Source of the DNA: Gongronella butleri
Lineage: Eukaryota > Mucoromycota > Mucoromycetes > Mucorales > Cunninghamellaceae
Length of the DNA: 64,000 bases
Direction of reading: 5' to 3'
NCBI GenBank assembly: GCA_025201375.1
Contig: JAIWZP010000057.1
Location: 62,001 to 126,000, forward strand
The position numbers were made by a program, and so were the translations under genes. The notes beneath the pieces are model-generated. The model saw nothing but the letters and a program-made list of their open reading frames with translations, ran no database searches and was not told where the DNA came from. Below are positions 1 to 64,000 of the stretch, piece after piece; the first letter of the stretch is position 1; every line of letters starts with the position of its first letter.

Positions 1-612
1 CATCTGCCCTCAAAATGAGCAAAACCATGCAGTAAACTAAAAAAAAAAAAAATCAAAAGCAACACTTGATGCACTTGATGACAACTGGAGTTGGTGTTGC
101 CACTTTAAGTGGATGCCAGTGGGCGAAGAGGTAGACAATTAAGATCTTGTTCTGTACCCATATGATTATAATGTCTTACCATCGTGGCTTTCTCTGACAA
201 TTGACCAAGAGTATCCGATATTTTGTAAAGTCATTGCAAAAATATAATCTCGCCGCATAGATCTTCTTTTGCAAGTCAGGCAACAGAGGCTCAATGTTGT
301 ACGTTCGCGCTTTGAAACAGAAGACAAGGACCGTTCGCGCTATTTATTCATAAATCATAAAAAACAGATATCTTTTTTTCAATTTTGTCCGCTTCAGAGG
401 CCTTGTTCGGCATTTGAATCACCACAAATCATACCAATTTCGCGCTTATTTGCCCGACAGCGGCCTTAAAACTTACCAAAATGCTTGAAAAACACTTTTT
501 AATTTGTTTTGACTATCAAGCCACCTCCCAATGTGCTCAATAACCAAAAACCCGGTGAAAAAATATTTCATGAAAGAGCCGAGGAGAACAGGATGATTTC
601 CCAAAAACATAA
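1..612. other. Intergenic, no gene seen
   Basis: AT-rich sequence up to the tRNA gene. Only short open frames without start context, splice pattern or recognisable similarity are present. The left edge may hold the flank of a neighbouring gene, but nothing here can be assigned. Confidence 0.5.
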
Positions 613-694
613 GTCAGTGTGTCCGAGTGGTTAAGGAGTGTGACTAGAAATCACATGGGCTCTGCCCGCATAGGTTCAAATCCTGTCGCTGACG
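613..694 (+). tRNA. tRNA-Ser (anticodon AGA)
   Basis: The 82-nt sequence folds as a class II tRNA. The 7-bp acceptor stem pairs GTCAGTG with CGCTGAC (one G-U pair), followed by discriminator G. The D arm contains GAGTGGTTAAGGA. The anticodon stem TGTGA/TCACA closes the loop CTAGAAA, giving anticodon AGA, which reads UCU serine codons. A long variable arm (GGGC-TCT-GCCC), typical of tRNA-Ser, precedes the T arm GGTTCAAATCC. No intron is visible. It stands alone upstream of a repeat-rich stretch. Confidence 0.95.
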
Positions 695-2790
695 CTATTC
701 TTTGGTTTCCTTTCGAGGATGCCTCTTTTTTTCTTTTTGTCCAGACGAAATCCGAAGAGATTTGGTTAGATCAACATTGCAAAACGCAAGAAAACGTAAC
801 GTCATTCTGTGTTTTGTCGATTTTTTTTTTTTTTTTGCCAGGACACTCCCATTTTTTATTGCATCACTGGAAAGCAACAATCGTGTTGCATTCATCATCT
901 AATTTACAGCCCGCTAGTTGAGCGCAAACTGGAGCAATGGCTCGTCAAACAAAAAAAAATGGGAGTTTGCTCCCCTGACTATCTCTGAACAATTTTGAAT
1001 CAGGTTTAACTTTGATCTAGCGTGTCTTTTGTCGCGTCACGAGATACCCCGAGCGATTATTTTGCCAGGAAATCCAGCGAATGGGTCGAATTTCACAAAA
1101 AAAAATATCTGAATCGTGCATTTTGAATGTGTTCTCGTTGAGGGCACGATCAAACAAAGAAAGGTGGACTTGAAATGCACGAGCGACATGAGGCGATAAG
1201 AGTGCCTGCATCCCGAGATGATTTCGTTTCTAGTCTGATGAGCATCATACCATAAATTGCGCTTGATCTTAATCTTTCGTGAATTGCGCAATATTGAACA
1301 AAAATCCGCCAGCCCATCGTCATGAAAACCTTGTAAAACTGCGCATTTTTGTGTTGAACAAAGAGCGTTGTGAATTTATGGCCAACTTCCAATGACTTAG
1401 AAATAACTATTTTTAATATTTTATCAATTGTAGCTCGCTAAAAAAGGCACTACATCGTCCCGAAACTCGTTGCAATAGGAATCGGCAGGCTTGAACTTCT
1501 AAGTGGAGCCTCACCTTGCAGTTGTCACAAGTCATTGAGGCGCGCCACAAACAAATCAATATTTGGCCGCGATGGGGCTCCAAAACCAAAATCCAAAAAA
1601 GAGGTCCCCAGAATTGCGCCAAACTCATCCGCAAGAAAGGGAGCATTGAGAAACCTCACATAATGACAAAAAGTGCAGGAGTCTATCTTTTATTGACGAG
1701 CAATTCGTGATTTTCGTTAAAACTTCAAACGCGAATTGTATTGAAGACCGTGTCATATATCTCAGCTGACGCGTCCACCATCAAGAGACGTTCCGTGTGC
1801 ATGTCTGCTAGAAACCAGACGCGTCGCGCTCAACGTTTGACACGGGTTTTCACGCGTCCAATTTGCTCCGCAAACACGTTGTGCGCTTCAATTTTGCCTA
1901 GAGCTATTTTTTGCAATGATCATCGACAGCCACGTACGCAGCAGATCGTGCTCTATCTGGTGATCCGTGTTTCGCGGCTCTGTAACCAATTTTCGTTGAC
2001 TTGGCCTTGAGGCGAAAAAAGGAGGCAAATTGCATTTTACGCGAAAGCCAGTCAATGAACACACCTTTTTTATTGCATTTTGTCGGTTATGACAAGGTGT
2101 TTACCCTGTGGTTGCATGGCGTGGCGATCTGAGGACCTAAAATTGACACTTTTCAAATCCTCGACTGCACCATTGGAAAATACTTAATTTTAAAACGTTG
2201 TCATTACGCGCCATCCAGTGATCGCATTTCTGCAAAGGTGGGCTCATTTGAACGAGAAGGCTTGAAGTCGACGGATGACAAGCATGATTTCTCAAGTTTC
2301 TTTGCAGGCTGTGATAGCCAGCCACTAAAATCAGCCAAATTCGCCGCAATTGTGAATTTATCGATGGTCACTTTAAGGATCTTCATTTTTATCGCACGTC
2401 CTGCAGCTTCTGCGTCAAAAGTGTACAGAGTAATAGATCATCTGCCATAAAGTTGGTGCAAAATCAAGTCAAGCAAGGCATCAAAAACCTAATACATTCA
2501 AACACGCGATCTCTGGCGTTCCAGATATCCAATCTCTTTCAAATTTAAATATCAAGTATTAAAAGACACTACATTTCAAATGGTATTATGATACTTGCAT
2601 GTGGCTACGATGCCTGCACGCGTCGCAATGTACGGCTAAATGTGTCAATGGCTTTCCAAGAAGCTGTGCCTTCCTAATTAGGCACGTTTTCTGTCACGGA
2701 CAGAGAAAAGAGCACCAAGAATGAGTCGTTCCGCTTTGCTTCCGCTCTCTTTTCAACGGTTTTTTTTGTGCTGTCACCCTCATAAATTTC
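695..2790. other. Gene-poor stretch with degenerate repeat
   Basis: No convincing gene. The right half, about 1505-2300, is a diverged copy of the family-1 dispersed repeat listed separately. The part from 695 to 1500 shows nothing recognisable. A T/C-rich segment with a TGAGTCG heptamer near 2723 lies just before the hydrolase start and may be its promoter. Confidence 0.5.
1505..2300 (+). repeat. Dispersed repeat family 1, copy A
   Basis: Shares many segments in the same order with 47790-48580: an AAGTCATTG...GGCGCGCCAC block, CTTGAGGCGAAAAAA, AAAGCCAGTCAATG, the TGGCGTGGCGAT block and AAAGGTGGGCTCATTTGAACG. No long open frame spans it, so it looks like a decayed or non-autonomous element. 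Boundaries are approximate. Confidence 0.7.
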
Positions 2791-4042
2791 ATGTCTACCG
2801 TGAAAGCTGTTTTAATCGACCTTAGCGGCACCATTCACATTGATGCCAAGGTGATCCCGGGTGCCATACAGGCTATCGAGAGCTTGCGTGCACACAACAT
2901 CCCGTTCAGGTAGAGGAGTTGCCGTTAAAAAGTGCAAATTGGCGCTTATCTACAAGTTTTACGTTTTAGGTTCGCGACAAACACGACCAAGGTATCCTCC
3001 AAGCAACTTGTTGAGAAACTGAGAGGTCTTGGTTTTCAAGTGAACGACAATGAGGTACGCGCGGGCGCATTTTGAGCGCGTTTTATCGCGTTTGTTTTAC
3101 TGTTTCGCTGATTTGCCGTGCCTCTTTCCCTGTCAAATTAGGTGTTCACGTCCTTGTCCGCTTGTCGCGATCTGATTACCCAAAAAAGCCTGAGGTGAGC
3201 GTGCTTTGACAGCATTCATTAGCATCTTGGCTTTGTGTCTTATTATGCTGACGCGCGCATCGCGCCTTTTTCTTTATTTTTAGGCCGATGCTCTTCATGG
3301 AAGACGCGGCGATGGACGAATTCAAGGACGTGGATCAGCGGGATCCCAATGCGGTGGTCATTGGACTGGCGCCGTCGCAATTCCACTATGCTAAGGTAGC
3401 CATTGGCACCATTTGACAGACGTTGCCATACAAACTCATTTTTTTTGGGCCATCGGCATAGTTGAACGAGGCGTTTCGCTTGATGATGACCAAGAAGGAA
3501 GTGCCATTGATCGCTGTTCACAAGGCCAAGTACTTTGCGGACAAGGATGAGCAGCTGTCGCTAGGTCCTGGCGGCTTTGTGCAAGGTACAGCGCGTGTCT
3601 ATGGAATGGAATTGACTGACACTGGTGTTTAATTAGCTCTCGAATTTGCCACTGGCAAAAAAGCAAGCGTCGTGGGCAAGCCAACAAGAAGCTTCTTTGA
3701 ATTGGCCTTGGAACAGATGTAAAAGTTATAAAAAGTTGTCAAAATCATCCTCATATCCTTGTTTTTTCTTCAGCGGCTACCAATCCTCACCGGAGCAGGT
3801 GGCCATCATTGGCGACGACGTGTCAAATGATCTTGGCGAAGGGGCGCAGGAGCTCGGTCTGCATCGATTTTTGGGTAAAATGGTGTGAAAAAAGGGTTTA
3901 GAAGGTCAATGTTCAATTTTTTTTAGTGCGGACGGGAAAATATCGACCTGGCGACGAAGACAAGCTTACAGGAAACAAGGGCCAGGTGTTTGATTCGGTT
4001 GTAGAGGCGATTCAGGCCGTGATTGATGGTCAAAACAAATAA
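2791..4042 (+). CDS. HAD-like hydrolase (HDHD2-type)
   Basis: Eight exons: 2791-2909, 2970-3054, 3142-3194, 3284-3395, 3462-3585, 3637-3718, 3774-3874, 3927-4042; 263 aa, normal for the family. The N terminus reads KAVLIDLSGTIH, haloacid dehalogenase motif I (DxSGT, where most members have DxDGT), followed by a NTTK segment like the N-T-T motif of HDHD2/NagD-like phosphatases. The K of VVGKPT is the motif III region, and IGDDVSNDLGEGAQELG is motif IV with the Mg-binding aspartates. It is probably a cytosolic phosphatase of unknown substrate. The gene ends only 183 bp before the dynactin start on the same strand. The Ser in place of the second Asp of motif I is typical of HDHD2/LHPP-like members, but means catalytic activity should not be assumed. 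Confidence 0.9.
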
Positions 4043-4225
4043 AAGAGCTGATTTTGTACGCGTCGGGGCGGAGTGTAAATTAGAAAAAAGGGGGAGGTGC
4101 AACCTAAAGCTATTGTGCTCTCCTTTTTTTTGCTCGCTTCCTTTTTCTTTCACTTTCCTTCTTTTTTTTTTTTTCTTTCTTGTTTTGTCTTTCCTTTCCT
4201 TTTGGTCTACGGTTTTACAATAACC

Positions 4226-7200
4226 ATGACGAATGCCAGCCCTACTTTGGACACCACAGAGATACAAGTGGGGGCGCGTGTGCAGGTGCAAGGCAAGGTG
4301 GGGACGATCCGGTTTGTAGGCACGACGAGCTTCCAGACGGGCAAGTGGATGGGTATTGAGCTGGATGAGCCACTTGGCAAGAACAGCGGTGTTGTGCAAG
4401 GCAAGCGCTACTTTGAATGCCGCATGAATCACGGCGTCTTTGTGCGCCCCAGCCAGGTCCATGCCATGGAACGTACGCAAAGCCAGGTAAAAAGGATAAA
4501 AAAATTAAAAAAGCGTGCACTTGGGGATCCATATCCATTCCCGCTGATTTGCTTTCTTTTTCTTTTCCTCTCAATTTAGGAATCGTATCAATCCAGCACG
4601 AGTAGCTCGCCTGTTTCGCGGTTTGCGCCGCCTGCACCGGTGGATACGCAGGTGCGCACGCCGTCGCCGTCATCTACGCTGCTTCCGTCGCGCATTGGGT
4701 CGCCATCGGCACGTCGCGTAGGCGCGACCACCAGCACATCGCGCATGAGTCCCACCACAGGCACGTCGCGCACACCATTGGTCGCGCCAAGCAAGTCGCT
4801 ACGCCGCCCGGGCTCCCTTGTCCCCGTCAAGCCCGTGCCCTCCAAATCCGTCGCACCTGCGGCCGCCGCCGCCGCACGACAGACGCGCTCGCGCTCAGGG
4901 ACGCTTGGATCAACTGCCACTTCACCCGCGCAGGCCACATCGCCTGCTTCTCCGTCCAACAGAGAGCTACGACAGGCGCAATTGCGCAAATTGCGCGCTG
5001 CGACACACGCCATGCGCGATGTGCCCGAAGATGACGCGCCGCTGACCAATGACGACGCGCTAGATCAAGAAAATCACGCGCCACCTGCAGCAGATGCATC
5101 CATGCTGCCGCGTTCTGCCAGCAATCACTCGGATCTTGATTTTGCCGGCGGCATGGCCACCACAGACAAAGGCTCCTATGGTGTCCTCGATTCAGCCATC
5201 TTGCACAAGGCAGAACAGGTAAAAAAAAAAAAAAAAAGGCAGTCGAATCCACCAAAAAAAAAAAAAAAAAGATGAAAAAAAATTAACTCCATTTTCTTCA
5301 TTTCAGACTGTGCCATTGAAAGATTTCGAGGAATTACGCCTCAAGCTCAAAATCCTCGAGTACAAGCGACACGAAGATCGTGAGCGATACCGCGAGCACG
5401 AAAAAATCAAGGAGGAGGCCGAGCAATTCCTGACGCTGCGCAATAAGCTGCAAGGTAAAATGCATAAATCCAAGAGAATGGCCCGATTGTTCTTATTTTG
5501 TATTGTTCTGTGCCCTCTCCCTCTTTTACAGACAAGGTCAGTGAGCTGCAGCGTGAGCTGCGCGAGACGCAAAAGGAGAACAAGGACTACAAGGCGGATC
5601 TTGAAGCATTGGAGGCAAAATACACCGACAACATCGAGTCGCTCGAGATGATCACCCTGGACAAGGAGGTTGCCGAGGAGCGCGCCGAAAATTTGCAGCA
5701 AGAGGTCAATCTGTTAAAGGACAAGATGGAAGAAATCAATGTTGACCTCGACATCCTGCGCAAAGACGCCGGTAAAACCACCAAATGACGGGAAAAAAAG
5801 ATTTCTCATCCCCTATTTTTTTGCAGATATCCTGAACCAAGCCCCCGGCGATTCCAGTGACGCACGCACGCCACTGGAGATCGTCCAGCTGGAACGACAC
5901 AATGAACGTCTCAAAGATGCCTTGATGAGGTAAAAATTCGGAAAAAATGAGGCCTTTTGGAAAAAAAGTGGCCTTATTTCCCCTCTCCCCTCTTTTCTAT
6001 CCAAGATTGCGCGACGCAGCCAAAGACCATGAAGCTGATTTGAATCGGCGCATCAAGGAGCTCGAGCGCGACACGTCGGAATTGTCGGAATTGCGCGACA
6101 AGCAAGCACGATTGACGGATACACTTGTGATTGTCGAGCAGCAGAACGAGGAGCTCAAGCTGCGGCTGGACGATGCACTCGGCGCCGAGGATATGGTCGA
6201 GCAGCTCGCCGAGAAGAACCTGTCGCTCACCGAGAAGATAGAAGAGATGCACGCCACTATTGATGATTTGGAGGCGCTCAAAGAGCTTGCCGACGAGCTC
6301 GAGGAAAACCATCTCGAGACGGAGAAACAGCTGCAGGCCGAAATTGGTATGAATGCCATGGAAAAAAAAGACATCTAATTCTCATTTTTATGTGTTTTTT
6401 TCATTTTCTTGGATCCTAGACCATCGTGATATGTTGTTGCGCGAGCAATTGGACCGCCTGCGCTCCATGGAGGAAGCTTCCGTTGACTATGAAGCGACGA
6501 TCCAACAATTCCGCGAATTGGTGCTGCATTTGCAAAAGTATGCTTCATTTTATCTCTTTTCATTTTTGGACAGTGAGGGATGTCTCATTTTTTTTCTTTT
6601 TCGTTTGCAGTGACCTTGAAAAGCTGCGGCAAAAGGAGAATCAGCAGAGCCAGCAACCTGATCTCAGCAGCCAGTCGCAGGCCATGATGTCGCTCAATTT
6701 GCAACTGCAATCCACGGTGATGAAGGCACAAGCCAAGACAATCGATTTGGAGCTTCGCAAGCTCGATGCCATGCAGGCAACCGACAAGCTCGTTTACATC
6801 CAGGTACGAAAAGGCGGAAAAATGGAGAAGGGAAGATCATCCATGTGCCAATGCAATCTCTTTTCGTCTCTCATCACTTTTATTTTGCTTCCAATTGCCA
6901 TAGCCGTACTTGCCAGACGCCTTTTTCAAGACAGAGAACGACGCGATTTCCGGCTTTTTGCTCTTTAAGCGCCTTGTCTTCAAATCGGAGCTCATCATCA
7001 AGCATCTGGACCAAGTCCACCCCATCAGCGAGATGATCATGGACACCATCACAGAAAGCTTGATTTCTGTGTGCGAGGTATGACTGCTGGACCGAAGAAA
7101 AAAAGTGCTTGTCTCGTCATCAGCCATCTTATGGTACACACATTTTTTTTTTAGCTCCGTCAACGTGCCGGATGGCTCGCAGACATGGGCAAGCGCTTTG

Positions 7201-9784
7201 TCACCTTCATCAAGCAATGTTCGCCGGATGTGTTTACAAAGATGGGTCAAGTCTATCATGATCTGATCGGCGCCGAGCGCAGGCAAGGCACAAACAATAG
7301 TAAAAAAAGCGCGTCTCATCATTTTACCCTTCTCTTTCCTTGTGAATAGACTGAATGGCATCATTGACTTGCTGCGCACGGACGAATTGAATGAAATTGA
7401 GTGCACCGTGGAATTGCAAAGGCAAGACAAACGGCAGCCATGGCTGCTCATCTAGCCCAATTAACGATTATTTTTGTATTTCTTAGGATCATTGCGCAAT
7501 TGGAGCATCTGTCCGAGATTTATCTTGTGCCCAACACGGCGTCCAATCATGCCGATCAATTCTTTGGGCTCACGCGCGCGCTCGACTTTAACGCTGACAA
7601 GATGATTGTGGAATTTACCTTTGTGCGTCAGCTGGTTGCCAAGGCGGCCCATGAAGAAGGTACAGGGCACTATTTGACGGATTCCTCCTTGATTTTTTTG
7701 TTGCTCACTGGAATCTTTTGACAGGTGTAAATGTTGCCGAGGGCCTCGATCGTCTTGATTACGATTATTTGGAGCCATTGTCACGCCTGATCGTCCAAGC
7801 AAAGAGCAGCAAGATAATTGCAAAGTAAGGGCTCTCCGCTTTTCTTCTTCTTCTTACGTGTCGTGTGTGAGCTCAATTCATTGCTTTTCAAAAAGGAAAC
7901 TCTTGCGCCAACTGGAGGATTTGGCTGAACAAGCGCTCGCGCCAAAAATGGACCACCTACACTCTTTCAAGACGCTGTATGCCATTAGCTCCAAAGTCAG
8001 CCGCTTCTGTTTCGATGTACAGTGTTCCAATTCCCCAGAGAGATCGCACAAGATGGTGTCTAAATGTCGTTTTTTTTCGTTTTTTTTCAATTTTTGCAGG
8101 CGTACCGACAAATTGCGGGATACATCCAGACAAAGATTGGCAGCAAAGAGTCGATTCAGATGGCCGTCTTGCAACAGATTGTGTACAACAAGGCGGATGA
8201 GGTGCTGGAGATTGCAGAGAGCACCATGTGGGAAGGCGCTCAAAACGTTGAAATCACTGACCAATGAGCTGTCCAATGCACTGTCGCGTCTCGAGAGCGA
8301 CAACAAGATGGACAAGAGTAAGGACACGTTGTTTAAAACTTGGCGACACGCGCTCAATTTAGTTTTCTTTTTTACGCGTCTAGTCGCGACAGGCACGGCA
8401 CCATGGATCCAGCGCGCGTCGGACATGAAGGCCGAGATTGTCGTTGACCACGACAAGGATCGCAAGTTGCAGCAGCACAGCGATGACATTATGCGTTTGC
8501 TCAAGGATCTCAAGATGAAGGTAGAAAAAGAAAAAAAATGAAAAAGAAACGCCTGTTGTTGACAGCTTTCCTTTTTTTTTCTTTCTTAGGACCAAGCGCT
8601 GCAAGTGGAGCAAGTTAAGGCGGAATTGCTTGAGAAGCGCATGGAAAATGTCAAAAAGCAAGCGGATCAGATTGCCGTGCTGGAAAAGGAGCTGCAGCGA
8701 TCACAGTCGCAGGAGGCCATGTACACCGAGGCCATGGACAATCTGCAAGCCGAGTATGATGCCTTGGAGCAGGAACACGTAGCACTTAAAGCGGCGCTGG
8801 CTAAAAAGGAAGAGAATGCCGCCGATTCTGCGCACGCGGCGGCCACGACGGGCGGCACCACGGCAAATGGCACGACAACAGCGACCATCGGCCCCGGATC
8901 TGCCACATCTAATGTCAAAAAGCTGGCAGATGACGATGCAGTGGCAATTGACTGGACTTACCAGGTAATATGCCAAGAAAATAGCAAAAGCACAGAGAGC
9001 AAACGATTTTGATGTCTTTTTTTTTTAACTTCACCATAGATTGAAGCGCTCAAATCGGCCATCCGGTACCTGCGAGCAGAGAATGCGCATCTCAAGTCAC
9101 AGGAAATGGCACGCTCGCTGCAGTCCATCGAAGCTGCGGCGCCCGTCTCACGCAAAACACGCCAAAATGACACCAGCGTGTCGACAACCAGCCCCAAGAA
9201 CGAGGAATTGCGCGGCTACGTGGTCCAGTCGAGGCAATTGCTCAAGGACTTGCGTGCCGCAGGGTCGCAGCCAAAGGTGGTTGTGCTGTCGGCTGACCAT
9301 CGCGGCGGCCAATGGCAGAAATGGGCCGCCACGCCTGCTAGCCAATACCACACTCACCAGTCTGTCCTGTATACCCTCAAACAGCGCTCCGACGCCCTAC
9401 GCGGCAAAATGGACCAATGGCACGCGGTCACCACACCAACGAAACCCAATACAAATGTAAAAAAAATCAAAAAAGCATAAAAAAGCAAAAAAAAAATTGC
9501 GAAAGATGGCACACAACGCGTGATAAACGCGTCGCATTGCCCATGATACGTCCGCATTACGCGGCGCGCGTAGCGTGACACGTGAATGATCCAATTATTC
9601 GGGGTGCGTAACGCGTGTCTGACCTCTTTTTTTTTTATTTCTTTAGGGCAATTCTCGCGCCTTGGCCAAGATCCAGATCCCTCGCTTACCCAAATTGTCT
9701 GCCTCGCATCAACAGCACAGCCAGGCCATTCAATTGCCCAATCTGCAGGATTTCCAGCGCATTCACAGCGTGTTTGTGCAATGA
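4226..9784 (+). CDS. Dynactin subunit p150Glued
   Basis: Nineteen exons: 4226-4486, 4580-5218, 5307-5454, 5532-5771, 5827-5929, 6006-6346, 6420-6537, 6611-6803, 6904-7077, 7155-7282, 7350-7421, 7487-7659, 7725-7824, 7896-8016, 8100-8317, 8384-8520, 8590-8964, 9040-9456, 9647-9784. An N-terminal CAP-Gly domain (residues about 15-80, with GKNSG where GKNDG is usual) should bind microtubule ends and EB1. A basic Ser/Thr/Pro/Ala-rich linker follows, then long coiled coils (about 300-600), the dynactin-type helical region (about 600-1050) and a second coiled coil ending in IDWTYQ. The product links dynein to cargo and microtubules. Exons total 4096 nt, one more than 1365 codons: the frame breaks near 8228-8240. 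The introns after 7282 and 7421 begin GC instead of GT. Confidence 0.95.
8228..8240 (+). other. Single-base frame break in dynactin p150
   Basis: Before this point the coiled-coil frame ends ...AESTMWEG and would hit TGA at 8265-8267. After it the protein-like frame is ALKTLKSLTNELSNALSRLE. Removing one base, for example one G of GGG (8230-8232) or GG (8235-8236), joins them. It could be a sequence error, a true mutation or a +1 shift. Confidence 0.8.
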
Positions 9785-10083
9785 TCATGACAGATTACGC
9801 GCCATTTTGGGATGTATTCACGCCATTTTTTCTCTCCTCCAAGTTCCTTTTTCTCCACATCACAATCCCCTCTCCTCCACAATCTTAAAAGACTATAAAT
9901 ATATTGACGAAAATGATTCATTCGGTCATTTTTTTTATAATTTCACTATGCACAAAGAAAAAAAAAAGGATACTACGAAAAGAGAATGAAGATGAAGAAA
10001 GGGTAGGGGGATATTTGCGATCAAATCTGGAAAGGGGGGATCCTCTGGTAGACGGATCAAAAATCATTGAAAAATGAGGCCAT
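9785..10083. other. Convergent 3' region
   Basis: Short AT-rich spacer between the stops of dynactin p150 (plus) and CPA1 (minus). It should hold both 3' UTRs. No other feature is seen. Confidence 0.6.
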
Positions 10084-11331
10084 TTAGGCAAAAGCCGAGA
10101 CCTGCTGCTCGACGGCAGGCTGGAACGAGACGGACTTGATGGCACGAACTTGGTTCATGAACTCATCAAAGAGATACTCGGTGTCCTGGGGACCGCCCTT
10201 GGCTTCCGGGTGGAATTGCACCGAGAAGATGGGCTTGGACTCGTGCTGGATGCCCTCGTTGGAGCCGTCATTGGCATTGACAAAGAGCTTCTTCCAGCCG
10301 GCAGGCATGACCTTGTCCTGGAGGGCGTAGCCGTGGTTCTGCGACGTGATGTAGCACAGACCAGTGTCGACATTGAGGGCAGGCTGATTGTGGCCACGGT
10401 TGCCAAAGGGCAACTTGTACACGTCGAGGCCAGCGGCCATGCCAAGCAACAAATTGCCCATGCAGATACCAAAGATGGGTTTGTTCCAGGAGTCAATGGC
10501 GGTACGGAGGTGACCGACGGTTTCCGTGCAGGTGGAGGGGCTGCCGGGGCCATTGGAGATGAACAGGCCATCGAATTGGTCCTTGACCTTGTTGATGTCA
10601 TAATTCCAGGGGAACACGGTCACGTGAGCACCGCGCTTGGTCAGACAGCGCAGGATATTCTGCTTGACACCACAGTCGATGACGGCAATCTTGATTTCGC
10701 CTTGCGGGTTGAATTCGAGCGGCTCCTTGGTTGACACCTTGGCAACCAAGTTCTCCTGGTTGGGGTCGGGGAACGTCACATCATTGTGCGTAGCAGCAGC
10801 ATCGCCGACGGCAAGGTGAGCCAACGTCGAGCCCTGGTCGCGGAGCAATTGCGTGAGCGAGCGCGTGTCGACACCCGTGATGGCAGGCACATTGTAGCGC
10901 TGGCACCATTGGCCAAGCGACTCGACGGCGGTCCAATGCGAGTAGTGCGTGGCATAATCATTGACCACGATGCCTTGGACTTGGATCTTGTCCGATTCGA
11001 AATACTTGGAAAGACCGTATTCATCGAGAATTTGTCCGGGCACGCCATAGTTGCCAATGAGCGGCTGCGTGAAAACGAGGATTTGGCCAGTGTACGAAGG
11101 GTCGGTCATCGATTCGGGGTAACCCACAAGCGACGTGGTGAAAACAGCCTCGCCAAAGGCAGATTCATTGGCACCAAACGATTTGCCCTTGAAAACTTGG
11201 CCGGATTTGAGCTTGAGCGCGGCAGGAGCAAGACCGGAGGTGTGCGTGGCGAGACCGCGGCGGAGATGGAGCGTCGCCGTGGAAGGCGCCTTGGAGAGAG
11301 TGGCTTGAATGGCTTTGGTGACAGAGATCAT
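10084..11331 (-). CDS. CPA1: Arginine-specific carbamoyl-phosphate synthase, small subunit
   Basis: Single-exon frame of 415 aa. The N terminus (MISVTKAIQATLSKAP..., rich in S, T, R and K with few acids) looks like a mitochondrial targeting peptide. Residues about 35-180 are the CPSase small-chain domain (LKLKSGQVFKGKSFGA, GYPESMTDPSYTGQI). Residues about 210-390 are a class I glutamine amidotransferase: nucleophile Cys in FGICMGN, SQNHGYAL, and the HPE triad part in QFHPEAKGGP. It hydrolyses glutamine and passes ammonia to the large subunit for carbamoyl phosphate in arginine synthesis. The residue after GICMGN is Leu, where most active enzymes have Gln (GHQ). The leader carries an AAP uORF (11427-11577) and GCN4-type sites, so control by arginine and by amino-acid starvation is likely. 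Confidence 0.95.
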   Translation of the reverse strand: MISVTKAIQATLSKAPSTATLHLRRGLATHTSGLAPAALKLKSGQVFKGKSFGANESAFGEAVFTTSLVGYPESMTDPSYTGQILVFTQPLIGNYGVPGQILDEYGLSKYFESDKIQVQGIVVNDYATHYSHWTAVESLGQWCQRYNVPAITGVDTRSLTQLLRDQGSTLAHLAVGDAAATHNDVTFPDPNQENLVAKVSTKEPLEFNPQGEIKIAVIDCGVKQNILRCLTKRGAHVTVFPWNYDINKVKDQFDGLFISNGPGSPSTCTETVGHLRTAIDSWNKPIFGICMGNLLLGMAAGLDVYKLPFGNRGHNQPALNVDTGLCYITSQNHGYALQDKVMPAGWKKLFVNANDGSNEGIQHESKPIFSVQFHPEAKGGPQDTEYLFDEFMNQVRAIKSVSFQPAVEQQVSAFA

Positions 11332-11426
11332 TTTTCAAAAAAAGAGTAGATGGGATGGAATATAAAAAAAAATAGAGCAAGAGATGCAGGAACAGAGAGA
11401 GAGACAAAGACTAACAGAGGGGAAGT

Positions 11427-11577
11427 TTAGAAGCTACCAGAGGATTTCCAGACTATGAAAAAAAAAAAAGCAAATGGGTGAGTAAAAAAAAAAATTAAAA
11501 TCAAGAAATGGTAAGGATGACATACTTTGATCGCAAATATAATCGGCTGAGCACTTTTCAAAGGCGTGAATGTACAT
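11427..11577 (-). CDS. Arginine attenuator peptide uORF (AAP), spliced
   Basis: Exon 1 is 11577-11526 and exon 2 is 11452-11427, joined across a 73-nt intron (11525-11453, GTATGT...CATAG). The spliced frame is 25 codons plus TAA. Its second half reads ADYICDQIWKSSGSF, with Asp at 12, Tyr at 13, Asp at 16, Trp at 19 and Lys at 20. These are the conserved positions of the fungal attenuator peptides of arg-2/CPA1 (D12 and W19 are essential in Neurospora), and yeast has the closely similar DYISDHIWK segment. In those fungi the nascent peptide stalls the ribosome at the uORF stop when arginine is high, which lowers CPA1 translation. The stop lies about 95 nt before the CPA1 ATG, with no ATG between. 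No in-frame ATG competes unless transcription starts upstream of 11718. Confidence 0.88.
11453..11525 (-). other. Intron inside the AAP uORF
   Basis: Donor AAA|GTATGT, T-rich body, acceptor CATAG|TC; 73 nt, with the sizes and signals of the other introns here. It splits the codon for Ile-18, just before the essential Trp. If retained, the uORF reads on through Phe/Ser-rich sequence to a stop just upstream of 11434 and loses the IWK end. Confidence 0.85.
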
Positions 11578-11775
11578 AAAGCAACGGCTTGATAAGATCG
11601 AGGTTCGTTTGCAAAGATGTAAAAAGCAAAAGAGGATAACTACGCAGAAATTGGGCGAAGAAAAGTGAAAAAGAAGAAGAAAAAGGATGGAAAAAAAATT
11701 TTGGGGGCCCTTTTTCATCAAAATGTGTCATCGCCAGCTCCTAGGCGGAGTCCAATTCCTCGGGGACCAATCAGG

Positions 11776-11804
11776 TGACTCGGAGCTCAATCAAAAATGA
11801 GTCA
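11776..11804. promoter_or_regulatory. GCN4/CPC1-type sites of CPA1
   Basis: TGACTCG at 11776-11782 and a perfect TGAGTCA at 11798-11804, beside a CCAAT pentamer at 11767-11771. They lie about 200-230 nt upstream of the AAP start. TGA(C/G)TCA is the binding site of the general amino-acid control activator of fungi. Factor binding is inferred. Confidence 0.6.
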
Positions 11805-13139
11805 ACACCCCTCCTGTCTTTGGGATCGCCCATGCCGCCCCGCCTCTTTCTTCTCATCGGCCATTGGCCATCGATAACAACGACATGCGTATCCAATCGC
11901 AATATCGATGGCACCTTTTGTGCGAGCTTTGTGCACACAAACACATGCGGATTAAGCAAAAAAAAAAAAAAAAAAGGAGAAAAAAACGGCGATGCGAGGA
12001 AGGATGACAATGATCTTTCACCGCACAATAGACGAATAAGCAAACAAAGGTCAATGTCTGGTTGATCGGTGATGGACTCAAGGAGCCCAACTTGTCGGCG
12101 CGCAGCTTGAAAAAGCCAATTTAAGGCACAAATGGGGCCCTTGTGCTTTAAAAGCCAGGGGCACGAGCACACCAATTGGCTCTTGAGCAGACAAATGAAC
12201 AGCAAGACAGCACCGACATACTCAGCACAAGTCCAGTGGCGTATTAAAAATACGAGACATGCATCAATTCTTTTGTTTGATCTTTTTTTTTTTTTTTTTG
12301 TTACTTACTCCCTCATGTTTCGTCCCTTTTTGCTACTACTCGTCGCTCGGCGCCTCCCTTCTTTGTCATAATCCGAGCGATCAGGGTATATACGGGAAAA
12401 AAAAAAAGTCGGGTTTCACGCACCGGCACGTGGAGTTCTTTTTCCTTTTTCCTTTTTCCTTTTTTTACGCGTTTCTGTGTTTATTTTCATGTGTCACATA
12501 CAAGTTGTATGCTCTCGCACAGATGTTGGAACCAGCAGAGTCCCCAGCAATGCCTCTGTTTGTTTTTTCGCTTCTTGGCCCAGTGTTGTTGGCGACCAAG
12601 ACGCGAAAAAGAGTGAAAATCTTGAAACACCCACTTCATACCAAATCATGGAGCAGCCTGCTCATGGTGTCATCACCCAATTTCTTGGCTGCGTCGCCTT
12701 TTTCTTCCAGCGCGTGTCTGGCAATAAATTTATAACATTGACGCGTCAAAGATGTCATGCGTTCTTAAAAATACGATTTTTCCACGGCATTTTTTGCAAG
12801 AGTAGATGGCGAGATTGCCAGTCCGGTGAGAGTAGTTCAAAAGTTCAAGAGGGACTGCTGACCCAAGTTTTGACAAGAATTGGATCGCAACATCGCAAGT
12901 AATCTAGAATTGGCGCTTCTTCTTGGCATTTTGTTCTTCGCATGTTACCATTCTGACCCAACACTTGCCCATCCTTGCTGTACACGAGTTTTTTGAATCC
13001 TGTTAATAATAATGTACTTGTGTGAGATGCAGCAAAAATGAAGATGGGTTGCCCAGAAAATGGCAATTTGACCTTTTTACTGTTTTGGGTTGTTTGTCAA
13101 TGATTATAGGATCTATAATGGTCACAATATTTTAAACAA

Positions 13140-13850
13140 CAATCCCAAGCTCTCTCGTTCAAACATGCCCACTCGTGTTGCTTTTGGATCACCGGAAAGC
13201 TTGCTGTCACCATTTTCAAAAATAGCAAAATCTCAAAGGGGCACAGTCGTCGAAATGGTGAGATTTTTGTCCTCAGATCGCCACGCCATTCAACCACAGG
13301 GTACGCACCTGTCGCTCACTGACAAAATGCAATCAAAACCAGGGGTCTATTGCATGGATTCGGCGTAAAAGTCATTTTTGATCCGATTTTCTACTCAAGG
13401 TCAACTTGACAAAGAGTGCTTGTATATCGAGAAACACACATCATCAGAAAGAGCGTGACTCGCTCCGCATTTGAACAATTGTGATCAACGAAAAGGTGAT
13501 TTTTAGCGTCTTTGGCACGTTTTTAAAATCATTGACAATTTTCGCACTGCGGTATCCGCTTTTGGATGTAATCAAATTCATGCGTTTTGGGCGTGACTTT
13601 TGTGTGGACGCGTCAATGCGGCTCTACGGGCGCGTTTTTCTTGCACAATTCGCGGTTGAAATAAAATATAAAATTGCTGATTGCTCGGCAATGAGTGCTT
13701 GGAGTGCACTCGTTTTTGACATTTTCCATGGTTTCTCCACTTGCTATTTCTGGTGCGCAAGTTTGGCACGATTCTGAAAACCCAAGTTTTCAATTTTGGA
13801 TCGAGAGCTCGTCGCGGCTGATTTCGCATTTGCGTGTGGCGCTCTTCTGA
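13140..13850 (-). repeat. Dispersed repeat family 1, copy D (inverted)
   Basis: Reverse complement resembles copies A and B: GGTCCTCAG-like and ATCGCCACGCCATTCAACC blocks near 13270, ACGCGTCAATGCGGCTCTA near 13607, CATTTTCCATGGTTTCTCCA near 13720, and GCGTGTGGCGC plus CAGCTG near 13835. No open frame spans it. Confidence 0.65.
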
Positions 13851-14455
13851 CAGCTGCAGCCTGTTCCCGCTGCGTGTCCAGCTTGCCATTTCGCATTTGG
13901 TCGCGTGTATGGCCGTATGTGATGCGAGTTTGGCAATTTCAATCTTGATTAGTAACGAAAAAAATTATTTCTCTCTTTTTACAGCTGATCAAAACCATTT
14001 TAACCACAAATTTGAACCAGAAAGATAACCTGGGTGGAAATTCAGTGATTTAACCCTATGCTAATTGCGCAGAGTGCAGTAAAATCGAAGATTGGTTAGA
14101 TAAATAGCGAAAAATCGCAAATTTATAAGAAATGAGTATTTGATTGAGCTCACCGCCTGCTCACAGAGCCTTTAATTCAAGTGCCCGTGATGTATTCAAC
14201 CCTCAGTGCCTGAGAAAAAGAGATCTGATATTCTTGACTTCGCTGCAAAGTGGCATTGTGCCTATTTTTTAAAGTCCCCACGAAGCGCTGCTTTGGCCTT
14301 GTGTGGTTGTAATCTAAAATGGATTCATGTTGAACGTGTCGATTGAGAAAGAGAATTGGCACAAAGAATCATTTTGTTTTTTTATTTTGCTTAAAAATAA
14401 AAAAATGACATTTTCGGTGTTGTGAAGTGCCCGTATGACCTTGTCGACGCAAAAT

Positions 14456-14665
14456 TTAGCCAGTGCCAACGTAGGGGGGGCCGGATAGGTCAGGGTTGTA
14501 GTTTTGGTAAATGTTGCATTGGTTCACGCAGTTTTGGTAGCGAGTCCAAGAGCCGACCAAAGAACTGCAAAAGCGTTGCTGACAGTCAAGATACACCTTG
14601 TCTTATGCTGACACGAGTCCGGCATACAGAATGGCAGCTCCTGCAATCAACAAAGTAGCCTTCAT
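14456..14665 (-). pseudogene. Small secreted Cys-rich protein with in-frame stop
   Basis: From ATG at 14665 the frame encodes MKATLLIAGAAILYAGLVSA, a textbook signal peptide ending in the cleavage motif V-S-A. TAA follows at once (14605-14603). The same frame then stays open for 48 codons to TAA at 14458-14456, with five cysteines in a C-x4-C-x12-C-x3-C-like spacing (LDCQQRFCSSL...YQNCVNQCNIYQ) and a Gly/Pro end. This looks like a short secreted cysteine-rich protein broken by one nonsense codon. A T-rich tract ending in TTGCAG lies just upstream (near 14685), so a 5' exon or leader intron is possible. No intron of normal size can remove the stop. No family is recognised. It could also be a chance frame, although the signal peptide plus cysteines argues against that. 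Confidence 0.5.
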
Positions 14666-15602
14666 TTCAAGAAATAAATTTCTGCAATAAAAAAAAAGAA
14701 CAACTTAGCAAGATTGCGACCCGCGTTTATAACGTTTCGCCGTCGTTATGCAATGCGCTCTTATTTTCGGCTCTGGTTGGCAATGAGCCGTGCAGCGGTC
14801 CCTCTGGCTTGATTATGCAAGGTCCATGGCCGGGAAACAGGTCATTTTGCTGCCGGCAAAAGAGGAGAAGATCAAGGCATCGCAGCGACCTCTGCTTCTC
14901 AATGCATCATTTGACCTTTTGTAAGCCGCAATCGAGTGATTCACCTTTGGCAAGAGCAAGAGCGCATCGTGTTGCACAATAAATTGAAAGAGAGTCGGCG
15001 AAATCCGCACAAATGCATAATAGATATCATAAAATGGCATAAAATCCGTGCCATTGGCATGATCGACACTGTTATTTGGGAAACGATACAATGGGAACAA
15101 AGGAGAAAGGGGCATTGCTAGCCGACACAGAAACCGGGCGCTGCTCAATGTTGGAATCCGCGACTTTTTAACCTTAAATCACACCAAAGGTGCGGGTGAG
15201 CCGTCAATTGGGGTCTTTTTACCCTTTTAAAGGGGAATTGCTGGTTGGTTGGCTCATTTTTTTTATCATGCCCAGCCATGGGCTAAGCGTGGCAGGACGA
15301 TGAGGGGGCAAAAAGAAAAAAAAAAGCGCGCGGAGCCTGAATCCGGGATGTCATTCCGACCGAAAAAAAAAGGTACGGTGCCTCATTTCTGGGCTCCCCC
15401 CGTCCTCTTTTTGCTCTCCATTTTCTTTTTTCTTTTGCCAAACCTTCTTGTTTCTTGTGCTTTTGCGTCATCTACCTTCTTTCTTTGCTTTCTTACTTGT
15501 TTGCTAGGTAAGTCGCTATTGAAACACGGTCCTTGCGCGGCTTGCGCCTCGGAAAAGGAGGCCCGCGCGTCTTGCTTATAATTTTGTTCTCTCAGATTCT
15601 AG

Positions 15603-17867
15603 ATGTCAGGGACCAACATCAAAGTCGTCTGTCGTTTTCGTCCTCCCAATAAGACGGAACTTGCCGAGGGCGGCACATCCATTATCAATGTCGCCGAGGA
15701 CGGCGGCTCGGTGCAAATCAATGTAAGAGAGCCCTTTTTTTTTTCGCCGCTCTAGGGCTAGGACGCGCGTTTTTGCCGCGCATGCTCACGCAATTCGTCT
15801 TGAAACGTGCTTTTTTTTTTTCTTTGCTGAAATTAGGGCAAGGAAGCACCACAATCATTTTCATATGACAAAGTGTTTGATATCGACACGCGGCAACAGG
15901 ATGTGTTTGAATACTCGATCAAACCCACCGTCAGCGGTAAAAAAAAAAGTCACGCAAAAAAAGCACATTTAGCATAATCTCATTGATTTCTTGTCTTTTT
16001 TGTTTTTTTTTGTTTTTTTGCAATAGACATTCTTTCTGGCTACAATGGTACCATCTTTTGTTATGGCCAGAGTGGCAGTGGCAAGACGTACACAATGATG
16101 GTAAAATTCATTTGTTCTCAAAAGTGTTTCAAATCATATTCTCATCACACGCCCACACCTCTCCGCCGCCCGCCCCCCCTTTTTTTTTTTTTGATGGATG
16201 ACTAGGGCTCGGACATTGACGATGCCAATGCCAAGGGTATCATTCCACGCATTGTCGAGCAAATCTTTGAAAGCATCATGGTGGCGCCTGCCAATTTGGA
16301 GTTTACGGTGCGGGTCTCGTACCTTGAGATTTACATGGAGAAGGTACGCGATTTGCTGAACCGTAAGTTTATGCAGATCACGCGGCCAGGGCCAATTGCG
16401 GGCTCTTTCTCCCCACATTGCGCCCGCGTCAGCACAAAAACTCATCGTTTTTTTTTTCTTTTTTGCGTTTTTGATGCAGCGTCGGCCGATAATTTGCCCA
16501 TCCACGAGGATAAGGCCAAGGGCGTGTATGTCAAAGGCTTGATGGAGGTGTACGTTTCGTCCACGGAGGAGATGTATCAAGTCATGAAGAGCGGCGGCAA
16601 CAATCGTGTCGTTGGCTATACGAGTATGAACCGTGTCCATTTGCATCTATCCATTGCCACTGATTTGCTCATGCTCCCCTTTTTTTATTTGTTTCGTAGA
16701 CATGAATGCCGAAAGTTCGCGCAGTCACTCCATTGTCTTGATCACCATCACGCAAAAGAATCTTGACACGGGTGCAGCAAAGAGCGGCAAGCTGTATTTG
16801 GTTGATTTGGCCGGCTCTGAAAAGGTTGGCAAGACTGGCGCGTCTGGCCAGACCCTTGAGGAGGCCAAAAAGATCAATAAGTCGTTGACTGCACTGGGCA
16901 TGGTCATCAATTCACTGACGGACGGCAAGGTAATTGCGAATCGGTTCCTATTTTTCCGTTTGCTTTTTTCTTACGCATCATTTTGTGTTTTTTTTTTCTA
17001 GTCGAGCCACGTGCCATACCGTGATTCGAAATTGACGCGTATCCTACAAGAGTCCCTGGGTGGCAATTCGCGCACGACGCTGATTGTCAATTGCTCGCCA
17101 AACTCATACAATGAGCCAGAGACGATTTCGACCCTTCGTTTTGGTGTGCGTGCCAAGACGATCAAGAACAAGGCCAAGATGAACGCGGAGCTGTCACCGG
17201 CAGAGCTCAAGGCGCTGCTGAAGCGCGTCAAGGGCGAAAGTGTCACGTTTCAGCAGTATATCCAAGCGCTCGAAAGCGAATTGGCTGTTTGGCGCTCGGG
17301 AGGCGCCGTCCCGGACTTGCAATGGGCGTCCATGGACAAGGCCAGCAAGGGCGCGCTACCGTCGCCACGCACACCCACACCGTCATCTTACAGACCGTCC
17401 TTGCCCGATGATTCGCGCCCGGCAACGCCTGCCCTTGCTCTCGAAAAGGATGAGCGCGAGGAATTCATGCGTCGCGAAGCCGAATTGATGGAACAAATTG
17501 CCGAGAAGGAACAGGAGCTTGCGTCGCGCGACAAGGCTACGACTGACCTGCAACAGAAACTCAGCACGCTCAAGGACGCTGAAAAGGCCATGGCCACTAC
17601 CAATCAAGCCATCACCACTGAGCTCAACGACGTCAAGCTGCAAATCCAAAAGGCGTCGTACGATGGCAAAGAAAGTGCCATCAACGTCGATTCGCTCCGT
17701 GAGGCCAATGCCGAGATTGCCACAGAGTTGGATCAGCTCAAAAAGACCCTCAGCGAGCTTCGCAGCAATGCTGCCGACCCCAAAGTCCCTGCCGTCGTCA
17801 ATGGCTCTGTTTCCAATGGAATGGATGCCCCCACCACCACTGAACCTGCTGCGGTGGCCGCCATTTC

Positions 17868-17908
<41 letters not shown>

Positions 17909-19648
17909 TGCTCATTTGAATGCTATTTTTTTTTTCAGGAGGACGACCTGCTCGCCCTCGAGCAGGAGTCGCGCCAGGCGATGGACCAGCTCAATGCTGG
18001 CGCGTTTGGCACGCTCACGGAAGACCAGGTGTCGCAATTGCAAAAGCAGCTCGGCCAATACAAGGTGCAGCTCCATCAGCAGGACATGCTGATCGAACAT
18101 CTCCGAACCAACAAGGAGGAATTGACCGCCACGCGCACGAGTCTCGAAACAAGACTCAATCTGCTCGAGGTCGAATATGAAGAGTTGCTTGAAAAGGCCA
18201 TTGCCGATGAGGAAGTCGCCATGGATCACCACCCGGATGATCTGCAAGATACCATCAAGGCTCTCAAGGTAAACGCGCAAGCGAAAAGAATAGAAAAAAA
18301 AAAAAGAAAAGTACACAATGCTCATCCCGCTCATTTCATGGAATAGACCAAGCTGGAGACGGACTTTGCTAGCAAAAAGGAGCAGCAGCTCGCAGAAATT
18401 GGTGAATTGCGCAAACAGCTGCAAGAGCACGACGTCAAGTATAAGGAATTGGATACCACGATGGCGCAGGTCAAGATGGCGCATGATAAGCTGCTGGGCG
18501 CCTTGGAGGCACAGAAAAAGTCGCGTACCGCCGCGCTCGGCGACAAGGACAAGGATGTCGAGAAGATGCGCAAGTCCATGGCCGAGCAGCTGGCCTATTT
18601 CGAGGTCATGAAAAAGGGACTGATGCGCGACTTGCAATCGCGATGTGAAAAGGTCGTGGAGCTCGAAATCTCCCTGGAAGAGACACGCGAACAATACAAT
18701 CAAGTCCTCAAAGCAAGCAACAACAAGGCGCAGCAAAAGAAAATGGCCTTTTTGGAGCGCAACCTGGAACAATTGACAAACGTCCAGAAGCAGGTACAAA
18801 AAAATTGTGCTCTTTGTTTGCATTGGCCCCAGCGCGGTGTCGTACCATGCCTTGTCACCTGCTCTTACACACGCCCCGCTTTTTTTTTTATTTATTCATT
18901 TATATTTTCTTCTTCTTCTTCTATTCTAGTTGGTGGAACAGAATTCGGCGCTCAAGAAGGAAGCTGCCGTGTCTGAACGCAAGCTGTCCACTCGCAATGA
19001 GAGAATTCAGAGTCTAGAAGCCATGTTGCAGGAAGCGCAAGACAACTTGCTGTCGCAAACTCAAAAGTAAGTGATGGAAAAAGGAATAGCGTGCTTTTTT
19101 TCTTCTGTTTTCAAGCAAAAAAAGGACACACCCCTTAATCATGGCTTTGTGATAGGTTCGAAGCCCAATTACAGTCGGTCCGAGAACGCCTCGAGCAATT
19201 GCGATCACAAAAGTCGCAGAATGCGGTGGCTCTCAATTTCGGGCGCATTGCCAAGCCGCTGCGTGGCCACGGCGCCGTCGTTGATAGGTAAAAAAAAAAG
19301 AAAAAAAAAAGCAGACCTTGCAACCCATACACGCATCGCGTGGCGGCAAGGATAAAAAAGGGGGCCTCTAAATGAAGATGCAGGGTGACGTGACGCGAAA
19401 TCCGCGCCATAAGGGTTGCTTAATTGCGCTGGAAAGGCTAATGAAAAAAGGGGGGAAAGGGGACCAAGCGCGGGGCTGGGGGAATCAAGATCAAACACGG
19501 GCGGAGCGAGAGCAAACGCGTGGCGCCGACGGCGTTTAATGCCAATTAACAACCGACTTGCCTTTCTTGACAATTTTTTTTTTTCTTTAGTGAGGTGTCT
19601 GAAAAGCAAGAGCGCCGCTCGTCCTCATGGATTCCATCATTCCGATGA
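15603..19648 (+). CDS. Kinesin-1 (conventional kinesin) heavy chain
   Basis: Twelve exons: 15603-15722, 15837-15936, 16027-16100, 16206-16362, 16480-16623, 16700-16929, 17002-17868, 17939-18268, 18347-18793, 18930-19066, 19156-19287, 19591-19648; 931 aa, the usual size of fungal conventional kinesin. The motor domain (about 1-330) has the P-loop GQSGSGKT, switch I SSRSHS, switch [15 protein letters not shown] and the microtubule-binding [14 protein letters not shown]. The neck and stalk are coiled coils broken by a Pro/Ser/Thr-rich hinge near residue 390. The tail has [19 protein letters not shown], the conserved fungal kinesin-1 tail/autoinhibition motif. It moves cargo and dynein toward microtubule plus ends. 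The start follows CT-rich leader sequence and matches the family N terminus ([12 protein letters not shown]). Confidence 0.96.
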
Positions 19649-20107
19649 ATGGTCGTCGTCCCTGACGATTCGACGCTTCAACTCTGTACCATCTAGCTCC
19701 CTGCTCAGCCCTCCACCCTTCTGTACTATTTTAACGTTTTTCTTCAATTTTCTTCAATTGTGTGTATTGGATACATTTAAAGGACCTTTTTTTTGCTTTT
19801 TTTTCTCATTCTTGTGACGCTCTGGGATCAATGGGTTGCCATTTAATTTTCTAGATTAGGGTGCATTGATGTTTGTGTGGATATCTTGCACTCTCATTTC
19901 ATATTTCTTCAACATTGCTACTGATTGGGTGTAACGTGCCACGAACCTCTGTTTTTCTGCCCTGCATTGATTATAAAAAAGGGGGGAGCCACGACGCGAC
20001 AGGTGCCTCTTTGATCTTGAGCATTCTTTTTTTTTTTCTCTCGTCCCTTTTTTTTTGTACGAGTTTTTTCTTGATTGAAAGTTTTTACTTCCTCCCATTC
20101 GTCTTCC
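19649..20107. other. Intergenic between kinesin and lyase
   Basis: Kinesin 3' region, then T-rich sequence that is probably the promoter and leader of the lyase gene. No further gene is seen. Confidence 0.5.
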
Positions 20108-21436
20108 ATGTTTAAATTGTCTCTCTTTACATGGATCCTGGTTTTTTTGCTTCTCAGCCTTACATCCGCTTGCCGAGATTCTAAGCATAATCATGGGCAC
20201 AGACATAAGCACGATCACAAAATGAGCCCCACGACCACAATTGCAACCAAGACGACAATCAGGACAGTGCCGACAACCAGCAAGACTCACCATGCTGCAG
20301 ACAAGGAACCTACGAAAACCCCGATAAAGGAGCATTCAGACACGTCTTCCAAGACAAAGTCGCACACATATGCTCACACCACGACTTCTTCGAGCCAAAA
20401 TCATGGTAACAACACTAGCAGCAGCAACAAAGGCGTCAAGACGTGGTCATTCAACGCGTGGACGTCAAAAAGCAAGAGCAAGCATAGCAGCTCTGGCAAT
20501 GATGACCTTGCACCTGCATGGTTGTCTCTGTGGGGCGACAGCACGTGGTCCTGGCCTAATAATCGTCACAAGTCCAATTCGCAAGTTGTCCCTGACCCTG
20601 CACGCTCTTCGAAAAAGTCGTCCAAGGTGCTCAAAATCAAGTACCCCGCCGGGTCTGTAAATCCAGGCAACCCCAAAGTGCAGGGTGGTATTGGCTTCTA
20701 TGCACACCCTATTACTCTCAACAAGGAACCGTCCGTCTTGGACCTGACTTATTCGGTTTACTTCCCAAAGGGCTTCAATTTCGTTCTTGGTAAGGCAAGA
20801 AAAGGTCAAGATAAATCCTTACTTTTTTTTTTGCAGGTGGCAAGCTCCCTGGCGTGTATGGCGGTCACGAGAAATGCTCGGGTGGTACCAAGTCACCAAA
20901 TTGCTACTCGATGAGGTACAATGAGAGCCCCTTCTTGTCCATAAGCTTGTTAAAAACGTTTTTTTTTTTTTTTTTTTTTTTTTTTAGATTCATGTGGCGC
21001 AAAGGAGGACAAGGTGAGGTGTACGCCTACATTCCCAAGAAGTTCCAGCCGTCCGATTTGTGTTCCAAGACTGGTAATGTCTGCACGGGCGATGGTATCA
21101 GCATGGGTCGCGGTTCGTTCCATTTCAAGGTTGGCGCTTGGACCACCATTCGCCAGGTTGTCAAGCTCAACACGAGTGGAAAGAAGGATGGCTCCGTAAC
21201 AATATACGCAAACGGCAAGCAAGTCCATCAACAAGAACAACTTGTTTACCGCGTGAGCGAAACCCCCGAACTCTTTGGCATCAGTAAGCTATGACTACAC
21301 TGTTATTATGATTTCTACAACATCAACTCTCTCTTCTTTAGTGTTTGATACGTTTTTTGGAGGCTCCTCGCCCATGTACAAGACGCCAAAGACGCAATAT
21401 TCGTATTTCAAAGATTTTGTCATGTCTGCTCAATAA
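20108..21436 (+). CDS. Secreted polysaccharide lyase, PL14-like
   Basis: Four exons: 20108-20789, 20837-20915, 20988-21283, 21342-21436; 383 aa. Residues 1-21 form a signal peptide (FTWILVFLLLSLTSA). Then comes about 110 residues rich in His, Lys, Ser and Thr (HNHGHRHKHDHK and many S/T), likely an O-glycosylated, cell-wall-exposed linker. The C-terminal domain (about 130-383) has LDLTYSVYFPKGFNFVLGGKLPG, CSGG...CYSMRFMWR, GEVYAYIP and an Asn-Gly-rich beta strand region ending in FDTFFGGSS. This matches the PL14 / alginate-glucuronan lyase fold seen in many fungi. It probably cleaves uronic-acid polymers outside the cell; the substrate is not readable. The family name is from motif memory, not a search. 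Confidence 0.8.
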
Positions 21437-21646
21437 TAACATTCCGACCGCCCGGCGTTTAGGTGGACTTACCACCGGCACACAGTGGTTTTTAGGATAC
21501 GTGCAAAGCAAAAAGAAAAAGAAAGAAAGCAAAGGAATAAAAAAAATGAAAGGATTTGGAATTTGGAAAGAGTAAAAGGGATTAAATACGAATGTAAAGA
21601 ATATGGCCAGTGAGGAATAAGTGGACTTCGGTGTGCAATTGGATGG

Positions 21647-21686
21647 GAATTCAGGTCGGTTGACATATGTCAACCGACCTGAATTC
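21647..21686. repeat. Perfect 40-bp palindrome
   Basis: The left arm GAATTCAGGTCGGTTGACAT (21647-21666) is followed without spacer by its exact reverse complement (21667-21686). The symmetry stops at both ends (G on the left, T on the right). It would form a 20-bp cruciform or hairpin. Confidence 0.98.
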
Positions 21687-22189
21687 TTATTTTTTTCAGA
21701 GCGCGGTAACGCCCGCATTAGATATGTATTAAGCTTTGAGTTACCCCTTATCCTAATGAAATCTTGGAGAAATTCTCCAAATGGTCTCAATATCGTATTC
21801 GAATCCATGATGGTTGAGGCAAAAATTCTACAATGTAACAATAAGTTTATTGTAACAAGGTCCAGAGGCCCTTGCCTGGCCTGGCAAGATGTGGGGCCAC
21901 TTCAATCTTTGAAAGGTGCGAGGCCACTTGATACACGTACGTATTTTTTGATTTCCTCTTCTCATGAGAAATTAAAACCCGGAGGTCGACTCGATCATTA
22001 TGCAGATGAATCCAAAATTCCGTTATTTTGCAACTTTAGCACTGGATCTCGAAATATTCTGTGGATCGTGGTGAAACTGGTACGACTTGAATGAGGTACA
22101 TTCGGGTGTCGTCATTTCTTGCTTATTTGCTTGCCCGATAAACCACGTTTCCATGCTTGCAAAACCCATTTAAACATTTGAACAATTTC

Positions 22190-22375
22190 CTATCTCATTT
22201 TTCTCGACAACGGAAAGAACGACGTCCAGAGCTTTTAACGTGTCGAAAGCACCATTTGAATCTCTCCCAGATGAGTCCAGCTTCACTGCAATCCGATCAA
22301 AACCGACGGAGAAAACAGGTTTTTTTTTCGATTTTTTCGTTAATGGCACTTTGCTCGACAACGGTCTAGTCGATC
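22190..22375 (-). repeat. Dispersed repeat family 2 fragment (inverted)
   Basis: The reverse complement contains CTAGACCGTTGTCGAGCAAA and GTTGTCGAGAAAA about 160 bp apart, as at 36475-36660 and 62558-62720. It is non-coding. Confidence 0.6.
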
Positions 22376-22469
22376 TGCGATATTTAATCCAGATTTGCTA
22401 ACAAACAGAGAGAAAAACGTCTAATGAGTTGACTTGTAGGGCGCTTACTTGAGCAATCGCCATGTTCGA

Positions 22470-23190
22470 AAATCTCGAATTTTCCAAGGGGTGCAGTCGA
22501 GGATTTGAAAACAGCAAAATTTAAGTCCTCAGATTGCCGCGCCTTTCAATCGCAGGGTTATGTCACCCCAATGACCGATACAGATGCAATAAAAAAAGGC
22601 GGTGCATCTGCTGGTTTCCGCGTAAATTGCAATTTGCCTCGTTTTTTGGCATCAAGTCAAAGTCGACGAAATTTGGACATAGAGCCGCGAAACAGAGATC
22701 ATCAGAAAGAGCGCGTCCTGTTACATACGTGGTTGTCAATGATCACTGCAAAAAATGAGTTCCAGGCAGAACTGATGCGAACAGATCGTTTGCGGGGCAA
22801 CTTTGACGCGTGAAAAACCGCGTCAGACGTCGCGTTACACGCGCTTGATCATCATCAAATCCATGCTTCTGGAGTCTCTCTTGCTAGTGGATGCGTCAGC
22901 GCGGCTCTATAAACGCGTTATTCCCGTGCAATTCGCGCATGAAATTTGATCTAAAATCACGAATTGCTCGTCAGCCATCTGGTCGATCCCACTCTTTTTT
23001 GATGTTTTCTGTGGTTTCTTCCTGCATTGTCTTTTGTGTGGAAGTTTGGTGGAAATCTGAAGACCCATTTTTTCAATTTTGGTTTTGGGTGCTCGCCACG
23101 ACTAAAATTTAATTTGCGTGTGGCGCACCCCGATGCCTTTTGGTACCTTGCAAATTGGGTGTCCCTTGAGGTGTCTAGACCGCCATTTCA
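22470..23190 (-). repeat. Dispersed repeat family 1, copy C (inverted)
   Basis: Contains TTTTCCAAGGGGTGCAGTCG, a CCTCAGATTGCCGCGCC block, GCGTCAGCGCGGCTCTATAA and GCGTGTGGCGCACC in the same order as copy D. It is diverged and has no open frame across it. Confidence 0.65.
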
Positions 23191-24159
23191 CGCTACACTG
23201 TATTTTGAGTCATCATCGGGACTGGCTGATCAGTTTTAGTTGCCCTTCTGTTAAAATGGACCATCTGGGATGTTTCTCCTGGTATACTCGTGCAAATGGT
23301 CACAAATGCATATTGAGGGCGAAGTGCCTCGATCGTGGCCGTCCACAGCGCCAAAAAATGAGTGCAGACATGTAAAATAACTCAATCTCCTTTTTCCTTG
23401 TGCCAAAAATAAAAACGCAAACGATCTCTCTCTCCTTTTTTTTTTGTCGCTGCAAAACAATTTCCCACTCCAGATCGCTTCTGGACACACGATGCAGCGA
23501 GACTAACAAAAAATATCATATTGCCACAACACAATGCATTTTTCCTTTAGTCATCACACAAAATATAGTAGCTATCCTTCTCTCGTTTTTTTTTTTTTTT
23601 TTTTTTTGGTCGATATCATACCTCAAAGAGAGCCGTATTTGGATGCAAAGAAAAGGTTGAAAAGTCGTTGGTTCGTTGCTGGGCGACGAAAAAAAAGCTG
23701 CAAAAAAAAAAGGATGCATTCACGCGAAAGAGAGATGTGTGATATGGCGTGCATACTCAATTCCTCTTTTTTTTTGCCTCAATGAGTGTGCCATATTTGG
23801 AAGCGAGGAGTTAATTGAGTCGCTGCCCCTGGACGATGACCAAAAAAAAGGGAAAAGAAGCGAGATCAAGCACAAAAAAAAAAAAAAAAAAAAGGATGCC
23901 GGACATGCCAATTTTTTTTTGGTCCGATGCGCAACAGGGTCGCTCCCTTCAAGTTTTGTTCTACAGCTTAATGAAGCTTTTTGTATGGAAACCAAAGGAC
24001 ATGTCGCAAAAGTAAAAGAAATATCGGAAAAAGGAAGGAAATAGTCTCTTAAGATTGAGGTTAGACATGTTGTGTGAAAATTTGAAGGCAATCTACTTTG
24101 TAGAAAAAAGAAAAAATGGGCCTTTGATATTTTGGGTTTTAATTCTAGATAGTTAATAA

Positions 24160-25781
24160 TTAATGCAGCGGCACGATATCGAATGGCTTGATTTTATCAT
24201 CATCGGATTGCGCAGCAGGCTTTGTGCGAAGCGCTTTCTTATTGAAAAATTCTTGATCTGTTTGATTGCGTGGGTCGGTCTTGTAAACACTCTTGGCGAG
24301 CTTCGCCTTGCGGCGACGATGATACAGAAATAGTAATGCAGCGCAGCCACCAATTGCTACGACCAAGACAGATAGAGAAATGCCTGCAGTAGCACCCGCT
24401 GATAGATGACTTGTTTGATTGGATTCTGTTTTGTTACTGTCATTGCCACCATTCGATGATGATCCATCATCAGAAGGGTTGATAAGAGTAGTAACCCACA
24501 TCATCTTGCTTGTATTCGTGACATTGACAAAATATGCAGTGGATTGTGTGCGGAACGTTTGATCCGCACCAAATAGAATACAGACAAAGGAACTACCGTT
24601 GCTATTCGTGTATGACACGCTGTTGTGATAGATCAAGGGTCCTGGCGCGCTGGTGCCTTGTATGGACGCATAATAAAAGTGATTTGCACTTGTGTCGTAA
24701 ACTAAGGCTGCCTTGGAGCCGTCAATGATGGGCACTACTGAAGTGTATCCATCTCTGAAAGCAATTGGCTGTCCGCCACGGACACCTCCGTAGATGAAGA
24801 TCAAGGGCGAATTGGGAACTATAGAAAAGTAAATATACGTGAAGCAATCTCAATTTCTGATCATACTGCTGTTAGCTGTGTGGTAAGCGCGCTCTGAGAG
24901 TGTATCATTGGACGTGGCTATGGTGGTACGCCATTGCGCATTAGTGGTGCTGTAAATCAACACATTTGTCATATTAACCACCCCTAACCCGTAGGTATAC
25001 GAGCCTCCAAGAATATATATGTTTGCACCGTCGCTGGACAGGGTGGCGGTATGCATCATACGAACCAAGGAGGTACTCCAAGTTGCAGGTGAGAGCGACC
25101 ACGCGTTTTGCGCGTAATCAAAGATACTGACACGCGTATAATTGTTTGCAATGGTGTAATCGTTCCCACCGAAAAAAATAACTTGAGTGCGATTGATGCG
25201 ACTCAAATCAACCATGGCCGAATCAAGCGGATATCGTCCCCGTTTCCAGTCGCTAGAAAGCGTCGAAACATTTTTCCATTCGTTAACATTGTAAATAATT
25301 ATGGAAGGAGTGGGAAGGTTGCTGCTATCTTCATATCTTGGCCCTTGTCCTCCAAACGCTAGAAATCCTTGCGAATTGTTGATCGGTACCATTTGTAATT
25401 GGAATCGCTGACTCAAATCAAAGCCGTTTGTTTGCGCCATCTGCCAACTCGGAGTAGCATTGCGTAAATCCATTTTCACAACCTGGTTTGACAATAAATC
25501 CGGAAACCCATCGTTTGCTATAGTCGCAGCACCTCCATAACAACTACAACGCGTAGCATATACAGGTATGAAAATTGAACTCAAACTTTGCATATTTAGT
25601 GCATAGCTTACAAGATAGTCTCTGTCACGACGGCACAGCCTACAAAAAAAAAAGAAATTGAGATAGCGTTCCAAAGCAGAGCGGCAAAAGTACCAGTGAT
25701 GGCGACAGACTGGGGACTTGCAATTACACCGCAAGGGATAAGCGCAAATAATATGTGAAGAGTATACTGGGTCAAAAACAT
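24160..25781 (-). CDS. Kelch-repeat single-pass membrane protein (paralogue 1)
   Basis: Four exons: 25781-25694, 25639-25612 (28 nt), 25543-24867, 24818-24160; 483 aa. The N terminus is a signal peptide (YTLHILFALIPCGVIA). The mature start ITGCAVVTETIFCYGG begins a beta-propeller of kelch-like blades (FLAFGG, VIFFGG, IYILGGSY, LIFIYGG) with many N-x-S/T sites. Near residue 400 an Asn/Ser-rich linker leads to a membrane segment (AGISLSVLVVAIGGCAALLFLY), a basic stop-transfer HRRRKAK and a cytoplasmic tail ending IKPFDIVPLH. It is likely a surface or secretory-pathway protein with a ligand-binding propeller; the role is unknown. It is divergently paired with a paralogue that has the same exon layout; the 366-bp gap should hold both promoters. 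Confidence 0.88.
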
Positions 25782-26147
25782 CAGGAAGAAGAAACAGAAA
25801 AAACAAAAGATTTTTTGTCAGGTATTCTTGACCACAAAGAGACTAACTTTTGCGTCACGTTACATGAGCATATATCCAGACTACTTCTGTGACTGTGAGA
25901 CATTGACGAAGTGTGGTGGTTGTGATACTTGTTTTCTTGTCTATTTTTTTTTTTAACGGAGCGTCACGGATGAGAGTTCGCGGCGCCTTTTGGCAAGTAC
26001 ACTCAGCCCTGTGTCACACATTGTACAAGAAGTGGTGTGAGAAAACAAGTTTGCCCAATGTGATACGATTCAACGGGATGGCACCGCACAGCAGAAAAGC
26101 CGCGTGCATGGTAAAACTTCTATCTTTCTTTCTATCTTTCTTTAGAA

Positions 26148-27892
26148 ATGATCTCTAATCGCGTAAATTGCCGTTGGATTTGCATGTGTTTAACAAATTG
26201 TATTGCGTTTGCAAAGTTAATCATGGCTGTTCAACCAGTCGCAGATAATGGTACATATAAAGTATCGAGATACTGACTTTGAGACGCTAAAAGGTTCTTG
26301 ATTTTATAGGATGCGCGCTAGTAAATGAGACAATTTGGTAAATGGCAATTGGCACTAATCGACGCATCTGTTGCAGTATCAGTGGCTGATCTCTCTCATA
26401 TTTTTTTCCAGGTGTTATGGAGGTCTTACGAGTGTGACAGTATACGGTGGACCATTAGATAATTCGTCAGTAACAAACGAAGTGATCAGATTGGACCTGA
26501 GCAACGAAAACGCATTCAACTGGCAAACATTCTCGCCAACGCCGGCCGTTTTGGACAAGAACTACAACATAGAGATGTTATCTATCCAGAATGGGCAAGG
26601 GTTTCTAATATTCGGTGGCTCAATCAACGTCAAGTATCCAGTTGTCACATATAATGGGTCAACCAACGAATTCAACGGTACGCGAGCCCTCGCCACAAAA
26701 TATGGGAGTGCATTTCCCAACAGCCCGGCTTTGGTTGATTTGAGTGATATCGGTTTATCCAAGGTCTGGATATTTGGAGGCTTATTTAACCAAATGAACA
26801 ATAACACGTTGGCGACGGCTGTAATATTTTTTGATTACGCGCATAATACATGGTCCTCATCAAACCCAGCCACACCCAACGGTCAAGGACGGGAGATGCA
26901 TACGGCTACGCTATCAAATAATGGCAGCCATATTTATATCATTGGTGGATGGTATGTTGCGGGCGATCAAGTTGTTGATGCACGGCCAGCACTGGTGGAT
27001 ATTTGGGCATTCTCCACCGCTGATGGCCAATGGCAAGCCATCAATGCGTCGTCACAAGCTGGAAACACCGGGCGAATTCAACATACGGTCGTTGCAAGTG
27101 CGTTTTTTTGTTAAGATTTTCTCAAGCTGACGCGACTTTTTTTTTTATCCCGAAATGTTGCTTTCTATAGTTCCCAATTCATCTTTAATGTTCATATACG
27201 GTGGATCATATAGCGACAGCGGGGATCCCATTGGCCCAGAGGAAGCAGCACTTATCTTTGATTACCAAGCACATCATCTGTATTTTCCAACCATTCAAGG
27301 CAATGGCCCTTTGGTTTCTCTAAGCAATCACCATTGTGTTGTATACACCAATGTTAAAAGGGGCAGATCGTTTGCTGTAGTTTTGTTTGGGATGGACAGG
27401 CGCCAGGATCCGACATCCACAACCGCGTTTCTCAATTTAACAGAACCAGGCTCGTTGAAATGGGTGGCCAATTTCAGCGATCCAATTGCTCCATCCGCAA
27501 GCCAAACAAATGAAAGTAATGGGGAAAACGATGGGAATAATCAAAGCGGACTATCCAGCGCCGCGACTGGGGGAATTGTAGCCGCGGCTGCGGTCGTCGG
27601 GATCGCAGGCTGCGTCGTGCTGCTCATTGCTTATAGCCGTCGTCGTAAAAACCAGCAAGACTTCTTCTTACAGCAGGATCACAGCCACAGAGAATGGGAC
27701 GACGAGAGACCCATCAAACCCAGCTCAGGGAATCCAGAGAAAACCAAGCCAGATGCCATGATACCGTGTTGCGACAAGACTAAACCTTTTGCCGAAGGCG
27801 CAATCAAGCCCAGTGGTGAATTTTGTAATAAGGGCAGAATCAAGCCATTCGGAAATGACCCCGTGAAGCCCTTTGATCAGCATGAAACATAA
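26148..27892 (+). CDS. Kelch-repeat single-pass membrane protein (paralogue 2)
   Basis: Four exons: 26148-26250, 26310-26337 (28 nt), 26412-27097, 27171-27892; 512 aa. It is colinear with the minus-strand neighbour: GCALVNETIWCYGG is split by the same two introns, and the last intron falls just before IPNSSLMFIYGG in both. Kelch-like blades are LIFGGS, VWIFGG, IYIIGGWY and MFIYGGSY. The membrane segment is GGIVAAAAVVGIAGCVVLLIAY, followed by SRRRK. The tail repeats the motif (I/V)KP(S/F) and TKP about six times, against one IKPF in the paralogue. The start at 26148 is preferred over the in-frame ATG at 26184 because it adds a basic n-region (NRVNCRW) before the hydrophobic core. Confidence 0.85.
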
Positions 27893-28265
27893 AAAACAGT
27901 AAAAATAGCACAGTTAATTATTGTAGTCTCACAATGCCGGACTACGGCGATTGGACAAAAAAATTGAATTTGCAGCGCGTCAGCAGGAGTAATTCATTCT
28001 TTTATGGCGACTCATTCGTGATCATTCAGTTATAATCAATTGGACCATTCAACTGAAATATTTACCCGGTGTCTGAGGCGCCGGAGTGGACAAAGGCAGC
28101 AGAATGAAAGACAAAACGCATTGTGCTGGAAATGGTCCGTCACGAGGCGTCACGTCGTCGGATTTTGAAAATATCAGGTAAAGGCAGCTCAACGTGCTCC
28201 TGAATATGTTCTCCTTCCCCTTACTTTGTTCCCGCTCTCCATTTTTCTTTATTTCTTTCTTCTCC
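27893..28265. other. Intergenic between kelch and phosphatase genes
   Basis: Kelch 3' region and the CT-rich leader of the PP2C gene. An in-frame ATG at 28206 would add 20 residues to the phosphatase, but falls in the pyrimidine-rich leader. Confidence 0.5.
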
Positions 28266-29978
28266 ATGTCAGCACGCACCTTGACGACGGCGGTAGCCGG
28301 GCTCGGCCTTTCTGGCGCCGGGTACTACTTTTATAAGCAGCAGCCCGGCAAAGCGTCGGCGACTGTAGCCGCGTCAACCGACGAGCCCGAGGTATATGAC
28401 TCGCGTCCCTACAAGCTGCTGACGCCCGACGACATCACGTCACGCCTGCGCAAGGGCCAGTTGGCGAACAGCGTGTCGTCTCTGAAACGTGTTCGTGCAA
28501 TCTATACCAACCGCTTGCCCTCCAACAACCCCACCGAGGACCACTACAGCTCGTACCTCATTGGCGACGGCCTGATCGCTGGTGTTTACGATGGTAAAAA
28601 CGTGTTCCACAAAGACACGCAAAGAGCTCCATGGGCCAATGATCTCGGCAATCAGTCTCGCTGACGCGTTTTTCTATTCTTTTTCCGTTTTTTCCCTTTC
28701 TTTCTTTGTTTGACAAGGACACATTGGCCCGATGTGTTCGCGCCTGATTCAACGGCAGCTGCCAATTTACGTTGCACGCGAATTGGGCAACAAAAAGCAC
28801 GAAGATGCGGAAAAGGCGATCAGCCAGGCGTTTGTGGACCTGGATGACGACATCCAAGAGCGATTCTACCGTCTTTTCCCGCGCAATGTCAAGAGTCTGA
28901 CGGAGAAGGACGTGCAGGATGCTGTGCGCAAGCACCCGCACCCCGAGGCTGCCGATTTGATCATCAAGGAGGCTATCCACGGCTCGTGCGCCTGTGCTGT
29001 CTATGTCGACGGCAATGACGTTTATTCTGCCAACACTGGTGACTCGCGTGTCGTCAGTATGTGGTCCAATGGGCAGAATTCACGCGCGAGAATCATGGGC
29101 TCAATTCAGTTTCTCATTTTTTAATTAGTTGTGCGCCAAGAGGAAGATGGCTCGTGGTCCGGCCGCCGCCTTGTCGAGGAGGAATCGCCAGCCAATCCGT
29201 CGTGGCGTGCTCATATGATCTCGCAGCACCCCAAGGAGGAAGCCGAGACGCTTATTATGCGCAATCGCATCTTTGGCTTGATTGCTGTGGGTGGATGTAA
29301 GCACAAAAGACGAAAAAAAATGAAAAAAACGTGGTTTAACCCATTATTTTTCTCCATTTAGCGTTTGGTGACATCATGTACAAGGTGCCTCGCGACTACC
29401 AGATCAAGGTGTTGCCGTTTATTCCTTACGAGACATATGCCACGTTTGCGCGTTACCACCATCGTATTGTGAATTATTATCGTACGCCGCCGTACCTGTC
29501 TTCCAAACCATTGACGAGCCGACACACGTTGCAAAAGGGTGACAAGTACATCATCATTGCGACGGACGGTCTGTGGGACGAATTGTCGTGGGACAGTGTG
29601 CGCAGCGAGGATGGCGATCAAGCGGCGGCTACATTGATTAGCCGTTGGCAGACGGATGCCAGCCAAGAAGCGAATGCGGCCACGCACATGATCCGCGAAG
29701 CTTTGTTGTTAGACGCGGTGTACAAGAACATTGGCGTGCGCGAGCCAGTCAAGGACGCGACGCTCGAGATGTCCAAGCGCCTGACGCGCGTCCCATCGCG
29801 TCGCTACCGCGACGACATCACTGTCACTGTCATTGAGCTCAAGGAAGACGAGAACGACACCAAGCCCGCCGTCTTGGACGCCGTCGGCCCTGTTACCCCA
29901 TTGGACCAAATCGTCGTTGAACCGCGTCTGGTCGCGCCCAATTCCTCTTGGTCGCGCTGGATCTGGGGACGCTTGTAG
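28266..29978 (+). CDS. PP2C phosphatase, pyruvate dehydrogenase phosphatase-like
   Basis: Four exons: 28266-28593, 28718-29056, 29129-29296, 29362-29978; 483 aa. The N terminus is basic and S/T-rich with a short hydrophobic stretch (AVAGLGLSGAGYYFY), fitting a mitochondrial presequence or inner-membrane anchor. PP2C motifs in order: YLIGDGLIAGVYDGHIGP (metal-binding DGH), SCACAVYVDGNDVYSANTGDSRVVI, GGSFGDIMYK, YIIIATDGLWDELSW and DDITVTVIEL. The domain order and the long insert after SISQHP-like sequence match PDP1/yeast PTC5, which reactivate the E1 subunit of pyruvate dehydrogenase by dephosphorylation. The usual RAFGD segment reads GSFGD. A (TC)n tract lies just after the stop. Mitochondrial location is inferred. 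Confidence 0.87.
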
Positions 29979-29994
29979 AAACCCCCTATTTCTG

Positions 29995-29997
<3 letters not shown>

Positions 29998-30031
<34 letters not shown>
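29998..30031 (+). repeat. (TC)n microsatellite
   Basis: About 16 TC units, 20-50 nt after the phosphatase stop, probably in its 3' UTR. Confidence 0.9.
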
Positions 30032-30033
<2 letters not shown>

Positions 30034-30089
30034 CACCCTCTCATTTGATTAAGCATGATTTAGAAGAATAAAAAAAGCGGCACATTTGC

Positions 30090-30120
<31 letters not shown>

Positions 30121-30219
30121 GGAATTGACAAGCAGCGGTTGCCTTTTTAGCACACAGGGACAAAGGCTGGAGATCCCAGCCCATTTTTTGTTTACTCTCT
30201 TTTTCCTCATTGTCTATCA

Positions 30220-30835
30220 ATGCTCAAGAGCGCCTTGAAACTTTTCCCCCAGCAAGGTTTCGCCGCTCGTCGCCTCTACTCTTCGCCTGCTCCCTCTCGC
30301 TTCCTCAACGACTTTATGACTACGCAAGAAAAGGGCCCCGTCCAGCAGTCTATTGAAGACAAGGTATAAAAAAACGGCTCGAGATTGCACAATTCGCCTT
30401 GTTGACACCTTTTTTTCGTCATTCTATATAGCTGATCGAGGCTTTGGAGCCCACTATCCTCGAGACCGTCAACGAGTCTCACCTGCATGCGCACCACTCC
30501 GCTATGAAGGGAAATACCAACAAGGAAACTCACTTCAAGTAAACAAAAACGAAAAAAAAATGTCACGACTTGACCCTCACTCACTCGCCCTTTCTCTGAT
30601 TTACAGGGTCACCGTGGTGTCTGATAAGTTCCAGGGCAAGGTAATTGCATAAAGAGGGAAAAAAAATGAGGCATGGAATCAAAGGGGCGAGGAAATGGCA
30701 GCTCACATTCAATTTTAGACGTTGATGCAGCGCCACCGCATCATCTATGGTCTCTTGGACGACGAATTGAAGCAAGGGCTGCACGCTCTGACGCTCAAGA
30801 CTAAGACGCAAAGCGAATTGGACCGTGCGAAATAA
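30220..30835 (+). CDS. BOL1: BolA-like protein 1 (mitochondrial)
   Basis: Four exons: 30220-30363, 30432-30538, 30607-30640 (34 nt), 30719-30835; 133 aa. The first 30 residues (MLKSALKLFPQQGFAARRLYSS) are basic and amphipathic, a likely mitochondrial presequence with an RRLYSS processing site. The BolA domain follows: LIEALEPTILETVNESHLHAHH, ETHFKVTVVSDKFQGKTLMQRHRIIYGLLDDEL and LHALTLKTKT, with the invariant His of RHR. BolA1 proteins work with the monothiol glutaredoxin Grx5 in delivering Fe-S clusters to mitochondrial proteins. It lies about 240 bp downstream of the PP2C gene, same strand, with its own T-rich promoter. Confidence 0.92.
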
Positions 30836-31198
30836 AAAAATTATAGCCAATTGTATCATAGACTATTTTCGAACATGTCGATCAAAATTGATGAACAAAA
30901 GGGGATTGCGCTGCGCCAGGCCAATTGGCCTCAGAGAGACGCAGAGTGACAATGGAAATGGTGGCATACCATTACACAAATCGACAAATCGACAAAACAA
31001 GCAATTTTACTTTTGATTTGTTCGCACGTCTCTTGTTTCTATTACTTTGTTGCCAGTTCATGCAGTGACACGATAGCAAGGAGACACGCCAGGTGACCTT
31101 TCATGTCAAAGAATGAGTCACTTGGGGGCAAGGAGACCCAGTGTGGGGGCCGCGGCAGAGGGTGGCTAGAGGTCGGATCCAACACCTTTTGAAAGGGC

Positions 31199-31230
<32 letters not shown>

Positions 31231-31286
31231 GGTCCTTTTCTCCACTCTCTTTTCTCCACTTTTTCTCGTTTTTTTTTATTCTTACA
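30836..31286. promoter_or_regulatory. Promoter region of alanyl-tRNA synthetase
   Basis: Spacer of 451 bp. A perfect TGAGTCA (31114-31120) sits 167 nt before the ATG, a GCN4-type site as expected for an aminoacyl-tRNA synthetase gene. A T-run of about 27 (31204-31230) and CT-rich sequence lead to the start. No gene is seen. Confidence 0.5.
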
Positions 31287-34797
<3,511 letters not shown>

Positions 34798-34977
34798 ATC
34801 CACGTCGTGTAGATAGCCGCTTTTTTCTCTTTTTTTCTTCCCACTTTGTCCCAGACATATCTGCTTTTTTTTTTCTTGTATACTTTCTTTTTGCGTACTT
34901 TTATGCTGTTTATGAAATAAAATAGGGCGCCTCGGCCACACAAACACCCAGTGACCCTGTATGTTTTCCGGATGCGC

Positions 34978-34979
<2 letters not shown>

Positions 34980-35028
<49 letters not shown>
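34980..35028 (+). repeat. Poly(A) tract, 49 nt
   Basis: Uninterrupted A run at the left border of the TACTGTA island. Confidence 0.95.
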
Positions 35029-35029
<1 letters not shown>

Positions 35030-35734
35030 GCAGAGCGCAGCATGTATCAAGTATCATTTTAATTTACAGTACTAATGCAGCATTTCGCTAATAACATATG
35101 ACAGCGTCGGGCACCGCAATGGCAGTCCACTCAAGAACTTGATTATGATTACTGTATTCTTTAGACATGTTTCATCATACTGAAAGATCTTCAAACACCT
35201 AGATTTCTCAAAAATTGACTCGATCACAACATCCCACACAAAATTGGTGGAATGAAATACGAAGAACATACCGTATCATATGATAAAAATTGGACTATGA
35301 TACTGTACAAAAAAGTGAGTCATTTGATATCATAGACATGCATGCAACATGGAGGAAATCAAATGATTATATTATCATACTACTGATACACATACTAGAA
35401 ATATTAACAAAATTGCAAGTTTTGTTTTTTGACGCTTCCTTCGTCCTATTACTGTATGTAGCTATTACAGCATTGTTTTACGTATCATAAATCTAAAATT
35501 TAATGGCGTGGATTGACGAATAATACCATACAGTAGTAATGCATTTTCATTTGTATCAGAATCGTATCGTAATCTTGCAAGTGCGACAAGATGTGGCGAA
35601 AATACTGTATCATACAACGCACGCTATGATACTGTATCTATCATATCAAATGCCTGAAGCATCGCTCTACAGGCTACAATACGTACACTGCAACACTTGC
35701 ATTTGGAAAATGACAAAGCGTGTTTTTGGGACTT

Positions 35735-36960
35735 TGATGACCAGTTGTGCTTCCAGAATTTTTTTTACAGTCTACTTGCTCGCAGATGAAAGTTGCTGCA
35801 TCACGGCATGAACTATCGCCTGTGCTCTAGACGAACCCGCCCGATTTCTTTTGGACTCAAAAATGCGCCCAACAAAAATCACATATTTGTACTATTTTGC
35901 ATTCAAAATCTGGACATCTGCATGGTCGACCCCTCTGAAAAATAGCTGCATCAAGTTCAGCGCAAAATTTGCAACAAAAAAGCTTAAACTCCCAAAGCGC
36001 TACGACCACTTTTGAAAAATTCAGGGGTCACTCAGGGGTCACACATTTCAATCTAAGAAATGCCAAATTTGGGAAATTTCGAACTCCGAGTGATCAATGC
36101 ATCCCAAACAGGTAACTCCGACAATTTGCCACCGGCAGAAAACATGACAGGTCACCCCAACTTTAAGAAAAATACCCAAAGAGTGACGCATGAACGGCGA
36201 TCGACTGAGAAAAAGTGCCTACTTTGGCCAAGATTTTTTTTTTTGCAAAAATTTAAGGTTTGGCACTTCCAAATTAAGAGTGTAGATTGCATGGAATTTT
36301 CATTTTTTATTTTTTACAGTATTTTGCACATTTTTGTTTGCCGAGTGGGCTGCAACAGGCTGGTGAAATGACCGATGCAAAAAGTTAAAACCCAAGTTAG
36401 CGCGCCCCAAGTCATCCCATTAGATGCTTTGCCCGCCTATTTATTATTAAAACTGGAATAAAAATCACAAGTTTATTAGACCGTTGTCGAGCAAATCGCA
36501 ATCAAAGATTTTGATGAAAAAGTGAATTTTCTCTGCGAGTTTTAGCCATCCATCGATGAAACTGGTCTCATTCGATATACTGTAGACGCAAGAAGAGATG
36601 ATGCGTTCGACACGTTAAAAGCACTGTGTGTTGTACAATCCGTTGTCAAGAACATCGCCATTGAAAATTTTTGTAATGTTTGGACGGCTTTCACAAGCAT
36701 ACAAAGGTCATGCCTCGGCGAAAAAAACCATTCCAGAAATGACCTCCGAGCCTGTCTCTCTCGAATGGTACCAATTTCACCCTGATCCACGAAATATTTC
36801 AAGAGCCCACCGCTGAATTTGGGAAAATATCGATATTTTGAATTACGGTATCTGCATTTAAGGAGCACTCAACCGACGACCTCGCACCACCGGGTACAGT
36901 AAAAAAAAAAACATTTTGAAAATGATGTCCAAGCGTGTTTCTTTCGAATGATGGTGCGTG
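35735..36960 (+). repeat. Composite repeat (families 3 and 2)
   Basis: 35735-35860 resembles 62400-62530 (CTTCCAGAATTTTTTTTACAG, then CGGCATGAACTA). 36475-36660 resembles 62556-62730 (GTTGTCGAGCAAATCGC, TCTCATTCGATA, GACACGT(T)AAAAGCACTG). The two parts are about 600 bp apart here but nearly adjacent in the other copy. Confidence 0.65.
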
Positions 36961-37049
36961 CCAAGCAGTATCATCATATTGTAGTTTCACCGCAATCCAC
37001 GAAAATTGCGTCAGACCTACCTACAGTACTGTACGTAGATGGGGTTGCG

Positions 37050-37600
37050 GCGCTAACCTACCACAAGTGGTCTAGCACCCTCACGCGTTAGTCGAGGCCC
37101 GGAGGCGGAACTTGTTTCTGAAAAGAGGGAATGAAATCTATTAATGTCAAAGTTTTCATGAGACCACGGTCGCTTGATGATGCGAAAAAACGATTTTACT
37201 GTAGAAAACCACAGAATTTCCAAGGGATTCAGCCATGCATTAGTTTTTAGGTCTTCGCATTGGCACACCATTCAACCACAAGGTAAAATTATACAGCATT
37301 CACTGATAAATTGCAGTTAAACCAGGGGTCAACCGACTGGTTTTCGCGCTTCATGTGTTTGAGTCGTACCGTATTTTCACCACAAGGCTATCATAGTCCA
37401 CAGAAATGGGGCCATATTCTTTTTTTTTTTTTTTTGCCATTACGTACAGTACCGTGGTTTCTCCAAGTGAATTCTCTCATGTGCAAATTTGGAATGATTC
37501 TGGGGAATCGTTTTCAACTTTTTTTGGGCGCTTTCCATGGTACAATTGCAGCCGTATATGAATCTTTTTAATAATACGCGCTGCCAGATGGCCCCAAATT
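37050..37600 (-). repeat. Dispersed repeat family 1, copy E (inverted, diverged)
   Basis: Has AATTTCCAAGGGATTCAGCC, TTAGGTCTTCGCATTGGCACACCATTCAACCA-like sequence and CCAGGGGTC as in copies C and D, but is more diverged and interspersed with TACAGTA words. Confidence 0.5.
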
Positions 37601-38068
37601 AGAAGCAGACGACGAGTGAAGGCAATGAAGCTCACAGCAGTGGCTATTTGCGGAGAGATGCAGAGGAATGACAAAATTACAATGAAACACTGAGGATTTT
37701 CGACACTTCACTGATCGTCCCGACATACAGTACGTATTCCCTGCCAGCCTGCGTCCGTTGTGCGCACATTCAAAGTCTCCATTTATTGCCACGCCAGAGC
37801 ATCATCGCATGTCATGTCCGCCGTCGGTCAAATCATATTTGAGCCTTTTGTGATTTGAACCATTTGAATGCGAGTCTATAAAAATGGTCGCTACGGGATT
37901 GCTAGAGCAAGATCATAATATAATCGTGTGTAAAGTTGATGTTTTGCGCGTTTGTCAAGCGCGTCGAGCCATTGCGACACGGTGTGACACCAAATCACTA
38001 AAAGTCTATTTCTGCATGATGCGAATGGCGGCTGCTTGCGGGGGGAGGGGCATGGGGGCTAGGCAAAA

Positions 38069-38081
38069 TGACTCATCCAAT
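38069..38081. promoter_or_regulatory. GCN4-type site and CCAAT box of HOM6
   Basis: Perfect TGACTCA at 38069-38075 followed one base later by CCAAT (38077-38081), about 140 nt before the homoserine dehydrogenase ATG. Factor binding is inferred from the consensus. Confidence 0.55.
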
Positions 38082-38216
38082 CAGGATGGCGGAGCATGGT
38101 CTCATCTTTCAAGCAGGCGGAATAAAGAAACGAAGCGGCGCGTGAGCTGTCAATTTTTGGTTTCTTTTTCTTTTATTTTTTGACTTTTTCAGCACACACG
38201 CGTTTATAAGTACAAC

Positions 38217-39388
38217 ATGGTGAATATTGGTATTGTCGGTTCTGGTCTTGTTGGCTCTGAGCTTCTCCAGCAGCTCAAAGTGACGGGTGCGAAGCGTCTC
38301 AACGTTGTTGGTTTCACGACGTCGAAGAAAATGGTGCTTTCTGACACGGCGTATGCGCCTTTGGATCTTGGTCAGTGGAAGGAGGCGCTGCAACAGGGTG
38401 TTGCGGCGGACCTTGGCGTGTTTGCCAAGTATCTGTCGAGCGGCAAGGACCACGGCATCATTGTGGACTGCACAGCATCGGATAGCGTCGCCGAGTTGTA
38501 TCCGTCGTGGCTGCAGCTTGGTTTGAGCGTGGTCACGCCCAACAAAAAGGGCTTTAGCGGCCCTCTCGAGCTTTACAAGTCGATCAAATCGCTTTCTGGC
38601 AATCTCAATGGCTCGGGCAAGGCGCCATTTGCGTACCATGAGTCGACGGTGGGCGCTGGTCTGCCTGTGCTCAACACGTTGGCTGATTTGGTCAACACGG
38701 GCGACAAGGTGGTCAAGATCGAGGGCATTTTCTCGGGCACGCTGTCGTACCTGTTCAACAACTTCTCGAGCCTGACCGGCGGCAATGGCCAATCCTTCTC
38801 GGAAAATGTCAAGGTGGCCAAGGAGCTCGGCTACACGGAGCCCGATCCCCGCGACGATCTCAATGGCATGGATGTCGCACGCAAGGTCACCATTTGCGGC
38901 CGCCTCGCCGGCGTCGATCTCGACTTGTCCACGCTGCCCGTCGAGAACATTGTGCCCGGTCCTCTCCAGACCGTCGCGTCTGCTGACGAATTCATGGCCA
39001 AGCTGCCTGAATACGATGCTCACTTTGCCCAGATGAACGAGGACGCCAAAAAGGAAGGCCAAGTCCTGCGCTGCGTCGGTCTCGTCGATGTTCAGGGTGG
39101 CCAGAGCGGTGTCAAGCTCACAAAGTAAGGTTAAAAAAGAACAAAAATTCGTACCAAAGACCCCATTGGGGGGCGCCATCCTCACGTGTGTTCCCCCTCT
39201 CCCCTCTTTTTTTAAGGTACCCCGGCTCGCATCCGTTTGCTTCGCTCCAGGGCAGTGACAATATCATCAAGTTCACCACCGAATACTTCCCCAATGGCCT
39301 GATCATCCAAGGTGCTGGCGCTGGTGCCGCCGTCACGGCCTTTGGTATCTTTTCGGATATCCTCAAGGTGCAAGGCCGCGTCGAATAG
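38217..39388 (+). CDS. HOM6: Homoserine dehydrogenase
   Basis: Two exons, 38217-39124 and 39217-39388; 359 aa, the length of the monofunctional fungal enzyme (no aspartate kinase or ACT domain). The N-terminal Rossmann fold begins MVNIGIVGSGLVGSELLQQL. NKKGFSGPLELY carries the nucleotide-site lysines. The catalytic domain has the ESTVGAGLPVLNTL segment and EPDPRDDLNGMDVARK, with the catalytic Asp and Lys of the family. It reduces aspartate semialdehyde to homoserine, the branch point to threonine, isoleucine and methionine; cytosolic. The promoter has TGACTCA plus CCAAT, consistent with general amino-acid control. No part of the frame is missing. Confidence 0.97.
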
Positions 39389-39564
39389 ACAAAAATTAAA
39401 AATAAAAAGTGCGGCCGATTCTATCTAGTGAGATCGGGGCGCGTGCGGTTTTTTTTTTTCTTGGGTTACGATTTTAAAGGTGGTAAAAATTAAGGTTTCA
39501 ACGTGTAAGATCAAAATGGGAGAGGGGAAACGAGGAGAGGATATCGAGAGAGGCTAAAAGCAGT

Positions 39565-40580
39565 TCACAAAATAATACAAGAGGGAGACTTGGCATCTTG
39601 GTCCGTCTTCAAATGCACTAAAAAGTGAAAAAATCGCGCGTGATGAGGCATGGAGGCAAATCTCTTTACGTGTTTTGCGCATTACCAGAGACCGCGACGC
39701 GGCCAGCTTGGTCAAAGACTTCTCGGATGCCGCGGTTGTGCTTGGCGGAGCACTCTAAATAGAAAAAATAAGGTGAGAGGGGACCCAGAAATGCTGAGCT
39801 TCCACACTTTTTTTTTTGTGTGCGTTTACCAAGATAGCGCACGGCATTGATACTGCGTGCGACGCTCAATCCCTAGCGACACGAGAGTGAAAAGAAGAAA
39901 GAGGTCAAGTAGGAGTGGAGAGAGGAGGGAAGAAGCGAGTCAATTGAACCAATTGAGCACGGGCATGGTTTCTCCTTTTTTTTTTTTTCAAAGTGTGCAA
40001 TTACCTCTTCATACATGACGGGTGGCGATTTCATTTTCTTGACGCTGTCCTCATCGTCACGAAGGTCGCATTTCAAAGCGACCAGGATGATTTTGGCGTG
40101 GGGGCAATGTTCCAACACCTCGTCTAGCCAGCGATTGGGGATGTTCTCGAGCGAGTCGCGGCTATCGACGGCGTAGCACATCATTACGGCGTGCGTGTCA
40201 GCGTACGACAATGAGCGCAGACGATCGAATTCTTCCTGGCCTAAATCCAAGCCAATTGGCCCACACAATGAGCGCAAAATCTCGTTTTTTGTTTTTTTTC
40301 CCTCTTACCAGCAGTGTCCCACAACGACAATTCGACGGTCTGATCATCGACGGTCATCTCATGTACGTAATTTTCAAAGACGGTGGGCTCGTATACCTAT
40401 TAAATTAAAGTGGTGAGTCACCTGCGAGCTGTCCACACCTTTGGGACAGAAAAAAAAATCTACCTGAGGGAAAACACCTTTTGTAAAGACATTGAGAATA
40501 GAGGACTTGCCAATAGAGCCGTCGCCCACAACGACAAGTTTGCGATAAAGGGGCTTGTTGGCTTTGCCGCAGACAAACAT
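39565..40580 (-). CDS. Rho-family GTPase, RHO3-like
   Basis: Six exons on the minus strand: 40580-40464, 40396-40309, 40240-40005, 39872-39830, 39754-39686, 39617-39565; 201 aa. G1 is GDGSIGKSS (Rho3 normally GDGACGKTS). Switch I is [19 protein letters not shown]3 [17 protein letters not shown], and VALKCDLR the G4 base-recognition motif in its Rho3 form; G5 is ECSAK. The final 53-nt exon gives [17 protein letters not shown], ending in a CAAX box (CIIL) that predicts geranylgeranylation and membrane attachment. If the last intron (donor GTAATG) is retained, the protein ends [10 protein letters not shown] with no CAAX. RHO3 acts in polarised exocytosis and actin organisation. The 346-bp divergent promoter is shared with the RNA-binding protein gene. 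Confidence 0.93.
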
Positions 40581-40926
40581 GAAGAAACGAGAAAGAAAGA
40601 GAGTGAAAAAAAAAAGCGCCTTTCGCCAAATTGTCGCCCCTTTTTTATCTTCTTGTGCCTGCTCTTTCTTGTTTTTCGGGATTTTCAATCTCCGATGGGT
40701 AAGCCGCACTTCCGAAGAAAAAAAAATAAAAAGGCAGCTCGCCCTTTTGTTGTTGTTTCCTTTCCCTTTCCACCTCTTTGTAGAATCTTTGATCCCTTTC
40801 CCCTCTTCTTGACGCCTCTCGTCTCGTGTTCATAGCTCTTCTTCGTTTTTTTTTCTCTTTCTTTTTTTCTCTTTCTCTTTTTTTCCTCTTTTTCTTTCTT
40901 TCCCCCTTTTTTCTTCTCTCTCAGTC
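40581..40926. promoter_or_regulatory. Divergent promoter, RHO3-like / PUB1-like
   Basis: 346 bp between two divergent ATGs. The right third (about 40835-40925) is almost pure C/T on the plus strand, a pyrimidine-rich leader ending at the RNA-binding protein start. Confidence 0.5.
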
Positions 40927-42966
40927 ATGTCTGCCCCCGCTCAACCTGAAGTGTTCACTGTCTATGTTGGCAACATTGATCAACGGTAAGCTCGGCTCAT
41001 CTCATCCCCGATCTATTGCTCATCCGCTTCTCTTTCTTGTTTTCCATAGTGTCACCGAGAACATGCTGCAAGAAATCTTCGCCACTCTTGGTGTTGTTTT
41101 GCAAGTCAAGGTCATCACTCCCGTAAGGCCCTTGAAAAAGATATAAAAAAAAAAAAGAAAAAAAAAAAGGGAAATCGGACCAATAGGCTCACCTGACACC
41201 GCTTTTTTTTGCCATCCATTCCGCGCATTCTATAGTCCAAGCGCCATGTTTACGTAGGTGATCGAGCATGGGCGAGCACGCACGGGCGTATCGCACGATA
41301 AAAGACCACAAAAGACCAAGAGACGACAGGAATTGATCATCCCCTCTTTTTTTTTTTTTTTTTTCTCAATCGATAGAATGGCGTCAACTACGGCTTTGTC
41401 GACTACACTGACCGCCGCGCTGCCGAGCAAGCGATCAATGACATGAACGGCCGCAAGATCTTCAGCCACGTAAGACGATAAAGTATAGTGCGGCCCAACG
41501 GAACGAGTGATTGATCGCTTTTTTCTTGTTCGATTTTGCAGGAAATCAAGGTGAACTGGGCTCAGCCTGGTAACAACAGCAACAACGCCGCCGCGCCCGC
41601 CCCTGTTGCGACCAACAAGGAGGATACCTCTGCGCATTTCCACGTCTTCATTGGCGATTTGGCCCCCGAGGTCACTGACGAGATGCTCATCAAGGCTTTC
41701 ACCAACTTTGGCTCCATGTCGTACGTCCATCAAAAAATAGGGGTGTCGGTGGGCCCTCGTTTGGATCATTTGGCTGACATCTTGCTCCTTTTTTTCTTGT
41801 TTTTAGTGAGGCTCATGTGATGTGGGATGGCAACTCTGGCAAGTCTAGAGGCTATGGCTTTGTCGCCTTCCGCGAGAAGCCTGACGCCGAGCAGGCCATT
41901 GCCACCATGAACGGTGAATGGATTGGCAGCCGTGCCATCCGCTGCAACTGGGCTACCCAAAAGGGTAAAGGAAAAAAAAAAGGACGTCTTTATTGCTTTG
42001 GCGTGCAAATTGACACGCTTTCTTTTGCTTTTTTGTTCTTGTAGGTCAAACCGCCACGCCTCCCCCTCAACCCGGCCAGCAATTGCCCTATGAGGTCGCT
42101 GTCCACCAAACCCCCGCCTATGTCACCAGCGTCTACGTTGGCAACCTCGCCCCTGAGGTCACCCGTAAGCGAGCCCTCCCCCGCCCCTTCCTCTTTGATA
42201 GCACCACCACCGTCAATGGCCACGTGTGGCATCAATTGCGTCAATGGACCCCTTCTTTCACGGCATAATTTTGACATTTTCTGACAATTTTTTTCTCTAT
42301 TTGGCAGAAAACGACCTGTTGCACCCCTTCCAACGCTTTGGCTTTGTCCAAGAGATCAAGCTCCAGGCTGACCGTGGCTTTGCCTTTGTCAAGTAAGACA
42401 CTGAGAGTTAAAAAGTGGGATCAATGGCTTATGTATTTCGTTTTTTTTTCTTCTTCTTCTCTTTAGGATGGACACGCACGAGAATGCTGCCCATGCCTTG
42501 GTCCACTTGCAAAACATGAACCTGCACGGCCGCAATGCCAAGGTAAGCCGGTGATGGCACTCTAGCGTGATCAATTGGAGTGCTCATCTCCATTTTTTCC
42601 TTTTCTTTTTTTCTTAGCTTTCGTGGGGCAAGGACCGTCCCCCTGCGAACTGGCAATCGCACCACCACCACCACCATCACCACCACGGTGGCTACCAACA
42701 GCAAAACTGGAACAACAACCAAATGTACCGCGGTAGTAAGTGACAAACTCCAAAAAAACTTTTTTTTTTTTGCCAATTTCGACGGCGACGCGACGCGACA
42801 CAGTCTGGTTGACGCACTTTTCTTTTTCTTTCTTTCCCTTTCACCAGAGCCCCATGCTGGTCCTGGCCAGATTGCTGGCAACCCCGGCGTGCCTCCTGCT
42901 GGCTGGGCTCAGCCTGGTCAACAGCAACCCTTGTACAATCAATACAACGCTGGCGGCCACATGTAA
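40927..42966 (+). CDS. TIA1/PUB1-type RNA-binding protein, three RRMs
   Basis: Eleven exons: 40927-40985, 41050-41122, 41236-41253 (18 nt), 41377-41469, 41542-41720, 41807-41964, 42045-42164, 42308-42392, 42467-42542, 42618-42735, 42848-42966; 365 aa. RRM1 is VYVGNI...NYGFVDY, RRM2 VFIGDL...[12 protein letters not shown]3 VYVGNL...[10 protein letters not shown] run of nine His and a Gln/Asn/Gly/Pro-rich tail follow, a low-complexity region like the prion-like tails of TIA1 and PUB1. The family binds U-rich and poly(A) RNA, controls mRNA stability and splicing, and enters stress granules. The 18-nt microexon encodes SKRHVY in the RRM1 loop. Confidence 0.93.
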
Positions 42967-43513
42967 ACAAGCATCCTTGGCCATTCTCTTGCGTGCACGC
43001 TGTTCAATTTGCCCTCCCATTTCACCTCCTTCTCTTCACCCGCTCCCCCCTTCCCTCCACCCACATGACTAGTGCCCCCCTTTTCTTTTTTTTTTTTTTT
43101 CTTTCGCTTTTTTTCCCTTTTTTTTCTCTCTCTCTCTCTCACCTCACTATATTTTATTTTATGCCTCTTTTCCTCTGTTCAATCCATCCAGTTCCATCGT
43201 CTTTATTTATTCTCAAAATGAAATGTAAATACAGTAATTTGGCTTGACAAGGAAAAAAAATTCGTACAAACCGCATTCATGATTGCTTTACGGAATCCAC
43301 CACAAAATAAAACCATCCTTTTTCCTTTCTCTTTTGTCTTGTCGACCCAGTCTGCGATCAATTGGACTTTTCATTTTTTTTTTTTTTTTTTTATGCGAAT
43401 GACGATATGAATCGCGTGTTCATGGGAGCGTGTGGATTCTCCCCCATGGAAAAGCGCGGTTTATTTTCATGCTTGCATGTGAATTGCGATGAACAAAAGG
43501 GGGCAAGAAGAGG
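42967..43513. other. Convergent 3' region
   Basis: Space between the stops of the RNA-binding protein gene (plus) and the WD-repeat gene (minus). C/T runs are followed by AT-rich sequence with AATAAA-like words near 43308. One isolated TACAGTA is at 43230. Confidence 0.5.
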
Positions 43514-46500
43514 CTAGCTTGTCGGATGCGGGTGGAAGAGATTGACGACCTTGACGGAGCCGTCGCGCGAGCCAAGGAGACATGTGTTTGAGGCGTTTGT
43601 CCAGTCGACGGCGGTGATTGACTGGTAGGGATGCTGGGGGTCGAGCTGGAGCACGGGTCGTCCATCGGCGACGCGATACACGGTGCCGCGCGTGCCATCA
43701 TGCGACGCGTGGTGGCGACCGTGCTGATTCTGCTGATGCGGCTGTGCCGCGCAGAGCACGTGGTTCGTGTCGTCGGCAAACGCGACCATTTGCGCGCGTG
43801 GGACCATGGTCAGCAGCGATTGCGTGACGCCCTCCTCGGCCGTCGACGAAAACGACGCGAGACGCGCCGACCGCGATGAAGACACGGACGCGCGCGACGA
43901 TGACGACCGGTTGGACGCTGGGCGCACCGAGAATGCCGGCGACGACACGGATGGCTGCGGGTCCATGTGCAAAACAGCCGTCGTGAGCAAATTGGACACT
44001 GGCGTTGCTGTGGTCGCCGGTGCTGGCGGCGATGTCGACAGACCGGATGCCATGGACAAGGAAGGCGACGTTGCCGACGAAAGCGACAAGGACGAAGGTG
44101 GAAATCCGGGTAAAACGTGCGATTGCAGCTGTTTTCCAGGTTTGTGAATCGACCATTGGGCCAATGCACCGCCGTGATCAATGGTGTAAATCGAATTCTC
44201 GTCAAAGCTGAATTGTGCAGTGCATGCAGGCTGCTGAGACGGTAATTTCCACTCCATGATCGATTTCATCGTGCGCACATCTAAAAAAAAAAAAAAGTGG
44301 AAAAACACGCATGTCAGAAACACCCCAATGGTTCTTTCTGATTGCATTGTCATTACCAAAGATGCGCATGGTGCCGCATCCGTCGCCAGATACAAGCATT
44401 TGACCATTGTGGTTGTGTTTGATCGTGTAAATGTCCGTGGTCTCTGACGCGTCCAATTTGAAGATGCCCTAAAACAATCAAAAAGTGAGCAAGCGTGCCC
44501 AATTGGAAATAAAAGCGCGGTCCAATGGAAGAGAGTAGGGCTCGTTGACTCCCCTCGTCGTCTTTTTGCTTACTGAGGATGACAGGCTCTTGAGATTCCA
44601 CGCGACAAGCGCACCGTGTTGCTTTGATAACGGTTTCATCCGGCTACCTGATGCAGAACACACAATCACAGGCTCAACAGGGCTGGATGAGAGCTGCGTC
44701 ACCCTGCAGACATAAAAAAAAGACAACATATGAGCCGATTGCACTTTTTTTGCCAACATGGTGTTTCTCCAGCTTGTTTTTACCATGGGTATTTTTCGGA
44801 CGTGCCAAATTCCTGGACGACGGACCGATTTTCAGTGTTGTAGACGCGAATCATCCCGTGATCGGTCCCAAGAAAGAGCTAAAAAAAAAAGTAAAAGCGC
44901 GACGCGATCCGTTAAAGACCAGCCAATTGCACAGATATTTCCTTACAAATCGATCAGAACGCGCATCCCACGCCATGGAAAGCACGTTAAAGTTGTTGGT
45001 CTTTAATTTCTGCGGTGTCGTAGCATGACCCTTGTAGCTCCATATTCTAAAGCGCAAAAAAAGCAAAAAAAAAAAAAAAAGATCAAAAACCAGCCGAAGT
45101 TGCGTGTCATTGACGGCCACTCTCGCCTAATTCAGCGTGCTTTTGACCCCTTTGTCGTACCTAACAATGTTGTCCATGTCGCAGCTCGCGATGAGTGTGC
45201 CGAGAGTGGAGAATTTGGCATGGGTAATGGCAGACGCGTGTTCCGAGTATTCCTCTTGGCTGAGCACGACAAAGGGCTCGTCCTTGGCGTCCGGCGTGGT
45301 ATCTGAGGCAGCCGAGGCTGCCTGCGGGCTGTCATTGGTATCGTGCCCTGTCGCTGCTATGCCCGAGACCACCGACGTCAAGCTCGCGTCCTGTTGCTGA
45401 ATGGATGCCGCGCGCTGCCGCATCAACGAGATCCCGTCCGTCATTTCGCGCCGTGTGTCGTCAAGCTGTCACAAGAAAAAACAAAAAGAGCGTGTAAGTG
45501 CTCAATTCACACATCAAAAACGCGTCGCGTCACATTCACGCGCGCTTTTCACATGCCAGCCCGTGTCGCATCTCAATGCAAGTTCCCATGCACGTCAACA
45601 TTTGGTTTCTGCACCCCCAATTGAGCGCGTCGCGCTGTTTTTTTTACGCGCTTTTTCTCAGATTTTCATTTTTTTACCTCGACTTTGAGTTTTGCCACCT
45701 CATTTTCGCGTGACTCGAGCATAGCCTTAAGCTGATCCATGGAGGCGCGTAGGGATTCGATTTCTGATTGCTGCGATTTGCGCATTGTGCGATCAGCACT
45801 AAAGGTAAGTAGGCTTGGTAAAGCTACAGGCAGAAAAAGAGAAAGATTGAGCAAGTGATGCGGAGGGTGTAACGAGGGTCCAGTGGAGCCTACGCATGTT
45901 TTGAAAGATTGTGGCGAGAAAATTGTGTAGCGATGTCGTATAATTGTCGACCCATTGCTTGGTAAAAAAGGTTTCAAACGCAGGATCTGATGCAGGCTGC
46001 TTGATATAGGGCAAAGCTGCAAATAAAAAAATAGACATTAACAAATGCCATCACAGATCAAGCACGATTCCAATTTACTGAACCAAGGTGTCCAATCTGG
46101 ATTGCTGTGGAACTCCGCGCCATAAAGATCGAAAAATTCCCTGATCTTGTCGCGTTTCTTGTGCTGGATGGCTACAAGAATAATAAAAGATGAGACACGG
46201 GCATTGGCGGAAGGAATGGAGGCGCGATTGAACGGTATTTACCGTGGACGAGGTAGTGGCGCAAAAGGCAAAGCTCGAATTTCTTGGCCGTGCGCTGGAA
46301 ACGCGTATCCAGCCGCGAGAAAAAGCGCAAGTCCAAATACCGATAATAGTCCACGAGGCTCTGGATATCGCTGGACGTCACAAACGAGAGCAATTCCTCG
46401 AGAATTTTATCGACCTAGTCGTAAAACAACCGCAATACGCGTGAACGGCCCTCATTTCCACCCTCGTTCCTTTTCACCACCACCTTTACCTGGAACCCTT

Positions 46501-46697
46501 TATCTCGGTCTGTCCGGCTCTCCATGTCCAACGCACGAAACGTGCTGGTGAAGCCCCTAAACTGCAGCAACAATACGCCAAAACGTTAGAAAAGCGTGTC
46601 CGCGTCGGTCTTTTTTCTCACACGGCACACTCAATCCGCGCGCACTCACCAGTAAATACTCTTTGACAAGATCATCGACCTGATGAAGAGAGTTCAT
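43514..46697 (-). CDS. WD-repeat protein, WDR91-like
   Basis: Twelve exons from 46697-46650 through 46561-46490, 46414-46243, 46171-46079, 46016-45894, 45823-45678, 45465-45161, 45046-44947, 44878-44784, 44703-44574 and 44468-44357 to 44280-43514; 720 aa. The N terminus (VDDLVKEYLLFRGFTSTFRALD) is a LisH-like segment. Then come a helical region (DKIREFFDLYGAEFH, DPAFETFFTKQWVDNY), a coiled coil (about 200-260), a low-complexity linker and a C-terminal WD40 propeller (HASAITHAKFSTLGTLIASCDMDNIVRIW, MLVSGDGCGTMRIFDVRT, LLGSRDGSVKVVNLF). This order matches WDR91, an endosomal Rab7 effector that lowers PI3P during early-to-late endosome conversion. A long Ser/Ala-rich insert interrupts the propeller. 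Its C terminus lies in a single 767-nt exon. Confidence 0.85.
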
Positions 46698-49385
46698 GGA
46701 GCAGAGTACAAAACGTAGCTGGCACGTGAAGCAAAAGAAATAAAAAAAGGGGGGAGGCGGAGGTGCAAAGCAAAAGAGAGAGAAAAAAAGGGGGTGAGCG
46801 GGAAGAAGAAAAGCGTTTGAAAAAACAGGCGGGGTCTGGGCCCCTCCCCTTTTTCCCTTTTCGCAGTAAAAAAATTCAAGCCCAGAGTTGCACCGTGCCT
46901 ACAACCTTTGGTGCACCGTGCTCATGGTCGCAGATTCTCGGCAACCTTGAACATTAATCACTTGTACCGGTAACTTTTTAATTGCCAATCTATCCTGTCA
47001 TCTGCTTCTTTCCAAAGATGCCATCATTGAAAATAAACCGGCTGGTTGTGTTAAAACAAGCAAAACAAGTATAAACTTTTGTCTTTTGAGATATCACTAT
47101 TAGTTTTTTTGTTTGCAAACGCGAGAAAAAGAGCCCTCAAGTCATGGCACTGGATTGTCACATTCAACCATTCTTTTTAAAACTTTGCATCTTGACAGGT
47201 TGCGCATTAATTGCTCCTTTCGTTGTGTTGCACGCGGTTTTCAATTTTTTTTTTCCTCGTTGTATTCTTAAAAATATGCAGGATGATGATAGGAAAGCAA
47301 CTAACGCGTGTCACTTGGTCAACGAATCACTAGTTTCTTTCCTGCAGGTTGTAAATTCATCGACAGGCGATCAAAAAAAAAAAAAAAAAAGTAAAACAAG
47401 CCTATTCTGTATGTTCTTGATTCTCATCTAAGCTATCGCCACAGTTTCGCTGCATAGGATGCAACTTATGGAGGCGCAAAACATAGAATTAAGTCTGGCG
47501 CCACCAATAAAAAAGAATTATGCCGAGCAAAGCCTACAAATGCCAAAAACGCTCAATCAATTTGAATTTGCTTGCATTACAGTGATTAGATCTCTGCCAA
47601 GATTGCCATCTTTGGTTTTGCACCTCTCTTTTTTCCTCTGTGCAAATTCTGGGATCATTTGCATTCGTTTGTCCCGAGATGTATTACAAATGGTCAATTT
47701 TAGCAAAAATGGGCTGCAGCTTGCCAACCAGGCACCGCAGCGCTGCGAAACATATTGCAACGTGAAACGGCGAGCTAGAAACGCATAGTAGAACTTGACA
47801 TGCAGCTGTCAAAAGTCATTGTGGGCGCGCCACGTGCAAGACAATAAATGACCAGTTTTGAGCACGCGAGAAGAAATCGAAAAAGTAGTTTCGCAGAATG
47901 ACACCAAACGTGCACCCAAAGTGCACCCCATGGATAAACCGCGGAAAATGTCGTAAAAAATGGAGATCGATCTGCTCGTTGGGCAGAAATGAACGAAATC
48001 AGATAAGACTTCAACGGCGGATTGCACGAGAAAAATATGTTCATAGTGTCGCGCTAATGCGTCTATTAGCAAGAGATATGTCAAGTGCATGAAATTGATA
48101 AGGAACAGACGCCTGTAACTCGACATCTGACGCGGTTTTTGACGCGTCGAAAAGTGCCTATGATGTTGGGACCGTGTCAAACGTGGTCAAAGTTCACATT
48201 TTTCATTGATCACCGATGTGCACAGATGAAGCGCGCTATGCTCTTTCTGGTGATCTGAGTTTCACGGCTCTGTGGTCAATTTTCGTCGACTTTTCCTTGA
48301 GGCGAAAAAAAGAGGCAAATTGCAATTTACGCAAAAGCCAGTCAATGGACCCGCCTTTTTTATTGCATTTCTGTCGGTTAGGACAAGGGGTTCACAATAT
48401 GGTTGAATGGCGTGGCGATTTGCGGACCTATATTTCGCAAACTTTCAGCTCCTCGACTGTACCCCTTGGAAAATTCGCCATTTTGAAAATCGTCATTGCT
48501 CGCCATCTAGTGATCGCAGTGCCGCAAAGGTGGGCTCATTTGAACGAGAACCCTTTCAATCGTAGGCTCAAAGAGTGACTGTCCTTGAAGGTTGTAAAAT
48601 CATCGCCAAACGTCCAAAAATACGATTAAATGCCTCAATTGTGATATTCTCGACAAATAGCCATTATATCGCCTTATTTATTGCACAACAGAAGAGTAAC
48701 AGGCACCCTCAGTGTAATGCAGCAACTTTGATGTGCATCGAACACTCCATGCCGTGCTGTACGCTAATGATCCGCCCGAATACACTTTTTTTTGTTATTT
48801 TCGAAGCTGCAGCATCATCTGAAAAGTATCAATCTTGTATCTATTGACTTTCGAGAATATTCTGACGCACCCGTTATTTTTTTTAGTTCCATCGTCTTGA
48901 AATCACAGCATTTCTTTGTAAGAATAGTGCTATTGCTGTTGTCTCGATAATTCCGGGCATTCAGACTCCGAGTTTTGTTGCGTAGAACCAAATATATCAT
49001 GTAAAACATCGTTGAATTGGATTGTGTTATGGGTGGCTACATGGAGGACGGTTATTATTTTACATAGCATTCAAAAAACCAGAAAAAATGGCAGGTAGCG
49101 AAGTTTGAGGATAGGGGAAGGCTTGCCGCAGCAATTGAATCTCCGCCGCTTGAATGAAAAATGACAGGCGACAAGAAATGTACCACACCAGAACTCGCGC
49201 ACCAATGTAGGCAAAAAAAATCGTCATTTTGCGCCAGACGTTGTCTTTTTACATTTTACAGGTATAAGCGGCAAGACCAAACAAAGATTTACAATCATAA
49301 TGCTTTTATACGGGTGATGCTTTCTAGATGAGGATAGGTTTGGGGGAGCAGGGGCGGGCTGAAATGGGAAGGGGGGCATGAACGA
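46698..49385. other. Intergenic region with family-1 repeat
   Basis: Upstream region of the WDR91-like gene and downstream region of ELP1. It contains repeat copy B (47790-48580). A 95-codon frame at 47144-47431 (hydrophobic N-terminal third, Lys-rich end) has an ATG but no similarity or splice context, so it is not called. Nothing else was found. Confidence 0.5.
47790..48580 (+). repeat. Dispersed repeat family 1, copy B
   Basis: The best preserved copy. It has CAGCTGTCAAAAGTCATTG, GCGCGCCACGTG, GGGCAGAAATGAACG, GCGCTAATGCG, TGAGGCGAAAAAAAGAGG, AAAGCCAGTCAATGG, GAATGGCGTGGCGAT and AAAGGTGGGCTCATTTGAACG, in the same order as copy A and in reverse in C and D. No open frame. Confidence 0.7.
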
Positions 49386-52300
49386 TTATAAAATTTGCAA
49401 TTTCCATTGGACGGATGCGATGACGGGCTTCTCGATTTCAAGTGGCACCTTGCTGGCCTCTTCAGCTTCCTCTTGCGACGCGTATTGCATTTGCGCCAGC
49501 TTCAATGGAACGAAAATGGTGGCCATTGCGTCTTTCAGATGCGTCAGCAAAGATTCAAACTTGGACTGGATCATACGCGCCTCGTCCACATAGTCAAACG
49601 GCACCAAGGCACGGAGCAGGTTGCCCATGTCATCTAAAGAAAAAAAGATGTGTGTTAGTGTCCTCGCCCGCAAATGCCAATTTCTCGCCATTGCTTACTT
49701 TGCATGATGCTCGCACGCTCATACAAGCGTTTGAGCGAGCTGACCAGGTATTCTTCTTCAAACACGGTGCCCTTTTTACCGCGCGCGCGCTTGCGCTCGT
49801 CGCGTCGCTTCTGCTTGGACGATTTCCTACTAAAAACACGAAATATGACGCGTCAGTAAGCTGCACCGTCGGTTTGACGCGCTTCTTCTACCTGCTGCGA
49901 GACGATGACGCGGTCGAGACGCGCGACGTGGCTTGTGTGTAACGTGTGAACTGGCTGTACATAGACGTGGTGTCGGAGAACATGTCGATATTATCCAGCG
50001 TGTCGTCATTTGGCAGCACTTGCGCTAAGAAAAAAAAAAGTGGAAAATGATGAAATGAGCCATGTGATTGTCCATTTGCCTAAAGACGCGCTTTTTCGTC
50101 GGATTGGATCGTACTTGGTTCGGGCTTTTTCTCGCGCAATTCCTTCAATCGCGCGGTCTGCTTGTTGAATTGTGTGGTGATCTCGTCCATGTCCTCATCC
50201 AGGTGTGTGTAGCCGTCAATGAGCGCGGGTTTGATGTGCGTCTCGACCAGATCCTCGCGATCGTGCGTGTATGCCTATAAAAAAGTGAGAAAATGTCGAA
50301 AAAGATGCACTTTCTTTTCTTTTTACCAATCGTGTGGCTTCATGCCACAGGCTGCCCTTTAGAAAGCAATCGATGGCCTCCTCGATGTCCTTTATATAAT
50401 CTTGGGCAATGGTGGCGGCTTCCTGGAAGCGGCGCTTGTCCTTTAGCTGGTCCAAAAGCTGATACGCGAGCGCCTGCGTGTCTTGGTTGGACAGCGCCAG
50501 CCGCTTGGCCAGTGCAAATGCCTCACGCCACGCCGACGCCATGCGGTACGACTGCAGCGCCTTGTCCAGGCTGCTGGCCATCGTGTACACTAAGAAAAAA
50601 ATCGTCAATATTTTCCGGGGGGGGGTTTTTTTTGTCATCATTTCCATTACCAATGCCTGCCTCCTCGTAGGCGGTCTTGCTGTCGAGATAGGCGCCATAA
50701 GCGTCGAGGATGACCTTTTTTTCGTTTGGCTTGTTGGCATAGATCTCGAGGGAGGTCTGATACAGCGCGTGCTTGTTCATGTAGTCAATCACCTCGTTGA
50801 ACCGCTCGTCGCCGGCCTGCGACAAGTTTTTCAGCGCCTTTCCATGGCGCTCCAGGTGGTCGTCGATCTTGAAGCGCTGATAATACGTGTCGAGGTTCTG
50901 CAGCTCTTGCAAAAAGGGGAGGTATTCACGTGGATCCTAGAAAAAAAAAACCAGCAAAAGTGAGACGCATTGCGTTTTTTTTTTCATTTTTTTCATTTTC
51001 TTTTTACCATCTGTGCCTGCTGGGCGACCATGAGGACGAGCGGGAAATTGTACATGCCGAGGGCGATGTTGTAGAGACTGTCAGCCTTGCACAAGAAGAT
51101 GGTGTATTTGAGGGCCTCCTCGGCCTTGGCGAGGTTTGTTTCACGGATGTGTGCGAGCAGCGACAAGGCCGCCTCGAGGTCGGGCGGTGTGCTGCGGACA
51201 TATGTGGACAGAATGGATTGCATGTACTTGTCCTGATCCAGCTCCATCAGCTCCTGACGCACGGCGTGGCAAATCTTGTTGACTTTGTTGGCCAATGCCT
51301 CAGCGGCATCTGCCTCCTCGGCCACAGCGACTTGCTGCTCCGCTGTGCTGCGATGCTTGTACATGGTCTTTGTCACGTCCTCGTTCCTAAGCGAAAAAAT
51401 AAATAAAAAAAGGCGTTGAGCTCTCCACTTTTTGTCCATTTTTGCCCTCTTTTTTCCGTTTTTTTTTTTTTTTTTTTTTTTACCGAAGATTGGACAAGAA
51501 CAGGTTGAGGTAGTCGACCTCGTTCACTTGCTTGACAAAGAGGGCGACATTGTCAAAGAATTGTTGCGGATTCTCGTCGAAAAGAATATTCAGATCGATG
51601 CGATTGCGGCGACATGTGACAAAAGCGGCGCGATAATCGAGCGCCTTTACATTTTCGCGGATGGATGCGAGTACAAACGCGCGTGGGCTGATTGTCTCGA
51701 GGTTGCCACGCGGCATCTACAAAAATGACAAACGCAATTGAGCGATCAGGAGGCCATAAAACACCTTTTTTTTTTTTTTTTTTTTTTTTTACCTGTAGGA
51801 CTAGATTGGATTTGCCCTGGGTTGCAAGCACAATACGTGCGCCACGCTCGACGCGTCGGTGTGACTCGTCATTGGCATCGGGCACATCGTCTGACAGCTT
51901 GAAGTCTATGGCGAAAAATGAAAAAAAGCAAGTTGTGAGTATGAAAATGCAACAAGTAGAACGTGTTTTTGTTTTTACCATCAAACTCAACATCCAGGGG
52001 CAAAAAGCGTGCGGTGTGGCTGGTGGTGGAGAAGACGAGCCAGTCGTGGCGCAAGAAAAACGACGTGGCTTCGGCGGAAAGGAGGCGATCGTTGGCATAC
52101 AGCTTACTGCGAGCGGACAGTGCAATGACGACGCGCTCCCTGCACGCATGATCCGCACCGACACGCGCCATAGCGATCCAGGGGCAGAATGTAGGCAACG
52201 TCAGCAGCACCAGGTGCGTCAATTCGTCGTTTTCCAGGCGCACTGGAGAAGAAAATCGTTGAACAACGGCTCTTCCTTTTTTTTATCCTTTTTTGATTTT

Positions 52301-54424
52301 TGCTATTTACCATCGTAGACGACGCCATTGTTGGTTTCAACCAGCAGGCCATTGGAGCTGGCATTGTAGTAGACTTGGCCGACGCTGCCGTTGATGGGCT
52401 TTGTCGCGGACAAGCGCGCACTATGATCATCATTGACCTTGGCCAAGCACATGATGTCCGACTGCGCCAGCTCGTCGTACACAATGTAAAACAGCTCATT
52501 GTCCGACAGTGCCGTCACGTGGCGCGGGAAGCTCGGGATATCGTCTTGAACAGATCTAAAATGAGTAAAAAAAGAAAAAAAAAAAAAAAAGGGCGGTAAA
52601 TAAACGCATCCTGGAAGTCATTGAAGCGATCTGCGTACGGCAAGATCACGGTGCCGGTCGCTTGAGGTGCGCCGTGGCCATTGGCAGGGAGCGTGAACAA
52701 GTTGGCTTGATATTCTGTCACGGTGACCAGGCGACAGGACGCGGCATCAGGAACAAAGGTGATCTGCTGGATTGGCTGCGGCGCCTGCACCTTGAACGAG
52801 CACATGGGAGGCGGCACGTTTTGGTGCTGGAACGGCGTCATGAGCGCGGCGTCTTAAAAAAAAAGGATGAGCAAAAAAAAAAAAAAAAAAAAGAGCGCTA
52901 TTTCTCTCTTTTTTCCATCTTACCTCCATCAATGACGGCCACGTAGCCGGCATTGTCGTGATGGATGCTGGTACTCGTCAGAATGGCCCAATTGAATTGA
53001 TAAGCGTGGTATCGGCCGTCTATAAAAGGGGGGAAAACGCGCGAAAATGAGCTTTTTTGACACGCGTCACGCGTCACACGGCCGTCAAATTGCATTTACC
53101 GCTGCCCACCATGTGCGCAAGAAGCGGGGACTCGACGTCCCACGCAAAGCCCGTGATGTGGTGACCATTGGGAAGCGTGATTTGCTGCTTGAGGTAGTAA
53201 TGATAATTGTTCATTGTCCACAGTTGCACTTTTTGCACAAAAAAGATAGAAAGAGGATAAGCAAACACGCGTCATTTTTCTCTCTTGTATCTTTTTTTCT
53301 TGCAAAGCACGCCGCTTACCCCTCTTTTGATTGTCGGATTCGAGCCAGATGGCAAGGACGGACGAATCGGCATTCCAAGCGACTTCGATGACGCGATGCT
53401 CGCCTTTTTCGCGCAGAGAAAACTCGCCGTGGCGCAGGCCATTGCGTTCGAAAAAGACAATGTCGTGGCGGTGGGGCAAGCGCTGGCTGCTGGTGATGAG
53501 ATTGCCCGAGGGACGCCAGTCCAGCACGTGTTCTAAATGATCGACGGGCTCGCTGGTATTCTGGAGCACGCCCTCGCGGTTGTACATGCGCACCACACGC
53601 GCGTCTAATAATAAAAAAAAAAAAAACAGGAATTGAGCCCCTGTTTTTTTTTCCTTTTTCTTGTCTTTTTTTTCGTTTTTTGCTTACTCTGGCTGGGATC
53701 GATGTCCGAGCAGACAAAGTACGAGCCGTCGCCGCGCCAGGCGATGCGCGCGCGTGTGTCGTCGTCGGGGGACGTGGTGAATTTGGATGTGTCGACCTTT
53801 GCAAGTGCAGCTTGCTTGCCAGCAGAGCCGTGGAATTGGGTTTCCTTTTTTCCCCAGCCGACGCTGTGTTGGACACCTTGACCCTGCTCTGCAACGTGCA
53901 GCGGGATCTCGGTGATCGTGTCGAAATCCTGCGTCATCTCCAGCACGTTCTTTTGGCCCGTGATCAGCACCACAAGATCTTGATCCGGACTCCATGCCAT
54001 GGCCTCGATCCCTGTATCGACCGAACCCACAACCTCCACCTAGTATAAAAAAAAAAAGAAGGTTGAGCGCGTGTTTTTCATGCAAAATCCATCCATTGGA
54101 AGGTCCTTTTACCGGGTCGTTGCCGTTGTCAAAGCGTTCCTTGTGCAAAAGCAGGATATCGCCGTCGCGTGTGCTCAAGCACACGGCCTGGAGGTCCGAG
54201 AGGTACGTGAAGCTGACGACGCCACCGGCAAGCGGTGTACGCGCCAGCTCGACGCACTCGAGATTCACGACAACATAGACACGAGTGGTGTCTTCTGTCT
54301 GTACAGCCACATACACCGTGTTTGACTCGACGTCCGTAGTGATAAACGACGCTGCGCTCATAGCCGACGTGCTGCTGCTTGTCACCTGCGCGCACGTGTG
54401 CTCCAATAGCTGCAGGCTGCGCAT
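49386..54424 (-). CDS. ELP1: Elongator complex subunit ELP1 (IKI3)
   Basis: Seventeen exons, from 54424-54113 to 49633-49386; 1290 aa, the usual length. The N-terminal half is two WD40 propellers ([72 protein letters not shown]). The C-terminal half is an alpha-solenoid ([46 protein letters not shown]). The highly basic [20 protein letters not shown] near residue 1180 is the conserved tRNA-binding/nuclear-localisation segment, followed by the dimerisation region to the stop. ELP1 is the scaffold of Elongator, which makes the cm5U/mcm5s2U wobble modifications of tRNA. The exon ending at 52606 uses an unusual donor (GC|GTTTAT), chosen because it keeps the frame. Confidence 0.95.
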
Positions 54425-55130
54425 AGTAAAGAGAAAAGTTAAAAAAAATGGGGTGTACAATAAAAAAAAAAAGTGAAAAAAGAAAGCAAAAAGAGCAAAA
54501 ATAAGGTGGCATGGTGGCTTCCGCACGATGCATTTTCAATGTCCGACTTTGGCGGCTGGCCTTAGGCATTGAGCCTAGAACGGGCGCGCTCGCTCTCGCT
54601 GTTCATATGACCTTGCCGCAGTTTTATTGGTTTCTTGGTCTTTTTTTCCCACCCATTGAGCAGCCACGATGACAGATACATTGAAAAAGACGTTGAAACA
54701 ATGAGTTGCAAGCAAATTAGGCAAGAAAAAGGCATAAAAAGAGGCACGAAAAGCAAGGGGGAAGACAAAAAAAATCAAGTCGGCCAATCAGAGCGCGTGT
54801 TCAAAAACAAAAAGACAGAGGGCGGTCACTGAAAACCCACAAAGGATGGAGCAGCGAGCAAAACAAGGCGGTCTTGTTTCTTTTTTCTTCTTTTTTTTTT
54901 CGTTCCCATCCACCCACCCTTCCTTTTTCCCCCTCTTTTCCCTTTCGACTGTGATTATACTTTTTCTTTGTTGATAGTCTGTTGTTTTATTCTTACTTTC
55001 ACATAGCAAAAGTATATCGCATCTCGTCCTTGTTTTTCTTCTTTTTCTTTCTTGTTGCTTTGTTTATTGTTTTTACTCGTTGATTCGGCATCCTCGCTTG
55101 TTGCTTCTCATCGAAAACGCTTAAACAACT
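54425..55130. promoter_or_regulatory. Divergent promoter region, ELP1 / RPB1
   Basis: 706 bp between two divergent starts. It contains A-rich sequence on the ELP1 side and a long T/C-rich stretch (about 54870-55080) before RPB1. No gene was supported. Confidence 0.5.
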
Positions 55131-61374
<6,244 letters not shown>

Positions 61375-61667
61375 GCTGCATGGATTTCATAGTGCACTAT
61401 TATGATTATCTGACCCCTTATTTTTTCTATCCGTCAACACAATCAAATAAAAAAAAGAGACTTGGAAATCCCATTTAGATCTTTTTTGAGGAAAAGACGA
61501 CGCGTCGGAGTCTGGGGGACGCGTTCAACATAATGCAACTCCGATTCCGGACGCGTTTGGCGCGCGATGTGGACCACCCGGTCGTCGATTGCCATGAAAT
61601 TATATCACCACCTGTAGAAAGGTGGCTCAATGTAGCAGTACGTATCATACCGTATGATACTGTATGA

Positions 61668-61670
<3 letters not shown>

Positions 61671-61733
<63 letters not shown>
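61671..61733 (+). repeat. Poly(A) tract, 63 nt
   Basis: Uninterrupted A run starting seven bases after a TACTGTATGATCT word. The exact length may be unreliable in any assembly. Confidence 0.95.
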
Positions 61734-61735
<2 letters not shown>

Positions 61736-62399
61736 TGGACAAGGACGAATAAATCATGCAAGACAATTTCGGCTCTTTGTATTTTATCTTTGACCTATGT
61801 GTCTTTTGCAAGAATTATCATATCCAGTGCAAAACCAAAACCAGTGCAATGTCTGGGACGCGTCGCCATCCACTACACTGCCGCTTGCAGCAAAGCGCTG
61901 CGATGCTGCCATGAATCACGTTCTACGGATACTGTAAGTATGATATATGATATGCATAATAAGATATGAATACTGTAAAGCAAATATGATATGATACAGT
62001 ATTGCCCAGTCGAGCTTCCAAAGTGTCAGCGGCGGTCCGGCGGAAGCTTGATGGGCAATTCCCAAAAAAAAAAAAAGGAAAGAGAGCGCGGCCAAGGGAG
62101 TGGGGCACGCGCGAGACAAACGAGACAAGGAAATGCATTTATGGGCGGCAGCCAGAAAAGGGCAGAGAGACAAGGCAAGGGCGGATGATCATGGTGGCGT
62201 GAGGAGCGAGTGGGATGAGGAAGCCAGCGATGCACGCAAAAAAAAAAAAGGAAAAAAGGTCAAAAAGGCGTGGCACATGTCGGGAACGCGGGGCGGCGGA
62301 TCCTGACAGTTGTAGAGCTGCCATTTTGCTGCTTACAGCGAGACCCTGCGAGGCATTCTTGAATCGTACAGTATCATTGGAATTCAAACCATGTTTTTC

Positions 62400-62760
62400 A
62401 AACTTTGCCGGTCTGCTGTGCCTCCAGAATTTTTTTTACAGCCTACGTGCCCGCCGATGAAAATCGTCGTACTGCGGCACGAACTACAGCCCAGTGCTCG
62501 CGACGGCTTCGTCCGATTTTTTTGAGCCTGCAAATTCCAAACCCCTGCGACTAGGCGGTTGTCGAGCAAATCGCGATCAAAATTTTGCTGAAAAAGTGGA
62601 TCTTCTCCGCGACTTTCGGCCACCATCCGTCGGCGAAACTAGTCTCATTCGATAGAGCTTCTATAGGCAATTTCGACACGTAAAAAGCACTGCTGGTTGT
62701 TTCTCCAGTTGTCGAGAAAATTGAGCTTGAAAATTAAACCAATGTTCGATGGAGTTTTGC
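62400..62760 (+). repeat. Composite repeat (families 3 and 2), short copy
   Basis: The same two blocks as at 35735-36960, but joined with only about 25 bp between them. Either this copy lost about 600 bp or the other gained it. Confidence 0.65.
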
Positions 62761-63822
62761 ACGCCCGCGTGCAAAGTTCGTCCATCGAGCGAACAAGCAA
62801 ACAATCTGAATGTAATGAACGTCCGAGTGCATCTCTTTCGATCGGAGCCATTTTCACCGCGATTCACAACTTTTTTTTTGAGAGACTGTGCTAAATTTGT
62901 GAAAATGTCAAGATTTGGATTCATCTGCAAAACAACGAGCCAATCGAGGAATCGACCCCTGTTTTTTAACATCTTGCTGAAAAGAGACGTGCCGAAATAC
63001 CTACATAGCTTATGTATGCAGAGTTTTCGGAGCAATCCATCTATGATACGACGGCCAAGTCAACCTGTCTGAATGATTTTTATCATACTATCATAGTGCA
63101 TGGTTCGCTGAAATACAGGCGCAATAATCGCGCAAAATTCGCATGTGCACGGGAAAGCTGGCGGTGATCCAAGCGCGATTTGATCGTGAAATAATTTTCT
63201 ATTACAGTATTGTGCTGTACGTAACAACTTATGATATGATACTGTAGGCTCATTTTTACAGTATCATTAAATTTTGGATGAGAAGCTTTTTTCACGTTGG
63301 AACCATTCACAAAGATGGAGTGCAGTGTTGAAACTTGGACCACTGGAAAGAGCGCATTTTGTTCTGTATAAACATGCCTGTGATCAATGAAAAATATGAG
63401 ATGTTTCGAGCGACATATGATATGATATAATGTTGTTGCTTTTGGTCGCGTGTCGTGGATACGATGGCGCGCATCAATGTTCTCTGTCGATACCTGTTTT
63501 GCTTTCTTGGTGTGATGGGATAGCTACAAGTGCCGTGGGGGGCTGCTCGACAATGGCAACACCTGGGGTTACGTAAAGCGCGTCTTTTTTTTTTTAATTT
63601 ATTACGCGCCTTTCAAGTATGGGCATTCCCTGTGCAATGTGATGTGGGCTAAGGGCGATTTTTGGCAAGAAAAAAAAACCAGCGCGGCGTTGATTGGCCA
63701 ACTCCGTGGTGTGCATTTGTTGCTGGTTTGGGCAGTTTCTTTTTCTTTTTCTTTTTCTTTTTCTTTTTGTTCACGCCCATTTCGCGCCCATTGCCTGATC
63801 CCGTTTGCTCTGTCTCAGCGCC

Positions 63823-63913
63823 ATGGACGACTTTGATATCACCAGCTTTAGGAGTAGTATTTATGCAGGACGCGGCCAAACGACGCAGGCGTCGCACATT
63901 GCCTCGCTTAAAC
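63823..63913 (+). CDS. Unidentified protein, first exon only
   Basis: ATG at 63823 after a T/C-rich leader starts MDDFDITSFRSSIYAGRGQT and continues QASHIASLK to a clean donor (C|GTAAGT at 63914). The rest lies beyond the window. The acidic start followed by a polar helical stretch is reminiscent of coiled-coil trafficking proteins, but no family can be named from 30 residues. Confidence 0.6.
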
Positions 63914-64000
63914 GTAAGTTTTGCATGTCATTAGGGGGAATGGATGGCACCTGTTGTGCAAAGACTGATGCTGGCTGTGTCTTTTCTTCTTCTTCTTTAT

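Follow-up and report, generated by a model that had tools for sequence, protein, structure and literature searches.

A probable divergent arginine attenuator peptide, its reading frame apparently completed by splicing, upstream of CPA1 in Gongronella butleri

The window analyzed here, a 64,000-nucleotide stretch of the Gongronella butleri genome, carries on its minus strand the gene CPA1, encoding the small subunit of arginine-specific carbamoyl-phosphate synthase (CPS). The gene is a single, intronless open reading frame of 415 residues (10084–11331), comprising CPSase_sm_chain and GATase domains. One further CPSase_sm_chain match was found in the genome, on contig C1, and presumably represents CAD, the pyrimidine gene. 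Apart from the window's own protein, the best match to CPA1 is a protein from Hesseltinella vesiculosa, with 87% identity over the whole length, followed by proteins from Chlamydoabsidia and Halteromyces, then two from Cunninghamella. Hesseltinella belongs to the Cunninghamellaceae, order Mucorales, and the other three genera are placed alongside it. The CPA1 protein thus upholds the zygomycete lineage that had been proposed for this DNA.

On the 5′ side of CPA1, also on the minus strand, lies a 25-codon upstream open reading frame (uORF; 11577–11427), which encodes MYIHAFEKCSADYICDQIWKSSGSF once a predicted 73-nt GT-AG intron (11525–11453) is removed. Exon 1 (11526–11577, 52 nt) encodes M1 to Q17 together with the first base of codon 18, and holds Asp-12, Tyr-13, and Asp-16. 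The predicted intron (11453–11525; GTATGT...TCATAG) is in phase 1, falling within the Ile-18 codon, and exon 2 (11427–11452, 26 nt) supplies the remainder of Ile-18, Trp-19, Lys-20 to Phe-25, and a TAA stop codon at 11429–11427. An intercistronic leader of 95 nt (11332–11426) separates this stop from the CPA1 start. Should the intron be retained, the same ATG opens a frame of 47 residues (11434–11577), which lacks the Ile-Trp-Lys part, matches no Pfam family, and is not AAP-like. Recomputation reproduced the coordinates, the 73-nt intron, the 25-residue peptide, and the placement of Asp-12 and Trp-19 given in the original prediction, and equally its statement that intron retention yields a different, longer uORF.

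Two features of the leader bear on how ribosomes might use it. Past an ATG at 11718, the leader contains just two more ATGs before that of CPA1: the uORF start itself and another within the intron. The base at position −3 is a T at the uORF start codon and an A at the CPA1 AUG. Further upstream, approximately 220 nt from the uORF, is a TGACTCA sequence (11798–11804, minus strand), presumably a Gcn4/CPC1-type site. As TGASTCA occurs seven times in the window, near its chance frequency, this site is weak evidence and was given no weight as support.

Arginine attenuator peptides (AAPs) are best considered here alongside their known representatives. In both yeast and Neurospora, as described in two papers (PMC7969011, PMC11550727), ribosomes stall at the stop codon of the AAP when arginine is high, which lowers translation of the main frame; the same papers describe a poor start context for the yeast CPA1 uORF, such that leaky scanning feeds CPA1, and an mRNA that is open to nonsense-mediated decay. 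The predicted Gongronella peptide shares its register with the AAP of Neurospora crassa arg-2 (P0122, MNGRPSVFTSQDYLSDHLWRALNA): both are encoded by a uORF of the CPS-A small subunit gene, and Asp-12, Tyr-13, Asp-16, and Trp-19 occupy the same positions. The Neurospora peptide differs in its length of 24 residues, in possessing Gln-11, Ser-15, and His-17, and in an identity of 5/11 with the predicted core, SADYICDQIWK. The AAP of Saccharomyces cerevisiae CPA1 (P0123, MFSLSNSQYTCQDYISDHIWKTSSH) is also 25 residues long and features a DYIxDxIWK core identical to SADYICDQIWK at seven of 11 positions, but this core is offset by one residue, with Asp-13 in place of Asp-12. The uORF of yeast is not known to contain an intron.

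Comparison with the protein family gave a signal that is in register but low in score. Leader_CPA1 (PF08252) was the sole Pfam family matched by the spliced peptide (E 0.033, 14.0 bits), with residues 10–22 aligned to model positions 10–22. The curated cut-off for this family is 18.5 bits, which yeast (58.8 bits) and Neurospora (56.0 bits) surpass; the spliced peptide falls below it, and is therefore not a formal member of PF08252. An unrelated human protein in the structure database gives a similarly weak match of 14.9 bits. The peptide alone is consequently insufficient, and its location before CPA1 carries the claim. When 5.8 billion proteins were searched with the spliced peptide, seven relatives were identified, each with a Leader_CPA1 domain and all from ascomycete fungi, and none from Mucoromycota; among the 127 proteins retrieved, these seven alone contain the AAP core motif. 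When the whole genome was searched in six frames with PF08252, neither a match nor a candidate emerged, partly because the intron splits the core and also because the spliced peptide is itself a weak match.

What we claim is accordingly an AAP-like mode of working, rather than formal family membership. The uORF is located in what is presumably the transcribed leader of an arginine-specific CPS small-subunit gene; the peptide, if the predicted intron is removed, has 25 residues, within the length of about 24–25 that characterizes AAPs; and the Asp/Tyr/Asp/Trp core is present at family spacing. Position, length, core, and register together make a divergent homolog of PF08252 the best reading, and probably the right one. 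The peptide does depart from the family at residues 11, 15, and 17, which are Ala, Cys, and Gln, versus the Gln-11, Ser-15, and His-17 of all seven database AAPs. These changes, along with the low profile score of 14.0 bits, would also be expected of a decayed AAP, one in which the motif was inherited, the response to arginine was lost, and the uORF persists as a mild constitutive brake. We consider decay rather unlikely, as Asp-12, Tyr-13, Asp-16, Ile/Leu-18, and Trp-19 have been retained despite both the great age of the split and the interruption by an intron; a decaying sequence should not have managed this.

The AAP reading depends on the intron. Its splice sites were compared with those of 39 introns inferred from neighboring exons in genes for the proteasome, Ras, and TCP1 (61–185 nt, median 92 nt). 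For the proteasome and Ras genes, 26 of 27 and 59 of 93 rows, respectively, provided 37 exon pairs, of which 34 contained a candidate intron and 26 an intron of exactly the expected length; for TCP1, 26 of 32 rows provided 15 pairs and 13 exact introns. The 5′ and 3′ site comparison thus uses 39 exact introns from 52 pairs, picked by expected length, such that single introns may be wrong (two end in AAAAAG). The AAP intron has GT-AG ends, and its length of 73 nt lies inside the range of this set. Its 3′ splice site outscores all 39 inferred introns and is preceded by a polypyrimidine tract (11457–11470, minus strand). The 5′ splice site, AAA/GTATGT, is weak, with a score of 3.49 that exceeds those of 5/39. 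A candidate branch point, CTCAC (11478–11482, minus strand), has its branch A at 11479, at a distance of 26 nt from the end of the intron. The motif CTCAY occurs close to the 3′ end of 15 of the 26 proteasome and Ras introns (1.4 expected) and of one of the 13 from TCP1 (16/39 overall); its rarity in the TCP1 set makes CTCAC weak support for a branch point. In its ends, length, 3′ site, and branch motif the predicted intron resembles a spliceosomal intron of this genome, but its 5′ site ranks above only five of the 39. As a separate observation, the frequency of CTCAY in the proteasome and Ras introns (loci L083–L139) hints at an unusual branch-point consensus, but the TCP1 introns (L140–L168), with their single case, do not share it.

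A second candidate 5′ splice site, TAT/GTACAT (11570–11578, minus strand), overlaps the uORF start codon. Its score of 5.02 exceeds those of 6/39 inferred introns. Of the 69 GTs within the coding region of CPA1, none reaches this score and two reach that of the AAP 5′ site. When the 29 GT-AG pairs of the leader were ranked by a score that excludes exon bases, the pair 11575–11453 scored highest (22.1), ahead of the AAP intron in second place (21.6); with exon bases added, the order of the two 5′ sites is unchanged. No pair in the CPA1 coding region scores as high as the AAP intron (0/318). In a constructed isoform, splicing from 11575 to 11453 would take out the start codon of the uORF, and the resulting leader, read from 11700, would be free of upstream ATGs.

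These sites make it conceivable that splicing acts as a second switch on arginine control, as the original prediction had proposed. Intron retention, giving the 47-residue uORF, or use of the 11575 site, giving no uORF, would each produce a CPA1 mRNA blind to arginine, and the ratio of isoforms would be controlled. The shared and very strong 3′ site, the two weak 5′ sites that compete for it, and the lack of any intron in the CPA1 coding region itself would suit such an arrangement. However, a 5′ site of the start-codon type arises from any ATG followed by TA, five of the inferred introns possess 5′ sites weaker still than that of the AAP intron, and the RNA of the uORF region, with its intron, is predicted to fold no better than shuffled sequences do (z 0.90). 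These two hints, the weakness of the AAP 5′ site and the presence of the start-codon site, may be accidental, and constitutive splicing accounts for all of the observations. We thus retain from the earlier interpretation the divergent AAP with its splice-dependent core and regard the second switch as improbable. A fuller version, in which the single strong 3′ site is paired with one 5′ site in the attenuator core and another at its start codon, so that alternative splicing chooses between a working sensor, a dead uORF, and no uORF, appears very unlikely. The likely reading of this locus is instead a divergent AAP whose frame becomes complete through splicing that is probably constitutive.

To estimate how readily such a core might appear by chance, every ATG frame was scored against the AAP core, either unspliced or with one intron of 45–190 nt removed. 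The spliced peptide is the best-scoring product of the 469-nt leader (38.7, against 17.7 for the unspliced form and approximately 64 for the yeast and Neurospora AAPs). Both strands were also scored in 469-nt tiles, which partly overlap and were drawn from the window together with 58 further loci in the genome (L002, L083–L139), some of which themselves overlap. Only 2/1,972 tiles reach 38.7, both of which overlap each other and contain the uORF; the next tile scores 28.3. Dinucleotide shuffles of the leader reached the score in 0/20,000 cases and, in a larger run, in 1/200,000, and the motif DY[ILVM]xDx[ILVM]W appeared in 0/200,000 shuffled leaders. Fitting a Gumbel distribution to the first set of shuffles gives 0.005 per leader, a value that counts against the AAP reading and conflicts with the direct counts; our chance estimate is taken from the counts. 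Resemblance to the AAP core is thus unlikely to be accidental. That there is no AAP here, and possibly no intron, is extremely improbable: the peptide is short and the match to the human protein scores about as well, but the shuffle and tile counts oppose it, and gene, length, and register are all right for an AAP. The Leader_CPA1 register of residues 10–22, taken with these counts, bears out the initial observation of an AAP-like uORF upstream of CPA1 whose core is split by a predicted intron.

From these comparisons a mechanism can be proposed. Transcription would begin upstream of 11577, and the intron would be spliced out of the transcript. Because the intron interrupts the key motif, the attenuator would work only after splicing, and the prediction that its core is present solely in spliced mRNA is well supported by the sequence. 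Many scanning ribosomes would probably bypass the uORF start and initiate at CPA1 instead, since the T at −3 suggests a poor context; the remainder would translate the uORF and make the AAP. In high arginine, the Asp-12/Tyr-13 to Trp-19 core of the nascent peptide would then act within the exit tunnel to stall the ribosome at 11429–11427, the stall site expected by analogy with known AAPs. A stalled ribosome would block scanning to CPA1 and perhaps also promote mRNA decay, as precedents in yeast and Neurospora suggest. Unspliced mRNA would carry only the longer, non-AAP uORF and should ignore arginine. The T at −3 of the uORF, the A at −3 of CPA1, and the scarcity of upstream ATGs fit the mechanism of yeast and Neurospora once the intron is removed. 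A poor start context, if the T at −3 makes one here, would be shared with the yeast CPA1 uORF (PMC7969011).

AAPs are already known from beyond the ascomycetes, as Cryptococcus is a basidiomycete. Its CPA1 homolog, CND01050, is described in PMC7049704 as possessing an AAP uORF with strong ribosome occupancy and a repressed main frame, and is thus a likeness to the present case outside Ascomycota. The literature searched, some of it available in part, contained no report of an intron inside an AAP or of an AAP in Mucorales, and no paper on introns in uORFs or on uORFs in Mucorales; a single paper, PMC7049704, mentions both an arginine attenuator and Rhizopus. The AAP survey of Hood (2007), which lay outside that search, is the likeliest place for such a report and may contain one. 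The predicted intron-split AAP of this Mucorales fungus therefore appears to be an unusual form of a known arginine switch, a variant possibly already included in that survey. If the reading is correct, the arginine attenuator predates the split between Mucoromycota and Dikarya. It would also follow that an arrest core can be put together across an intron, and that mRNAs from a single gene differ in their sensing of a metabolite according to whether they have been spliced. The arrangement offers a reason for plain six-frame searches to overlook peptides of this kind and, if real, would make splice-aware uORF searches in early-diverging fungi worthwhile.

Several further observations concern CPA1 and its surroundings. 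No relatives of the CPA1 locus were found in viral contigs. A scan of genome contigs with the Mucorales CPA1 alignment returned at least 587 relatives; the best 80 all bear bacterial titles, mainly Bacteroidales and their kin, at 48–55% identity, and none were used. Rfam detects nothing at the CPA1 leader and a single tRNA in the window, where a tRNA-Ser (aga) gene lies on the plus strand at 613–695. The CPA1 protein is extended at its N terminus (11240–11331, minus strand); the extension includes an LRRGLAT-like stretch and may resemble a mitochondrial presequence. It is also present in relatives, although the Rhizopus protein (P0022) is without most of it.
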